DNA from: Acinetobacter larvae
GTDB taxonomy: Bacteria > Pseudomonadota > Gammaproteobacteria > Pseudomonadales > Moraxellaceae
DNA length: 64,000 nt
Reading direction: 5' to 3'
Assembly (NCBI RefSeq): GCF_001704115.1
Contig: NZ_CP016895.1
Coordinates: 434,001 to 498,000, forward strand
Below the pieces are notes generated by a model. That model saw only the letters and a list, made by a program, of their open reading frames with translations. It ran no database searches and was not told the origin of the DNA. The translations under genes and the position numbers were made by a program. Shown in pieces: positions 1 through 64,000 of the stretch (positions are counted from its first letter, which is position 1; every line of letters begins with the position of its first letter).

Positions 1-311
1 CGGATTTTATTGGTGAGACCAATCCCACGACCCTCTTGTCGTAAATATAGAATGACCCCTTGACCTGCTTGGCTGAGCATCCGCATAGTATTGTGCAGTT
101 GTGGACCACAATCACATTTTAAGGAGCCAAAAGCATCACCTGTAAGGCATTCCGAGTGAATGCGCACTAAAACAGGCTGAGTCGGGGCTTGTTCTAAGCC
201 GGTATGCAAGGCGACATGTTCTTCCCCAGTATGAGGGTCTTGAAATACACTAATTTTGAACTCGCCAAATTCGGTCGGTAGCTTGGACGTTGCAACAAAT
301 TCGATGGGCAC
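1..311 (-). CDS. ribA: GTP cyclohydrolase II (partial, N-terminal part)
   Basis: First enzyme of riboflavin synthesis: opens the imidazole ring of GTP with release of formate and pyrophosphate. The visible N-terminal ~103 residues read [18 protein letters not shown], then [20 protein letters not shown], which holds the three zinc cysteines of the family (C-x10-C-x-C), then [12 protein letters not shown]. The rest runs off the left edge. No ATG lies in frame before the upstream stop at 333-335, so GTG at 309-311 is the likely start. Transcribed divergently from dxs. Confidence 0.93.
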
Positions 312-624
312 AGGTTTTTTCCAATACTGTATTCAAATTGATTTAAAGTATAGCGTAAAGCTTGGCTATTTATAGTCAATCCACGGCACTTTATAATGAA
401 ACGCTTTTCTTTTTTGTATAAAACAATACGATAATAGTTGCTAAGTAGTAAGATTATTCAGGATAATCTACAGTCACCCACGATCCTATGCTCAGTTGAG
501 CATCAATTCGATATTGCAATGCCAGTCGTTTGGCAGATTAAAGATGATATGATGCGAGCTTTAACTCGTAGTAACCCGTTTACCTAGCTTAGGATTTGCC
601 AGGCTTAAGAAGGCTTCGCCCCAT
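312..624. other. Divergent ribA-dxs intergenic region
   Basis: No credible gene. It must hold the promoters of ribA (minus) and dxs (plus). A near-perfect inverted repeat, TGCTCA-gt-TGAGCA, lies at 489-502. I see no FMN-riboswitch signature (no AGGAUUC or GCAGGG-type boxes), so ribA does not appear to be FMN-riboswitch controlled here. Confidence 0.6.
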
Positions 625-2553
625 ATGTTGTATACTGAAATACCTGCTCAACGTCCAGTAACGCCATTGTTAGATAATATTGATTATCCTAAACAATTAC
701 GCCAACTCGCTCGTAGCCAGCTCAAACAAGTTGCAGATGAATTACGTCAGTATATTCTCTATGCTGCTGGGCAAAGTGGTGGACATTTTGGTGCCAATTT
801 GGGAGTGATTGAACTCACCGTTGCCTTACATTACTGTTTCAATACACCAGATGATCGTTTGGTTTGGGATGTTGGTCATCAAGCCTATCCACATAAGGTT
901 TTGACTGGACGTCGAGAACAAATCACCTCAATCCGCGCCAAGAATGGTTTGGCAGCCTTCCCGGCACGAGATGAGTCGCCGTATGACACATTTGGCGTTG
1001 GTCATTCATCGACTGCGATTTCTGCTGCATTGGGCATGGCTTTGGCACGTCAATACCAACAGTGTCCTTGTGATGTTGTTGCTGTAGTGGGCGATGGTGC
1101 TATGACTGCGGGTATGGCATTTGAGGCGATGAATGATGCAGTCGCCCATCAGGCAGATATGATCGTGGTCCTCAATGACAATGATATGTCGATCTCATGT
1201 AGTACGGGTGGTTTTGCGCAGCATTTAGCCGCATTGTGGCAACAAGGGCATTCGGTTGAAATCGATGCCGAAGGTCAAGCCTACGTGGCGAGCCATCCAG
1301 CATGGTCATATAACTCACGCTTGCATCAAGCGGCAACAGACGCCGCAGATAATTTGTTTCAAGCCATTGGTTTTGATTATTTTGGTCCTTTTGATGGACA
1401 TGATTTAGACCACTTGATACAAGTTTTTCAAGCTTTAAAAAAACGTCGTGGTCCACGGTTGGTGCATATTTACACCACCAAGGGTAAGGGCTTTGCGCCT
1501 GCTGAAAGCGATCAGATTAAATACCATGCCATCGCTAAGATCCCAGTCAATGCTACAGCAGCAAGCATGCCAACTACGCCAAGTAAAAGTATCCCTAAAT
1601 ATTCCGATGTATTTGGACAGTGGCTCTGTGATCAGGCAGAGCAAGACCATCGTTTAATGGCGATTACCCCAGCGATGTGTGAAGGATCAGGCATGGTGCA
1701 GTATGCCAAAGATTATCCAACACGGTTTTTTGATGTGGCGATTGCTGAGCAGCATGCGGTGACTTTGGCTGCGGGTATGGCTTGTGAAGGGCTTAAACCG
1801 GTCGTTGCGATTTATTCAACTTTTTTACAGCGCGGATATGACCAGCTGATCCATGATGTTGCCTTACAAAATCTCGATGTAACCTTTGCCATTGACCGAG
1901 CAGGTTTGGTGGGTGAAGATGGGCCGACCCATGCTGGGGCTTATGATTATGCCTATCTGCGTACGGTGCCCAATATGATTATTATGGCCCCCAAAGATGA
2001 AAATGAATGCCGGCAAATGCTTCATACTGCTTATTTATATCCAGGACCTGCCGCAGTTCGTTATCCACGTGGTCAAGGGCTCGGCGTGGCAGTTGATGAA
2101 AAGTTAAAAGTCTTAGAGTTAGCCAAAGCTGAAACCGTTGCCGAGTTTAATGCGCAGCATGATGAGCGTATTAGTATCTTAGCCTTTGGTAGTCGTGTTG
2201 CGGTTGCGGTCCAAGCGGCTGAACAGTTAGCCACTCAGCTTGATGTTGCTGTTAGCGTCATCAATATGCGCTTTATTAAACCGCTCGATCAGCAAATTAT
2301 TTTGGACTGTGTCGATCAAACCAATTTGTTTGTTACTGTCGAAGAGCATGCGGTGATGGCGGGTGCGGGGAGTGCTGTGAATGAGTTTATGGTACAGGCA
2401 AATATTTTGAAGCCTATGGTTAATATTGGCTTGCCAGACCAGTTCTTGGCTCAAGCGAGTCATGAAGAAATGCTGGCAGATTGTGGTCTAGATGCCATCG
2501 GGATTCAACAGACTGTGGCAGCGACTTGGATTAAAGTCATGCAGACGGTATAA
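625..2553 (+). CDS. dxs: 1-deoxy-D-xylulose-5-phosphate synthase
   Basis: Thiamine-diphosphate enzyme that condenses pyruvate and glyceraldehyde 3-phosphate, the entry step of the MEP isoprenoid pathway and a precursor source for thiamine and pyridoxal. 642 residues (E. coli 620). Visible motifs: GHSSTAIS around residues 126-133, the ThDP/Mg motif GDGAMTAG at 156-163 with a downstream N, and the catalytic glutamate in [14 protein letters not shown] (E375). The transketolase pyrimidine-binding and C-terminal domains follow. Start ATG 625; no strong Shine-Dalgarno is visible. Stands alone between ribA and suhB. Confidence 0.97.
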
Positions 2554-2712
2554 CGAGAAGCGCGCAGAAAAGTCATCCCTCATAATGCTTTGATTGCAAT
2601 GCGTGACAAAAAAACTATAACTAGTTTCCCTAAAAGCGCTTTCATTTGCTAAAATGGCGGCGCTTAATGCATTATTCTTTATCAAAATCTTTAACGTTGT
2701 AACGGGTGTTTA

Positions 2713-3543
2713 ATGGAACCTATGGTGGTGATGGCTGCGCGTGCGGCTCAAATAGTTGGTCAAGAGCTTTTAAAAGCGCATCAAAATCGTCATAAGCTCG
2801 ACCTACAGGTTGAAGAAAAAGGTATTGATGGTCCTGTGACGCGTGTAGATCGTTACTTGGAGCAACTCTGTATCGATACACTGCGTAAAAGCTATAAAAA
2901 TCATAGCTTTTTGGGCGAAGAATTCGGTTTGCAAGAAGGTAAAGGTCATGATGCAGACTGGTGTTGGGTGATTGATCCACTGGATGGCACACTCAATTTC
3001 ATCAATGGTTTCCCGCATTTTTGTATCTCAATTGCAGTACAGCACAAAGGCGTGACTCAGCATGGTGTGATTTACGACCCTGTAAAAGATGAACTCTTTT
3101 CCGCTAGTCGTGGTCGCGGTGCAATGCTCAACCAACGTCGTATTCGCGTCAATATGAAAGACAGTTTAGACAATACCTTTATTGCTGTTGGACATGCTTA
3201 TCGTGCTAAGCGTAATGGCGAAATCGTGTCTTATGCTAAAAATCACTTTGAATCTTTATTGGCGATCACAGAAGCTGGTGCACAATATCGTCGTGCCGGT
3301 TCTGCCGCTTTAGATTTAGCCTATGTTGCTGCTGGGCGTCTAGATGCTTATTTTGAACTGGGCTTAAAGCCATGGGACATCGCAGCGGGCGAGCTCATTG
3401 TGAAAGAAGCAGGTGGTACAGTGGTCGATGCGCGTGGTGGGAGCGATGCCATGCAAAATGGTCAAGTCCTCGCTTGTTCAATGAAGTTACTTAAACCTTT
3501 AATGCAAAAAGTAGTTCCAGCTTGGGGCGAAGCAGCAAAATAA
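2713..3543 (+). CDS. suhB: Inositol-1-monophosphatase family protein SuhB
   Basis: Mg2+-dependent sugar/inositol monophosphatase; in E. coli SuhB also binds RNA polymerase and NusA and supports rRNA antitermination. 276 residues (E. coli 267). Metal-site motifs are intact: GEE at residues 68-70, DPLDGT starting at D88, and WDIAAGELIVKEAGG with the metal aspartate near 222. N-terminus MEPMVVMAARAAQ resembles the E. coli protein. Followed by an intrinsic terminator at 3650. Confidence 0.95.
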   Translation: MEPMVVMAARAAQIVGQELLKAHQNRHKLDLQVEEKGIDGPVTRVDRYLEQLCIDTLRKSYKNHSFLGEEFGLQEGKGHDADWCWVIDPLDGTLNFINGFPHFCISIAVQHKGVTQHGVIYDPVKDELFSASRGRGAMLNQRRIRVNMKDSLDNTFIAVGHAYRAKRNGEIVSYAKNHFESLLAITEAGAQYRRAGSAALDLAYVAAGRLDAYFELGLKPWDIAAGELIVKEAGGTVVDARGGSDAMQNGQVLACSMKLLKPLMQKVVPAWGEAAK

Positions 3544-3649
3544 TGTGCTGCAATAATTTGCATGCAACACTATATTTATTTGTCGCGCCTTGTTTGATAT
3601 AACTTCTTAAAATCTATATAAGTTTAAAGCTATGCAAATGATAGACCTA

Positions 3650-3676
3650 AGACCTAAATGGTGTTAGGTCTTTTTT
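3650..3676 (+). terminator. Intrinsic terminator after suhB
   Basis: AGACCTAA (3650-3657), a 6-nt loop, TTAGGTCT (3664-3671), then a run of T. An extra copy of GACCTAA sits just upstream and could form an alternative stem. Confidence 0.85.
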
Positions 3677-3837
3677 ATGATTAGGCAAAAAGTTGGCTTT
3701 TTGTAGTTGAGACTGTTCAAGTCTAGGCATGATTTATATGATTGCAGGCGAACGGATGAGTCTGGATTATTCTGCTTTTAATGTGATGTAATGTACATTC
3801 TCTTCGGGCTATCTTTGTTGCTAATTGGGTATTTATT

Positions 3838-4458
3838 TTGCTTTCTCAGTATATTCACGCTTTTGCATTATTTTTTGCTCTGCTTAACCCCTTTTTGATG
3901 AGTATTTATATGTTGGGCCTGATCCGTAATCTGGATTTTAAGGTCTTTAGTAAAGCATTGATCCAAGGTGCGGTGATTGCCTTGCTGGTTTTTGTGCTTT
4001 TTGCTTGGGGTGGGGAAGCAATTTTTAATGAATATCTACAAGTTCGTTTTGAAGCATTCCAAATTTTTGGTGGCTTGATCTTTTTGGTTATTGGTTATCG
4101 CTATGTATTTGAAGGTGCCGATACCATTGGTTTAACCCGCGGTGCGCCTGAGCATGTGGCAGGTACCATAGCCATGCCCTTTATGATTGGACCCGGAACG
4201 ATCAGTGCAGCGGTAGTGACGGGGATGCAAGTGCCTATGATCGGCGCTGTTGCCGTGATTGGCTTTACCTTGTTTCTGACCTGCAGTTTGCTGATCCTAA
4301 TGAAGTTTGCACATGATAATTTAAGAACCAAGCATTCAAAATATATCGACCGTTATGTCGATATTGTTGGGCGTATGTCGGCGCTGTTGGTCGGGACCAT
4401 TGCCATCGATATGATTATTCGTGGCATTGTGGGTGTGGTCGAAACTATTCCTCAATAA
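3838..4458 (+). CDS. MarC-family integral membrane protein
   Basis: 206 residues, almost entirely hydrophobic, with about six predicted membrane segments. FALFFALLNPFLMSIYM near the N-terminus and AMPFMIGPGTISAAVVTG around residues 115-132 match the two conserved NP- and GPG-containing segments of the MarC/YchE (UPF0056) family. The function of the family is unproven. No ATG fits: the frame opens after a TGA at 3784-3786, so TTG 3838 is the most plausible start, though an undetected start could lie slightly upstream. Confidence 0.8.
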   Translation: MLSQYIHAFALFFALLNPFLMSIYMLGLIRNLDFKVFSKALIQGAVIALLVFVLFAWGGEAIFNEYLQVRFEAFQIFGGLIFLVIGYRYVFEGADTIGLTRGAPEHVAGTIAMPFMIGPGTISAAVVTGMQVPMIGAVAVIGFTLFLTCSLLILMKFAHDNLRTKHSKYIDRYVDIVGRMSALLVGTIAIDMIIRGIVGVVETIPQ

Positions 4459-4607
4459 ATCGAAGCTATCTCGCAACCTGCAATCAGTCGAAATTGTTCC
4501 ACAATAAACTGCTGCGCCATGTTGCTGTGGCGTGGATAGCACGCAGCAGCATGGTGTCTAAATATACCGCAATCAATCCACCGATCATCTGCCCCTTTAA
4601 AAATAAC

Positions 4608-4635
4608 GTGACATTTATTGAATAGCTGTTATAAT
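4608..4635 (+). promoter_or_regulatory. Promoter of the DEAD-box helicase leader
   Basis: Perfect -10 TATAAT at 4630-4635 with GTGACA at 4608-4613, 16 nt apart. Transcription would begin near 4642, leaving about 270 nt of untranslated leader before the helicase start. Confidence 0.65.
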
Positions 4636-4641
4636 TGCGCC

Positions 4642-4910
4642 ACGCACTTCTTTTCCGTTCATTACCTGAACATTCTCTTCTAATCATTGTGTATGCGCGT
4701 GCGGTCCAAAGAGGACGATATTTCGCGCCCCAATCGCTTAAGCGATTCTTTCAGGTTGAAGGCCGTAATCACGTGCGTTATATCACATCGTCGTTTCTCG
4801 GATTGCCGCTGAATTATTTGCTTTCAGCAGCCTAATGTTGCTGCGCCGCTTTTTGTCGATGTCCATCTGACTTTTATAAATGGAGCACCCAAACTGGGGT
4901 GAATTACTCT
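4642..4910 (+). promoter_or_regulatory. Structured 5' leader of the DEAD-box helicase
   Basis: No convincing ORF. Several stems are visible: the 16-bp palindrome AATCGCT-TA-AGCGATT at 4732-4747; GCTGAA/TTCAGC at 4808-4828; GCAGC/GCTGC at 4827-4844, sharing two bases with the previous stem; and CACCC/GGGTG at 4886-4901, which covers the GGGGTG likely to act as Shine-Dalgarno. Long structured leaders are known on cold-shock helicase mRNAs such as E. coli deaD; regulation here is inferred. The stretch 4459-4607 upstream holds only a long inverted repeat (CTGCTGCG 4509-4516 / CGCAGCAG 4542-4549). Confidence 0.55.
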
Positions 4911-6716
4911 ATGAGCAAAACTTTTGCTGAATTTTCTCTGCACGAATCACTACAAAAATCTCTTGAGAGCCTTGGGTTTACTAGCCCAACTCCAGTTCAA
5001 GAACAATCGATTCCTGCAGCTTTAGAAGGTAAAGATTTATTAGTATCTAGCCAGACTGGTTCTGGTAAAACTGCTGCGTTCCTACTGCCTTCTTTAAACG
5101 CTATCGCGGAACAAGACACTTTTGTGCCATTTAAAGAGCGTATGCGTGCCATTACTCAACCGAGTATTTTAGTTTTATGTCCTACGCGTGAATTGGCACA
5201 ACAAGTGAGCCAAGACGCAATTGCTTTTGTACGCCATATGAAGGGCGTACGTGTTGCTGCCATTATGGGTGGTATGCCTTTTGGTAAACAAATTCAACAA
5301 TTAAAAGGCGCGCAAGTGGTTGTTGCAACCCCTGGCCGTTTGTTGGACTTGGTGAATCGTCGTCAAATTAAATTAGACAAAGTTGTGACTTTGATTGTCG
5401 ATGAAGCTGACCGTATGTTGGATCTAGGTTTCTCTGAAGATCTAGAAGCAATCAGTGATTTAGCTGCCAACCGTACACAAACTTTGATGTTCTCTGCGAC
5501 CTTTGCAGATCGTATTATCCGTTTAGCTGAACATATGATGAACAGCCCTGAGCGTATTGCGATTGAAACAGGTCAAACAACCAACAAAGACATTAGTCAA
5601 ACTCTACATTGGACTGATGGTTTTGAGCACAAGAAAAAGTTATTAACCCATTGGTTAAGCGCAGAAGATTTAGACCAAGCAGTGGTTTTTGCCAGTACGC
5701 AAGAAGACACTGATTTGTTAGCTGAAGAACTGACCGAAGCAGGTTTATCTGTTGTTGCCCTACACGGTGCAATGCCACAAACCGTACGTAACCGTCGTTT
5801 ACGTAGCATTCGTGAAGGTCGTGCCAAAATTTTGGTTGCAACCGATGTTGCGGCACGTGGTTTGGATGTTCCAACCATTTCACACGTGATTAACTTTGGT
5901 TTACCCATGAAAAACGAAGACTATGTACACCGTATTGGTCGTACAGGTCGTGCTGGTCGTACCGGTAAAGCGATTACTTTGGCGACTTACCGTGAACGCG
6001 GTAAGATTCGTGCCCTTGAAGACTATTTAGATACACGTCTAGATGTCTCTGAAATTGAAGGCTTAGAGCCATCTCCACCACCAGCACGCCCTCGTCGTGA
6101 TGGCAATGGTGGTCGTGGTCGTCGTGATGGCGGTCGTGGTGGCTTTGGCGGTGGTCGTGGTCGCCGTGTTGAAGGTGAAGGTCATTTTAAACGCCGTGAA
6201 GGTGGTCGTGATTCAGAACGTCGTGAGTTCAACTCAGATCGTCCGCGTCGCGAATATAATTCTGACCGTCCGCGTCGTGAGTTTGATGCAGATCGTCCAC
6301 GTCGTGACTTTAACAATGATGCACCACGTCGTGAATTCAACAGTGATAGCCCGCGCCGCGAGTTCAATTCCGACCGTCCACGTCGCGAGTTTAATTCCGA
6401 CCGTCCGCGTCGCGAGTTCAATTCCGACCGTCCACGTCGCGAGTTTGATGCAGATCGTCCACGTCGTGAGTTCAATTCCGACCGTCCACGTCGTGAGTTT
6501 AACAATGATGCGCCACGTCGCGAGTTCAACTCAGATCGTCCACGTCGCGAGTTTAATTCCGATCGTCCACGTCGTGACTTCAATGCATCTGATAAACCTC
6601 GTTTTTCAGATCGTGATGACAACCGTGGTAATCGTATCGATTACAAACCACGTCGTGAAGGTGCTCCAGCATCGGATCGTCCGCGTCGTGACCGTCGTCA
6701 AAAATTTGCTGACTAG
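4911..6716 (+). CDS. DEAD-box ATP-dependent RNA helicase
   Basis: RNA-remodelling helicase likely acting in ribosome assembly or mRNA decay. 601 residues from ATG 4911; an in-frame GTG at 4899 exists but lies inside the probable Shine-Dalgarno. Q motif near residues 24-30, Walker A QTGSGKT ending about K53, PTRELA, DEAD at 164-167, SAT at 195-197, and HRIGRTGRAGR from about 340. The core ends near 375 and is followed by a ~210-residue Arg/Gly-rich then RPRREFNSD-repeat tail. The core resembles both SrmB and RhlE, so no symbol is assigned. Monocistronic with its own promoter, leader and terminator. Confidence 0.93.
   Translation: MSKTFAEFSLHESLQKSLESLGFTSPTPVQEQSIPAALEGKDLLVSSQTGSGKTAAFLLPSLNAIAEQDTFVPFKERMRAITQPSILVLCPTRELAQQVSQDAIAFVRHMKGVRVAAIMGGMPFGKQIQQLKGAQVVVATPGRLLDLVNRRQIKLDKVVTLIVDEADRMLDLGFSEDLEAISDLAANRTQTLMFSATFADRIIRLAEHMMNSPERIAIETGQTTNKDISQTLHWTDGFEHKKKLLTHWLSAEDLDQAVVFASTQEDTDLLAEELTEAGLSVVALHGAMPQTVRNRRLRSIREGRAKILVATDVAARGLDVPTISHVINFGLPMKNEDYVHRIGRTGRAGRTGKAITLATYRERGKIRALEDYLDTRLDVSEIEGLEPSPPPARPRRDGNGGRGRRDGGRGGFGGGRGRRVEGEGHFKRREGGRDSERREFNSDRPRREYNSDRPRREFDADRPRRDFNNDAPRREFNSDSPRREFNSDRPRREFNSDRPRREFNSDRPRREFDADRPRREFNSDRPRREFNNDAPRREFNSDRPRREFNSDRPRRDFNASDKPRFSDRDDNRGNRIDYKPRREGAPASDRPRRDRRQKFAD
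6219..6599 (+). repeat. 27-bp in-frame tandem repeat (9-residue RREFNSDRP units)
   Basis: Thirteen consecutive 27-bp units (6219-6569) plus a degenerate fourteenth (6570-6599) encode RREFNSDRP with variants RREYNSDRP, RREFDADRP, RRDFNNDAP and RREFNSDSP. The unit block FDADRP-...-FNNDAP occurs twice, which suggests higher-order duplication. The array makes a disordered, strongly charged tail. It leaves long open frames in two other readings, which I regard as by-products. Confidence 0.95.
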
Positions 6717-6755
6717 GCATTACGCCTAAAATAAGACATAAACTAAAATACTTTA

Positions 6756-6785
6756 AAAGGCTGCCAAATCGGTGGCCTTTTTATT
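6756..6785 (+). terminator. Intrinsic terminator after the helicase gene
   Basis: AAAGGCTGCC (6756-6765), loop aaatc, GGTGGCCTTT (6771-6780), with two G-T pairs in a 10-bp stem, then T-rich sequence. Confidence 0.85.
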
Positions 6786-7105
6786 TGTAAGATGAAATAA
6801 AGTGCGATATAGTGTGATGTCTATCAAATTTATACAAATAAGTGATAATTTAACTGATTTGTGGGGAAATCATTGTAGTGACGACTATGTATTATGTATC
6901 TGCTTTCTTATTATTATCAAATTTGCTATTTTTTGCGCTAAACTTCTTTCTATAATTTTGCTGTATACAAAATGAATAATAATAAAATCATTAATTTAAA
7001 TTATTCTGTATTTTCTTATCAAACAATTGTTCTTCCATTCACGCATATCAAGCTTGAATCAATGTATAGTATGCAAGCTGATCATCTGCAGGAAATCATT
7101 CAGTT
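6786..7105. other. AT-rich intergenic region before the mla operon
   Basis: No gene seen. Very AT-rich with poly-purine and ATTAATTTAAAT-like stretches. A -10-like TATAGT lies at 7065-7070 but has no good -35 at the right spacing. AGGAAA at about 7090-7095 is the Shine-Dalgarno of mlaF. Confidence 0.5.
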
Positions 7106-7924
7106 ATGGATCGTTCAATGCTTGCTACATCAGAAGCTTTAATTGAAGTGAAAAATTTAAGCTTCAATCGAGGTGATCGCGTCATCTATGATGATGTGAG
7201 CCTGACAATCATGCGCGGTAAAATCACCGCGATTATGGGACCATCTGGAACGGGTAAAACCACATTACTGTGTTTGATCGGTGGGCAATTAACGCCTGAT
7301 CAAGGGGAAGTGTTGCTCGATGGTGTCAACTTGGTCACCATGACGCGTCAGCAATTGTTTGCTGCGCGGGCACGTATGGGCATGTTATTTCAAAGCGGTG
7401 CTTTGTTTACCGATATGTCAGTGTATGAGAACGTTGCTTTTCCAATACGTGCGCATACCCAGCTTCCTGAGCACTTAATTGCTGAATTAGTTGCATTAAA
7501 ATTAGAATCGGTGGGGTTACGCGGTGCTGAAAAATTGATGCCTTCAGAGTTGTCTGGCGGGATGAACCGTCGTGTGGCATTGGCGCGAGCAATTGCACTT
7601 GATCCTGAGCTGGTAATGTATGATGAACCTTTTGCAGGGCAAGATCCGATTGTGATGGGGGTGTTGAGTCGTTTAATCCGTTCATTGCGAGAAGCTTTGG
7701 ATTTAACGTCTATTATAGTCTCTCACGATGTAGATGAAACGCTATCTATTGCCGATTATATTTATGTGGTTGCTGAAGGAAAGGTTCAGGGTGAGGGCAC
7801 GCCCGAGCAATTACGTGCGCATGAGTCGGCTTTCGTACAACAGTTTTTATCGGGTTCGATTGAAGGACCAGTTGATTATCAATTCAGCCATCAAGCCTAT
7901 TTAAATCAAGAGGTCAATGCATGA
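7106..7924 (+). CDS. mlaF: Phospholipid ABC transporter ATP-binding protein MlaF
   Basis: ATPase of the MlaFEDB inner-membrane complex, which trafficks phospholipids between the inner membrane and the periplasmic carrier MlaC to keep outer-membrane asymmetry. 272 residues. Walker A GPSGTGKTT at 45-53 (K51), ABC signature LSGGMNRRVALARA, Walker B LVMYDEP and the H-loop IIVSHD are intact. Shine-Dalgarno AGGAAA precedes ATG 7106; ATG 7118 is a second option. First gene of mlaFEDCB; its stop overlaps the mlaE start by 4 bp. Confidence 0.96.
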   Translation: MDRSMLATSEALIEVKNLSFNRGDRVIYDDVSLTIMRGKITAIMGPSGTGKTTLLCLIGGQLTPDQGEVLLDGVNLVTMTRQQLFAARARMGMLFQSGALFTDMSVYENVAFPIRAHTQLPEHLIAELVALKLESVGLRGAEKLMPSELSGGMNRRVALARAIALDPELVMYDEPFAGQDPIVMGVLSRLIRSLREALDLTSIIVSHDVDETLSIADYIYVVAEGKVQGEGTPEQLRAHESAFVQQFLSGSIEGPVDYQFSHQAYLNQEVNA

Positions 7925-8700
7925 ACGCGATTGCCGCTTTAGGTCGTCGAGTCCTGGATGCTATTCAGGGGATCGGCGTCGCAACCAGCATGCTTATCCA
8001 AATTATATTTTCACTCCCTACTTTATTGGGCATCAGATTGTTTATTTATCAGATGTACCGTGTTGGGGTGATGTCCTTATTAATTATTGCAGTATCTGGT
8101 TTATTTATTGGTTTGGTCCTTGGGCTACAGGGCTATTCCATTTTGGTCAATATTGGCTCTGAGGCTATGTTGGGGACCATGGTTTCTCTGACTTTATTGC
8201 GGGAGTTGGCGCCTGTGGTTGCCGCACTCTTGTTTGCCGGTCGTGCAGGTTCTGCCTTAACTGCTGAAATTGGCTTAATGAAAGCCACAGAACAATTATC
8301 CAGTATGGAAATGATCGGAGTCGATCCCCTAAAACGTATCGTTTCTCCACGCTTATGGGCGGGTATCGTGAGTCTTCCTATGCTGTCTATTATTTTTGCT
8401 GCAATTGGTATTATGGGTGGCAAAATGGTAGGCGTTGATTTCTTAGGCGTAGATGAAGGCTCATTCTGGAGTGGCATGCAAAATAGCGTGCAATTCCATT
8501 CCGATATATGGAATGGCACCATTATAAAAAGTATTGTATTCGCAATTGTCTGTACATGGATTGCGGTATATCAAGGCTATAACTGTGTGCCCACATCAGA
8601 GGGTATTGCGACATCCACAACCCGTACCGTTGTGTATTCGTCGTTATGCGTTTTAGGATTAGATTTTGTGTTGACTGCGGTCATGTTTGGAGGCGTTTGA
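7921..8700 (+). CDS. mlaE: Phospholipid ABC transporter permease MlaE
   Basis: Permease of the MlaFEDB complex (259 residues, about five or six membrane segments). LLRELAPVVAALLFAGRAGSALTAEIGLMKATEQ is interrupted by no gaps relative to the family; its core RAGSALTAEIG around residues 108-118 and EMIGVDPL are the conserved coupling region. Starts inside the mlaF stop (ATGA) and ends on the mlaD start, so the three genes are translationally coupled. Confidence 0.95.
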   Translation: MNAIAALGRRVLDAIQGIGVATSMLIQIIFSLPTLLGIRLFIYQMYRVGVMSLLIIAVSGLFIGLVLGLQGYSILVNIGSEAMLGTMVSLTLLRELAPVVAALLFAGRAGSALTAEIGLMKATEQLSSMEMIGVDPLKRIVSPRLWAGIVSLPMLSIIFAAIGIMGGKMVGVDFLGVDEGSFWSGMQNSVQFHSDIWNGTIIKSIVFAIVCTWIAVYQGYNCVPTSEGIATSTTRTVVYSSLCVLGLDFVLTAVMFGGV

Positions 8701-9362
8701 TGAAATCACGTAGCAGTGAATTGGCCGTAGGCATTTTTGTCATTATCTGTGGTATAGCTTTGTTTTTCTTAGCGATGAAAGTGAGTGGTCTGATGGGCAC
8801 GAACTTACGCGATAGTTATACCATGACGGCACAATTTGATAATATAAACGGTTTAAAAACCCGTGCCAAGGTAACCATGAGTGGTGTAACCGTTGGTCGA
8901 GTAAAAGAGATCGACTTAGATCCTGTAACACGTCAAGCAATGGTGACTTTTGAGTTGGATGGCACATTGACCACATTTAATGCGCAACAACTCAAGACTG
9001 TTGAAAGTAATGCATTAGACGAACTGCGCTATCGCCCAGAATACCAAGCGGCAGATAAAGCGAAACAAAAAGAAATGGAACAGCAACTTATCGGTAACAT
9101 GAAATCTATCACAAATATTGATGAAGATGCTTATATCATGGTTGCAACCAATGGTTTGCTCGGTGAGAAGTATTTGAAGGTTGTTCCTGGCGGTGGTCTC
9201 AACTATTTGAAGCGTGAAGATCGTATTGGCAATACCCAAGGCACCATGGATCTTGAAGATCTGATCACCAAGTTTATTACGGGTTCAGCAGCTAAGACGG
9301 GTAATGCAGAGGGTGATGACAGTACGGCGACTGAGGATGCCCAAACTTCATTTGTTGAATAG
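8700..9362 (+). CDS. mlaD: Outer-membrane lipid asymmetry MCE protein MlaD
   Basis: Membrane-anchored MCE-domain protein that forms the hexameric lipid-transfer ring on MlaE. From ATG 8700, which overlaps the mlaE TGA, it is 220 residues (E. coli MlaD 183). One N-terminal membrane helix (about 8-27), MCE domain with FDNINGLKTRAKVTMSGVTVG, then a polar helical insert around residues 98-137 (NALDELRYRPEYQAADKAKQ onwards) between the usual strands, resuming at EDAYIMVATNGLLGEKYLKV. The acidic tail is low-complexity. A start at 8646 would overlap mlaE by 55 nt and is unlikely. Confidence 0.94.
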   Translation: MKSRSSELAVGIFVIICGIALFFLAMKVSGLMGTNLRDSYTMTAQFDNINGLKTRAKVTMSGVTVGRVKEIDLDPVTRQAMVTFELDGTLTTFNAQQLKTVESNALDELRYRPEYQAADKAKQKEMEQQLIGNMKSITNIDEDAYIMVATNGLLGEKYLKVVPGGGLNYLKREDRIGNTQGTMDLEDLITKFITGSAAKTGNAEGDDSTATEDAQTSFVE

Positions 9363-9417
9363 CTGAAGAGTTGAATAATAGGCCCGATGGCTACCAAATT
9401 TATAGGAGTAGTTTCAC

Positions 9418-10047
9418 ATGAATATAACTTTAAAACGTGGTTTAACTGCAACTGCATTGAGCACCATGCTTGCCAGTAGTGTTTATGCTGCACCAGCAGA
9501 AACACCACCAGCTTTTGTAAAGCGTGTAGCAGATGGCTTAATTAGCCGTTTAAAAGCAGATCATAATAAGTTGCAAAACAATCCAGCTGCAATTAAAGCT
9601 ATTGTTCGTCAAAACTTAGACCCTTATGTCGATGCACAGGCTTTTAGTCGTATCGTGATGGGAACTTATGCCACTAACCAATATAGCACTGCCGCACAAC
9701 GCGCCAAGTTTGAGCAAAATTTTAGAGAAGTGTTGATTGAGAACTATGGTTCTGCATTGGCGAAGTACAGTAATCAAACCTATAGCATGCGCCCTTATAA
9801 AGAAACGGGTGCAAAATTCCCTGTGGTGATTATTGACTTCAATAACAATGGTGAAAAAATTCCAGTCTCTTTCCAATTGACCGATAGTGGTAATCAATGG
9901 AAAGTGCGTAATATCAACGTCTCTGGTATTGATCTCGGTTTACAATTCCGTAATCAGTTTGCTGCCAACGTAAAACGTAATGGCAACAATATAGATAAAG
10001 CAATTGCAACCTTTAAACCAGATGCAGATGCAGCCATCAAAAAATAA
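9418..10047 (+). CDS. mlaC: Periplasmic phospholipid-binding protein MlaC
   Basis: Soluble carrier that ferries phospholipids between MlaA-porin at the outer membrane and MlaFEDB. 209 residues. Signal peptide 1-24 with a K/R start, hydrophobic core and cleavage at SSVYA-APAE. Tol-Tol-Ttg2-type domain with NLDPYVDAQAFSRIVMGTYA and the C-terminal VSGIDLGLQFRNQFAANVKRNG typical of MlaC. Shine-Dalgarno TAGGAG lies about 9 nt before ATG. Confidence 0.95.
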   Translation: MNITLKRGLTATALSTMLASSVYAAPAETPPAFVKRVADGLISRLKADHNKLQNNPAAIKAIVRQNLDPYVDAQAFSRIVMGTYATNQYSTAAQRAKFEQNFREVLIENYGSALAKYSNQTYSMRPYKETGAKFPVVIIDFNNNGEKIPVSFQLTDSGNQWKVRNINVSGIDLGLQFRNQFAANVKRNGNNIDKAIATFKPDADAAIKK

Positions 10048-10064
10048 ACTTGAGTAGGTGTAGG

Positions 10065-10355
10065 GTGATTGAATTTAAACAACAGCAACTGTATGTATCT
10101 GGTGAGATTCATTTTGGTAATGCTGAACACTGCTATCGTCAAGGTTTAGAGGTGATTCAACAGCAACAACACTTTCCATTGCAGATTAATTTATCACAAT
10201 TGCAATCTGGAAATACCTTAGCGTTGGCCATTTTCATTCGTTGGTTACGCCACACCCCCCAATCAGCGGGTTTGGTCTTTAAAGCAGTTCCTGAAAAAAT
10301 GATGAAGATCATCCAATCCTGCCATTTAGAGCAAGATCTTAAGTTCAGTGCCTAA
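10065..10355 (+). CDS. mlaB: STAS-domain protein MlaB
   Basis: STAS-domain subunit that binds and stabilises MlaF. From GTG 10065 it is 96 residues, close to E. coli MlaB (97). A TTG at 10050 would add five residues lacking family resemblance; GTG has GGTG/AGG upstream. Fold pattern: IEFKQQQLYVSGEIHFGN, then LQINLSQLQSGNTLALAIFIRW with the conserved STAS serine/threonine patch (SGNT). Last gene of the operon, 17 nt after mlaC, followed by a strong terminator. Confidence 0.9.
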   Translation: MIEFKQQQLYVSGEIHFGNAEHCYRQGLEVIQQQQHFPLQINLSQLQSGNTLALAIFIRWLRHTPQSAGLVFKAVPEKMMKIIQSCHLEQDLKFSA

Positions 10356-10375
10356 ATGGGGCATTCAAGTCGATC

Positions 10376-10410
10376 AAAAGCCCTGAGCGCAATGCGTTCA
10401 GGGCTTTTTT
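10376..10410. terminator. Bidirectional terminator between mlaB and corA
   Basis: AAAAGCCCTGAGCGC (10376-10390), loop aat, GCGTTCAGGGCTTTTTT. The A-tract on one side and T-tract on the other make it functional on both strands. The stop codon of the minus-strand corA gene lies in its last bases. Confidence 0.9.
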
Positions 10411-11422
10411 AAATCCATTTTTTCCATCTAAAATAGACCAATGGTCCAATAAAAAACAGAATCAAAATAGAAATCACCACCACAAAACTGGTCGTGCCAT
10501 GTGCAAAGGGCAGAGATTCGGTATTCATACCATAAATACTGGCAATGAGCATCGGTGGCGCTAGCATGCTGGGTAAGATCGAGAAGCGGCGGATGGTGTC
10601 ATTTTGCTCGGTATTGATAAATCCCGATGTCGTGTCGAGTAAAAAGCGTACTTTCTGAAACAGGAAGGCATCATGCTCCACCAATGAACGCACATCCTCA
10701 CTCATCTCGCGAATATCAGCATCATAAATATGACTTCCCAAGGCGCGTGGACGTGATAAAAAAGTCAGTACACGTCGTAGGTCGATCAAACATAACTGTG
10801 CTTTACCGAGCACATCTTCTTTTTGTGCTAGACGGGTAATCATGTCATCTAAGTCTAAAATTTGTTCACGGTGACGGTTATTCAGCACTTCAGAGGAGTA
10901 TATTTCCAAGTCTTTGTGGATATCTTCTAAGATATCCGCAAGCTCATCAAGTTTAGATTCGAGCAAGCCCATGAGCAGCCAAACTGGATCTTTATAGTCC
11001 ATATCATAGTCATTGCGTCGTGCGCGTGCTCTAAAGGCACGAAAGGCAACCAGTTTTTCACCTCTGAGGGTAAATAGGCGTTCTTTATGTAAAATAAAGG
11101 CAACGGTTTGCACTGTGGCTAGCATATTGCTATTGTCATCATTGTCGTTATCGGCTTGATAGTTTTTATGTTTCGTTAGAAAATAGGTACTAATATGCAA
11201 AATACCATCATCATCACGGTAAAAACGTGCAGACGATGAAATGTCTTCTAGGGATTTGAGTGTCGGCAAGTTTTGCTGATAGGCATCATAAACCCACTGT
11301 TGTTCTTCTTGTGTTGGTGCGATGAGATCAACCCATACCAATTCTGGATGTAAGTCAAAACCGCCATTAATCGTAATGTCTTCTAGACTACCGCGTTCAG
11401 TGGCATAAAAGGCTTCAAGCAT
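10409..11422 (-). CDS. corA: CorA-family magnesium/divalent cation transporter
   Basis: Homopentameric Mg2+ (Co2+/Ni2+) channel of the inner membrane. 337 residues: a large cytoplasmic alpha/beta funnel, a long helix rich in charged residues (about 150-270), then two membrane helices with the pore signature YGMN at 297-300 and a basic C-terminus RWKKWI, as in CorA. ATG at 11420-11422. The substrate is by family only; zinc-exporting ZntB relatives share the GxN motif, but GMN and the long funnel favour CorA. Confidence 0.88.
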   Translation of the reverse strand: MLEAFYATERGSLEDITINGGFDLHPELVWVDLIAPTQEEQQWVYDAYQQNLPTLKSLEDISSSARFYRDDDGILHISTYFLTKHKNYQADNDNDDNSNMLATVQTVAFILHKERLFTLRGEKLVAFRAFRARARRNDYDMDYKDPVWLLMGLLESKLDELADILEDIHKDLEIYSSEVLNNRHREQILDLDDMITRLAQKEDVLGKAQLCLIDLRRVLTFLSRPRALGSHIYDADIREMSEDVRSLVEHDAFLFQKVRFLLDTTSGFINTEQNDTIRRFSILPSMLAPPMLIASIYGMNTESLPFAHGTTSFVVVISILILFFIGPLVYFRWKKWI

Positions 11423-11575
11423 GTGGGCTTTTCCTGCGCAGTATAAGAGAAAATAGTAGGGCTATTTTAGTAAAGGATTGCAATAAAAACACTGTTTGTC
11501 ATACTCATTTTTAAAAAAAACTGAATCTGAGTATAGAGATACAGCATGGCAATGAGATAACAAGGTTAGGTTGAA

Positions 11576-12163
11576 ATGAATTCGATAGCAGTTTTTTGTG
11601 GTTCTGCATTAGGAAATGAAGCTGTTTTTGCAGAGCAGGCACGTTTGACAGGAACTTTGATTGCACAACAAGGAAAAACCTTGGTCTATGGTGGCGGGCG
11701 TTCTGGTTTAATGGGCATTGTGGCAGATAGTGCCTTGGCCGCGGGTGGTCAAGTCATTGGTGTGATTCCACAAAACTTGGTCGATAGTGAATTGGCGCAT
11801 CCGAATCTGACTGCATTACATATTGTTGCCGATATGCATGAACGTAAGACCAAAATGTCTGAACTGGCCGATGCATTTATTGCGATGCCCGGTGGTTCTG
11901 GTACTTTTGAGGAAATCTTTGAGCAATGGACTTGGGCACAGTTGGGTATTCATTTAAAACCTTGTGCTTTTTTGAATGTCGAAGGTTTTTATGATGACCT
12001 GATTAAATTCATCGCGCATAGTGCTGAATGTGGTTTTACCAAGACGCGTTTTACTGAAAAGCTGATTTATAGTGATGATATCCAAAAAATTCTGGCAGCC
12101 TTTGAGCATTACATTGCTCCAGCGCCGAAATGGGGTGCAGCCGAAAGAAAAGCAGCGGTATAA
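11576..12163 (+). CDS. LOG/TIGR00730-family Rossmann protein
   Basis: 195 residues. Family members hydrolyse nucleoside 5'-monophosphates such as cytokinin riboside monophosphates (LOG activity) or purine NMPs. N-terminal AVFCGSALG, VYGGGRSGLMG and the signature MPGGSGTFEE (PGGSGT at 105-110) are intact, with R/E active-site residues in place. AAGGTTAGG precedes ATG 11576. The downstream Nudix gene starts 15 nt after its stop, so the two are probably cotranscribed; both clear unwanted nucleotides, which fits a housekeeping role. Confidence 0.88.
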   Translation: MNSIAVFCGSALGNEAVFAEQARLTGTLIAQQGKTLVYGGGRSGLMGIVADSALAAGGQVIGVIPQNLVDSELAHPNLTALHIVADMHERKTKMSELADAFIAMPGGSGTFEEIFEQWTWAQLGIHLKPCAFLNVEGFYDDLIKFIAHSAECGFTKTRFTEKLIYSDDIQKILAAFEHYIAPAPKWGAAERKAAV

Positions 12164-12177
12164 GTGGTATAGATAGC

Positions 12178-12618
12178 ATGAAATATATTACGGTTGCTGC
12201 AGCTGTTATTGAAAATAGCCAAGGTCAATTGCTGTTGGTTCGCAAAAAACAGACTCAATTTTTCATGCAGGTTGGTGGCAAACTTGAAGCCAATGAAGCT
12301 GCTGAAGACTGTTTATTAAGGGAAATCCAAGAAGAAATTGCTGTTGCTGCGCAGATTAAGCAATTTATTGGACGCTTTGAGACTGCGGCAGCCAATGAAA
12401 CTGACCACCGCCTTTGTAGCTATCTCTATCATGTGACACTATTGGGCGAGCCACAGATTGCCGCTGAGATTGCTGCAATGCAATGGTTTGATCCTACAAC
12501 AGTTTCGGCATCGGACTTGCTCGCGCCTTTGACCCGAGAGGTGGTGATTCCTTGGTATTTGCAATATGCACAAAAGCGTCGCCGCAATTTGTCATCGTCA
12601 TCCTCAGCTGTATTTTAA
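12178..12618 (+). CDS. Nudix hydrolase
   Basis: 146 residues from ATG 12178. Hydrolyses a nucleoside diphosphate linked to a moiety X; substrate unknown. Nudix box reads GGKLEANEAAEDCLLREIQEE followed by IAV: the REUXEE metal-binding core is intact, but the glycine after the second EE is replaced by alanine. A longer frame opening at 12130 lies inside the LOG gene and is less likely. Overlap-close to the LOG-family gene, hence a probable two-gene operon. Confidence 0.85.
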   Translation: MKYITVAAAVIENSQGQLLLVRKKQTQFFMQVGGKLEANEAAEDCLLREIQEEIAVAAQIKQFIGRFETAAANETDHRLCSYLYHVTLLGEPQIAAEIAAMQWFDPTTVSASDLLAPLTREVVIPWYLQYAQKRRRNLSSSSSAVF

Positions 12619-12642
12619 GCTTTTGTTCTGCTATGACGTTTT

Positions 12643-12680
12643 AAAAAATGCTTTTAGCATGGTTTCTAAAAGCATTTTTT
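12643..12680. terminator. Bidirectional terminator (Nudix gene / comF)
   Basis: AAAAAATGCTTTTAG (12643-12657) and its perfect complement CTAAAAGCATTTTTT (12666-12680) around an 8-nt loop. Works for the plus-strand Nudix gene and for minus-strand comF. Confidence 0.92.
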
Positions 12681-12741
12681 AATCACACTCTGATTTTATA
12701 TTGTGGTTTTCTGTATTGTAGTTTTATGGAGCTTTTCTAGA

Positions 12742-13371
12742 TTAAGTCGCAGCGGCAAGGCAGAGTGCATCGATCTGCTGACAGCCGAGCTGTTGCAAGG
12801 CCTGAGCCAAGGCAAATAAAGAGCTTCCTGTGGTGACGACATCATCTAGCATCAATACCCGAGTATAGGGGTGTTGGGGGTTTTCGGGGCAATAAAACTG
12901 CTGTTGAATGTTTTCCATGCGTTCAAAACGATTTAAGCCTTTTTGGCGTTGCTCTGCATGACGATGAATCGGTTGCCAAATCGCACAGCCCCAATGTTTG
13001 GCGAGTCGTTGCGCCAAATACAAACTCTGATTATAGCCACGCTCAATCAAACGTTGCTTGGAAATTGGCATCGCCACAATGGCATCGATTGCTGTGGGTT
13101 TTAGTCGATATAAAGCATGTAATAAGATACGTTGATACTGCAGTTGTTGTAGATATTTAAATTTTTGAATGATACGGTTGATTGGAAATTGGTAGTCAAA
13201 TATACAGTGGATTGACAGTTGATGTTTGTGTATACACTGTAGCCGCCAAGGTAAGTTTTGCCAGCAATCTTGACACAAACCGTGGGTAGCCTGTGTTTCC
13301 AGTTGACACAATAGACAGCCAAAACCCAGAGTATGTTTGGCATAGTGATAGCTGGTGTTGATATATATCAT
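12742..13371 (-). CDS. comF: ComF-family phosphoribosyltransferase-like protein
   Basis: 209 residues. ComF/GntX proteins act in natural transformation (late handling of incoming DNA, with PriA and ComM partners in other species); biochemical activity is not settled. Zinc ribbon CLLC...CQDCW at about 19-37, then a PRTase domain with MPISKQRLIERGYNQS and the PRPP loop VLMLDDVVTTGSS at about 170-182. Shine-Dalgarno GGGAG lies before ATG. Downstream of recG on the same strand, 117 nt apart, so a recG-comF unit is likely. Confidence 0.9.
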   Translation of the reverse strand: MIYINTSYHYAKHTLGFGCLLCQLETQATHGLCQDCWQNLPWRLQCIHKHQLSIHCIFDYQFPINRIIQKFKYLQQLQYQRILLHALYRLKPTAIDAIVAMPISKQRLIERGYNQSLYLAQRLAKHWGCAIWQPIHRHAEQRQKGLNRFERMENIQQQFYCPENPQHPYTRVLMLDDVVTTGSSLFALAQALQQLGCQQIDALCLAAAT

Positions 13372-13470
13372 CTTTTGTCTCCCGACAATTTGAGCTGTTG
13401 TAGAAAGGACGCGAAGCCTGCGCAGAAGAAACTTTACTATTGTTATGGGGTGTTGCGGGCGTCAGTGCTT

Positions 13471-13502
13471 AACTAGACATAAGCATAACTAGACATAAGC
13501 AT
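13471..13502. repeat. 16-bp perfect tandem duplication at the recG 3' end
   Basis: AACTAGACATAAGCAT occurs twice in direct tandem (13471-13486, 13487-13502). The recG stop codon (TAG on the minus strand, 13489-13491) lies in the second copy; the first is therefore untranslated. Recent slippage-type duplication. Confidence 0.9.
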
Positions 13503-15534
13503 AACGGGGGGCTTGTGGCAGCCAGCGTTGTAACAGTGCTTCGGCTAATTCAGGATGTTGTTGCAAAATACTTGCTGCAGCACGATGCGCAGCGGCTAAG
13601 AGATGATCATCGCGCTCCAGTTTGGCCACTCGAAATCCGATATCGCCAGTTTGTTTGGTCCCTAAAATTTCACCAGGCCCCCGTATTTCTAAATCTTTTT
13701 CAGCGATGACAAAGCCATCATTACTTTCACGTAAGATTTTTAGCCGTTCTAAACCATTTTGAGAAAGTGGATGTTTATATAACAGTGCACAGAAACTGGC
13801 TTGTGCACCACGTCCAACACGACCTCGTAATTGGTGTAATTGAGAAAGCCCAAGACGTTCGGCATTTTCTATGACCATGATAGAGGCATTGGGAACATCG
13901 ACCCCGACTTCGATCACCGTGGTGGCTATTAATAGTTGTAATTGGTTGTCTTTGAATTGCTGCATGATCTGTTGTTTCTGATCTGCTTTCATTTTGCCGT
14001 GTACCAAGCCGATATTGAGATCAGGAAATTTTTCCGTCATTTCTCGGTAAGTGGCTTCAGCAGCTTGTGCATCAAGGCTTTCTGATTGTTCCACCAAAGT
14101 GCAGACCCAATAGGCTTGTTTACCCTCGGCACAATTACTGGCGATACGTTGTAAGACTTGTTCACGTCGATCTAGCGGAATGGTCACGGTTTGAATCGGT
14201 GTTCTGCCGGGAGGCAGTTCATCAATAATCGACGTATCTAAATCGCCATAGGCAGACATGGCAAGTGTTCGTGGAATTGGTGTTGCGGTCATAACCAACT
14301 GATGCGGTGTACTGTGTGCATAGCCTTTGTCACGTAATGCTAAACGTTGATCAACACCAAAGCGATGTTGTTCATCGATGATGACTAAACCAAGTTTATG
14401 GAACTGAATGTGTTGTTGAAAGAGCGCATGTGTTCCAATCGCCAGCTGCGCGGTGCCATCGCTGACTGCTTGCTCGACTGCATTGCGTGCTTTACCTTTT
14501 TGTTTGCCTGCTAACCAAACCACAGTGAAGCCCAAAGGTTCAAACCATTTTTTAAAATTGAGGTAATGTTGTTCAGCCAAAATTTCAGTCGGTGCCATTA
14601 AGGCAACTTGCCAAGCTTCTTCGAGCGGATGGCAGGCTGCCAATGCAGCCACCAAGGTTTTGCCCGCACCGACATCGCCTTGTACCAGACGTAGCATCGG
14701 TTTGTTCGCTTTTAGGTCTTGCATAATCTCGTGCGAGACGCGGCGCTGTGCTTGGGTGAGCGCAAAGGGGAGTCCTGCTAAGAGCTGTTTGGTGAGCTGT
14801 TGGCTGGGTGCAAAACTGGGTGCTTGTGTTTGTTGTAAGTAGGCGCGACGTGTCAGTAAACTGATTTGATGTGCGACCAATTCTTCAAAAATCAGACGTT
14901 GCTGTGCAGGGTGGGTGGCTTGTGCCAGTTGCAGCATATTGGCATTGGCTGGTGGGTGGTGAATATAATGCAGTGCCTGCTGTAAGTCATAACCATGACA
15001 AAATTGCTTGGGTAATAATTCTGGTAGATGATCGCTGTGTAAGTGCAAAGCTTGTTCAATATACTGTCTAAGTTTGGGCTGAGTCAGCCCTTCAGTACTG
15101 GGGTAAATTGCTGTAAGTTGTGTCTTGGGCAGAGGTGTATAGCTGGTAATAAGTTGAATTTCAGGGTGATATAACTCTAGACCACGCGCACCGACACGTA
15201 CTTCACCAAACACACGCAGGCGATGCCCAACTTGGATACGGTCGGTTAGCCCTTTATAAATATGATAAAAACGTAAGGTGATTTTGCCGGTGTCATCTTG
15301 TAATTGTGCTGCCATTGATTGGCGTTTGCCCGGTGGGAAATCGACAGAACTCACCGTGCCTTCAAGCAAATAGCTACGTCCCACGGTCAATTGGTTCATG
15401 GCGATGATTGTGCTACGATCTTCATAGTCACGTGGCAAATGAAACAACAGATCTTCTGTGGTAAAAATATGCAGCTTTTCGAGTAATGCTGCAGAGGCGT
15501 TACCTACCCCTTTTAATTGGTGGACTTCAGCCAT
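13489..15534 (-). CDS. recG: ATP-dependent DNA helicase RecG
   Basis: Branch-migrating helicase that reverses stalled forks and processes Holliday junctions, D-loops and R-loops. 681 residues (E. coli 693). N-terminal HhH-like start VGNASAALLEKL, wedge OB domain (about 50-150), Walker A GDVGAGKT near 285-292, DEQH box (VIIDEQHRFG), TATPIPRTLAM, motif VI QLRGRVGRG and the C-terminal TRG motif region GPGEILGTKQTG. ATG 15532-15534. Upstream of comF; 35 bp from the divergent SDR gene. Confidence 0.96.
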   Translation of the reverse strand: MAEVHQLKGVGNASAALLEKLHIFTTEDLLFHLPRDYEDRSTIIAMNQLTVGRSYLLEGTVSSVDFPPGKRQSMAAQLQDDTGKITLRFYHIYKGLTDRIQVGHRLRVFGEVRVGARGLELYHPEIQLITSYTPLPKTQLTAIYPSTEGLTQPKLRQYIEQALHLHSDHLPELLPKQFCHGYDLQQALHYIHHPPANANMLQLAQATHPAQQRLIFEELVAHQISLLTRRAYLQQTQAPSFAPSQQLTKQLLAGLPFALTQAQRRVSHEIMQDLKANKPMLRLVQGDVGAGKTLVAALAACHPLEEAWQVALMAPTEILAEQHYLNFKKWFEPLGFTVVWLAGKQKGKARNAVEQAVSDGTAQLAIGTHALFQQHIQFHKLGLVIIDEQHRFGVDQRLALRDKGYAHSTPHQLVMTATPIPRTLAMSAYGDLDTSIIDELPPGRTPIQTVTIPLDRREQVLQRIASNCAEGKQAYWVCTLVEQSESLDAQAAEATYREMTEKFPDLNIGLVHGKMKADQKQQIMQQFKDNQLQLLIATTVIEVGVDVPNASIMVIENAERLGLSQLHQLRGRVGRGAQASFCALLYKHPLSQNGLERLKILRESNDGFVIAEKDLEIRGPGEILGTKQTGDIGFRVAKLERDDHLLAAAHRAAASILQQHPELAEALLQRWLPQAPRYAYV

Positions 15535-15569
15535 GTCCCCTCAACATATTTGATTGATTAGGTCAGTGT

Positions 15570-16388
15570 ATGCATATCTTATTGCTTGGTTATGGTCAAA
15601 CGGCACAACGTTTGGCACAGACATTATCACAGTCAGATCATCAAATTACCACAATTAGTCGTTCTGCTAAAGACACAGCATTTTCAAACCATCTGATTCA
15701 GGATGTTGCCCATCTGGATCTGAGTCAGCTTGCAGCAATCGATCAGGTCTATGTGTTGTTGGCACCGGCACAGCGTAGCGTTGCAGACTACCGCAAGACT
15801 TATCTGGATAGTGTGGCACCGATTTGCCGTGCTTTGGCTAGTCATCCGGTGCAACGGATTGTGGTGGTGTCCTCGACACGGGTTTATGGTGAGCATCAAG
15901 GCGAGCAGATTGACGATTCGACGCCAGCTTCGACTACAGATCCCTATGGGCAAATTTTACTGGATATGGAGCATGCATGGCGACAGGCTTATCCAACACA
16001 ATGTGTGATCCTTAGACCAAGTGGTATCTATGGACGTTCTGTACAGCGCTTAACAGAACTCGCGCTGAAGACGACGCAGTATCGTGCATTACATTGGAGT
16101 AATCGTATCCATATCGATGATTTGGCAGCTTTCTTGGCGCATTTACTTCACGTGGAACAGCCTAGCGCCTATTATCTGGTCAGCGATAGCCGTCCGATTG
16201 CAATGCATGAGATTTTGACTTGGTTTCGTACCCAGCTTGGACTGCCTCCATTCAGCTATGCGCCTGAGCTGACTTCAGGTAAGCGTATTTTTGCACAGCG
16301 GATGCTAGATCATGGTTTTTGCTTGCAACATCCTGATTGTTTTCAAGTTTATCGGCAGTTGGCAGCAGAAAGCGCTAGCGTTCGCTAA
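15570..16388 (+). CDS. NAD-dependent epimerase/dehydratase-like SDR protein
   Basis: 272 residues of extended SDR type, closest in shape to YeeZ. N-terminal LLLGYGQTAQRLA gives the G-x-G-x-x-A nucleotide fold; VVVSSTRVYG around residues 109-118 and DPYGQILLDMEHAW correspond to the S..Y...K region, but the position of the SDR lysine holds leucine (YGQIL), so catalysis may be lost or unusual. Substrate unknown. ATG 15570; the gene is divergent from recG. Confidence 0.75.
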   Translation: MHILLLGYGQTAQRLAQTLSQSDHQITTISRSAKDTAFSNHLIQDVAHLDLSQLAAIDQVYVLLAPAQRSVADYRKTYLDSVAPICRALASHPVQRIVVVSSTRVYGEHQGEQIDDSTPASTTDPYGQILLDMEHAWRQAYPTQCVILRPSGIYGRSVQRLTELALKTTQYRALHWSNRIHIDDLAAFLAHLLHVEQPSAYYLVSDSRPIAMHEILTWFRTQLGLPPFSYAPELTSGKRIFAQRMLDHGFCLQHPDCFQVYRQLAAESASVR

Positions 16389-16472
16389 ACTTTTCTTGCT
16401 CGCCATTACGCCTCATTGAATGTTTAGACAGGCATGGCAGTGAAGAATGTTTTGCACTTGAGGGGGAGAATG

Positions 16473-16898
16473 ATGTCTAATCAAATACAAGGACTACGAG
16501 GACAATGTCATTGTGGTGCGGTAAAATTTAGCCTTGAACTGACAGATGCTTTTCAGTCAATTCGTCGATGTAATTGTTCTTTTTGTCGTATGCGTGGCGC
16601 TGTTGCTATCTCTGTGGCATTGTCTGCGATTGATGTCTATCAAGGCAAAGATCAGCTGACAGAATATCGTTTTAACACTCGGCAGGCGGTACATTATTTT
16701 TGCTCGATTTGTGGTATTTATACATTTCATCAGCGTCGTTCAAATCCAGAGCAATATGCTGTGAATGTGGCTTGCCTTGAAAATGTGTCACCTTTTGATT
16801 TTCGTCATGTGCCTGTGATGGATGGCATCCATCATCCCAAAGATGGTGGTGGTGGGATTGTTGGCTATTTGGATTATATCGATTTAACACCCTCATAA
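16473..16898 (+). CDS. GFA-family zinc protein (CENP-V/Gfa fold)
   Basis: 141 residues. Named after a glutathione-dependent formaldehyde-activating enzyme, though most members have unknown function. Zinc ligands visible: GQCHCGAVKF near the N-terminus, RRCNCSFCRMRGA, and FCSICGIYTFH (about residues 79-89). AGGGGGA at 16461-16467 fits ATG 16473 (or the adjacent ATG 16470) better than an upstream ATG at 16434. No operon partner. Confidence 0.85.
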   Translation: MSNQIQGLRGQCHCGAVKFSLELTDAFQSIRRCNCSFCRMRGAVAISVALSAIDVYQGKDQLTEYRFNTRQAVHYFCSICGIYTFHQRRSNPEQYAVNVACLENVSPFDFRHVPVMDGIHHPKDGGGGIVGYLDYIDLTPS

Positions 16899-17011
16899 AA
16901 GCCAATGCGCTGCTATATTGAGCAGCTTAGAAGAAGACCAATGAATATAGCGCATTGGTCTGGTTGGCTATTTTAATGGTTGAGCTATTTAACAGTTGAG
17001 TTATTGATTGT

Positions 17012-17383
17012 TTAAAAGCATTTTTCAATAAAATCTTGATGTTCATCCAATTTAATTGCAATTAGATTGTTATTATCAAAGGTCGAATTAAAAAGGGTAT
17101 TTTCACTTTTATTGACTTTAATTCGTCCTACAGAACTTGGTTTTAGTGCTGCTTCCTGAAGGAGATTAATCTGTATGACTTCTTCTTTGGCATTGATTGG
17201 ATTAAATTCGAAGCTAATTTTTTCTCGCGCAATACCATCTAACTTATAGTTTTCGTAGATCATATCTTTTAATTGGTTTTGGCATACTGCGCTATTTTTA
17301 AAGCTGCTATGTTCAATTTCGGGTCCAAAATGGCATGCTGTCATCGCGGTGGCGCATACTATACAGAGCACTAATTTTGACAT
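17012..17383 (-). CDS. Small putative lipoprotein
   Basis: 123 residues of unknown function. Starts at tandem ATGs (17384-17386 and 17381-17383) after GAAGAGAGA. Signal peptide KLVLCIVCATAMTA followed by cysteine in a lipobox-like A-M-T-A-C, so probably a lipoprotein. Two further cysteines (AVCQN and the C-terminal EKCF) could form a disulfide. Mixed alpha/beta-looking polar body; no domain recognised. AT-rich like its neighbour. Confidence 0.6.
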   Translation of the reverse strand: MSKLVLCIVCATAMTACHFGPEIEHSSFKNSAVCQNQLKDMIYENYKLDGIAREKISFEFNPINAKEEVIQINLLQEAALKPSSVGRIKVNKSENTLFNSTFDNNNLIAIKLDEHQDFIEKCF

Positions 17384-17610
17384 CATTCTCTCTTCTAACA
17401 ATATTTACTACATAAGTATCGAGGGGCTGACAAGTATTGCCAGATTATCGACTTATTCTAACAATTAAATGCGAATGAGTCTTATTTTATTGATATTTTA
17501 CTTAGTACATGACTGAATGTGCATGATCAGCACAAGCCTTCAAGAGAAATGTCTGGTTGATTCAAACTCAAAGTGCTGGCTTTAGAATATTATTTTTTTG
17601 ATCATTCAGT

Positions 17611-18315
17611 TTATTGCCTATGAGTCGGTGGCAATATGTGATTTGGGACATGTAGCGCAATGCTTTGCCCTGTATGACAGGATTGAATATAAAGATCAAA
17701 TGAAGTTGTAATACTGGGGTCAATAGCAGCCTGTATTGCGAAAATCTGCTTCAAATTTTGAATATAAAAATCAAGGAATTCCTGCTCTGTTGCAAAGCTT
17801 TTTAAAGGTTTTAAAGCACGTTGAAAATCTTGTAAACAACGCATATCTGCAGGAACAATAAAGCAAGATAGGTCAATTACCCATGGCTTAATTTCTTTCA
17901 TCAATGGGCTGATCATTTGTACTCTATTTTTTTCAAAATATTGCAAAAATGGTTTTATTGGTATGGAGTACAAAAATGTTTTATTGCCTTCATATATAGA
18001 AAATACGATATGGTTGTTTAATAAAAAGTTTTCGGGAACGCCTTCTGAAATCCTTTTTTCAATTTCATTGTGGATAATATCCATTTGCCTAAGTTGCTGT
18101 TCATGCTGATCTAAACTGGTAAAATAATGCGCGACGCGATTGATAAATACTGTCTCGCCGGTACCCGCGAACGCTCCTCTGCACCAGAGTTTGATCTTAG
18201 GTTCATCGTCATGAGCTCGTTGCATTGTGCCAGTTGCAGTATCACAAAACATGGCTCTTTTATCTGCTGCAATGAGAATACAATCCCCCAAATGTGCGGA
18301 TATGATCATCGTCAT
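17611..18315 (-). CDS. Proteasome/HslV-like Ntn-fold protein
   Basis: 234 residues, not annotated by any close family I recall. The N-terminus after Met is T-M-I-I-S-A, followed by GDCILIAADKRA and, after a short insert, EPKIKLWCRGAFAGTGET. This matches the 20S proteasome beta/HslV layout: Thr1 nucleophile exposed by Met removal, Asp17 (D18 here), a Lys33 equivalent (K40) and the AG-x-G-x glycine turn (G51). The C-terminal half is not recognisable. ATG at 18313-18315 overlaps the stop of a plsB-like fragment (ATGA). Peptidase activity is an inference; partner unfoldase not in the window. Confidence 0.6.
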   Translation of the reverse strand: MTMIISAHLGDCILIAADKRAMFCDTATGTMQRAHDDEPKIKLWCRGAFAGTGETVFINRVAHYFTSLDQHEQQLRQMDIIHNEIEKRISEGVPENFLLNNHIVFSIYEGNKTFLYSIPIKPFLQYFEKNRVQMISPLMKEIKPWVIDLSCFIVPADMRCLQDFQRALKPLKSFATEQEFLDFYIQNLKQIFAIQAAIDPSITTSFDLYIQSCHTGQSIALHVPNHILPPTHRQ

Positions 18316-18430
18316 AGGCGTCTTTTTAACTCATCATTTGTCAATGAATAAATATGATGCAGCATTGATAGGGTTGCATCATCCAAGATTGCAGGAGCAA
18401 TCTGTATCATTTTTCAAAACTCTTTAGCGA
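18312..18430 (-). pseudogene. Diverged copy of the plsB 3' end
   Basis: Reading on the minus strand, 18410-18312 encodes ILDDATLSMLHHIYSLTNDELK before a stop; genuine PlsB has VLDDATLQMLHHITSFTDDELK in its last ~40 residues. Nucleotide similarity to about 18690-18810 is obvious and continues upstream (AAAATG-CAGA-TGC blocks) to about 18430 but the frame is broken there. The remnant's TGA overlaps the Ntn gene ATG. It lies beyond the plsB terminator, so it is not part of plsB. Confidence 0.85.
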
Positions 18431-18582
18431 TCATTTTTTAAATTAATCTATGGGTCTAGTTATAATCGGTATTATATAGCCCCAAAGTTATTTATTTAAA
18501 TAATTACATTTAAGCGCACTACAGAATGTGTACGGTATTTCAATCGCTTTAATTTTTGCTGTGGCGCACATCAGGTACATCT

Positions 18583-18610
18583 AAAAAGCCCAGTAGTTTT
18601 GTACTGGGCT
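18583..18610 (-). terminator. Intrinsic terminator of plsB
   Basis: On the minus strand: AGCCCAGTA, loop caaaac, TACTGGGCT followed by TTTTT (plus-strand 18583-18610). Confidence 0.9.
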
Positions 18611-18638
18611 CTTTGAATCATAAGCGGAATCGATCAGC

Positions 18639-21230
18639 TTATTTCTTCTTCCGTTTCATTCGTTTCTTGGCATTTTGCGCGGCAACGGCTTCGAGCGCTT
18701 CTTTTAACTCATCATCTGTAAATGAAGTAATGTGATGCAGCATTTGTAGGGTTGCATCATCCAAGACCAGATTGGCATTCTGCGCCATTTTGCTAAATTC
18801 CTCATCAAAGATCAACGCGCCTTGTTCGCTGGTTGATATATAGCCTTGTTGTGTGAGGACTTTTAAGAAGCCTTGGAACAAGGCTTTATCAAAGAACTCA
18901 GGTGAATTGAACTCATATAGGACCGATAAACGCTGACCTAAAAGATGGCTGAGATCTTCAACTTGCTTGGCTGTAATATTGCCAGAGCCACGTTGTGTAA
19001 TGAGTGCCAAGGTCATGTAATAACGTTCTAAGCTTTGCATGACTGGTGCAGCTAAAATGCTTAACTGGCTATGCTCTTCGCTATTGCGAACGGGTGAGTT
19101 GAGATAATCTTCATGGTCGACTTCAATGAGTTTTAAATCGACCAGTGCTTGAATATGTTGCTCAATCTGCGGCTCAAGTTCAGCTTGTTGCCATTTGAGG
19201 AAGAGCTCAGCTTTAAGGAATGGATATAAGGTTTGAATGGCATTAATCAAATGTTGACGTTTGATTTTACCATTGTGCTCAACCAGTGCCGCCACCAGTG
19301 ACGGTAAAATGAAGGCATGCAAGATATTATTACGGAAATAAGTGAGCAATACTGCTTGATTGTCTTCAATGGCAATGATATCACCCAAAGCATGCTGTAC
19401 ACGTTTAATCAGTTTAAGTTTTAGCCCATAAGCAATAACTTCTTTGCCTGACAATGGTGTGATTTGCATGCGCTGGTCATAGGGCAGGCTGCTGAGTAAT
19501 TTACGATAGGTATCGATTTGCTTGATAAAGATTTCTTCATCAAGGGTGTGTTTCGGTGTTGCCAATAAAATGAGTGACAGTAACGATACGGGGTTAATCA
19601 CCACCGCACGGTTGATATTTTCCAAGATCGCATTGGCCGAGCTCATTACCACTTCAGAAACTTCAGGTGGGATAGGGTCATCATTATGTTCAATTTGTAC
19701 ATTTTCGGCATGATGTGCTTTGAGTACGTCATCAAGGAAGACTGGTTCACCAAAGTTGACATGGACTTTACCAAAAATCCGTTCAATTTTTTTCAATGCA
19801 CGGAGTAAGCCTAAAACGGATTCAGCTTCTTTGGGTTTACCTTGCATTTCACCAACATAGGTCGAGCCTTCCATCAAGCGCTCATAACCAATATAGGTCG
19901 GTACAAAAACGATTGGCTTGGATTTACCACGCAAATGTCCATGAATAGTCATTGCCAACATCCCCGTTTTGGGTGGCAATAGTCGACCAGTACGTGAGCG
20001 TCCGCCCTCAATAAAATATTCTAATGGTGTGTTACGCGACAGAATACTATAGAGATATTCTTTAAATACAGAGGTATATAGTGCATTACCACGGAAGGAA
20101 CGACGGATAAAAAAGGCACCACCACCTCTTAAAATCTGTCCAACAAAGGGCATGTTGAGATTATCCCCAGCGGCAATATAAGGCACCATTAAGCCACGTT
20201 TAAAGATCACATAAGAAAGCAACAAATAGTCAATGTGACTGCGGTGGCATGGGGTATAAATAATTTCATATTCTTTGGCAAGCTCACGCACCATGCTGAA
20301 ATTATTGACCTCAACCCCATCATAGAGTTGTGTCCATAAACGGGTCAGTGCCATTTCGGCAAAGCGCACGGTTGAATAAGAATAATCCGAAGCGATTTCA
20401 TTGACATAGCCAATGGCACGACGTTCAGATTCAATCATGCTGATTTTGGCTCGAATACTTTCTTTACGGATCGCATCTTGTACTTCAGGCGATTTAATCA
20501 AAGATTGCATCACATTACGACGGTCAGATAAATCGGGACCGAGTACCACTTCACGTTGTGCATCGAGATAATGGTTTAATTGGCTGACAATATACGTCGC
20601 TGGTGAAAGGTTGGGATGATGCTCTTTGGCATAATCGACCAAACTACGCAAAGACTGTGCAGGATGAAATTCTAAGAAGGTTTGTCGACCATGCACACCG
20701 ATATTGAGCAACTGTTTGACTTTACTCGGTGTCGCCCAGGTATCGGTAAAGAGTAGACGAAATAAGGAATCTTCTTTATCGGGTGAGCGCCCCCATAAGA
20801 TGGTAACAGGCACCAGTTCGATATCAAGTTCGGGGTGCTTTTCAAGTAACTCGATGAAACGTAATAAGCGCGGCGGAAATGCATAGGGTGGTGGATTGAG
20901 CAGATTGGTTTCATTTTTATGTTGTAGAAATACCACGGCTGCTTTTTCATGCTGACCCGCAATATGAACGCTATCCAAAGCAGGTTGTAATTTAAGGCGT
21001 CGGGTTTCACCATCTAAGACTAAGGCGTTACTGCGCGAATAGTTCTGCAAGACATAGCAGGTGATACTTTTGGTGGTTTGCGTGGTGGTTTGTGGCGTTT
21101 GTGCTGTTGTAGGCTCATTGCTCAGCGTCGGTGTTTCGGGGGCTTCACCGATAACATGCGGAGTGACCACTAGATCGAGTAGTTTACTGGACAATCGACG
21201 ATAAATTTGACCAAAACCATTATTGGACAT
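18639..21230 (-). CDS. plsB: Glycerol-3-phosphate acyltransferase PlsB
   Basis: Inner-membrane enzyme that acylates sn-glycerol 3-phosphate at position 1, the first step of phospholipid synthesis. 863 residues (E. coli 807). Acyltransferase motif I CHRSHIDYLLL with the HX4D histidine and aspartate near 310-315, motif II around GGGAFFIRRSF, motif III FIEGGRSRTG and motif IV VFVPTYIGYERLMEG are all present. Lys/Arg-rich C-terminus KKRMKRKKK. The N-terminus has an extra T/Q/P-rich linker (about residues 28-52). Single gene with its own terminator. Confidence 0.96.
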   Translation of the reverse strand: MSNNGFGQIYRRLSSKLLDLVVTPHVIGEAPETPTLSNEPTTAQTPQTTTQTTKSITCYVLQNYSRSNALVLDGETRRLKLQPALDSVHIAGQHEKAAVVFLQHKNETNLLNPPPYAFPPRLLRFIELLEKHPELDIELVPVTILWGRSPDKEDSLFRLLFTDTWATPSKVKQLLNIGVHGRQTFLEFHPAQSLRSLVDYAKEHHPNLSPATYIVSQLNHYLDAQREVVLGPDLSDRRNVMQSLIKSPEVQDAIRKESIRAKISMIESERRAIGYVNEIASDYSYSTVRFAEMALTRLWTQLYDGVEVNNFSMVRELAKEYEIIYTPCHRSHIDYLLLSYVIFKRGLMVPYIAAGDNLNMPFVGQILRGGGAFFIRRSFRGNALYTSVFKEYLYSILSRNTPLEYFIEGGRSRTGRLLPPKTGMLAMTIHGHLRGKSKPIVFVPTYIGYERLMEGSTYVGEMQGKPKEAESVLGLLRALKKIERIFGKVHVNFGEPVFLDDVLKAHHAENVQIEHNDDPIPPEVSEVVMSSANAILENINRAVVINPVSLLSLILLATPKHTLDEEIFIKQIDTYRKLLSSLPYDQRMQITPLSGKEVIAYGLKLKLIKRVQHALGDIIAIEDNQAVLLTYFRNNILHAFILPSLVAALVEHNGKIKRQHLINAIQTLYPFLKAELFLKWQQAELEPQIEQHIQALVDLKLIEVDHEDYLNSPVRNSEEHSQLSILAAPVMQSLERYYMTLALITQRGSGNITAKQVEDLSHLLGQRLSVLYEFNSPEFFDKALFQGFLKVLTQQGYISTSEQGALIFDEEFSKMAQNANLVLDDATLQMLHHITSFTDDELKEALEAVAAQNAKKRMKRKKK

Positions 21231-21557
21231 AGGTACTCCTAGTAAATGATAGATCCACTGTATTTCACCTGAGATGCTGAGCTAAGTCTTATGCAATGTA
21301 GCGAGCATCTTGAGTCTACACGTAAGGCATTTGCCGCTATGATTCTTATCGTAAAATTTTAAAACCTTGCCGATTATAGCAAAGAACCATGCGGACAAAA
21401 TAGAAAAAGCTGTGCTTTGCGATCTCAAACTTACAGAATATCGACTGCGCAATGCAGCTAGAGATCAGGGATAAACACCTTATTTTAAAGCCTGTTGCTG
21501 CGTGTTATGCTGATGAGCTGCGCTGTATTTTGAATAAAATTTTTAATCAGGTTTTCT
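21231..21557. other. Divergent plsB-tesB intergenic region
   Basis: No gene seen. It carries the promoters of plsB (minus) and tesB (plus) in opposite directions; I could not assign boxes with confidence. Shine-Dalgarno-like AGGAGT (minus) sits just before plsB. Confidence 0.5.
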
Positions 21558-22436
21558 ATGCACAATCTTACCGATGAGTTGGTTGAATTATTGAGTTTGG
21601 AAAAACTCGAAGAACATATTTTTCGTGGGCAAAGCCGCAATCTGGTCGGTAAACGGGTGTTTGGTGGGCAAGTTTTGGGGCAAGCCTTAAGAGCCGCTTC
21701 ATTGACCGCAGATCGCCCTGTCAATTCTCTACACGCTTATTTTTTATTTGGTGGTGATATTCATGCACCGATTATTTATGAGGTTGAGAAATTACGTGAT
21801 GGTAAAAGTTTTTTAAGCCGCCAAGTTCGTGCCATTCAACATGGTCGTACCATTTTCTCTGCCATGGTGTCTTTTGCCAATCCTGAGGCAGATGGCTTGG
21901 AGTATCAAATGCCACAGCCCGATTATCCGGCACCCGATACCTTGTTGGCTGAGCAAAATCTAAAGAGCCAATATATCGAGAGTATTCCTGAAAGTTACCG
22001 CAATGCTTTTATGCGTCCACGCCAAGTCGAAATTCGCCCAGTGCATCCTTGTAACCCATTTCAGGCGCAAACCGAAGCTCCTATGCACGCGCACTATTTA
22101 AAAACCCATGATCCGTTAGCAGATGATCTCGTCGATGATGTGTCCTTGCATCAAGCGATAGTCGCGTTTTACTCTGACTATACTTTAATGACCACGGCAT
22201 TGAAGCCGCATGGGCTGAGTTATTTATCACCGAGCTTGCAGTGCGCCAGTATTGATCATGCCATTTATTTTCATCGTCCAGTACGTGCTGATGAATGGAT
22301 GCTATATGACATGGAAGCAAGCATTAGCACACAGTCGCGCGGTTTGAATTTTGGTCGGATGTGGCAAAATGGTCAGTTGGTTTGTAGTACCACCCAAGAA
22401 GGCTTAATGCGCATTCGTGAGATTGAAACGCAATAA
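21558..22436 (+). CDS. tesB: Acyl-CoA thioesterase II
   Basis: Hydrolyses a broad range of acyl-CoAs in the cytoplasm. 292 residues (E. coli 286). Double hot-dog fold with FRGQSRNLVGKRVFGGQVLGQAL at the start, RPVNSLHAYFLFGGD, and the second half carrying YLSPSLQCASIDHAIYFHRPVRADEW, where the catalytic Asp (SIDHAIYFH) lies, and the C-terminal QEGLMR typical of TesB. ATG 21558. Divergent from plsB, so two acyl-CoA-using genes share a promoter region. Confidence 0.95.
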   Translation: MHNLTDELVELLSLEKLEEHIFRGQSRNLVGKRVFGGQVLGQALRAASLTADRPVNSLHAYFLFGGDIHAPIIYEVEKLRDGKSFLSRQVRAIQHGRTIFSAMVSFANPEADGLEYQMPQPDYPAPDTLLAEQNLKSQYIESIPESYRNAFMRPRQVEIRPVHPCNPFQAQTEAPMHAHYLKTHDPLADDLVDDVSLHQAIVAFYSDYTLMTTALKPHGLSYLSPSLQCASIDHAIYFHRPVRADEWMLYDMEASISTQSRGLNFGRMWQNGQLVCSTTQEGLMRIREIETQ

Positions 22437-22612
22437 AATCATATAATCCTGTTGCTACAGTGTCACAAGCTGCGCTGTAGTGACAGGCGTATATCTGCCG
22501 TATATCTCAATAATTGCTGTGTTTTTCTGAAATATCTTAAAGGCAATACTCGATTTCAGTTTTTTTCCGTGGCATAGTGCTTGGCTATATTGTTTAAAAT
22601 AACAGCGATCAC

Positions 22613-23869
22613 ATGCACTTAAATACGCAAATATTGCTGGCTGCGATCTTGGGTATAGCGTTTGGCTATATTTTACAGATCGATCCGCAAGCCAGTTTTG
22701 TTCCGCACAGCCTTTATGGGCTTGGCATTATCAGTAGTATTTTTATTGGCTTATTAAAGATGCTATTGGTCCCGTTGATTTTTAGCTCAATTGTGGTGGG
22801 AGTCTCTAATTTACAGTCGAGTGGTCAATTAGGTCGGGTATGGAAAATCACGGTATTGTGTTTCTTAACCACCACGACTTTGGCCTTAGCACTGGGTTTG
22901 GCATGTGCACATCTTTTTGATGTTGGGAAAGGGGTCGACATTGCCATGTTCCAAGAGGATATGAATACTTATCAATCCCCCGACACCTTGAGCCCCGGCG
23001 CATTCTTCACCAATTTTATTCAAAATACTCTAATTAACCCATTTAAAGCATTCTCAGATGGTAATGTTTTGGCTGTGGTGTTATTTGCGCTGTTTGTGGG
23101 TATTGCCTTGGTACAAGGTGGTGAGCGGTTTAGCGTGGTGCGTAAACTCAGCCAGCAATTCTTTGACATCATGATGTTAATGATTGGTTGGGTGATGAAG
23201 CTTGCACCATTTGGTATTTTTGCACTGATGGCGAAGCTGATTGCAACAGAAGATATTTCTGTACTGAGTCGCTTGCTGGAATTCTCCTTGGTGGTAACTG
23301 GCACAACAATCTTTCATGGCGCGGTGGTGTTGCCCTTGTTGCTATGGATTTTTGGTGGGATGAGTCCGATTCGCTTCTTTAAAGCAGGGCGAACCGCATT
23401 AATCACTGCATTTGCAACCAGTTCAAGCTCGGCAGCCTTACCTTTATCTTTGCAATGTGCCCAGCAAAATATGGGGGTACGTCCACATATTGCGGGTTTT
23501 GTGGTGCCATTGGGTTCGCAGCTCAATATGGATGGCACGGCATTGTATGAAGCGGCTGCGGCTTTGTTTATTGCCAATCTGATGGGCTTGGAGTTGAGCT
23601 TAACGCAGCAGTTGATCGTCTGTGTAACCGCCATGATTGCATCTTTGGGTGCTCCGGGGATTCCAAGTGCGGGTATGGTGACCATGATTATGGTGTTGCA
23701 ATCAGTCGGTTTACCCGCAGAAGCGATCGCGATTTTATTACCGATAGACCGTATTTTGGATACGGTACGGACCGTGGTCAATGTACAAGGCGATATGATG
23801 ATTAGTGTGGTGGTTGATCGGCATACCCGTGATGTCGATGAGATCCCTACACCAAGCACCTCGACTTAG
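22613..23869 (+). CDS. Dicarboxylate/amino acid:cation symporter (DAACS family)
   Basis: Sodium- or proton-coupled uptake of glutamate/aspartate or C4-dicarboxylates. 418 residues, eight-helix GltPh-like topology. Signature elements: the serine-rich re-entrant loop FATSSSSAALPLS (HP1), LGSQLNMDGTALYEAAAALF (NMDGT in TM7), and GAPGIPSAGMVTMIMVL (HP2). Substrate cannot be set from sequence; GltP and DctA types are both possible. ATG 22613 lacks a clear Shine-Dalgarno. Ends with a terminator. Confidence 0.92.
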   Translation: MHLNTQILLAAILGIAFGYILQIDPQASFVPHSLYGLGIISSIFIGLLKMLLVPLIFSSIVVGVSNLQSSGQLGRVWKITVLCFLTTTTLALALGLACAHLFDVGKGVDIAMFQEDMNTYQSPDTLSPGAFFTNFIQNTLINPFKAFSDGNVLAVVLFALFVGIALVQGGERFSVVRKLSQQFFDIMMLMIGWVMKLAPFGIFALMAKLIATEDISVLSRLLEFSLVVTGTTIFHGAVVLPLLLWIFGGMSPIRFFKAGRTALITAFATSSSSAALPLSLQCAQQNMGVRPHIAGFVVPLGSQLNMDGTALYEAAAALFIANLMGLELSLTQQLIVCVTAMIASLGAPGIPSAGMVTMIMVLQSVGLPAEAIAILLPIDRILDTVRTVVNVQGDMMISVVVDRHTRDVDEIPTPSTST

Positions 23870-23893
23870 TCAGTACCCTATGTCAATATGCCC

Positions 23894-23919
23894 AAAGCCG
23901 ATCAATGATCGGCTTTTTT
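23894..23919 (+). terminator. Intrinsic terminator after the symporter gene
   Basis: AAAGCCGATC (23894-23903), loop aat, GATCGGCTTT (23907-23916) and further T. Confidence 0.92.
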
Positions 23920-24063
23920 GATGTGCTAAATGATGCGGTATTGTTTAATCATTTGAGCTGTATAGGATGCGTAAGTGGAGTCTTAGAGATTAGGGTATAA
24001 GCTTTGATGCAATAATCTATGCTAGATTTGCGTGATGATTAATTTTAAAGTGATGAAATTTTA

Positions 24064-24607
24064 ATGAAAATTCGTTATCCAGAACCATTGCTTGAGGGTG
24101 ATTTAATTGCAATAACTGCACCTTCAGCAGGGGTGGAACAGGCTTTATATCCACGGTTGGATCGCGCAATAGATTTTCTAAAACAAAAAGGCTTTCGTAT
24201 CGTAGAAGGTGAATGCTTACGTCAAAATATTAAACAGTGTAGTGCGAGTACTGACAGAATTTTGTAAAACACATCAACAGCAGGGCGTGATACTTTATTT
24301 TGAAAATGTAGAAATGTCGCCTTGCCAGTTATTACGTTGTTTGATGAGTTTAAAATTACAGGGCTGGTTTGATGAACTAGGTGCGGTTTTAATTGGACGT
24401 AGCGCAGCGCCATTAGCAGCTACAGATCAGTTGACAGAATTAGAGATATTAGAACGTATATTTGGTGATTTCATGATTCCCGTTCTCTATGATGCCGATA
24501 TTGGTCATGTTCCGCCGCAGGTGAGCTTGGTCAATGGTGCTCTAGCCGAAATATCCTTTGATGGTCGGATGGCTATTTTAAGGCAGCGGATTGGATATGA
24601 CGTTTGA
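24064..24607 (+). pseudogene. ldcA: Internally deleted LD-carboxypeptidase (S66 family)
   Basis: Intact enzymes trim tetrapeptides in peptidoglycan recycling and are about 300-350 residues. Here the first 60 codons (24064-24246) give GDLIAITAPSAGV and the N-terminal domain up to CSAS; the frame then stops at 24265-24267. Frame +2 continues from about 24248 with LTEFCKTHQQQGVILYFENVEMSP, GWFDELGAVLIGRSAAP and a normal C-terminus to 24607. Roughly 150-180 codons, including the catalytic serine region, are missing at the junction. Not functional. Confidence 0.88.
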
Positions 24608-24697
24608 TTGTATGAATACGTTAAAAATCATAAGTGACTATAATCGTCTTACAGTAAAAAACCATACTGAATGACAGCGGAAAATTTTATTGCTAAT

Positions 24698-24719
24698 AGG
24701 TGTAGTGATGACTACACCT
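24698..24719. other. Perfect hairpin between the ldcA pseudogene and yihA
   Basis: AGGTGTAGT-gatg-ACTACACCT. Located between convergent genes, so it may end transcription, but neither side has a real T-tract. Confidence 0.5.
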
Positions 24720-24739
24720 GTTGTTATAACTGTCGTTCT

Positions 24740-25612
24740 TTAAGGTTTTAACGATGGTGAGTTTGTCGATTGATCAGACTCACTTTGCTCTAGGCTTTCA
24801 GCATCTGCTTCACCGGCAATTTCAATGGCATCTAGATCAATTCCTGCCAATAAGTCGAGCTCTGCATCTGGTGCATTTGCATGGTGGTTTTGCTGCGCTA
24901 AGGTAAAATTCAATCGTCCACCCATGACGCTGGCCAGTTCTTCTAAGCCAAGTTTATTTAAAGATGAGAACAATTGAATTGAGAAATTTAGCCCCATTTT
25001 TTTCAATTGTTGTTGTACTTCAAGTAGGGTTTTATTGGCTGGACCACGATTGAGTTTATCGGCTTTGGTGAGGAGCACATGCACAAACAGTTTTCTGGAA
25101 TGTGCCCATTGCAACATCATAATGTCAAAGTGTTGCAGTGGATGGCGAATGTCCATCAGCAGTACTAAGCCTTGTAAGCTTTGACGATGGATTAAATAGT
25201 TTTCCAGTTCTTTCTGCCAAACCAATTTCATTGCTTCAGGCACAGCCGCATAACCATAACCGGGTAAGTCGACCAAGCGTTGATCGGGATTGCCCAGATT
25301 AAAAAAGTTAATCATCTGGGTACGACCAGGACGTTTTGATGCGCGCGCCAATTGTTTTTGATTGGTCAGTGCATTGATGGCACTGGATTTTCCAGCATTG
25401 GAACGACCCGCAAAAGCAATCTCGTAGCCTGTGTCTTCAACACACAAGTCGAGTTTAGGCGCACTCATGGAAAATTCAGCTTGGCGTAACCAGCTGAGTG
25501 TTGCATTCGCATATTCAGAAAGTACTGGATCGACCTTCTTGGTATAGGTAATTTTCTGTTTTGGCGCATTGGCCGTTTTGCTATTTCTAGACTTTCCACT
25601 ACTGCGATGCAT
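24740..25612 (-). CDS. yihA: Ribosome biogenesis GTPase YihA/YsxC (EngB)
   Basis: GTPase needed for late 50S assembly. From ATG 25612 it is 290 residues; a TTG at 25642 is possible but lies next to a -35-like TTGACG. G1 GRSNAGKSS, G2/switch RPGRTQMIN, G3 DLPGYG, G4 LTKADK and G5 region SSLN are all present. E. coli YihA is about 210 residues: this one has an N-terminal basic stretch and a ~55-residue acidic, low-complexity C-terminal tail (AELDLLAGIDLDAIEIAGEA) that looks disordered. Confidence 0.93.
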   Translation of the reverse strand: MHRSSGKSRNSKTANAPKQKITYTKKVDPVLSEYANATLSWLRQAEFSMSAPKLDLCVEDTGYEIAFAGRSNAGKSSAINALTNQKQLARASKRPGRTQMINFFNLGNPDQRLVDLPGYGYAAVPEAMKLVWQKELENYLIHRQSLQGLVLLMDIRHPLQHFDIMMLQWAHSRKLFVHVLLTKADKLNRGPANKTLLEVQQQLKKMGLNFSIQLFSSLNKLGLEELASVMGGRLNFTLAQQNHHANAPDAELDLLAGIDLDAIEIAGEADAESLEQSESDQSTNSPSLKP

Positions 25613-25745
25613 AACTGAACTTTTAACTGTAATCGTCAACAAGGTGCATTATAAAGGATCAAGCTGTGAGAGGCGAATTTTCACCAAGTTTAACCCGATA
25701 AATATGTTATTTGCTTGTGATTGCGCTGAAAAAGCGCGCTACTGT

Positions 25746-26207
25746 TTATGGCGCAGTCGCATCAATGCTTAAAAATTCAATTGCCGATTTTGTACTAGAG
25801 GGCGTTGCTGTTGGTGCGTTTTGTAAGACTTCGCCCAATTGATAACGATTGAGATCATCATAAAACTGTTGTAGGGCGTGATCTAAAATGCCTTTGAGTC
25901 CACAGTTGACACGCAGTACACAAGGTGGGTTGTGGCATTGTACGATGGGGGTATCTCCTTCGAGGATCCGCACCATATCACCTAAACGTTGTTCAAGGGC
26001 TTGAGGATGTAAACGAATGCCACCACCTTTGCCGCGAGTGGTAATCAGCCAGTCTTGCTTTGCCATGAAATGCACAATTTTGACCAAGTGATTTTGCGAG
26101 ACCTGTAGGTCTTGGGCAATTTCAGCAATGGTATAGGGAATATCACGCGGTCGCGCAATATACATCAATATACGTAATGCATAGTCAGTAAATTTGTTGA
26201 GTTGCAT
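25746..26207 (-). CDS. nsrR: Rrf2-family NO-sensing repressor NsrR
   Basis: 153 residues. Rrf2 winged helix: MQLNKFTDYALRILMYIA, IAEIAQDLQVSQNHLVKIVH recognition helix, and wing TTRGKGGGIRL. The Fe-S cysteines occur as C-x4-C-x5-C (VQCHNPPCVLRVNCGL), the NsrR pattern. NsrR holds a [4Fe-4S] or [2Fe-2S] cluster that is destroyed by nitric oxide, which relieves repression. The gene lies directly downstream of hmp on the same strand, and two NsrR-type operators precede hmp, so assignment to NsrR rather than IscR is firm. Confidence 0.92.
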   Translation of the reverse strand: MQLNKFTDYALRILMYIARPRDIPYTIAEIAQDLQVSQNHLVKIVHFMAKQDWLITTRGKGGGIRLHPQALEQRLGDMVRILEGDTPIVQCHNPPCVLRVNCGLKGILDHALQQFYDDLNRYQLGEVLQNAPTATPSSTKSAIEFLSIDATAP

Positions 26208-26407
26208 ATCGACCTAATCGCAAGTTTAAAAAAGCTCAGGTGCTTTGGGGCATCGTATCGTCTGAAAGGGGAGGTGACGATATGCCATAGTCTAACATAG
26301 ACCCACCTGAGCAAACATGTGACCTTGATGCTTTGTTGGGAGTGTTACAGCCGCTGGATATTGCGAAAAATTGAAAGCGTAGTAAGTTATTAAAAAACAA
26401 GTTATTT

Positions 26408-26443
26408 AAAAAAAGGCTGCGCATAAAGTGCAGATGCGCAGCC
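26408..26443 (-). terminator. Intrinsic terminator of hmp
   Basis: On the minus strand GGCTGCGCAT, 9-nt loop, ATGCGCAGCC then seven T (plus-strand 26408-26443). It separates hmp from nsrR, so nsrR probably has its own promoter or relies on read-through. Confidence 0.9.
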
Positions 26444-26450
26444 CAAGTGC

Positions 26451-27659
26451 TTAGAGCTTAACACCACCAGTGCCAAAGGCTTCGGTGTGAATGTTTTGTG
26501 CAGGAATGCCTTGGTCGAGCAATGCCTGACGCTGTTCTGCCATAAATGGCATTGGACCACAGAGATAATAATCTGCATCTGCGGGTAAGAGCGCTGTATC
26601 TAACTGCGCAAGCGCTAAACGACCAACTGCCTGATAGTCTTGTCCGAGTACATCTTGCGCTGTTGGAAATTCATATGCGACCCAAGTTTTGAGCTGTGGA
26701 TACTCTGCTTGTAAATCTTTGAGGTGTTGCTTCATGGCATGTACTTTACTGTTACGACAAGCATGAATGAAGTGCACAGCTTGAGGCATGTCTTGCGCAA
26801 CCAATTGATTGAGCATAGCCACCATTGGGGTGAGACCGACACCACCACTGATCAATACATTGGTTTTATGACTATCGATCAAGTAAAAATTACCTGTGGG
26901 TGCAGAGACTTCAATTTCAGCACCTTGTGGTAAATTGTGTAAGCTATTAGACACCCAGCCCGCAACTTTGTCTTCTTTGGCCGGCTCACGTTTGACCGAG
27001 ATGCGTAAATAGTCTTCATGCGGGTTGGTCGAAAGTGTGTATTGGCGAGGTTGTTTTAAGCCTAACTCTGGTACCAATACGCGTACCGAAATATATTGTC
27101 CTGCTTGGTAGCTTGGAAGGGCTTGACCGTCTACAGGTTGTAGGTAGAAAGAGCTAATCTCTTCACTTTCTTGTACTTTTTCGGCAATTTTAAACTTGCG
27201 CCAGCCCAACCAGCTACCTTTGGTTTTTTCATGCTGTTGATACATGTCACGTTCAGCATTGATCAATACATCTGCCAATTTACCGTAGGCAACAGCCCAT
27301 GCCTCAATTAAGGGATCTTCCATGGGGATGTCGAGCACTTCACTAATCGAGTGTAATAAGTTCTCGCCTACAATGTTGTAGTCCGGTGCTTGAATATTTA
27401 AGCTGACATGTTTATGCGCAATTAACTCGATGGCTGAAGACAGCACAGATGGATCTTCAATATTTTCTGCATAAGCCAAAACCGCACCCGCCAATGCTTG
27501 TGCCTGCGCGCCACTACGTTGGTGCCCTAAGTTGAATACCTCTTTTAAATCAGGATTATTACCAAGCATACGGTTGTAAAAATACTGGGTAAGCGTAACA
27601 CCATTCTCACGAAGTACAGGAACAGTTGCTTTGACCAAATCAATTTGCTGTGGAGTCAT
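26451..27659 (-). CDS. hmp: Flavohaemoglobin / nitric oxide dioxygenase Hmp
   Basis: Converts NO and O2 to nitrate with NAD(P)H. 402 residues (E. coli 396). Globin domain 1-140 with the proximal haem histidine in ELIAHKHVSLNI (near 85), then an FNR-type FAD domain with RQYTLS (about 205-210), and an NAD domain with ISGGVGLTPMVAML and C-terminal YLCGPMPFM and EAFGTG. AGAGAGA precedes ATG 27657-27659. NsrR-type operators overlap its promoter. Confidence 0.97.
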   Translation of the reverse strand: MTPQQIDLVKATVPVLRENGVTLTQYFYNRMLGNNPDLKEVFNLGHQRSGAQAQALAGAVLAYAENIEDPSVLSSAIELIAHKHVSLNIQAPDYNIVGENLLHSISEVLDIPMEDPLIEAWAVAYGKLADVLINAERDMYQQHEKTKGSWLGWRKFKIAEKVQESEEISSFYLQPVDGQALPSYQAGQYISVRVLVPELGLKQPRQYTLSTNPHEDYLRISVKREPAKEDKVAGWVSNSLHNLPQGAEIEVSAPTGNFYLIDSHKTNVLISGGVGLTPMVAMLNQLVAQDMPQAVHFIHACRNSKVHAMKQHLKDLQAEYPQLKTWVAYEFPTAQDVLGQDYQAVGRLALAQLDTALLPADADYYLCGPMPFMAEQRQALLDQGIPAQNIHTEAFGTGGVKL

Positions 27660-27685
27660 TGGCGATCTCTCTTGGCTATATTTAA

Positions 27686-27733
27686 AAGATATATTTAAAA
27701 TACATATTTAAAGATGTATTTGCAATACATCTT
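27686..27733 (-). promoter_or_regulatory. hmp promoter with two NsrR-type operators
   Basis: Site 1 (27711-27733) is an 11-1-11 inverted repeat with arms AAGATGTATTT and CAATACATCTT, one base from a perfect dyad and very close to the known NsrR consensus. Site 2 (27686-27708), arms AAGATATATTT and AAATACATATT, has two mismatches. On the minus strand TTGCAA (27720-27725) and TATTTT (27697-27702) are 17 nt apart, so the sites cover the -35 and -10. Binding would block transcription until NO damages NsrR. Confidence 0.85.
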
Positions 27734-27788
27734 TATAAATAAAATTAGACCATTGCAAAACAATGATCTAATTATTTGTTATTAAAGC

Positions 27789-28547
27789 TTATTTTTTATA
27801 AGCTTCTACCGTAATGATTTCAGAATCATTGTGTGGCGCTTGCTGTGGATCATAATCAGAACAGAATTGGATATCGCTAAAGCCAGCTTGGCTGAGCAAC
27901 TGTTTCAGTTCTGCAATGCCATACCAGTGCAGACTAAAGATTTCAAATTCACTTTGAATGATCTGTTGGTCGCGCCATTTCTCATAGCGGTGGTGGGTAG
28001 TGGTGGTTTGCTGGACATAATCAATGGCAGACTGGGTGATTTGTAGGGTAATTAAATCGTTGTTTTCGGTGTGAAAAGTACGTGTGGTGGTGTGACCGAC
28101 TTGAAAGTTGTGCTGGAAGAAAATATCAAAAATTAAGCGCCCTTGATCGGCTAAGTGCTGGTAGCTACGCTGTAGAAACTCGGTAAAATCTTGTGCATGT
28201 TGCAACAGTAAAATGGTGCCTGTCGGCACAATAATGGCATCAAAGACATCATTATAGTCAAAGTCGGTAAAACTAAATTGTTGTACACAATCCTGCGCGA
28301 GTTGCTGGCTGGCTAGGTTTTTTTGACAATAATCTAGCATCTGTTTGGAATAATCAAAACCCAGCACATCAAGACCTTGTTGCAGGAGTGGAATAAGAAT
28401 ACGCCCCGTACCTACGCCAGCTTCTAAGATTTTACCGTTTATGCCTTGTAGACGTTGCGCATAATATTCAACATCACCGAAGCTTGTGCCAATGGCTTTG
28501 TCGAGTTGGTAGACTTCGGCTGATAGACTGTTGTAATTCCAATTCAT
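27789..28547 (-). CDS. Class I SAM-dependent methyltransferase
   Basis: 252 residues from ATG 28547, chosen because CAGGAT sits about 10 nt upstream; ATG 28571 would add eight residues. Motif I ILEAGVGTGRILIPLLQ (about 43-59), motif II VLGFDYSKQML and motif IV-like FDAIIVPTGTILLLQH follow the small-molecule methyltransferase fold. Substrate unknown. Ends about 55 bp from the hmp operators; a functional link to NO is not supported. Confidence 0.8.
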   Translation of the reverse strand: MNWNYNSLSAEVYQLDKAIGTSFGDVEYYAQRLQGINGKILEAGVGTGRILIPLLQQGLDVLGFDYSKQMLDYCQKNLASQQLAQDCVQQFSFTDFDYNDVFDAIIVPTGTILLLQHAQDFTEFLQRSYQHLADQGRLIFDIFFQHNFQVGHTTTRTFHTENNDLITLQITQSAIDYVQQTTTTHHRYEKWRDQQIIQSEFEIFSLHWYGIAELKQLLSQAGFSDIQFCSDYDPQQAPHNDSEIITVEAYKK

Positions 28548-28720
28548 TTTAAAACCATCCTGTTTGATCATCCAGATAGCGCGAAGTCTACCTGAAATCG
28601 CACTGAAGTCTATGTTGCGAAGAGCGCAATGTACTTAGAACGCATAAAAACCGTAGTAGATACATCTTTCGCTATGATTCGCGTACAGACCTATGCATAG
28701 ATTTCAGCTGCTATGTTGCG

Positions 28721-30259
28721 CTATTTTTTGCCAAAAAGTGAGCCGAGTATGCCACGAAGCAGTTTTTGCCCTGTAGGTCCACCGAGGCTGCGCGCGGCAC
28801 TTTTAGCAAAGGTACTCAGTACATCTTCGCTCAATTTGGAGCGGGCTTGTGCTGCTTGTTCATCGGCTTTGATCTGTTGTTTAAGTTGTTTTTCTTGCTC
28901 TTTATCAAGTATTTGTTGTTGCTTGCTCGTCGCTTTGGCGGCTATTTCGGCTTGGCGTTGTTGTTCTTGCTCAGTGACTTTGCGCTGTAACATTTCATAG
29001 GCGCTGTCTCGATCCAGCACTTTTTCATAAACCCCAGCAATGATGCTATTTGCTAAAAAATCTTGGCGTTGTTGTGGGCTGATAGGGCTAAAACTAGTAT
29101 AGGGTGGCATAATCCAACCGCGTTGTACGATTTGCGGTGTACCATTTTCATCGAGGCAGCTGATCAGTGCCTCGCCAACAGCCAGTTGGGTGATCACTTC
29201 ACTGACATCAAATGCAGGATTGGCACGAAAAGTTTGTGCTGCACTTTTTACCGCTTTCTGCTCTTTTGGAGTAAAGGCACGTAAGGCATGTTGGATACGA
29301 TTACCCAATTGACCTAAGATCGTTTCAGGCAGGTCCAAGGGATTTTGCGTGACAAAATAAATACCGACACCTTTAGAGCGAATTAAGCGTAGCACTTGCT
29401 CAATTTTTTGTTGTAATGCAGTATTATGATTGGCAAATAATAGATGTGCTTCATCAAAGAAAAAGACCAGTTTAGGTTGTTCTAGATCACCAACTTCAGG
29501 TAGTTTTTCAAAGAGTTCGGAGAGCATCCATAGCAAAAAACTGGCATAGAGCTTGGGGGTATTCATGAGCTGATCTGCAGCCAGCACATTGATATAGCCA
29601 TGTCCTTTGCTGTCTGTTTGCAGAAAATCCATGATGTCCAAACTGGGTTCAGCAAAAAATAATTCACCACCCTGATCCGCCAGTGCCAATAAATTACGCT
29701 GTATCGCACCAAGACTAGCGGCAGAAAGGTTGCCATACTCATTTTTGAGTTGACTCGCGTTTTCACTCACATAGCTGAGCATGGCTTTAAGGTCTTTAAA
29801 ATCAATCAATAATAAGCCTTGATCATCTGCAATACGAAATACCGCAGACAATACGCCTTGTTGGGTATCATTTAAATTTAAAATCTGTGCCAATAAGAGT
29901 GGTCCGATTTCGGAAATCGTGGTGCGTATAGGATGGCCTTGCTTGCCAAATAAGTCCCAAAAGAGCACGGGTGCCGCTGCAAACTCAATCTCATGGACTT
30001 GGAGTAAGCTAAGGCGTTGATCAAATTTTTCATGATGACTGCCAGCCATGGCAAGACTGGACACATCACCTTTGGCATCGGCCAAAAAGACCGGTACACC
30101 AAGCCGAGAAAAGCTTTCGGCGAGGACTTTGAGTGTGATGGTTTTGCCTGTGCCTGTTGCACCAGCAATAAGCCCATGACGATTGGCAAGTTGTGAATAT
30201 AAAACAATATTTTTTGTTGTATCAGCACTTTCTTTGGCGATGATCAGAGGCGTTCCCAT
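28721..30259 (-). CDS. HerA-like/DUF853 ATPase (YjgR family)
   Basis: 512 residues. Walker A AGATGTGKTITLK at about 32-44, FLADAKGDVSSLA, Walker B KLVFFFDEAHLLF and the arginine-finger region YFVTQNPLDLPETILGQLGNRIQHALRAFTP are typical of HerA/FtsK-type hexameric motors. A Gln/Lys-rich coiled-coil stretch (about 425-475) leads to a GGPTGQKLLRGILGSLFGKK C-terminus conserved in YjgR. Cellular role unknown. ATG 30257-30259. Confidence 0.88.
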   Translation of the reverse strand: MGTPLIIAKESADTTKNIVLYSQLANRHGLIAGATGTGKTITLKVLAESFSRLGVPVFLADAKGDVSSLAMAGSHHEKFDQRLSLLQVHEIEFAAAPVLFWDLFGKQGHPIRTTISEIGPLLLAQILNLNDTQQGVLSAVFRIADDQGLLLIDFKDLKAMLSYVSENASQLKNEYGNLSAASLGAIQRNLLALADQGGELFFAEPSLDIMDFLQTDSKGHGYINVLAADQLMNTPKLYASFLLWMLSELFEKLPEVGDLEQPKLVFFFDEAHLLFANHNTALQQKIEQVLRLIRSKGVGIYFVTQNPLDLPETILGQLGNRIQHALRAFTPKEQKAVKSAAQTFRANPAFDVSEVITQLAVGEALISCLDENGTPQIVQRGWIMPPYTSFSPISPQQRQDFLANSIIAGVYEKVLDRDSAYEMLQRKVTEQEQQRQAEIAAKATSKQQQILDKEQEKQLKQQIKADEQAAQARSKLSEDVLSTFAKSAARSLGGPTGQKLLRGILGSLFGKK

Positions 30260-30494
30260 TGTTAACTCTTATATTTTGTTGGAATGTATTGTGATTTATA
30301 ACACAGTTAGTTGGATTGATCATTAAAAGAACGATTGCCAATGATTGCAAGCTTGCTGGGTGTGTCTTAATTGGTTTAAGTACCTGAAATGGGAACATAC
30401 CATACGTGTAATCAATCTATTCAATCCAAAGTACAGCACAAGTCGCAACGGCTTGTCGCTGCTTGTGCTGGTGACATTGTTATTCGATCTTTGG

Positions 30495-31688
30495 CTAGAC
30501 TATGCGGGTCAAGGCTTGTTCTATATCTGCGATTAAGTCCTCTGTTTGTTCAAGCCCAATACAGAAGCGGACCAATATGCCATCGCTCAGATGAGCGTGT
30601 TCGCATGCACGCATTTTATGGATTTGGTAATACATCACTAGGCTAATTGGTCCTCCCCAGCTAAAGCCGATTTTAAATAACTGCAGTTGTTCAATAAATT
30701 GTTTGACCTGTGCCAAGCTATAGTCTGCTTTAAAAATAACACTGACCAGACCTGCGGCGAGCCCTGTTGGGCAGAGTTGTTGCCAATGTTGATGACCTGG
30801 GCTATCTGGCAGGGCAGGATGCAAGACTTGGGCAAAAGCAGTTTGCGTCTTGAGCCAGTTAGTTAATTGCAATGCACTTTGACATTGTTGTTGATAGCGT
30901 ATACGCATGGAGGATAGGCTGCGTTGGATTTGCGCACAGTCATCGCCGGAGACAGCAATACCTTGTAAAGCATGCATTTTTAATAAACGCAGATGCAGCG
31001 GGCGGTGTGTGGTGGTGATTGAACCCATGAGGATATCGCCACCGCCACTGGGGTATTTGGTCAGTGCATGGACACTGATATCGACAGCGCTGTGTGCATC
31101 ACCGAGATCAAAGGGATTAAAAGCTAACCCAGCTCCCCAAGTATTGTCGAGTGCAGTTAAAATATTGGCTTGTTTGGCTTTGTGAATAAAAGCAAGCAGG
31201 TCTGGAAATTCAAGGCTGACCGAACCCGCAGCTTCTAGCCAAAGGAGCTTGCATTGTGCGCTGGGTTGGAAGCTATCAATCGCCATTGGGTTATAAATAC
31301 CTACATGGATATTGTAGTGTTCCGATAAATACTGTAGGTGTTCTTGATTGGGACCGTAGATATTATCGGGAATCCAAACTTCATCCCCCTGTTTTAATAA
31401 GCAGCTATTGACGAGGTTAATGGCTGATAAACCACTGGGTGCTAATAATGTATATTTGCCGCCTTCGATTTGTGCGATTTGATCGGCCAAAGTGTAAGTT
31501 GTTGGCGTGCCATGTGTGCCATAACTATAATCATAAGGATCCGTCCAGTGGCGTTGTTCTAGTGCAGCAATATCTGAGAAGATAATTGTTGATGCACGAT
31601 ACAGTGGCGGTTGAATTGTATTTAAGTATTGTGGTGCTAAACGTGTAGCATGTAGAAGTTGGGTTTGGGGGCTATATTTTTTAGACAT
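30495..31688 (-). CDS. metC: Cystathionine beta-lyase-like PLP enzyme
   Basis: 397 residues, Cys/Met-metabolism PLP family; MetC cleaves cystathionine to homocysteine, pyruvate and ammonia. N-terminus TQLLHATR and YGTHGTPTTYTLADQIAQIEGG are family hallmarks; LDNTWGAGLAFNPFDLGADHS-like region carries the PLP aspartate; the Schiff-base lysine lies in ALTKYPSGGGD, where most relatives have S-x-TKY-x-x-GHSD. The exact substrate (cystathionine, cysteine, methionine) is not decidable here. Preceded upstream (30260-30494, minus side) by an 8-bp hairpin at 30436-30470 without a T-tract. Confidence 0.87.
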   Translation of the reverse strand: MSKKYSPQTQLLHATRLAPQYLNTIQPPLYRASTIIFSDIAALEQRHWTDPYDYSYGTHGTPTTYTLADQIAQIEGGKYTLLAPSGLSAINLVNSCLLKQGDEVWIPDNIYGPNQEHLQYLSEHYNIHVGIYNPMAIDSFQPSAQCKLLWLEAAGSVSLEFPDLLAFIHKAKQANILTALDNTWGAGLAFNPFDLGDAHSAVDISVHALTKYPSGGGDILMGSITTTHRPLHLRLLKMHALQGIAVSGDDCAQIQRSLSSMRIRYQQQCQSALQLTNWLKTQTAFAQVLHPALPDSPGHQHWQQLCPTGLAAGLVSVIFKADYSLAQVKQFIEQLQLFKIGFSWGGPISLVMYYQIHKMRACEHAHLSDGILVRFCIGLEQTEDLIADIEQALTRIV

Positions 31689-31892
31689 TAGACGATCAAA
31701 ATCAACAATAAGAATAGCTTAAGAAAAACATATTTTATCTGTGAGGCAAAGTGAAATCTAAAACAAAAAGCAACAAAAAGCGCAGCTTATACTTAGATAC
31801 CAAATCGTGACATAGCTTGGTCTTAATTTTGCTAGTTCAGTATCACTATTCTGGTTATTCGCCAGACCGACTGATCAGGCATAAGGACCATT

Positions 31893-32786
31893 ATGATGAA
31901 TAACATACAGGTACATTTTTTCCAACATGCAGCCGATGAAGGTTTTGGGAATTGTAAGGATTATCTACACAGTCTAGGTGCTCAGCTCAGTAGTACTGAG
32001 TTTTTTGCCCTGCCATCTTTATTCGATATCGAACTTGATGCTTTACCTGAGATTGATGATGTCGATTTATTGATTGTGATGGGTAGTTTATTGCAATTGC
32101 AAGATGAGCTGTATTATCCATGGCTTAAAACAGAAAAGCGTTGGCTTAGGCGTTATTTGGCAAGTAAAAAGCCATTGATTGCGGTGGGGGTTGGTGCACA
32201 AGTCTTGGCCCAGAGTTTAGGGGCAATTGCATCTGATCGAAAGCTGATGGTCTGTGGCTGGCAACAGGTTTATGCTTATGCAGATCGCGTACAGCGCGTA
32301 GCACATTTTCAGATGCCACAGCAGACACAGGTCTTACAATGGTATCAACAGGGCTATGCATTGCCACGTGGTGCAATTGCTTTGGCCTATAGTCATGATT
32401 ATCATCACCAAGCATTTCAGATTGAGCAGCATGTTTTGGCATTTCAATTTCATCCTGAGATCACACCACAGCGTTATCAAAGCCTATGTGAAGAACAGTC
32501 ACAGCAACTAAAAGATAATGCTGCTCAGTCTTTAAGTTCTCTCGAATGTAAGCAAGTAAACCATCAAGTACATCGTCAGCTAAATGACCAAGTAAATGAT
32601 CAGTTAAGTCATCAAGTAAATCGTCAGGTAAATGACCAAGTAAATGATCAAGTAAGTCATCAAGATGCTTTGGCACAAGATGATCACCAAGCCGTGCTCA
32701 TGGGCTGCCGACAAGGAGCTTTGTTATTGCAACGTGCCATTGACTATGTGTTGTCTTATTCTCGGCAAAAACATGTCAAATGCTAG
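31893..32786 (+). CDS. Class I glutamine amidotransferase-like protein, nucleophile missing
   Basis: 297 residues. Overall GATase1 fold: DLLIVMGS, YPWLKTEKRWLRRYL, KPLIAVGVGAQVLAQSLGA, and FQFHPEIT with the His and Glu of the triad. In active relatives the elbow reads G-V/I-C-L-G-A/H-Q; here it is AVGVGAQ, so cysteine is glycine, and the oxyanion GG is GS. Catalysis is therefore unlikely. A 36-residue tetrapeptide repeat interrupts the C-terminal part. AAGGACC precedes ATG 31893. It is a monocistronic gene before the S10 operon. Confidence 0.78.
   Translation: MMNNIQVHFFQHAADEGFGNCKDYLHSLGAQLSSTEFFALPSLFDIELDALPEIDDVDLLIVMGSLLQLQDELYYPWLKTEKRWLRRYLASKKPLIAVGVGAQVLAQSLGAIASDRKLMVCGWQQVYAYADRVQRVAHFQMPQQTQVLQWYQQGYALPRGAIALAYSHDYHHQAFQIEQHVLAFQFHPEITPQRYQSLCEEQSQQLKDNAAQSLSSLECKQVNHQVHRQLNDQVNDQLSHQVNRQVNDQVNDQVSHQDALAQDDHQAVLMGCRQGALLLQRAIDYVLSYSRQKHVKC
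32556..32663 (+). repeat. 12-bp in-frame tandem repeat (VNDQ-type tetrapeptides)
   Basis: Nine 12-bp units encode VNHQ VHRQ LNDQ VNDQ LSHQ VNRQ VNDQ VNDQ VSHQ. Units 1-4 and 5-8 form a 48-bp higher-order repeat, showing block duplication after unit expansion. Confidence 0.93.
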
Positions 32787-33340
32787 CTTAGCAATCACCA
32801 GTCTGTTTTTGACAAGCTTCATCCCATGGGCTGGGGATGTTGTTTTGAGCCATATGGGAGATATTCGAGATACTTGGAGATACAGTTTTAAGGCAGCATG
32901 TTCGTAGCATCATAAAAGAGCAAATATCTGCTTTGGGCAACTGTTGTGGTGAAGTCTGTTGTGAAGTCCTGATTTTGATTATTTTACATACAGAGAAGTT
33001 GCTATTTTTGTCAATCAAGTCTACTGCAAGTTTATAGCGTTGCTCCTTGGGTTTTAAGTGTTTAATAAATTGATTTATTTGAAAAAAATATCATAGTGCT
33101 GTGCGAGCCAAGGATTTAAAAAGAGTGGCGAATATCATTTGCTATCGCTTGCAATAGTGGTTATAATGAGCAGCCCTTTTATGATGAGGGGTAAATAATC
33201 ACACAATAAGTGGATTATTTAGATCGTTACAGTCGTGGCATCGATCACGACCCTAGTGATTTTCACTGCCTTTGACACTTGCCAACGGGTGAGGTGCGTC
33301 AAGGGTGATTCTTTATATATTTGGCTTGGAGTTTACTGGT
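32787..33340 (+). promoter_or_regulatory. S10 operon upstream region: promoter and leader
   Basis: 32787-33120 shows no credible gene. At 33139-33144 TTGCTA and 33162-33167 TATAAT are exactly 17 nt apart, giving a strong promoter with start near 33174 and a ~165-nt leader. Leader stems: TAAATAATC/GATTATTTA (33192-33221), GTCGTG/CACGAC (33232-33251) and CCTTTGAC/GTCAAGGG (33269-33305). E. coli represses its S10 operon by L4 binding to such a leader; whether that applies here is unknown. Confidence 0.75.
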
Positions 33341-33652
33341 ATGTCTAACCAGAGAATCCGTATCCGTCTTAAGTCTTTTGATCATCGTCTGATTGATCAA
33401 TCTTCTCAAGAGATCGTAGAAACCGCTAAGCGTACTGGCGCACAAGTTTGTGGTCCAATCCCGATGCCAACTCGCATCGAACGCTTCAACGTTCTAACTT
33501 CACCGCATGTTAACAAAGATGCGCGTGATCAATATGAAATCCGCACTTACAAACGTTTGATCGATATCGTGCAGCCAACAGACAAAACTGTTGATGCGTT
33601 GATGAAATTAGATCTAGCAGCTGGTGTTGATGTTCAGATCGCATTGGGTTAA
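33341..33652 (+). CDS. rpsJ: 30S ribosomal protein S10 (NusE)
   Basis: 103 residues, the E. coli length. Binds the 30S head and, with NusB, acts in antitermination. [19 protein letters not shown] and [17 protein letters not shown] are diagnostic. The real start is ATG 33341 with TTGGAG upstream; an open frame from 33305 adds 12 foreign residues. First gene of the S10 operon. Confidence 0.98.
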
Positions 33653-33711
33653 GGCTTTCGGTTAATTAACACTCTAAGTTAATTAAGCCGCTTTTTAAGA
33701 GGTTTACACAC

Positions 33712-34350
33712 ATGGCTATTGGTTTAGTCGGTCGTAAGTGCGGTATGACCCGTATCTTCACAGATGCCGGCGTCTCTGTGCCTGTAACAGTGATCGAAGT
33801 TGATCCAAACCGTATCACTCAAATTAAAACGCTTGAAACTGATGGTTATCAAGCGATTCAGATTACTACAGGCGAACGTCGCGAATCTCGTGTAACAAAT
33901 GCTCAGAAAGGTCACTTTGCGAAAGCGGGTGTTGCTGCTGGTCGTTTGGTTCAAGAATTCCGTGCTACTGAAGCTGACCTAGAAGGTCGTGAAGTTGGTG
34001 GTACTATCGGTGTTGACTTGTTTACAGTAGGTCAAGTTGTTGACGTAACTGGTCAGTCTAAAGGTAAAGGTTTCCAAGGTGGTGTTAAACGTTGGAACTT
34101 CCGTACCCAAGATGCTACACATGGTAACTCTGTTTCTCACCGTGTTTTAGGTTCTACAGGTCAAAACCAAACACCTGGACGCGTGTTCAAAGGCAAGAAA
34201 ATGGCTGGGCACCTAGGTGCAGAACGCGTTACAGTTCAAGGTCTTGAAGTTGTTTCTATCGACGCTGAACGTTCAGTACTCGTTGTAAAAGGTGCAATTC
34301 CTGGCGCAACAGGTGGTGACGTTATCGTTCGTCCTACAATCAAGGCCTGA
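33712..34350 (+). CDS. rplC: 50S ribosomal protein L3
   Basis: 212 residues (E. coli 209). Early 23S rRNA-binding protein whose extension reaches the peptidyl-transferase centre. [15 protein letters not shown] at the N-terminus and [43 protein letters not shown] in the tip region, which holds the glutamine methylated by PrmB in E. coli. Follows rpsJ by 59 nt. Confidence 0.98.
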
Positions 34351-34361
34351 GGGGAAATAAC

Positions 34362-34964
34362 GTGAATTTAAAAACTGTTTCCGGCTCTGCTGTTGAATTG
34401 TCTGAAGTTGCTTTCGGACGCGAATTTAATGAAGCGCTTGTACACCAAGTGGTTACAGCTTATTTAGCTGGTGGTCGTCAAGGTTCTCGCGCTCAAAAAT
34501 CACGTGCAGACGTATCTGGCGGTGGTAAAAAACCATTCCGTCAAAAAGGTACTGGCCGCGCTCGTGCTGGTTCTATTCGTAGCCCAATCTGGGTGGGTGG
34601 TGGTAAAACTTTTGCTGCTCGTCCACAAGATTGGTCTCAAAAAGTTAACCGCAAAATGTACCGCGGTGCAATGCAATGTATCTTAGCTGAACTTGTTCGC
34701 CAAGATCGTCTTGTATTGGTTGAAGAGTTTGCTGTTACAGCACCTAAAACTAAAGAATTGCTTGCAAAACTAAACGACTTGAACGCTACTCGTGCATTGA
34801 TCGTTACTGACGCTGTAGATGAAAACCTATATCTAGCTGCACGTAACCTTCCACACGTTGATGTGGTTGATGCGACTGCTATCGATCCTGTTGGTTTGAT
34901 TGCGTTTGATAAAGTTGTTATGTCTGTTGCTGCTGCTAAGAAAATTGAGGTAGAACTCGGATGA
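34362..34964 (+). CDS. rplD: 50S ribosomal protein L4
   Basis: 200 residues (E. coli 201). Lines the exit tunnel and in E. coli represses the S10 operon. The loop [23 protein letters not shown] is intact. Starts with GTG 34362 after GGGGAAA; no ATG fits. Stop overlaps the rplW start by 4 bp. Confidence 0.98.
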
Positions 34965-35281
34965 ACAACGAACGTTTATATCAAGTCCTCAAAGGACCAG
35001 TGATTTCAGAAAAAGCACAAGTTTTAGGCGACACTGCTGGTGTTCAAGTTTTTACTGTTGCACTTGATGCAACTAAGCTTGAAGTTAAAAAAGCAGTAGA
35101 GCAATTATTTGGTGTTGAAGTTGTGAAAGTAAACACAACAATCACTAAAGGTAAGACTAAACGCTTTGGTAAAACATTAGGACGTCGTTCTGATGTTAAA
35201 AAAGCATACGTCACCCTGAAAGCTGGCCAAGATGTTGAAATGGCTGACTTGGGCGATACCGCTGAAAGCGCAGCGGAATAA
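34961..35281 (+). CDS. rplW: 50S ribosomal protein L23
   Basis: 106 residues (E. coli 100). Docking site at the tunnel exit for trigger factor and [15 protein letters not shown] and [21 protein letters not shown] are family motifs; the C-terminus is a few residues longer and acidic. ATGA overlap with rplD indicates coupling. Confidence 0.97.
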
Positions 35282-35292
35282 GGACGAAAATT

Positions 35293-36117
35293 ATGCCGAT
35301 TCAAAAATGTAAGCCAACGTCTCCAGGACGTCGCTTTGTAGAGAAAGTGGTTCATCCACATCTCCATAAAGGCGCGCCATATGCACCGTTGGTAGAAGCT
35401 AAAAAACGTACTGGTGGTCGTAATAACAACGGTCATATTACAACTCGTCACGTTGGTGGTGGTCATAAGCAACACTATCGTCTTGTCGATTTCAAACGTA
35501 ATAAAGATGGCGTTCCAGCTGTTGTTGAGCGTATTGAATACGATCCAAACCGTACTGCACACATCGCATTGTTGAAGTATGCTGACGGTGAACGTCGTTA
35601 TATTATTGCGCCGAAAGGTTTACGTGCTGGCGATAAAGTACAATCTGGTAACGATGCACCAATTCGTACCGGTAACTGCTTGCCACTACGCAACATGCCA
35701 ATCGGTTCTACACTACACAATATCGAACTTAAGATTGGTAAAGGCGCGCAAATTGCTCGTTCAGCTGGTACTTCGGTTCAGTTGTTGGGTCGTGACGGTT
35801 CTTACGCCATCATTCGTTTGCGTTCAGGCGAAATGCGTAAAGTACACGTTGAATGCCGTGCTGTAATTGGTGAAGTTTCTAACCAAGAAAGCAACCTACG
35901 TTCATTGGGTAAAGCTGGTGCTTCACGCTGGCGTGGTGTTCGTCCTACCGTTCGTGGTATGGCGATGAACCCGATTGATCACCCACATGGTGGTGGTGAA
36001 GGGCGTAACAAAGGTATTCAACCTGTAAGCCCATGGGGTCAAAAAGCGAAAGGGTACAAGACACGTACCAATAAGCGTACGACTAAGATGATCATTCGCG
36101 ACCGTCGCGTTAAGTAA
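35293..36117 (+). CDS. rplB: 50S ribosomal protein L2
   Basis: 274 residues (E. coli 273). Needed for subunit joining and peptidyl transfer. [20 protein letters not shown] and the C-terminal [19 protein letters not shown], including the functionally important histidine, are intact. AAGGAC precedes ATG 35293. Confidence 0.98.
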
Positions 36118-36136
36118 CAAGTAAAGGAATCTGACA

Positions 36137-36412
36137 ATGCCTCGTTCTCTGAAAAAAGGCCCATTCGTCGATGCGCACTTGTTCGCTAAGGTTGAAGCGG
36201 CTGTAGCGAGTAATTCTCGTAAGCCGATCAAAACTTGGTCGCGTCGTTCGATGATCCTCCCAGATTTTGTTGGTTTAACAATTTCTGTTCACAATGGCCG
36301 TAACCATGTTCCAGTGATTGTATCTGAACATATGGTTGGTCATAAACTCGGTGAATTCGCGCCAACTCGTACCTATCGTGGTCACGGTGTTGACAAGAAG
36401 TCTAAACGTTAA
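36137..36412 (+). CDS. rpsS: 30S ribosomal protein S19
   Basis: 91 residues (E. coli 92). Head protein contacting S13 and the A-site. [15 protein letters not shown] and [14 protein letters not shown] are diagnostic. AAAGGAAT precedes ATG 36137; 10 nt before rplV. Confidence 0.98.
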
Positions 36413-36422
36413 GGTGCTCACA

Positions 36423-36752
36423 ATGGAAGTAACTGCTAAATTACGCGGTGCCGCCATCTCGGCACAAAAAGCACGTTTGGTTGCAGACCTTATTCGCGGC
36501 AAATCTGTTGCGCACGCTTTAAACATCTTGAACTTCAGCAACAAAAAAGCTGCTGTTCTTGTGAAAAAAGCTTTGGAATCTGCAATTGCTAACGCTGAAC
36601 ATAACAACAGTTTAGATGTAGACGATCTTAAGGTTTCTACGATTTACGTTGACGAAGGCACTAGCCTGAAACGTATTATGCCACGTGCTAAAGGCCGTGC
36701 AGATCGTATTACCAAACGTACTTGTCACATCACCGTTAAGGTAGGGGTTTGA
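36423..36752 (+). CDS. rplV: 50S ribosomal protein L22
   Basis: 109 residues (E. coli 110) from ATG 36423; an open frame from 36318 overlaps rpsS and is not real. Hairpin loop [15 protein letters not shown], where macrolide-resistance changes occur in other species, is wild-type in form. Immediately precedes rpsC. Confidence 0.97.
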
Positions 36753-36753
36753 T

Positions 36754-37506
36754 ATGGGTCAGAAGGTTCATCCAATCGGTATCCGCCTAGGTGTTGTGAA
36801 ACGTCATAACGCTAACTGGTATGCGAATCCGAAACAATATGCTGAATACTTGCTTAAAGATCTTCAAGTTCGTGAGTTTTTAATTAAAAAACTTAAGAAT
36901 GCGATGGTAAGCAATATTCTTATCGAACGCCCAACAGGCGCAGCTAAAGTAACCATTAGTACTGCTCGTCCTGGTATCGTGATCGGTAAAAAAGGCGAAG
37001 ATATTGAAAAATTACAGCGCGAACTTACTCAAATTATGGGTGTTCCAGCGCAAGTAAGCATCAATGAAATCGATCGCCCTGACTTAGACGCACGTCTTGT
37101 TGCTGAAGCTATTGCTTCTCAACTTGAAAAACGTGTTATGTTCCGTCGCGCGATGAAGCGTGCGGTACAAAACACCATGCGTGCTGGTGCGAAGGGTATC
37201 AAAGTTGAAGTTTCAGGCCGTTTAGGTGGTGCAGAGATTGCGCGTACTGAGTGGTATCGTGAAGGTCGTGTACCTTTACATACGCTTCGTGCAGACATCG
37301 ATTATGCAACTATGCGTGCAGAAACAACTTACGGTACGATTGGTGTTAAAGTTTGGATTTTCCGTGGTGAAATCTTGGGTGGCATGAAACAAGTCATGAA
37401 CCCAGCACCAGCTGAAGAACGTCCAGCTAAACGCGGTCGCGGTCGTGGTGAAGGTCAAGAGCGTCGTGGTCGTCGCAATGATCGTTCTGCTGAAAAAGGA
37501 GAATAA
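36754..37506 (+). CDS. rpsC: 30S ribosomal protein S3
   Basis: 250 residues against 233 in E. coli. KH domain with [12 protein letters not shown] and the mRNA-entry helicase residues R-x-x-x-x-K region ([10 protein letters not shown]). The extra length is a C-terminal basic, Gly/Arg-rich tail ([20 protein letters not shown]) that looks disordered. One base after the rplV stop. Confidence 0.97.
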
Positions 37507-37509
37507 TCC

Positions 37510-37923
37510 ATGTTGCAACCTAAACGTACTAAATTCCGCAAGGTGCAAAAAGGCCGTAACACTGGTCTAGCAAATCGTGGCAGTACAGTATCATTTGGTA
37601 CTATCGCATTGAAATCAGTTGAACGTGGTCGTATGACTGCGCGTCAAATTGAAGCAGCGCGTCGTACCATCAGCCGTCGTGTAAAACGTGGTGGTAAGAT
37701 TTTCATCCGCGTATTCCCAGACAAACCAATTACACAAAAACCATTAGAAGTACGTATGGGTAAAGGTAAAGGTAGTGTGGAATACTGGGTTTGTGAAATC
37801 AAACCAGGTAAGATCCTGTACGAAATGGAAGGTGTGAACGAAGAATTAGCAAGAGAAGCGTTTGCGCTTGCTGCTGCTAAACTTCCGTTTAAAACCACTA
37901 TCGTGACTCGGACGGTAATGTAA
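37510..37923 (+). CDS. rplP: 50S ribosomal protein L16
   Basis: 137 residues (E. coli 136). Organises the A-site tRNA and 5S region. [19 protein letters not shown] and [24 protein letters not shown] are conserved; the RMGKGKG motif contains the arginine hydroxylated by YcfD in E. coli. Stop shares a base with the rpmC ATG. Confidence 0.98.
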
Positions 37924-38120
37924 TGAAAACTAAAGATCTACGTGAAAAGTCGGTAGAAGAGTTGACAGCTTTGCTTGATGAGCAGCAGTTGAACCAATTC
38001 CGTCTTCGTATGGCTAAAGCTACTGGTCAATTGGGCAAATCGCACGAAGTGCAAGTTGCTCGTAAAGCAGTTGCTCGTATTAAGACCCTCCTTACCGAAA
38101 AACAGGGGAACGGACAATGA
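37923..38120 (+). CDS. rpmC: 50S ribosomal protein L29
   Basis: 65 residues (E. coli 63). Two-helix protein near the tunnel exit. [17 protein letters not shown] and [12 protein letters not shown] are typical. TAATG junction with rplP and ATGA overlap with rpsQ. Confidence 0.97.
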
Positions 38121-38374
38121 GTGAAAATACAGTCCGCACGTTAACCGGCAAAGTCGTAAGCGACAAAATGGACAAGTCTATTGTTGTTCTTATTGAACGC
38201 CGCGTTCAACACCCGTTGTATGGCAAATTACTTCGCCGTTCAACAAAATTACACGCTCATGATGAGAACAACACTGCTAAATTAGGCGATGTTGTGACCA
38301 TTAAAGAAAGCCGCCCAATTTCTAAAACTAAAGCTTGGACTTTGGTTGAAGTGGTTGAAGCAGCTGCTGAGTAA
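38117..38374 (+). CDS. rpsQ: 30S ribosomal protein S17
   Basis: 85 residues (E. coli 84). Primary 16S rRNA-binding OB-fold protein. [22 protein letters not shown] and [17 protein letters not shown] are diagnostic. Last gene of the S10 segment; followed by a large hairpin before rplN. Confidence 0.97.
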
Positions 38375-38389
38375 TTAGACGTTCTTGTT

Positions 38390-38447
38390 GCATCATCGGA
38401 CAGTTTCGAGTATTCTTTGTTCCTTTCGAAATTGTGACCGGTGATGC
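38390..38447 (+). promoter_or_regulatory. 20-bp hairpin in the rpsQ-rplN spacer
   Basis: GCATCATCGGACAGTTTCGA (38390-38409) pairs with TCGAAATTGT (38426-38435) and CCGGTGATGC (38438-38447): 20 pairs, two of them G-T, with only a GA bulge and a 16-nt T-rich loop. No T-tract follows, so it is not a standard terminator. Its position marks the S10/spc boundary; it may be an RNase III site, an attenuator or a protein-binding site. Confidence 0.8.
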
Positions 38448-38466
38448 TCGGTTTTGGAGTAGGGCA

Positions 38467-38835
38467 ATGATTCAGACCGAAAGTATGCTCGACGTAGCAG
38501 ATAACAGCGGTGCGCGCCGGGTACAATGTATTAAAGTACTAGGTGGTTCACATCGTCGTTACGCTTCTGTTGGCGACATTATTAAAGTTACTGTAAAAGA
38601 AGCGATTCCTCGTGGCCGTGTTAAAAAAGGCGACGTGATGAATGCTGTTGTTGTACGTACAAAGTTCGGCGTGCGCCGTCCAGACGGTTCAGTGATCCGT
38701 TTTGATGACAATGCTGCTGTAATCTTGAACAACAATAAGGCTCCGATTGCAACTCGTATCTTTGGACCAGTGACACGTGAACTTCGTACTGAACAGTTCA
38801 TGAAAATCATTTCATTGGCTCCTGAAGTTCTATAA
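38467..38835 (+). CDS. rplN: 50S ribosomal protein L14
   Basis: 122 residues (E. coli 123) from ATG 38467, with TTGGAGTAGGG upstream. Binds 23S rRNA at the subunit interface and the RsfS silencing factor. [27 protein letters not shown] is unmistakable. First gene of the spc segment. Confidence 0.98.
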
Positions 38836-38846
38836 TAGAGGCAATC

Positions 38847-39164
38847 ATGGCTAAGATTAAGCAAGGCGATCAAGTAATCGTGATCGCAGGTAAAGAAAAA
38901 GGCAAACAGGGGACTGTTTTGTCTATTTCAAATGATCGAGTTAAGGTCGAAGGTCTTAATTTGGTGAAGAAGCATCAAAAGCCGAATCGTGTAACTGGCG
39001 CCGAAGGCGGTATCGTGACACAAGAAGCTTCGCTTCACATTTCTAATGTGGCAATTTTAAATGCTACAACCCAAAAGGCTGATCGTGTTGGTTATCAGGT
39101 TGTTGACGGTGTGAAAACACGTGTTTACAAATCTTCTGGTGAATCAGTGGCGACAGCGAAGTAA
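38847..39164 (+). CDS. rplX: 50S ribosomal protein L24
   Basis: 105 residues (E. coli 104). Early assembly initiator on 23S rRNA. KOW motif KIKQGDQVIVIAGKEKGKQGTV, and VKKHQKPNRVTGAEGGIV. GAGGCAA precedes ATG 38847. Confidence 0.98.
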   Translation: MAKIKQGDQVIVIAGKEKGKQGTVLSISNDRVKVEGLNLVKKHQKPNRVTGAEGGIVTQEASLHISNVAILNATTQKADRVGYQVVDGVKTRVYKSSGESVATAK

Positions 39165-39179
39165 TAGGTTGAATAGGCA

Positions 39180-39716
39180 ATGGCCAGACTTAAAACACGC
39201 TATAACGAAGAACTCAAAGCTCAATTACAAAAGGAATTGGGCCTAGAGAATGTAATGCAGATCCCTCGCATTACCAAAATCACCCTTAACATGGGTGTAG
39301 GTGCTGCTGCAGCTGATAAGAAATTATTAGATGGTGCGCTTTCGGACATGCAAGCAATTGCTGGTCAAAAACCAGTGCTTACACTTGCACGTAAATCAAT
39401 CGCTGGTTTCAAAATCCGTGATGGTTGGCCAATCGGTTGTAAAGTAACTTTACGCGGCAACCAAATGTACGAATTCTTGGACCGTTTGATCTCAATCACA
39501 ATCCCGCGTATCCGTGACTTCCGTGGTTTCTCTGCGAAATCATTTGATGGTCGTGGTAACTACTCTATGGGTTTGAAAGAGCAAATCGTTTTCCCTGAAA
39601 TCGATTTTGACAAGATTGATCGTATTCGTGGTATGGATATTACTATCACTACTACTGCTCGCACCGATGACGAAGGCCGTGCGCTTATGCGTGCATTCGG
39701 CTTCCCGTTCAAATAA
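39180..39716 (+). CDS. rplE: 50S ribosomal protein L5
   Basis: 178 residues (E. coli 179). 5S rRNA-binding protein contacting S13 in bridge B1b. [16 protein letters not shown] and the [21 protein letters not shown] core are conserved. In E. coli S8 represses this operon at the rplX-rplE junction; I could not establish the same fold here. Confidence 0.98.
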
Positions 39717-39725
39717 GAGGTCGAT

Positions 39726-40031
39726 ATGGCTAAGAAAGGTATGATTAATCGCGAATTAAAACGCGAGAAAACAGTTGCTAAATTTGCTGCAAAACGTGCT
39801 GAATTAAAAGCAACGATTGCAAATATCAATGCAAGCGACGAAGAGCGTTTTGAAGCGATGTTAAAGTTACAAGCATTGCCACGTAATGCGTCTCCTGTAC
39901 GTCTACGTAACCGTTGTGGTCTGACTGGTCGTCCACATGGTTATTTCCGTAAGTTCGGCTTAAGCCGTAACAAATTACGTGACACAGTAATGCAGGGTGA
40001 TGTACCAGGCGTGGTTAAGGCAAGCTGGTAA
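39726..40031 (+). CDS. rpsN: 30S ribosomal protein S14 (zinc-free form)
   Basis: 101 residues, the long form without the C-x-x-C pairs of the short zinc-binding type. [15 protein letters not shown] and the C-terminal [25 protein letters not shown] are diagnostic. GAGGTCG precedes ATG 39726. Confidence 0.98.
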
Positions 40032-40044
40032 GGGGCGACAATAA

Positions 40045-40440
40045 ATGAGTATGCAAGATACTGTTGCCGACATGCTAACCCGTGTTCGTAACGCTCAAAT
40101 GGCAAAAAAACAAACTGTTTCTATGCCAAATTCAAAGTTAAAAGTTGCTATCGCAAATCTACTACAACAAGAAGGTTATATTTCTGATGTTGCAGTAGGT
40201 GAAGAAGACGGTAAAGCAACCTTAACGATTACTTTAAAATATTTCGAAGGCAAGCCAGTTATTGAAACTGTGAAACGCGTAAGCCGCCCAGGTCTACGTC
40301 AGTATCGCGGTAAAAATAATCTACCGAGCGTTAAGCAAGGTTTGGGTATTGCAATTGTTTCTACAAGCAAAGGCATCATGACTGACCGTGCAGCACGCGC
40401 TGCTGGTGTTGGTGGTGAAGTTGTTGCTTTTGTTTCTTAA
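40045..40440 (+). CDS. rpsH: 30S ribosomal protein S8
   Basis: 131 residues (E. coli 130). Central-domain assembly protein and, in E. coli, the translational repressor of the spc operon. [16 protein letters not shown] and the C-terminal [27 protein letters not shown] are conserved. AGGGGCG precedes ATG. Confidence 0.98.
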
Positions 40441-40453
40441 TAGGTGATTCCTC

Positions 40454-40987
40454 ATGTCTCGTGTGGCTAAAGCCCCAGTAACTGTACCAAATGGTGTAAC
40501 AGTTACTCAGAACGGCCGGCAGGTCGAAGTGAAAGGCAGCAAAGGTACATTGTCTTTCAACCTGCATGCGCTGGTCGAGCTTAAACAGGAAGACGGTACA
40601 TTAAGCTTTGCTCCTGCAAAAGAGTCGAAAGACGCTTGGATGCAAGCTGGTACTGCTCGCGCTGTATTGAACAACCTTGTAAAAGGTGTTAGCGAAGGTT
40701 TTGAACGTAAGTTACAACTGATTGGTGTTGGTTATAAAGCTGCGGTTAAAGGTAACGTTGTTAACCTAAACCTTGGTTTTTCTCACCCAATCGATTACAC
40801 CCTTCCTGAAGGTGTAACTGCAGAAACGCCAAGTGCAACTGAAGTTGTACTTAAATCGGCTAACAAACAATTGTTAGGTCAAGTGGCTGCTGAAATCCGT
40901 GCATACCGCGCACCAGAACCATATAAAGGTAAAGGTGTTCGTTATTCGGATGAAGTTGTTCTTCGTAAAGAAGCTAAGAAGAAATAA
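40454..40987 (+). CDS. rplF: 50S ribosomal protein L6
   Basis: 177 residues, as in E. coli. Two similar alpha/beta domains near the factor-binding stalk base. [16 protein letters not shown] and [19 protein letters not shown] are diagnostic. AGGTGATTCCTC precedes ATG 40454. Confidence 0.98.
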
Positions 40988-41001
40988 GGCGCGAGGTTCT
41001 T

Positions 41002-41352
41002 ATGAACGAAAAGAAACAATCCCGTTTGCGTCGTGCGAAAAGCACACGCTTGCACATCCGTGCATTGGGTGCGACTCGTTTGTGTGTAAACCGCACTCCG
41101 CGTCACATCTATGCGCAAGTTATTTCAGCAGATGGTGGCAAAGTATTGGCGCAAGCTTCTACTTTGGACGCTACATTGCGTGCTGGCGCAACTGGTAATA
41201 TTGAAGCAGCGACTAAAGTAGGTGCTTTAATCGCAGAACGTGCGAAAGCAGCAGGCGTAACCAAAGTTGCGTTTGACCGTTCTGGTTTTAAATATCATGG
41301 TCGTATCAAAGCCTTGGCTGATGCTGCCCGTGAAGGCGGCTTGGAGTTCTAA
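41002..41352 (+). CDS. rplR: 50S ribosomal protein L18
   Basis: 116 residues (E. coli 117). Binds 5S rRNA with L5 and L25. [29 protein letters not shown] and [28 protein letters not shown] are conserved. Two bases before rpsE. Confidence 0.98.
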
Positions 41353-41354
41353 TC

Positions 41355-41852
41355 ATGGCGAAAGTTGAACAAAACGAAGGTCTCGTTGAAAAGCTGGTTG
41401 CCGTTGATCGTGTAGCCAAGGTGGTAAAAGGTGGTCGTATTTTCTCCTTCACAGCATTGACTGTTGTTGGCGATGGTAATGGTCGTGTAGGTTTTGGTCG
41501 TGGTAAAGCACGTGAAGTTCCAGCTGCTATTTCTAAAGCACTTGAAGCTGCTCGTCGTAACATGATCTCTATCGAGCTTGCTGACGGCACTTTACAACAC
41601 CCAATTCATGCTCGTCATGGCGCTAGCCGTGTTTTCATGCAACCTGCATCTGAAGGTACTGGCGTAATCGCTGGTGGTTCTATGCGTGCTGTATTGGAAG
41701 CTGCCGGTGTGCGTAACGTATTGACGAAATGTTATGGTTCTACGAATGCTGCAAACGTTGTAAACGCGACTTTCAATGGTCTGCGTGATATGACTACACC
41801 TGAAAAGGTGGCTGCTAAACGTGGTCTTTCAGTAGAACAAATTTTAGGGTAA
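41355..41852 (+). CDS. rpsE: 30S ribosomal protein S5
   Basis: 165 residues (E. coli 167). Decoding-fidelity protein at the mRNA entry. [23 protein letters not shown] with the loop [16 protein letters not shown] (site of spectinomycin-resistance changes elsewhere) intact. Start ATG 41355. Confidence 0.98.
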
Positions 41853-41858
41853 TCAATC

Positions 41859-42035
41859 ATGAAAACGATTAAAGTTACCCAGACTAAATCTTCTTCGCAT
41901 CGTTTAAAAAATCATAAACTTTGCCTACAAGGTTTAGGTCTGCGTCGTATTGGTCATACTGTAGAAGTGCAAGATACGCCTTCTAACCGCGGTATGATCA
42001 ACAAAGTCTACTATATGGTTACTGTAGAGGAATAA
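41859..42035 (+). CDS. rpmD: 50S ribosomal protein L30
   Basis: 58 residues (E. coli 59). Translation gives [20 protein letters not shown], then [20 protein letters not shown] and [13 protein letters not shown], the standard L30 sequence. Too short for usual ORF cut-offs. Lies 6 nt after rpsE and 3 nt before rplO. Confidence 0.97.
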
Positions 42036-42038
42036 GCC

Positions 42039-42479
42039 ATGACTCTGCGTTTAAATGAACTTGCACCTGCAGAAGGTGCTAAACGCGAAAATCTTCGCGT
42101 AGGTCGTGGTATCGGTTCTGGTGTTGGTAAAACTGGTGGTCGTGGTGTAAAAGGTCAAAAATCACGTAAAAGTGGTGGTGTCCGTCCAGGATTCGAAGGT
42201 GGTCAAACAGCATTATACCGTCGCTTACCTAAATTCGGTTTTACCAGCCAAATCGCTTTGAAAACTGCTGAAGTGCGTTTGTCTGAATTATCTAAAGTTG
42301 AAGGCGACATCGTTAGCCTTGAGACTTTAAAAGCGGCTAACGTTGTACGTAAAGATATGTTGCGTGCGCGTGTCGTGCTTTCAGGTGAAATCACTCGTGC
42401 ATTCACTGTACAAGGTGTTGCTGTGACTAAAGGCGCTAAAGCTGCGATTGAAGCAGCTGGCGGTAAAGTCGAGGAGTAA
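42039..42479 (+). CDS. rplO: 50S ribosomal protein L15
   Basis: 146 residues (E. coli 144). Late assembly protein. [24 protein letters not shown] and [18 protein letters not shown] are conserved. Its final codons (GAGGAG) double as the Shine-Dalgarno of secY. Confidence 0.98.
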
Positions 42480-42485
42480 TGGCCA

Positions 42486-43844
42486 GTGAGTATGTCTCCT
42501 AGTTCTTCCGATCATGTACATTTGATGAAAGGACAACCATTTTACGTGAAATATCGTGAAATCATACGCCGGTTAATGTTTTTGATTGGTGCCTTGGTTG
42601 TGTTTCGACTAGGAGCGCATATTCCGTTGCCAGGTATTGACAATGTCGCCCTAGCACAGTTTTTCAAGGACAATGAAGGTACATTCTTGGGCTTGTTTAA
42701 CATGTTCTCCGGTGGTGCATTGGAACGCATGTCAATTTTTGCGCTGGGTATCATGCCTTACATCTCTGCATCGATTATCGTGCAGTTGATGTCAACCGTG
42801 GTACCTTCACTGGAAGCCTTGAAAAAGGAAGGTGAGCAGGGTAAGCGTAAGATTAACCAATATACACGTTATGGCACGTTATTTCTGGCCTTGGTACAAG
42901 GGGTCGGGATGTGTGCAGGTCTGATTAGCCAAGGGATTACCCTCAGCACAGGCGTCGCATTTTTTGTTCCAGCTGTCACCTCTTTGGTTGCAGGTACCAT
43001 GTTCCTGATGTGGTTAGGTGAACAAATTACCGAACGTGGCATTGGTAATGGGATCTCCATGATCATTTTTGCTGGTATTGTAGCCGGTTTACCAAACTTA
43101 ATTTTGCAGGCGATTTCATCTGCAGATAGCGGTGGTAACCTTGGCTTAATTGGCTTAACGATTTTTGGTGTACTCTCGATCGCTGTACTTGCTGCTGTGG
43201 TGTTTATTGAAAAAGCACAACGACGCATTCCTGTCAGCTATGCTCAAAAGCAACAAGGTCGTCATGTCGTTACACAAAAAAACCATTTACCACTAAAAAT
43301 TAACATGGCAGGGGTGATACCAGCAATTTTTGCAAGTTCGCTGTTATTATTTCCCGCAAGTTTAGGTCAATGGTTGGGTAGCACAGATCCGAATGCAGGA
43401 TTTGTAAGACAGACCTTGCAAGAATTGGCCTTAGTTTTATCGCCTGGCAAGCCTTTATATTTGGTGCTATTCGGTGCGTTAATTATCTTCTTCTGTTATT
43501 TCTATACGGCATTGCAATTTAGCCCTAAAGAGGTTTCTGAGAATTTGAAACGTAGCGGAGCTTATGTGCCTGGTATACGCCCAGGTGAGCAAACTGCTCG
43601 TTATTTAGATCATATTCTTAGTCGTTTGACTTTTATCGGTGCAATTTACATTACTGTAATTTGTTTGATGCCGATGGTCTTGCAAAGTTCTTTTGGTATT
43701 TCATTCCATTTGGGTGGTACTTCTTTGCTGATCGTTGTTGTTGTCGTGATGGACTTTATGTCTCAGCTACAGGCGCATCTCACTTCGCATCAATATGACA
43801 ACCAAACACTAATGAAGAAAACGACTGCTCATCCTAAGGGATAA
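42486..43844 (+). CDS. secY: Protein translocase channel subunit SecY
   Basis: Central pore of the SecYEG translocon. 452 residues from GTG 42486, which is 9 nt after GAGGAG (42471-42476); an ATG at 42492 would give 450 residues but sits too far from that site. Ten membrane helices; plug-region sequence [22 protein letters not shown], loop [24 protein letters not shown], and the C5 loop ending [20 protein letters not shown] that contacts ribosome and SecA. Confidence 0.97.
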
Positions 43845-43864
43845 GCGCACTTAGAGGTTTCATC

Positions 43865-43981
43865 ATGAAAGTACAAGCTTCTGTAAAGAAAATATGTGGT
43901 AGCTGTAAAGTTATCCGTCGTAATGGGGTTATCCGCGTAATTTGTAACGCAGAACCTCGTCATAAGCAGCGTCAAGGTTAA
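43865..43981 (+). CDS. rpmJ: 50S ribosomal protein L36
   Basis: 38 residues, the usual length. [19 protein letters not shown] followed by [19 protein letters not shown] gives the zinc-ribbon C-C-C-H form. Starts ATG 43865 and ends at the spc segment terminus; too short for usual ORF cut-offs. Confidence 0.97.
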
Positions 43982-43996
43982 TTTAATTAAGACCTG

Positions 43997-44070
43997 TTGA
44001 TTTCAGTAGGCAAATTAGGTTAATATCCGCCCCTCAAAGCTTTTTGTGGGGCGGTTGATTATCTCTACTG
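43997..44070 (+). promoter_or_regulatory. Alpha-operon promoter and leader hairpin
   Basis: TTGATT (43997-44002) and TTAATA (44020-44025) are 17 nt apart. A hairpin CCGCCCC (44027-44033) / GGGGCGG (44048-44054) with inner CAAA/TTTG follows, enclosed by CAGTAG (44004-44009) / CTACTG (44065-44070). The outer and main stems need RNA reading through from secY-rpmJ, because a start near 44033 would remove their 5' arms. In E. coli S4 represses this operon at its leader pseudoknot; equivalence here is unproven. Confidence 0.6.
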
Positions 44071-44089
44071 CCTTTTTGGAGAAAATTGA

Positions 44090-44446
44090 ATGGCTCGTAT
44101 TGCCGGTGTAAACATTCCGGATAACAAGCACGCTGTTATCTCTCTCACGTACATCTTTGGTGTAGGTCGTCATACTGCTCAGACTATTTTGGCTGCTGCG
44201 GGTATTGCACCGACTACTAAAATCCGTGAATTGGATGATGCTCAGCTTGATGCGATTCGTGCAGAAGTTGCTAAGGTTCCTACCGAAGGTGATTTACGTC
44301 GCGAAATTTCCATGAACATCAAACGTTTAATGGATCTAGGCTGCTACCGCGGTCTTCGTCATCGTCGCAGCTTGCCTGTCCGTGGTCAACGCACCAAAAC
44401 TAACGCACGTACCCGTAAAGGTCCGCGCAAACCTATTAAAAAGTAA
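44090..44446 (+). CDS. rpsM: 30S ribosomal protein S13
   Basis: 118 residues, as in E. coli. Head protein forming bridges to L5. [22 protein letters not shown] and the C-terminal [26 protein letters not shown] region, which reaches P-site tRNA, are conserved. TTGGAGAAAA precedes ATG. Confidence 0.98.
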
Positions 44447-44465
44447 GATTTCTGGAAGCTAAAAG

Positions 44466-44852
44466 ATGGCAAAAGATACTCGCGCACGCAAGAAGGTCAC
44501 TCGTACCGTCTCTGAAGGTGTTGCACACATTCACGCGTCTTTTAATAACACCATTGTAACGATTACCGATCGTCAAGGTAATGCATTGGCTTGGGCCACC
44601 TCAGGTGGACAAGGCTTCCGTGGTTCACGTAAATCAACTCCGTTTGCTGCTCAGGTAGCTGCTGAAGTTGCTGGTAAAGCAGCTTTAGATTACGGTTTGA
44701 AAAACTTGGACGTCCTTGTAAAAGGTCCTGGTCCTGGTCGTGAGTCTGCGGTTCGTGCATTAGGTGCAGTGGGTTATAAGATTAACAGCATTACCGATGT
44801 GACTCCGATTCCGCACAACGGTTGCCGTCCACCTAAAAAACGTCGCGTGTAA
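44466..44852 (+). CDS. rpsK: 30S ribosomal protein S11
   Basis: 128 residues (E. coli 129). Platform protein at the mRNA exit. [22 protein letters not shown] and the C-terminal [18 protein letters not shown] are diagnostic. Confidence 0.98.
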
Positions 44853-44864
44853 GGAGAAACATTC

Positions 44865-45488
44865 ATGGCTCGTTATATTGGTCCAAAATGCAAACTCTCT
44901 CGTCGCGAAGGGACAGACCTGCAGCTCAAATCTGGCGTTAAACCATTTGACGTCAAAACTAAAAAACATGCTAAAGCGCCTGGCCAACATGGTCAAAGTC
45001 GTGCAAAACAATCTGAGTATTCACTACAATTACGCGAAAAACAAAAAGTACGTCGCATGTACGGTGTGTTAGAGCGTCAATTTAGTAATTACTATAAAGA
45101 AGCAGCTCGTGTAAAAGGTGCAACAGGTGAAAACTTGTTGAAATTGCTTGAAAGCCGCCTTGATAACGTCGTTTATCGCATGGGTTTTGGTTCTACACGT
45201 GCAGAAGCTCGTCAGCTTGTATCTCACCGCAGCATTACGCTAAATGGTCGTCGTGTTAACATCGCGTCTATTCAAGTGAAAGCTGGTGATGTAATTGCAG
45301 TTCACGAAGGTGCTAAACAACAATTACGTATTAAAAACGCAATTGAGTTAGCAGCTCAACGTGGTATTCCTTCGTGGATGGAAGTAGATCACTCTAAACT
45401 TGAAGGTACATTTAAAGCTGCTCCAGATCGTTCTGATTTACCTGCTGAAATCAACGAAAGCTTGATTGTAGAATTGTATTCTAAATAA
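44865..45488 (+). CDS. rpsD: 30S ribosomal protein S4
   Basis: 207 residues (E. coli 206). 16S assembly initiator, fidelity protein and alpha-operon repressor in E. coli. [19 protein letters not shown] and the S4 RNA-binding domain [24 protein letters not shown] are intact. AAGGAGAAAC precedes ATG 44865. Confidence 0.98.
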
Positions 45489-45505
45489 TCCTTGAGGTAG
45501 CAATA

Positions 45506-46513
45506 ATGACGCGTACTGCAAACGAGTTTCTTACTCCGCAAGCGATCAAGGTCGAAGCGGCAAGCGGGACCTCGGCAAAAGTGATTCTGGAACCTTTAGA
45601 GCGTGGTTTTGGCCATACTTTGGGTAATGCTTTACGTCGCATCCTATTGTCTTCTTTACCTGGCGCTGCTGTGGTTGAAGTTGAAATAGAAGGTGTCGAA
45701 CACGAGTACAGTACTTTAGAAGGCTTGCAGCAGGACATCGTCGAGCTCTTGCTGAACCTAAAAGGGTTGTCTATTAAGCTGTTCGATCAAAACGAAGCAT
45801 ATTTAACATTAGAGAAACAAGGTCCAGGTGATGTCACTGCGGCAGACCTGCGCTTACCTCATAATGTTGAAGTGGTTAATCCAGATCACTTAATTGGTAC
45901 TTTGAGTGCATCAGGCGCATTGAAAATGCGTTTGAAAGTAGCTCAAGGTCGTGGTTATGAAACATCTGATTCACGTTTCCCTGAAGGCGAAACTCGCCCA
46001 GTGGGTCGTTTACAATTAGATGCGTCTTATAGCCCAGTTGAGCGTGTGTCCTATACCGTAGAAAATGCGCGTGTAGAACAACGTACCGATTTGGACAAAC
46101 TTGTTATCGATCTTGAAACAAATGGTACCGTTGATCCCGAAGAAGCAATCCGCAAAGCGGCAACAATCTTGCAACAACAAATTGCAATTTTTGTTGATCT
46201 TCAGAAAGATCAAGCACCAGTTGCACAAGAACCTCGTGAAGAAGTTGACCCGATCTTGCTTCGTCCAGTAGATGATCTAGAGCTAACTGTTCGTTCTGCT
46301 AACTGTTTGAAGGCAGAAAATATTTACTACATTGGTGATCTTGTACAACGTACTGAAGTTGAGCTATTAAAAACGCCTAACTTAGGTAAGAAATCGTTGA
46401 CTGAGATTAAAGATGTTTTGGCTTCAAAAGGCTTACAACTCGGCATGCGTTTAGAGAACTGGCCACCAGCTAGTCTCCGTATGGACGATCGTTTCGCCTA
46501 TCGTAGCCGCTAA
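45506..46513 (+). CDS. rpoA: RNA polymerase alpha subunit
   Basis: 335 residues (E. coli 329). N-terminal dimerisation/assembly domain with [26 protein letters not shown], a flexible linker, and a C-terminal domain with [26 protein letters not shown], which contacts UP elements and activators, and [16 protein letters not shown]. Between rpsD and rplQ as in other gammaproteobacteria. Confidence 0.98.
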
Positions 46514-46531
46514 TTAAGTAGGACTATCACC

Positions 46532-46909
46532 ATGCGTCATCGTAATAGTGGTGTGAAATTAGGCCGTACCAGCAGCCATCGTAAAGCGATGTTCCAAAAC
46601 TTGACGAATTCTTTAATTGAGCATGAGTTGATCAAAACAACTGTGCCTAAAGCAAAAGAATTACGTCGCGTTGCTGAGCCTTTAATCACGCTTGCGAAAA
46701 ACGATACTGTAGCAAACCGTCGTTTAGCGTTTGCTCGTACTCGTTCCGCTGCAACTGTTGGTAAATTATTTACCGTTTTAGGCCCTCGTTACAAAGAACG
46801 TAATGGCGGTTATCTACGTGTTCTTAAAGCTGGTTTCCGTGCAGGTGATGCTGCACCGATGGCTTATGTTGAGCTAGTAGATCGTGAAGTGAATGCTTCA
46901 GCTGAATAA
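46532..46909 (+). CDS. rplQ: 50S ribosomal protein L17
   Basis: 125 residues (E. coli 127). [28 protein letters not shown] is diagnostic. Last gene of the alpha operon, followed 19 nt later by a terminator. Confidence 0.98.
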
Positions 46910-46927
46910 TGTTTAACATTATTTGCG

Positions 46928-46956
46928 AAGGCCAGTGTTAAAGCTGGCCTTTTTAT
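46928..46956 (+). terminator. Terminator of the ribosomal protein operon
   Basis: AAGGCCAG (46928-46935), 8-nt loop, CTGGCCTT (46944-46951) and TTT. Confidence 0.92.
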
Positions 46957-47029
46957 TGCCCATCATTTTTAAATAAAGATTTTATTTCGCCCTACTGCAC
47001 ACTTCAATCTAGCTGAAATTAAACAAATA

Positions 47030-47048
47030 TTGACAAGTGATATTGTCA
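47030..47048 (+). promoter_or_regulatory. Palindromic operator/-35 before the monooxygenase gene
   Basis: TTGACA (47030-47035) is a consensus -35, and TGACA-8 nt-TGTCA (47031-47048) is a dyad overlapping it, a layout typical of repressor control. A good -10 is not obvious. No adjacent regulator gene is present. Confidence 0.45.
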
Positions 47049-47102
47049 GTAATGTGTTTTAATAACTTGCATTGTAGGATGAAGAATGACAGGGCAAGCA
47101 AC

Positions 47103-48554
47103 ATGGATAAGTTTGTAGATGTATTGATTATTGGTGCGGGTATATCTGGAATTGGTATGGCTGTACATTTGTTAAAAAAATGCTCTAAGCAACAATTTGC
47201 CATTCTAGAACGTCGTAATAATATTGGTGGAACGTGGGATTTATTTCGTTATCCGGGTATTCGCTCCGATTCAGACATGACGACCTTTGGTTATCAATTT
47301 AAGCCATGGGAACGCGATAGCTTTTTAGCCAATGGTGCTTCAATACGTCATTATTTACAGGAAGTCGTGGATGAGTTTGGGCTAGAAAATAAAATCCATT
47401 TTAACCATCAGGTAGAACGTGCCAATTTTGATCGTCAGCAGCAAAAATGGTGTGTGGAATTATTAGATTCAACTGGTCAAGCTCAATTATGGCATGCCAA
47501 TTTTATTGTCAGTTGTACCGGATATTATCACTATCAACAGGGCTATTTACCTCGTTTTCCCCATCAAAATACTTTTCAGGGTACTATTATTCACCCACAA
47601 CATTGGCCAAAAGAGCTTGATTATAGCAATAAGAACATTGTGGTGATTGGCAGCGGTGCTACCGCTATGACGTTACTACCGGCCTTGGTGGCAGGTGGAG
47701 CCGCTCATGTAACCATGTTGCAGCGTTCACCAACCTATGTGGTATCTGTTGCAGGAATAGATTTTATATACCAGAAATTACGACAATATTTGCCCGCTCA
47801 ACATGCTTATCAATTGACTCGAGTTCGTAATATTGCAGTGCAGCGTGCTGTTTATTATTTATCTCAAAAATATCCAAGATTGGTACGCGCGATTTTATTA
47901 CAGCGCATTAAAAAACAACTCAAAGATAAAGAGAACTTAAAACATTTTAAGCCTAACTATAATCCTTGGGATCAACGTTTATGTGTTATTCCAGATGGAG
48001 ATTTATTTGAAGTATTAAATCGTCAACAAGCGAGTATTGTGACCGATCATATTGAACGCTTTACCGAAGATGGCATCTTACTTCAGTCTGGCACTTTGCT
48101 GAATGCAGATATTATTGTTTCGGCTACAGGCTTAAATATAGAAGTCTTGGGTGGAATTAAGATAAGTATAGATGGACAAGCAGTAAATCCAGCAGATCAA
48201 CTGTTGTATCAAGGTGTATTGGTCAGTCAGTTGCCGAATTTTGCCATGATGATGGGATATATCAATGCATCTTGGACCCTAAAAGTAGACATCGCTGCAG
48301 ATTATGTTTGTCGTTTACTCAACTATATGCAGCAGCATCATTTTCGCCAAGTGGTAGCAGGCCATCAAGATTCAGATAAAACTGACCTCACGGTTATGGG
48401 TGATTTAAGTGCGGGTTATATTCAGCGTGCGTTTGCGCATATGCCGAAACAAGGAAAAGCTGCACCTTGGAAAAATACCCATAACTATTTGTTAGATCGT
48501 AAAGTATTGAAGAATGCTAGTTTTGAGGATGATATTTTAAAGTTTCAATCATAA
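47103..48554 (+). CDS. EthA-like Baeyer-Villiger flavin monooxygenase
   Basis: 483 residues from ATG 47103 with AGGG upstream; ATG 47079 is possible. Oxygenates ketones, or sulfur compounds, with NADPH and O2. FAD site VLIIGAGISGIGMA, BVMO/FMO fingerprint FQGTIIHPQHWP, NADPH site VVIGSGATAMTL, and long stretches close to mycobacterial EthA (GGTWDLFRYPGIRSDSDM; HFKPNYNPWDQRLCVIPDGD; GYINASWTLKVDI). Lower GC than the ribosomal block before it. Alone behind a dyad operator; no partner regulator. Confidence 0.9.
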   Translation: MDKFVDVLIIGAGISGIGMAVHLLKKCSKQQFAILERRNNIGGTWDLFRYPGIRSDSDMTTFGYQFKPWERDSFLANGASIRHYLQEVVDEFGLENKIHFNHQVERANFDRQQQKWCVELLDSTGQAQLWHANFIVSCTGYYHYQQGYLPRFPHQNTFQGTIIHPQHWPKELDYSNKNIVVIGSGATAMTLLPALVAGGAAHVTMLQRSPTYVVSVAGIDFIYQKLRQYLPAQHAYQLTRVRNIAVQRAVYYLSQKYPRLVRAILLQRIKKQLKDKENLKHFKPNYNPWDQRLCVIPDGDLFEVLNRQQASIVTDHIERFTEDGILLQSGTLLNADIIVSATGLNIEVLGGIKISIDGQAVNPADQLLYQGVLVSQLPNFAMMMGYINASWTLKVDIAADYVCRLLNYMQQHHFRQVVAGHQDSDKTDLTVMGDLSAGYIQRAFAHMPKQGKAAPWKNTHNYLLDRKVLKNASFEDDILKFQS

Positions 48555-48598
48555 GCTTTAGGTCATTTGTTTTGGGCGGCTGTTGCTGTGTTTTAATT

Positions 48599-48617
48599 GA
48601 TAATAATTACTATTATT
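48599..48617 (+). promoter_or_regulatory. Fur-box-like site before the FecI-type sigma gene
   Basis: GATAATAATTACTATTATT matches 14 of 19 positions of the Fur consensus and is a strong inverted hexamer array. It precedes a FecI-FecR-receptor set, the usual Fur target. The TTG at 48597 that opens the frame lies within this site, so the sigma start is downstream. Confidence 0.7.
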
Positions 48618-48656
48618 GGTAAATTAACCAAATTTCATTGCTACTGGCAAAGACTT

Positions 48657-49166
48657 ATGGCAGCTGGTCAAGAACAGATAATGGCTCATTATGTCGCGGA
48701 ACTTTATAAAAACCATAAGGGGTGGTTATATGGTTGGCTATATCAAAAATTAGGTTCGGTAGACACGGCTGAAGATGTTTTACACGATACATTTTTAAGA
48801 ATTATTCGTAGTCAGGAACTGTTTCAGATTCAACAACCCAAAGCTTTTCTGACCACAACCGCAAAACGTATTTTGATTGATCGTGCGCGGCGCGCTAAAA
48901 TTGAACAGGCTTATTTAGATTATTTAACGCAAGCAGCGCTGAGTTATGAGATTAGTCCTGAGCAAGTTGTGATGGCAATAGACAGTTTAGATCGGCTTGC
49001 TTATGCCTTAGAAGATTTGTCCTATCGTATGAAAATGGCTTTTTTATGGCATTATATCGATGACTTAAGTTTAAAAGAAATCGCAGCACGTTTAGGGGTC
49101 AGTAGTAAAACCATTCACCATGATTTGGTTTATGCATTAACACACTGCTATAAAGTACTACATTGA
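48657..49166 (+). CDS. ECF sigma factor, FecI type
   Basis: 169 residues from ATG 48657; ATG 48681 is nearly as likely, and neither has a strong Shine-Dalgarno. Directs RNA polymerase to iron-transport genes. Region 2 AEDVLHDTFLRIIRSQ and PKAFLTTTAKRILIDRARR; region 4 LEDLSYRMKMAFLWHYIDDLSLKEIAARLGVSSKTIHH. Followed 30 nt later by its FecR partner. Confidence 0.9.
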   Translation: MAAGQEQIMAHYVAELYKNHKGWLYGWLYQKLGSVDTAEDVLHDTFLRIIRSQELFQIQQPKAFLTTTAKRILIDRARRAKIEQAYLDYLTQAALSYEISPEQVVMAIDSLDRLAYALEDLSYRMKMAFLWHYIDDLSLKEIAARLGVSSKTIHHDLVYALTHCYKVLH

Positions 49167-49196
49167 ATTCGCCATCGTGCGCAAAGGAATATCTCA

Positions 49197-50180
49197 TTGT
49201 CTGAACTGCATCAGAATCCAGAAGATCAAGATCAACTGCTGAATGAGGCTGCCGATTGGTTACTGCGATTAAGTCATGACGATCTAGATATTGAGCAGCT
49301 ACAACAATTGCAACAATGGAAAATGCAAAGCCCTCAGCATCAGCAAGCTTTTGATAAAATGGCACAGTTTATTCAAGGTTTAGATGTCTTAAAACAGCAA
49401 CAAATTAAAAGTCAGCACCCACTAATTCGCAAGCATATCGTAAAGAAAAAATCGTTGAGCAAAACTGCTGCTAAATCACTCTTATTATTTATTGTTGCTG
49501 CGGGTTTGATTTATCAGTTGCCGATACAACGTTGGCGGGCCGATCAGTTGAATGCTGCTAAGCAATGGCAACAGCAAATATTGAGCGATCATAGTCAGAT
49601 TTTATTGGCTGGGAAGACTGCTTATAATATTGATTATTCAAATCAAAAGAGAAAAATTCAACTTTTAGAAGGTGATATTTGGGTTGATGTTGCCAAAGAT
49701 CATCAGCGACCGTTTATTGTGTCGGTTGGGGATGTGCAGATTGAAGCGCTAGGCACACAATTTGTAATCCGTCGCGATGCCCAACAGCTTGAAGTCAACA
49801 TGCTGGAATCTAAGACTAAAATTTATTCTGCCAGTCAACAATTTAAAAGCTTCCAACTCAATACTGGGCAGCGCGCGCGTATCCATGATGGACAGGTCAG
49901 TGTGCAAAATATTGATCAAAAGCAGGTTGCACAAGCATGGCAACAAAAAAAATTGGTGGTGAACGATATGCCATTAGATCAAGTTTTAACCATGTTGGAG
50001 AAATACCAAAATAGTAAGTATCTCTATAATCGTCAGCGCTTAAGTCAGTACAAAGTCACGGCCGTACTGCCACTTGATCAAACCGATACGGCTTTGGCGT
50101 TATTACAAGAACAGCTTTCTTTGCAGATTTATCCTGTTGGTTCGTTGCTGACATGGATTAAAGCAAAAAATAACAATTAA
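49197..50180 (+). CDS. FecR-family anti-sigma / sigma regulator
   Basis: 327 residues from TTG 49197, with AAAGGAAT about 8 nt upstream. Transmits receptor occupancy across the inner membrane to the FecI sigma. N-terminal DUF4880 domain (NEAADWLLRLS, W-x-x-x-SPQHQQAFDKM), a single membrane helix (about 95-112), then the periplasmic FecR domain LLEGDIWVDVAKDHQRPFIVSVGDVQIEALGTQF and a secretin/TonB-like short C-terminal domain. Confidence 0.9.
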   Translation: MSELHQNPEDQDQLLNEAADWLLRLSHDDLDIEQLQQLQQWKMQSPQHQQAFDKMAQFIQGLDVLKQQQIKSQHPLIRKHIVKKKSLSKTAAKSLLLFIVAAGLIYQLPIQRWRADQLNAAKQWQQQILSDHSQILLAGKTAYNIDYSNQKRKIQLLEGDIWVDVAKDHQRPFIVSVGDVQIEALGTQFVIRRDAQQLEVNMLESKTKIYSASQQFKSFQLNTGQRARIHDGQVSVQNIDQKQVAQAWQQKKLVVNDMPLDQVLTMLEKYQNSKYLYNRQRLSQYKVTAVLPLDQTDTALALLQEQLSLQIYPVGSLLTWIKAKNNN

Positions 50181-50245
50181 ATTTTCCGTTTCAGCATTCT
50201 GGTGCGTCTAAGTAAGTAGACAATCTGAAAATGAAGGAAAATATG

Positions 50246-52708
50246 ATGGCACATCGTGTTGCATTTCCAAAAAAATTAAAACCATTGGTATTTGCAGTTC
50301 ATCTGGCGACGGTTTCTTTGGCACTATTGCCGAGTCTGAGTTTTGCTGAGGCTATTGCGGTCAATATACCGGCAGGAAGCTTGGCTCAGGTTTTAAATCA
50401 ATACGCACTACAGACCGGTGTGAATATTGTATTGGATAGCCAAGCTTTAAGTGGTCATCGTAGTGCAGGTCTAAAAGGAAAATATGAGCTAGAACAAGGG
50501 TTTGCTGCACTATTACAGCATACTAATTTTGAAGTGAAACAGACCGCTCATGGTTATCGCTTACAAGAGAAAAATAAAAATACTGTAACGCCAAATACCA
50601 CAACGCTGCTACAAAATCATGCTGATGAGGACACGCAAGCACTGCCGGTGATTAGTTTGGTTGCAACACGTTCGGGTATTACAGAAGGTAAAAATAGCTA
50701 TACCACATCGCAAATGAATACGGCAACGCGGTTAAATTTATCCATGAAAGAAACACCGCAATCGACGACAGTGATTACCAAACAGCGTATTGATGATCAG
50801 AACATGACCAGCATTAATGATATGGTGCAAAGTGCGCCTGGATTAATTGTTGATAGCAGTAATGGGCCATCACGAACAGTATTTCGTGCACGTGGCTTTG
50901 ATATCGATAATATTATGTATGATGGTCTACCTTCACAATATGATCCGATTGCTGTCGGTGTCAGTACCAATATGGCGATGTTGGATCGGGTTGAGGTGGT
51001 GCGTGGTGCAACAGGTTTAATTACCGGAACAGGTAATCCCTCTGCGGCGATTAATGTGGTACGTAAACGACCAACAGCTGAGCCGAAAGTGAGTTTAACC
51101 GGCAGTGTTGGACGTTGGAATAACTATCGCGGTGAAATCGATGCCTCATCTAAGCTCAATAGCAGCGGTAGTGTCCGTGGTCGTGTAGTTGGCTCTTATC
51201 AAGACCAAGATACGTTTAGAGAGGGTGAAGAAGCAGAGCATGGTCTACTTTATGGCGCACTTGAAATAGATTTAAGCCCACAAGCAACTTTATTGACAGG
51301 GATTTCTTATCAAAAAGATTATAACAATAGTTTCTGGGGTGGTATTCCACTTGGAGCAGATGGACAACACATCAAAGTTCCTCGCTCAACCAATCCTGCG
51401 AATGATTGGGAAGATAAAACCACACGATTAACCACATTATTTACAGACTTAGAATATCGTTTTGATAATGACTGGAAATTGCGCGCAGCGGTCATGAAAT
51501 CATGGAATGACGGTATATTTTCTGGTACGTATTTAAATTATACGCCGGCACGGGGTTTTGCTTATTCGGCTTATCAAGGCAAATATGATATTAATAACAC
51601 AGGCGTTGATGTGTTTTTAAATGGACCTTATCAGTTATTTGGGCGTAGCCATGAAGCTGGTTTTGGTCTAAGTCAACGCAGTACCCGTAGCAAGCTCCAT
51701 AATTATTCGGGCGGTGGTTTTTATGGTGACCATCTTGATCCATTGAATCTTGATAAAATTGCTAAACCGGATTTTCAATATAGCGGTTCTAGAACGACTG
51801 AAATTGCACAACATGGTTTTAATGCCATGACTCGTCTGAATTTAGCAGATTCTTTAAAACTGATTTTAGGTGGACGCATAGACTGGTATGAATATAAAGA
51901 TTTTGCCGGCAGCAGCGGTTATAAAGTCTCGGATGAACTGACCAGTTATGCCGGCATCATTTATGATCTCAATCCCAATCATGCGGTATATGCGAGTTAT
52001 ACGACGATTTTTCAGCCACAAAATAACAAAGATATAAATCGTAAGATCATCAAACCCATCACCGGCAATAACTATGAACTGGGTATTAAGGGTGAATACT
52101 TTGATGGCGCTTTAAATGCCAGTGCAGCATTATTTCGAATCAATCAAGAGAATCGTGCGAAAACTTTAGCCGATCAGAGTGCTTGCCCAGAAGATTTAAA
52201 TAACTCATGTGCCGAAGCATCGGGTCTGGTACGCAGTGATGGTTTTGATTTAGAGTTGCAAGGTGCTTTGAGCTCTGCTTGGCAATTGGGCGCGGGCTAT
52301 AGTTATGTCAAAGCACGGTATAAAAAAGATAAAGACCCTGCAAAAGTTGGACAGATATTTGAAAGTAATGCACCGAAAAAAGTTTTTAAACTGACCAGCT
52401 CTTATATTTTACCAACTGAAAATAATAATTGGCGCGTAGGTGGTACGCTGTATTGGCAGGATACAATTTTCAATAATGTCACCAATATGGGGGCAGCAAC
52501 TGATTATCGCGTGGAGCAAAAAGCCTATGCTTTATTAGACTTGATGGTGGCTTATCAGTGGAATCAAAACCTTGATCTACAGTTAAATATTAATAATGTC
52601 TTTGATAAAGAATACTATCGAGGCATTGCTTCAGATATGGGCTGGTTCCCTATGGGCAGTTATGGTGATCCACGTAATGCGGTCTTTACGGTTCGCTATA
52701 AATTTTAA
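50246..52708 (+). CDS. TonB-dependent siderophore receptor with signalling (STN) domain
   Basis: 820 residues from ATG 50246 with AAGGAAA at the right distance. Outer-membrane uptake transducer. Signal peptide ending SLSFAEA, STN domain (about 28-110: IPAGSLAQVLNQYALQTGVN), a linker, TonB box region near VISLVATR, plug domain with VITKQRIDDQNMTSINDMVQSAPG and VEVVRGATGLITGTGNPSAAINVVRKRP, and a 22-strand barrel ending in a terminal Phe (YKF). Ligand unknown; FoxA/FpvA-like hydroxamate receptors are the nearest in shape. Confidence 0.92.
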   Translation: MAHRVAFPKKLKPLVFAVHLATVSLALLPSLSFAEAIAVNIPAGSLAQVLNQYALQTGVNIVLDSQALSGHRSAGLKGKYELEQGFAALLQHTNFEVKQTAHGYRLQEKNKNTVTPNTTTLLQNHADEDTQALPVISLVATRSGITEGKNSYTTSQMNTATRLNLSMKETPQSTTVITKQRIDDQNMTSINDMVQSAPGLIVDSSNGPSRTVFRARGFDIDNIMYDGLPSQYDPIAVGVSTNMAMLDRVEVVRGATGLITGTGNPSAAINVVRKRPTAEPKVSLTGSVGRWNNYRGEIDASSKLNSSGSVRGRVVGSYQDQDTFREGEEAEHGLLYGALEIDLSPQATLLTGISYQKDYNNSFWGGIPLGADGQHIKVPRSTNPANDWEDKTTRLTTLFTDLEYRFDNDWKLRAAVMKSWNDGIFSGTYLNYTPARGFAYSAYQGKYDINNTGVDVFLNGPYQLFGRSHEAGFGLSQRSTRSKLHNYSGGGFYGDHLDPLNLDKIAKPDFQYSGSRTTEIAQHGFNAMTRLNLADSLKLILGGRIDWYEYKDFAGSSGYKVSDELTSYAGIIYDLNPNHAVYASYTTIFQPQNNKDINRKIIKPITGNNYELGIKGEYFDGALNASAALFRINQENRAKTLADQSACPEDLNNSCAEASGLVRSDGFDLELQGALSSAWQLGAGYSYVKARYKKDKDPAKVGQIFESNAPKKVFKLTSSYILPTENNNWRVGGTLYWQDTIFNNVTNMGAATDYRVEQKAYALLDLMVAYQWNQNLDLQLNINNVFDKEYYRGIASDMGWFPMGSYGDPRNAVFTVRYKF

Positions 52709-52844
52709 AGTGCAGAGGTAGAGCTAAACGATGATGGCGGACTCGAAAGGATGAGATGCCGATCATGCTGTTAGCGGTCTAGAAGCGCTCCTTTTTCTGG
52801 CTGAATCAGTTAAACTAAGTGCTATTTTAGAGTGAGGATACATC

Positions 52845-53117
52845 ATGTCAGACGATTTAAGTTTAGAAGAACGTAAAGTTATTTATCGTGCTCGTCGCGG
52901 TCTTAAAGAAATTGATGTGTATTTTGATCCTTATGTTCGTCAATATTACTTAAAAGCAGATGCGGTCGAAAAAGCCCTGTTTGCTGAATTGGTTGAACAA
53001 GAAGACCCAGATTTATTGGATTGGTTTATGGAGGTGAGTCAACCGCCAAAACCTGCGCTCAAAGACTTGATCAATAAGCTTAAGCATTATGTCCACGCAT
53101 CAGATCGTGTCCAATAA
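52845..53117 (+). CDS. sdhE: Succinate dehydrogenase assembly factor SdhE (CptB)
   Basis: 90 residues, DUF339. Helps attach FAD to SdhA. Motif RARRGLKEIDVYFDPY carries the R-G-x-x-E core. Followed, with a 29-bp overlap, by its usual membrane partner YgfX. GTGAGGA precedes ATG 52845. Confidence 0.93.
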   Translation: MSDDLSLEERKVIYRARRGLKEIDVYFDPYVRQYYLKADAVEKALFAELVEQEDPDLLDWFMEVSQPPKPALKDLINKLKHYVHASDRVQ

Positions 53118-53502
53118 CTACGCTGGACCCTATCAGCTAAAGCCTAGTCGAGTTGCTGTCATTGTTGTTTGGGGCATGATGGCATGCTTGGCTGGGCTAT
53201 TTTATTACTTGTTAGATGGCATGTTGATGCTCTTGTGCTGTGTGGCATTGTTACTTATATATTGGCAATTTAATAAATCAAATAAAGTAATTGCTTTACA
53301 GGCTCTGGATGACAACTTGTGGGTTCTACAGTATCAAGCTGTGTCACAGCCTCGACAGGTCCATATTTTGAAATGGCTGGATCATCAAGCCTATATAGTG
53401 TTGTATTTTCAGGAAGCTAAGCTCGCACCATTAATCATTTGGTATGATCAAGTGAGTTACCAACAGTGGAAAAATTTAAAAGTGTGCGCAAACCTCAGAT
53501 AA
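53089..53502 (+). CDS. YgfX-like membrane protein
   Basis: 137 residues. Two membrane helices (about 23-62) at the N-terminus followed by a small beta domain (LQALDDNLWVLQYQ..., IVLYFQEAKLAPLIIWYDQV), the YgfX/CptA arrangement. Overlaps sdhE by 29 bp, as this pair does elsewhere. Sequence identity to E. coli YgfX is low; assignment rests on topology and context. Confidence 0.72.
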   Translation: MSTHQIVSNNYAGPYQLKPSRVAVIVVWGMMACLAGLFYYLLDGMLMLLCCVALLLIYWQFNKSNKVIALQALDDNLWVLQYQAVSQPRQVHILKWLDHQAYIVLYFQEAKLAPLIIWYDQVSYQQWKNLKVCANLR

Positions 53503-53639
53503 TTGTTAGACAGCGCTAAAATACTTTGTTTGTAATAAATAGTTTAAAATCAATAGTTTAATATTAATATTTTAACATTCATTAAAAATTGTCAGACATA
53601 TATTCAAGAAAATGCCAATTTATCAAATTGTTAGACAAT
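53501..53639 (+). repeat. Three spaced copies of AATTGTYAGACA
   Basis: AATTGTTAGACA at 53501-53512 and 53626-53637, and AATTGTCAGACA at 53587-53598. The last copy is part of the dyad ATTGT-TAG-ACAAT (53627-53639). The sequence between is very AT-rich. Looks like repeated binding sites upstream of the RNA element that follows; no protein is implied. Confidence 0.6.
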
Positions 53640-53702
53640 CATGCCGCTGAAAACACAAACATATGCTACATTGTTTTTAACGAAGATTTTCTAGATAGCA
53701 AT

Positions 53703-53864
53703 TTAGTTAATCTCCAACTAAGATCACGGATGGTCGTTCAGCACAGGTAACTGCGCAAATGGGGGCGTGACATTAGTAGAGTTTAACGCCAATATAAATC
53801 CCGACTGGGGATTTGCCGTTTGATAAGTAGCATGTGCTGAACCGTCGCAATGCTACTTTTTTTT
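53703..53864 (+). ncRNA. Candidate structured RNA with intrinsic terminator, family unknown
   Basis: Ordered elements: hairpin TTAGTT/AACTAA (53703-53721); arm GTTCAGCAC (53736-53744) perfectly complementary to GTGCTGAAC (53834-53842); inside this, GGCGT/ACGCC (53764-53790) and AAATCCC/GGGATTT (53796-53814); then AAGTAGCAT (53825-53833) / ATGCTACTT (53850-53858) with eight T (53857-53864). The long-range 3' arm sits in the terminator loop, so the two form a pseudoknot or compete. It does not match TPP, FMN, cobalamin, glycine, SRP, tmRNA or 6S signatures I know. Could be an sRNA or a riboswitch-like leader of the rhombosortase gene 170 nt on. Confidence 0.6.
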
Positions 53865-54034
53865 ATCTCAATTTCAGTCATAATCTCTTTTCAGACCTTC
53901 ATTTTTTGTTGCGTATAGCGTGCAAACAGCACAGAGCGCAACATATTGTTAACCATTACTCTTTTGTTAGAACACTTTTCATCCTTAGCCTGAGTCGCTC
54001 ATTGCAATTGAGCATCACAAAGGAGTCAAGTCGT

Positions 54035-54622
54035 ATGGTCAATCATATCTTGATGAAAAGATTGCTTTTCGTAGCATGTTGTATGGTTATTTCTGCGCTC
54101 TTACAACTGTTGCAAGCGGAAAGCGTGTACTGGCGTTGGGCTTTTTGGAGTGAGCCGTGGCGTTGGTGGTCTGCACATTGGGTGCATGTGAATTGGATAC
54201 ATTATTTTCTCAATATCTTTGCTTTTATCTGTTTGCCCTTTATCTTTCCACGCTTGAGACTAAGTGTTTTAGCGGCTTTACTGCTGGTGTTGCCGCCCTT
54301 GGTGAGTATTAGTTTTTACTATTATTTTCCTGAGGTTGAAGTCTATGCTGGACTATCTGGGGTTTTGCATGGTTTGTATATTGCAGCTGCATTAGATGCC
54401 TTAACCATTGCATCGGAACGTCGCTTTGCCTTGTTATTGCTGGCTGTGGTCGGGCTTAAATTGTTTTGGGAAAATATTTTTGCTGCACATGATCAGATTG
54501 CCACCATGATAGGTAGTCCGGTATTAATTGAAGCGCATCTGCTTGGTGCGTGGTGGGGTGTTATTTGCACGGCACTTTGGTTGGGTTATCGTCAATATCA
54601 ACGGCATCATGCTCTTGAATAG
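54035..54622 (+). CDS. Rhombosortase-type intramembrane serine protease
   Basis: 195 residues from ATG 54035 with AAAGGAG 9 nt upstream; an open frame to 53834 runs into the terminator and is not real. Rhombosortases cut proteins that end in a GlyGly-CTERM tail. RWWSAHWVHVNWIHYFLN (H-x-x-W-x-H-x-x-x-N), YAGLSGVLHGL with the catalytic serine, and AHLLGAWWG with the catalytic histidine are all in place, with about six membrane helices. No GlyGly-CTERM substrate is in this window. Confidence 0.88.
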   Translation: MVNHILMKRLLFVACCMVISALLQLLQAESVYWRWAFWSEPWRWWSAHWVHVNWIHYFLNIFAFICLPFIFPRLRLSVLAALLLVLPPLVSISFYYYFPEVEVYAGLSGVLHGLYIAAALDALTIASERRFALLLLAVVGLKLFWENIFAAHDQIATMIGSPVLIEAHLLGAWWGVICTALWLGYRQYQRHHALE

Positions 54623-54719
54623 TTACTCAGAGCGGTTTTAGAAGCAAGCTATTGATACCAAAAGTTATTTTATTTAAGCGCTGATCCGTTGCAGCGCTCA
54701 AGTGGTTAGGGCTTAGCGC

Positions 54720-54941
54720 TTAGTGTTTGGCTGGACGAGGTTTAAACTGAATAACCCCAATATCATCGGCAGGTTCTGGTGTGCTCGGTTCTACGTGGGT
54801 GGGACGGTTTTCAGAATAGCCACATTCAATGCACTCGATCCATTCCGCATCATGTAAACTGTCACTGAGCATGACGACACGGTCCATTGCTTGGCATTTG
54901 GGGCATTTCGCACCTGCAATAAAACGACGTTTAATCCCCAT
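54720..54941 (-). CDS. yheV: YheV-family zinc-ribbon protein
   Basis: 73 residues from ATG 54941; TTG 54947 is closer to an AGG and could be used instead. RRFIAGAKCPKCQAMDRVVML and the second pair ECIECGYSE give a two-CxxC zinc ribbon as in YheV/DUF2387. Function unknown. Lies 85 bp downstream of prlC on the same strand, a common neighbour pair. Confidence 0.85.
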   Translation of the reverse strand: MGIKRRFIAGAKCPKCQAMDRVVMLSDSLHDAEWIECIECGYSENRPTHVEPSTPEPADDIGVIQFKPRPAKH

Positions 54942-55025
54942 AATCAATTTTGCCTGTTTTGGAAAAAAATAATGTTCTCAGTTTAAAGACCATAGCACTT
55001 TGTGACAAGCGCTATGGTCAACGGC

Positions 55026-57056
55026 TTAAGCCGCTCCGGTTGTAGTCCAACCTTGGTGACGCAATAATGCATCGATTTGTGGTTGGCGACCACGGAAGTT
55101 TACAAACGCATCTAAAGCACTGTCTTTACCACCGACTGCAAGAATGCTGCGACGGAAATCTGCGCCAGTTTGGGTATTGAAAATGCCTTCTTGCTCAAAA
55201 CGATCGAAAGCATCACTGGCAAGTAATTCAGCCCATTTATAGGAATAATAGCCAGCAGCATAACCGCCTGCAAAAATATGGCTAAAGCTATGGGCAAAGC
55301 GGTTATAGTGAGGTGCTGTTAAAACGGCTATTTTTTGACGAATGTTTTGTAGTGTACTCTGAATTGCGGTGCTATCCAGTGCTGGGTTGTGTTGATGAAT
55401 CGCTAAATCAAATAGGGCGAATTCGAGTTGTCTTAAAGTTTGCATTCCCGATTGGAAGAAACGTGCAGCCAACAGCGCATCCAATAAATCTTGGGGTAGG
55501 CTATCTCCGCTTTCGATATGCTCACTTAGTGCATTGAGACTTTGGCTGTCCCATGCCCAAAACTCCATAAACTGGCTTGGAAGTTCTACGGCATCCCACG
55601 CCACACCATGTGTTCCTGCCACAGCAATCTGGTCGACTTCAGTGAGTAGGTGATGTAGACCATGACCAAATTCATGGAATAAGGTAATGACTTCATCATG
55701 TGTGAGCAGTGCTGCTTGCCCTGCAACGGGTGGGGTAAAGTTGGCAACGATATAGCAAATGGGTTTTTGCAAAGCATCTGGTGTTTGCATACGTGATCTA
55801 AACCCACTCATCCATGCGCCACCGCGCTTGCCATTACGGGCATAAAGATCAAGATAAAACCCACCCAGTACGTTGCCTTGTTCTGAAATTTCATAATACT
55901 TGGCATCAGTATGCCAAACGGGAGCTTCACGCTGCGCAATATCAATGCCATATAGGCGATGTGCAACTTGAAATAGCCCTTCGATCACTTTGGGTGCCGG
56001 GAAATAAGGTTTTAAGGATTCTTGAGACAGATTAAATTGCTGTTGTTTAAGTTTTTCAGCATAGTAAGCGCTGTCCCAGGCTTGTAAATCCTCAATACCA
56101 TCAGCACTGGCAATGGCTTTTAGTGCAGCGATTTCTTGGGCTGCAGGTTGACGTGCATGTTCAGCCAAGTCAAATAAAAACTTTTCTACCGTGGCAACAT
56201 CAGGCGCCATTTTGCTGGCCAGTGAATATTCAGCAAAATTTTGAAAGCCTAAGAGCACCGCCATTTCCTGACGGAGTGTCAGAATTTCGTGCATAATGCC
56301 GCTGTTGTCATATTCAGGCTGATCAGATTGATCTGAAGCACGTGTGGTATAGGCTTTATAGAGCTGTTCGCGTAAGGCACGGTCTTCAGCATAGGTCAAG
56401 ATGGCTAAATAAGAAGGAATATCCAGTGTTGCGACCGCTTGATCTAGCTCGCGTTGTTGACCATATTGTTTGAGTAGCGCAATGCTACTGTCGGGTAGAC
56501 CTTGGAGCTGCTGTGCTGTGAGCGGCAAGTAAAAAGCCTGTGTGGCATCTAATACATGATTGGAGAAGTCTGAACTGAGCTGAGAGAGGCGTGCAGAAAT
56601 TTCAGCATAACGTTGTTTTGCTTCACCTTCTAAAGCAACACCAGAAAGTTTGAAATCTCGCAAGGCAAGTTTAATGGCACTTTGTTGGGCGGGACTTAAA
56701 CGGGTAAATATTGGTGCATCATGCAGTTGTTGGTAGGTTTGATAGAGTGTGTGGTGTTGACCAAGCGCAGTATAGTACTCACTCAGTGCCGGTAAGAGCG
56801 ACTGATACAGCTCACGTGTTGCTGGGTTATTCATCACTGCATTGAGATGAGATAAGATCCCCCAAGCTTCGTTCATCTGATTTTCGAGTTGGTCTAGACG
56901 CGCCACCACGGCAAGTTGAGCTGCACTTTCCGTCGGGACTTGATCGAATGTCGTTAAAAAATTTTGTCCTTCTTGGATGGTCTCTTCGATTTGTTGTTTT
57001 AAGGTGCTGAGTTGAATTTGATCAAAACGGGGAACTGGTAAAGTTGCTGTCGTCAT
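55026..57056 (-). CDS. prlC: Oligopeptidase A
   Basis: 676 residues. M3-family zinc metallopeptidase that degrades short peptides and cleaved signal peptides in the cytosol. Zinc site LFHEFGHGLHHLL (HEFGH) and the distal glutamate downstream, with FGGYAAGYYSYKWAELLASDAF near the C-terminus. ATG 57056 preferred to ATG 57074, because a TATAAT (57082-57087 complement) would place transcription start at or beyond 57074. Confidence 0.95.
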   Translation of the reverse strand: MTTATLPVPRFDQIQLSTLKQQIEETIQEGQNFLTTFDQVPTESAAQLAVVARLDQLENQMNEAWGILSHLNAVMNNPATRELYQSLLPALSEYYTALGQHHTLYQTYQQLHDAPIFTRLSPAQQSAIKLALRDFKLSGVALEGEAKQRYAEISARLSQLSSDFSNHVLDATQAFYLPLTAQQLQGLPDSSIALLKQYGQQRELDQAVATLDIPSYLAILTYAEDRALREQLYKAYTTRASDQSDQPEYDNSGIMHEILTLRQEMAVLLGFQNFAEYSLASKMAPDVATVEKFLFDLAEHARQPAAQEIAALKAIASADGIEDLQAWDSAYYAEKLKQQQFNLSQESLKPYFPAPKVIEGLFQVAHRLYGIDIAQREAPVWHTDAKYYEISEQGNVLGGFYLDLYARNGKRGGAWMSGFRSRMQTPDALQKPICYIVANFTPPVAGQAALLTHDEVITLFHEFGHGLHHLLTEVDQIAVAGTHGVAWDAVELPSQFMEFWAWDSQSLNALSEHIESGDSLPQDLLDALLAARFFQSGMQTLRQLEFALFDLAIHQHNPALDSTAIQSTLQNIRQKIAVLTAPHYNRFAHSFSHIFAGGYAAGYYSYKWAELLASDAFDRFEQEGIFNTQTGADFRRSILAVGGKDSALDAFVNFRGRQPQIDALLRHQGWTTTGAA

Positions 57057-57609
57057 TGTAGTGTGCCATATCATTGCAAATATTATAGCTAGATGTAAGG
57101 TCGTTTACGGTAGAAATCAAGCATTATCGCGGAATTTATTCACTGCCATCATCGGTTACTAGCGCTTAAAACCATAGACCAAGTAGCGATTTGACCATTG
57201 CTTAGCAGTCCTGCCGGCTGATTATTTTACAGGCTGACACAAAATTTAATCGATTGCCTGTGTATCAAACCAAGGTGCATGTTATCTTGGAGGCAAGTTA
57301 TGCTTGTTCAAGCTTTGATCAACTATCCTGAACTAAAATAGCGCAAGCCCGCCATCCACATGATAAAAAATGCACAAATCCAGTGCGAATCCTAGAAATT
57401 CTCGATAGCAGATCGCTTTGAAAAACAAAAAATGTACGACAACTTTAATGATTTTTGAATCGATATAAATTGGCACATTTTTTGCTTTAATCAAGTGCTG
57501 GTCGTGAAAATAATCCCTATTTTGGCGCAAATTGAGCGACTTGGCACGGACTCAGTCATGAGCTGTTTGCTTTATAACGGTGCGCAATCGTAGTGTTGGA
57601 GGGGCTGTG
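57057..57609. other. prlC-gltB intergenic region, upstream part
   Basis: Holds the minus-strand prlC -10 (TATAAT) near 57082-57087 and sequence leading to gltB. A 13-codon ORF at 57300-57341 (MLVQALINYPELK) has TTGGAGG before its ATG. A 65-codon reading on the minus strand at 57333-57530 has no recognisable features. No other gene seen. Confidence 0.5.
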
Positions 57610-57711
57610 GTGAACCGCCCACATTGTCAGCATATTGGTCATTGCCCATCGCTATCAACAGTTTATAACGAGCTCGTTCTCAGACTTTATCGTTTATATC
57701 TTACTGTTTAA
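57610..57711 (+). CDS. Possible 33-residue leader peptide of gltBD
   Basis: GTG 57610 follows GGAGGGG (57598-57604) by 5 nt. The peptide is VNRPHCQHIGHCPSLS (initiator as Met) continuing TVYNELVLRLYRLYLTV, with a His/Cys-rich first half (H5 C6 H8 H11 C12) and an aromatic/aliphatic second half. It stops 12 nt before the gltB ATG. A perfect 12-bp palindrome AACGAGCTCGTT lies inside (57667-57678). No homologue recognised; rare CTC codons count against coding. Confidence 0.4.
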   Translation: MNRPHCQHIGHCPSLSTVYNELVLRLYRLYLTV

Positions 57712-57723
57712 GAAGGGTACGCT

Positions 57724-60700
57724 ATGCACATGCCATCGCCTAATACTGTAGCTCCCGCGCAAGGTTTATACCAACCGGATGAGTTCAAAGACAACTGTGG
57801 TTTCGGCCTTATTGCACATATGCAAGGTGCCGCCAGTCATGACTTGGTGCAAACTGCAATTCATAGTTTAAGTTGTATGACGCACCGTGGTGGTATTGCA
57901 GCAGATGGCAAGACAGGTGACGGTTGTGGCTTATTGTTGGCCATGCCGAAGCAATTCTTTCGTGATGAAGCACGGCGTTTAAGCGATATTACCCTGAGTG
58001 AAATTTTTGCGGTGGGAACCGTATTTTTAAATACCGACCCACATATGGCAGAGCAAGCCAAGTCTATTTTAAACAAAGAGATTGAAGCCGAAGGTCTGCG
58101 TGTCTTGGCATGGCGTGTGGTACCAACCAATCAAAGTGTACTGGGTGAAATTGCTTTGCAGTCTTTGCCAGTCTTTGAACAGATTATTGTTAATTGTCCG
58201 ATGGGGCTGACTGAAGTTGAATTTAACCGTAAATTGTTCTTGGCTCGACGCCGTGCTGAACAACAATTAAGTGCAGACCCATTATTTTATGTGACCACCT
58301 TGTGCTCTACCGTGATCAGTTATAAAGGCTTGATGATGCCTGCAGCGATTGCTGATTTTTATACCGATCTAGCCGATGAGCGTTTGGCATCTCATATTGT
58401 GGTATTTCACCAACGGTTTTCAACCAATACTTTGCCACGTTGGCCTTTGGCTCAGCCTTTTCGTTATTTGGCACATAATGGGGAAATCAATACCATTACC
58501 GCCAACCGAAATTGGGCGATGGCACGTCGTCCTAAATTTGCCAATCCATTATTGCCGGGTCTAACCGAGTTCAATCCGATCATTAACCGTACGGGGTCTG
58601 ACTCTTCTAGCTTAGACAATATGCTTGAAATTTTAGCCAGTGGTGGCATGGACTTATTTCGTGCTTTACGAATGCTGGTTCCACCGGCTTGGCAGAATGT
58701 AGAAACACTCGATGCCGACTTACGCGCATTTTATGAGTTCAACTCCAAACATATGGAAGCTTGGGACGGTCCAGCAGGCTTGGTGATTCAAGATGGTCGT
58801 CATGCCATTTGTATGTTGGATCGCAATGGTTTACGTCCGGCACGTTGGGTGATCACCAAAAATGGCTATATCACACTGGCCTCAGAAATTGGCGTATGGG
58901 GATATAGCCCAGAAGATGTCTTGTCTAAAGGTCGCGTTGGACCAGGGCAAATTTTGGTGATTGATACCCAGACTGGAAAAATGCTCGATACCGCCGAGGT
59001 CAATCGTCATTTAAGTAAAATGCGCCCTTATAGACAATGGTTACGTGACAATGCGATTCGGATTCAAGGTAGTCCCGAGTTAGAAGAATATCTAAGTGAA
59101 CAAGGGCTCAAGGGCGAACAGCTTAAAGCAGCACAAAAAATGTTTATGGTCAGTTTTGAGGAACGTGATCAGTTATTACGCCCAATTGCCGAAAGCGGTC
59201 AAGAAGCTGTTGGATCCATGGGGGATGATACTCCAATGGCGGTATTGTCTCGTCAAGTTCGCCATGTATCAGACTACTTTCGACAACAGTTTGCTCAAGT
59301 GACCAATCCTCCAATTGACCCATTGCGGGAGTCGATTGTGATGTCCTTGGAAACCTGTATGGGACGTGAGCAAAATGTCTTTGAACAAGGACCTGAACAT
59401 GCCGAGCGTTTGATTATCTCTAGCCCAGTATTGTCGAACTCAAAAATGCAGCAAATACGCACACTGGGGCGTGCAGGCTATGAGATAGCGGATATCGATT
59501 TAAATTATCCTGAATCTGAGGGTTTAGCCGCAGCAATTCAACGTATTTGTGCGCAAGCCGCAACAGAGATTCGTGCCGGTAAAACTTTACTCTTGCTCAG
59601 TGATAAAAAAATTCGTCCGGGCTATTTACCCGCCAATGCCCATATGGTTACGGGTGCGGTACATCATCATTTGATTGCACAAGGGCTACGCACAGATGCC
59701 AACTTAATTGTTGAAACTGCTTTGGCACGTGATGCACACCAGTTTGCCGTCTTATTGGGTTTTGGTGCGACTGCGATCTATCCTTATTTAGCCTATGATG
59801 TGATCAATGATTTGGTCGCCAAAGCTGAGTTACTGGGTGATCCAATCCATGCCCAAGCCAATTTCCGTAAGGGGATTGAAAAAGGGCTACTCAAAGTCTT
59901 ATCTAAAATGGGTATTTCAACAGTTGCTTCCTATCGTGGTGGGCAACTGTTTGAAGCGGTTGGTTTATCCAAAGCCGTGGTTGATCTGTGCTTTGTCGGT
60001 GTGCCGAGTCGTATCCAAGGCGCGACCTTCGATGATTTAGAAAATGACCAGAAAAAATTGGCGCAATTGGCATGGCAAAGTCGTAAACCGATTGACCAAG
60101 GTGGCATGCTGAAATTTGTTTTTGGTAAGGAATATCACGCGTTTAACCCTGATGTGATCAATGCACTGCATAAAGCTGTGCGCTCAGGAGACTATGCCGA
60201 TTTTAAAGCTTATGCGGAATTGGTCAATCAACGCCCTGTAGCAACCATTCGTGATTTATTTAAACTCAAAACTGACCAATCGATTGCGCTTGATCAGGTT
60301 GAATCCATTGCCGACATCTTGCCGCGCTTTGACTCCGCAGGAATGTCATTAGGTGCCTTGTCACCTGAGGCGCATGAGGCGATTGCCATTGCGATGAATA
60401 GCATTGGTGGGCGTTCCAACTCTGGTGAGGGCGGTGAAGACCCTGCCCGTTATGGCACCATTCGTAACTCTAAAATCAAACAAATTGCCTCTGGTCGTTT
60501 TGGCGTCACACCTGCGTATTTGACGTCGGCTGAAGTTTTACAGATCAAGGTGGCGCAAGGTGCTAAACCGGGTGAAGGTGGGCAATTACCAGGCGGTAAG
60601 GTCAATAGCCTGATTGCGCGGTTACGTTATTCCGTGCCGGGGGTAACGCTTATTTCACCGCCTCCGCATCATGATATTTACTCGATCGAAGATTTATCAC

Positions 60701-62205
60701 AGTTGATTTTTGATTTAAAACAAGTCAATCCGCAGGCAATGGTGTCAGTCAAACTGGTATCTGAGCCAGGTGTAGGCACCATCGCGGCAGGAGTGGCCAA
60801 AGCCTATGCCGATTTTATTACCATCTCAGGCTATGACGGTGGAACGGCGGCTTCACCTTTGTCATCGATTCACCATGCCGGTTCTCCTTGGGAGCTTGGT
60901 TTGGCTGAGGCGCATCAAGCATTACGTGTCAATGACTTACGTGGCAAGGTGCGAGTACAAACTGATGGCGGTTTAAAAACCGGTTTAGATGTGGTGAAAG
61001 CTGCCATTTTAGGTGCCGAAAGCTTTGGTTTTGGCTCAACACCGATGATTGCTTTGGGTTGTAAATATCTTCGTATTTGTCACCTCAATAACTGTGCAAC
61101 AGGTGTGGCAACACAGCAAGATCATTTGCGTGCCGAACACTACATCGGTGAGCCACAAATGCTGATTAATTTCTTCCAGTTTATTGCAGAAGAAACGCGG
61201 GAATGGTTGGCTGTACTGGGGGTGTCACGTTTAGCCGATTTGATTGGTCGCACAGATTTACTGGAAATTTTGCCCGGTGAAACCGACAAACATCAACACC
61301 TCGATTTGTCTGCTTTATTAAGCTCACATCCGGCGGCTGAGGGTAAGGCACAGTATTGCCAAGTACAGGGTAATGCGCCGTTTGACCGAGGGATTTTGGC
61401 TGAGCAAATGGTCAGTGAAATGCTTGCCACAATTGAAGCAGGTCAGACTGGAGAATTTAGCTTTAAAGTGGGCAACTGTGACCGTTCCATTGGCGCACGT
61501 ATTTCAGGTGAAATCGCCCGTCGTTATGGCAACTTAGGCATGGAAGAACATCCTGTGGTGATGAACTTGATTGGCACAGCTGGTCAGTCTCTTGGGGTGT
61601 GGAATGCTGGCGGCTTACATATCCGTCTAGAGGGGGATGCCAATGACTATGTGGGCAAAGGCATGGCTGGTGGTCGTATTGCCATTTTCCCGCCGCAAGG
61701 CTCGCCATTTCAAAGCCAACATACTGCAATTATTGGTAATACCTGCCTGTACGGCGCTACCGGTGGGAAATTGTTTGCCGCAGGTACCGCAGGGGAACGC
61801 TTTGCAGTACGTAACTCCGGTGCTTTCGCGGTGATTGAAGGTGCCGGTGACCATTGTTGTGAATATATGACCAGTGGTGTGGTTACAGTCTTGGGCAAAG
61901 TGGGGCATAACTTTGGTGCCGGTATGACGGGTGGTTTTGCGTATGTTCTCGATTTAGAGAATGACTTTGTTGACCACTATAACCATGAGTTGATTGAGCT
62001 GAATCGTATTTCTACCGAGTCGATGGAAGATTACCAAGCATTCTTACGCCGCATCTTAGATGAGCATATTGCTGAAACGGGTAGTGCGTGGGCTTATAAA
62101 ATTCGTAATGAATTTGACTTTTATAGCCGTAAGTTCTGGTTGGTCACACCCAAGGCTGCCAATTTACAAACTTTACTGAAAACGACACAAGCAGACCCAC
62201 AATAA
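57724..62205 (+). CDS. gltB: Glutamate synthase (NADPH) large subunit
   Basis: Makes two glutamates from glutamine and 2-oxoglutarate; core of ammonium assimilation. 1493 residues. The Ntn amidotransferase nucleophile is Cys25 in [12 protein letters not shown], released by removing a 24-residue propeptide. Next come the central domain, the FMN-binding synthase domain ([34 protein letters not shown]), the [3Fe-4S] cysteines [12 protein letters not shown] (about 1115-1126), and the beta-helix domain with repeated GG motifs. AAGAAGG precedes ATG. Cotranscribed with gltD. Confidence 0.97.
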
Positions 62206-62247
62206 AATACGGTTATTGCGTCAATAGATAGATCAGATTTTAGGCAG

Positions 62248-62275
62248 GTGTGGATAAGTGAGAGCTTTTCCACAC
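62248..62275 (+). other. Intercistronic hairpin between gltB and gltD
   Basis: GTGTGG-A-T-AAG pairs with CTT-T-T-CCACAC (62248-62258 / 62265-62275) with one T-T mismatch, just before the gltD Shine-Dalgarno (CGGAGAG). No T-tract follows; it may adjust gltD expression or mRNA stability. Confidence 0.6.
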
Positions 62276-62278
62276 TGA

Positions 62279-63715
<1,437 letters not shown>

Positions 63716-63788
63716 ATCGATTTAGACCACGGATATAAGCATTATTTAAATTTTTATGTTTAACCAATTAAAATTTTTAAGAAAAATT

Positions 63789-63822
63789 AAACGCCTAAGC
63801 TCATATGCCTAGGCGTTTTTTT
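63789..63822. terminator. Terminator between gltD and the carboxylase gene
   Basis: AAACGCCTA (63789-63797) and TAGGCGTTT (63810-63818) around a 12-nt loop, with T-tract on the plus side and A-rich sequence on the other; usable from both directions. It ends 3 bp before the stop of the minus-strand gene. Confidence 0.88.
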
Positions 63823-63824
63823 AT

Positions 63825-64000
63825 TTATATCGACCCAGTCGCCTCGACATGATAGCTTGCGATCACTTGATCGGCTTGGCAGGTGGCTCCTTGTTGTACC
63901 TTAATGTCGATATTGCCATCTTGTTGTGCCACAACAGGTACTTCCATTTTCATGGCTTCCATAATAGCAATGGTTTGCCCAGTGCTGACGTGTTCACCTG
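63825..64000 (-). CDS. Biotin carboxylase/urea-carboxylase-type protein, C-terminal biotinyl domain (partial)
   Basis: The last 57 residues and stop of a gene whose main part lies beyond the window. GEHVSTGQTIAIMEAMKMEVPV contains the biotinylated lysine in AMKM, followed by the second half of the lipoyl-like fold and a C-terminus HVEATGSI. Because the biotinyl domain ends the protein, this is probably a multidomain carboxylase (urea carboxylase or acyl-CoA carboxylase alpha type); which one cannot be told. Confidence 0.85.
   Translation of the reverse strand, partial: GEHVSTGQTIAIMEAMKMEVPVVAQQDGNIDIKVQQGATCQADQVIASYHVEATGSI

Follow-up and report, generated by a model that had tools for sequence, protein, structure and literature searches.

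Background

In E. coli, SgrS/SgrT, Spot 42/SpfP and AzuC/AzuR are dual-function systems, in which one transcript both encodes a small protein and acts as a regulatory RNA. The element described here, from Acinetobacter larvae, may share this organization in most species; it differs in that the coding part is undetectable in 14 of 129 loci, where the RNA stays. In A. baumannii, more than 100 sRNAs are reported, few of them with validated targets (PMC12802169). Among the RNAs treated in PMC12802169 and PMC11472050, Aar is Hfq-associated, ends in an intrinsic terminator with poly(U), is conserved mainly toward its 3' end and is found in Acinetobacter only; HemZ and PtaZ are Hfq-associated 3'-UTR sRNAs. 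The element shares with Aar, as described in PMC11472050 and PMC12802169, the poly(U) terminator, the stronger 3' conservation and the restriction to one genus. Compared by description, it differs from Aar, HemZ and PtaZ in adjoining sdhE.

The gene number of gltB (ABUW_0298) places the locus, by interpolation, near 300 kb of strain AB5075, and at that interpolated position Table 1 of PMC5320573 has no sRNA between 244,272 and 407,081. Nor is an RNA named at the locus in the consulted parts of PMC5320573, PMC12802169, PMC11472050, PMC12042122, PMC6422896 and PMC12604733; it may already be annotated elsewhere, for example in supplementary sRNA tables. Among the article main texts searched, four 12-nt loop strings (both strands, in DNA and RNA letters) occurred in six, none of which has a title about Acinetobacter. 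An sRNA that occurs in most Acinetobacter species, that combines an unvarying loop with a promoter box, and that has variants in nature without the peptide or without the loop would provide a comparison set for finding regulated targets, including in the non-pathogenic A. baylyi.

The element in A. larvae

The DNA analyzed (the window) is a stretch of 64,000 nt, positions 434001-498000 of a 3.74-Mb contig, and the element lies on its forward strand at 53703-53864 as the only copy in that contig. The nested stems, the 9-nt long-range complement and the T8 terminator that an initial annotation had placed in these 162 nt were all confirmed by direct reading. The terminator hairpin, SL2 (53825-53858), has the arms GTAGCAT (53827-53833) and ATGCTAC (53850-53856) and leads into the T8 tail (53857-53864). 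It was missed by a simple terminator scan because the scan permits loops of at most 8 nt. Within SL2 stands GAACCGTCGC (53839-53848), whose apical-loop part is GAACCGTC (53839-53846). This part is unpaired in the centroid fold, and the minimum-energy fold puts two pairs inside it. SL2 is preceded by an AU-rich linker, TTGATAAG (53820-53827; TTNATAAG in its genus form), that enters the terminator stem, and by a smaller hairpin, SL1 (53796-53814), which has an AAATCCC/GGGATTT stem in the window. The 5' part (53703-53794) forms a single extended hairpin of nested stems (-26.6 kcal/mol, z -2.7), equaled by 2 of 200 shuffles; the same number of shuffles equals SL2 (39 nt, z -3.2).

When the start is set by promoter spacing and the end by the terminator, the predicted transcript runs from 53679 to 53864 on the forward strand. 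It would thus be about 186 nt long in the A. larvae genome, with a 5' end about 24 nt ahead of the boundary at 53703 originally given. The covariance models of Rfam 15 gave no match at the gathering threshold anywhere in the window; between 53500 and 54050, there were three chance-level matches (E of at least 4.6), all outside 53703-53864. Six ORFs of at least 20 aa overlap 53640-53880, the longest being the frame of the rhombosortase, opened by a GTG that lies within the terminator, and none of the six resembles the mini-protein encoded by relatives.

Distribution and conservation of the 3' module

When all 162 nt were used as a DNA query, 145 of 175 Acinetobacter genomes matched, each once, and relatives at the 3' end only. 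No match in a relative begins before query position 78, and most begin at 110 or 118; the first 77 nt have no DNA match in the other 174 Acinetobacter genomes. A covariance model found the element once in each of 148 of the 175 genomes (E≤0.01), leaving 27 without a match. A pattern search of 348 genomes of the family also returned 145, with none among the 173 outside Acinetobacter and none for a reversed-pattern control. The covariance model was applied to 40 of these 173, the remaining 133 being covered by the pattern alone, and gave four weak matches (E 0.0096-0.08), none with AACCGT in the hairpin and none near homologs of nine window genes. Across one genome per species (84,980 species), an exact degenerate hairpin pattern produced 106 records, all from Acinetobacter. 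The 106 named loci are not independent of the unnamed ones, as many lie on the same contigs.

From the 145 genomes of the DNA search, 130 loci were taken and 129 aligned; L130 (genome G069), with more than 5 mismatches, was handled apart. Among the 129, there is almost no variation between TTNATAAG and the end of the terminator, the pairs that close the loop included; each tail position is T in at least 128 loci, GAACCGTCGC is the same in all, and conservation is weak at 18-60 nt upstream. These loci were chosen for resembling the hairpin with no more than 5 mismatches, so that hairpin conservation is inflated and divergent copies are missed. The three weakest, divergent copies (L288, L291 and L264, in genomes G069, G057 and G013) still adjoin sdhE and retain AACCGTCG or GAACCGT, the rest of their hairpins being different. 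Genome G118, which has no covariance-model match, retains the terminator stem with the loop replaced (L267, about 2230-2280). This variant represents a natural control, a stem without the loop.

The sequence GCCYAAAATTT, the 11 nt past T8 (53865-53875 in the window), is conserved in most of the 129 loci and has diverged in the window. Its conservation is unexplained by an RNA that ends at T8.

Gene neighborhood

Upstream of the element, sdhE is present at 92 of the 106 named loci; at the remaining 14, the upstream DNA is shorter than 960 nt. Downstream in the window is a rhombosortase gene, above the NCBIfam cut-off, that starts about 170 nt past the end of the terminator. A rhombosortase was found in 87 of the 106 loci (of the other 19, 16 have too little downstream DNA and 3 have enough room), and in 85 of the 87, it begins 1.3-1.43 kb downstream. 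Close placement, as in the window, is seen among the 87 only at two A. rudis loci. Under a stricter cut-off, another gene stands between the element and the distant rhombosortase in 84 of 84 loci. This intervening gene encodes a lipoprotein-like product of 374 aa with no Pfam family above cut-off (L157:2397-3521) and was not found in the window or at the two A. rudis loci.

Base pairing within the element

The arm GTTCAGCAC (53736-53744) has an exact complement, GTGCTGAAC (53834-53842), 90 nt away in the terminator loop, and the stretch complementary to the loop extends, with a 3-nt bulge, over 53728-53745. A complement of 9 nt or longer arises in 28 of 5000 shuffles, and one of equal duplex energy, with the 3-nt bulge allowed, in 18 of 5000. 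Among the 129 loci, a perfect complement of at least 9 nt to the loop occurs in the window only, and the complement attains the 5% shuffle level in 6 of 123 distinct loci, which is the null rate. The loop complement is unusual within the window and not conserved. Long-range loop pairing as a feature of the genus was rejected on these chance-level rates, and with it the suggestion of a conserved pseudoknot or anti-terminator.

Conservation of pairing was examined in SL1 using 233 loci, which reduce to 106 distinct rows and 44 representatives below 70% identity. Many relatives keep the pairing of SL1 and change its sequence: a strong hairpin is found in 20 of the 44 diverged representatives, where 500 mixed-half runs gave 2.6 on average and 7.2 at most, and in 39 of the 106 rows, no more than 2 of 50 shuffles fold equally well. 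SL1 falls below a score of 8 in 53 of the 106 rows, and there are clades in which it is weak or missing. In SL2, 99.4% of cells are paired, and 7 of 103 rows have CG in place of UA at one pair, both sides having changed; the count of two-sided changes is matched by 236 of 500 shuffles. Covariation in SL2 comes down to that one pair, and since the hairpin hardly varies, covariation is uninformative beyond it. Of the compensatory changes by which the stems were to be judged, there is pairing-only conservation in SL1 and a single pair in SL2, and the 5' nested stems are specific to the window by DNA search.

Predicted promoter and candidate regulator

The three AATTGTYAGACA boxes reported ahead of the element are present, at 53501, 53587 and 53626. 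As matches to TTGTYWGACAA on the forward strand, they read TTGTTAGACAG (distal, 53503-53513), TTGTCAGACAT (middle, 53589-53599, 39 nt ahead of the proximal box) and TTGTTAGACAA (proximal, 53628-53638). When the window was shuffled 100 times, 10 of the shuffled sequences had three or more boxes within one mismatch. In the relatives, the box (one mismatch) occurs 1.74 times per 450 nt upstream compared to 0.128 in flanks, a 13.6-fold enrichment; no box is present within 450 nt at 22 of 129 loci, including 5 of the 14 that lack the mini-ORF.

A predicted -10 element, TACATT preceded by TG (53667-53672), lies 39 nt from the start of the proximal box, whose center would then be near -46 of the predicted start. 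When 87 distinct loci were aligned on the nearest box, TACATT appeared at 40 nt and a less perfect second box 40 nt further upstream. With up to one mismatch, TACATT is found 39-41 nt after the box in 77 of the 87, and in 0-5 of the 87 at six other spacings; no -35 stands out in this alignment. The boxes and the -10 at fixed spacing suggest that the element has its own promoter, and the position of the box near -46, where no -35 accompanies it, hints at an activator.

A candidate type of regulator comes from Pseudomonas aeruginosa. AlkR, a GntR/VanR regulator, is described in PMC12042122 as a repressor that is released by C16 and C18 acyl-CoA. Its footprinted site in that account, ATTGTCAGACAAT, matches the boxes here, a comparison of binding sites only. 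Because AlkR is a repressor in P. aeruginosa, the match is a lead and not an identification.

Of 12 genomes tried, 9 contain the box in its exact 15-nt form. The exact box AATTGTYWGACAATT is also found ahead of genes for similar repeat-rich proteins (L304, L296, L305, L310 and L307, at about 1501-1515), two of which, when scanned, had a Pfam apolipoprotein match below cut-off, and the box also precedes a gene for a PF10118 hydrolase. Its presence before further genes in several Acinetobacter genomes suggests a shared regulon.

The upstream mini-protein

Closely upstream of the element, 115 of the 129 loci have an ORF for a small membrane-like peptide, mostly of about 30-50 aa. Its pN/pS of 0.24, obtained from 111 ORF sequences by comparing only those pairs that have the same length and are 75-99.5% identical, pairs which share ancestry, indicates purifying selection. 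Pfam offers only a sub-cut-off match to DUF3180 and NCBIfam none; in a large protein database, 12 unnamed proteins match. The window and 13 other loci have no recognizable copy of the ORF, and in all 14, GAACCGTCGC is unchanged. This retention favors a function of the RNA and is the main reason for thinking that the RNA acts alone.

Proposed function and alternative explanations

We consider the element to be, with a probability of roughly 0.7, an Acinetobacter gene for a small regulatory RNA with a conserved SL1-linker-SL2 module. This reading draws on conservation, structure, single copy, adjacency to sdhE, the promoter-like layout, and the selection on the peptide together with its absence in the window. 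From what was first proposed, a structured RNA outside Rfam and an independent sRNA are retained, and control of the rhombosortase and a conserved pseudoknot are not. The RNA is probably trans-acting, contacting its targets through the loop, and accompanied by a small protein in most species. A DNA-binding regulator would act at the TTGTYWGACAA boxes of a promoter that has a -10 and no conserved -35. The functional part of the transcript would be the 3' module, composed of SL1, the AU-rich linker and SL2 with its U8 tail. The invariant loop, GAACCGUC, would contact other RNAs by base pairing or, less likely, a protein, and such contacts would probably occur on Hfq. Of the features expected of an Hfq-dependent trans-acting sRNA, the sequence shows a Rho-independent terminator followed by a long run of U and a conserved unpaired loop as a seed, GAACCGTC, identical at all 129 loci. 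Most species would additionally encode the small membrane protein in this stretch, and A. larvae would retain the RNA module alone. A fuller version of this reading can be put forward only tentatively: a dual-function RNA of the whole genus under a GntR-type regulator, which perhaps senses long-chain acyl-CoA, whose coding half has been lost repeatedly while the RNA half stayed frozen, and which in the window has gained a stretch that masks the seed.

The conserved piece might instead be the 3' UTR and terminator of the membrane mini-protein gene, the window copy being a decaying remnant. The ORF that the element follows so closely in 115 of 129 loci, with its pN/pS of 0.24, is what such a view predicts, but a plain terminator has no need of an invariant loop, G118 shows that the stem is possible without it, and all 14 loci with no detectable ORF, the window among them, have the identical loop; we regard this explanation as rather doubtful. 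The near-invariance of the loop and its closing pairs would also fit a protein-binding or RNA-processing site in place of a base-pairing seed. A 17-nt antisense of the loop, allowing 3 mismatches, found 7 places in its own genome (one being the gene itself), compared to 9 for a control, and no target stood out, which counts against the preferred reading and is in keeping with such a site. To our knowledge, however, the loop resembles no known protein-binding motif, and we judge this possibility unlikely.

Even less can be said for a riboswitch or attenuator in which pairing of the loop with upstream sequence controls the rhombosortase, as the initial annotation had entertained. The window itself seems to invite it, given the roughly 170 nt between terminator and rhombosortase start and a complement matched in only 18 of 5000 shuffles. 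Across the genus, however, the complement is not conserved, the first 77 nt have no DNA match in the other 174 genomes, and 85 of the 87 loci with a rhombosortase are arranged differently, another gene intervening in all 84 that pass the stricter cut-off. A rhombosortase leader is rejected because of this gene order, and the element probably does not switch the neighboring protease gene; we take the riboswitch to be very improbable. A DNA element, for example an attachment site for mobile elements, would account for the single copy and for conservation that extends 11 nt past T8. Yet the two-sided pair change in SL2 and the pairing-only conservation of SL1 point to RNA, and the same upstream neighbor, sdhE, recurs in 92 of 106 named loci, making a DNA site extremely improbable. 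The small regulatory RNA is the reading that we prefer.

Further upstream in the window, beyond sdhE, genes for an ECF sigma factor, a FecR-type regulator and a TonB receptor lie in a row (48597-52708), a set that we take to be typical of iron uptake.
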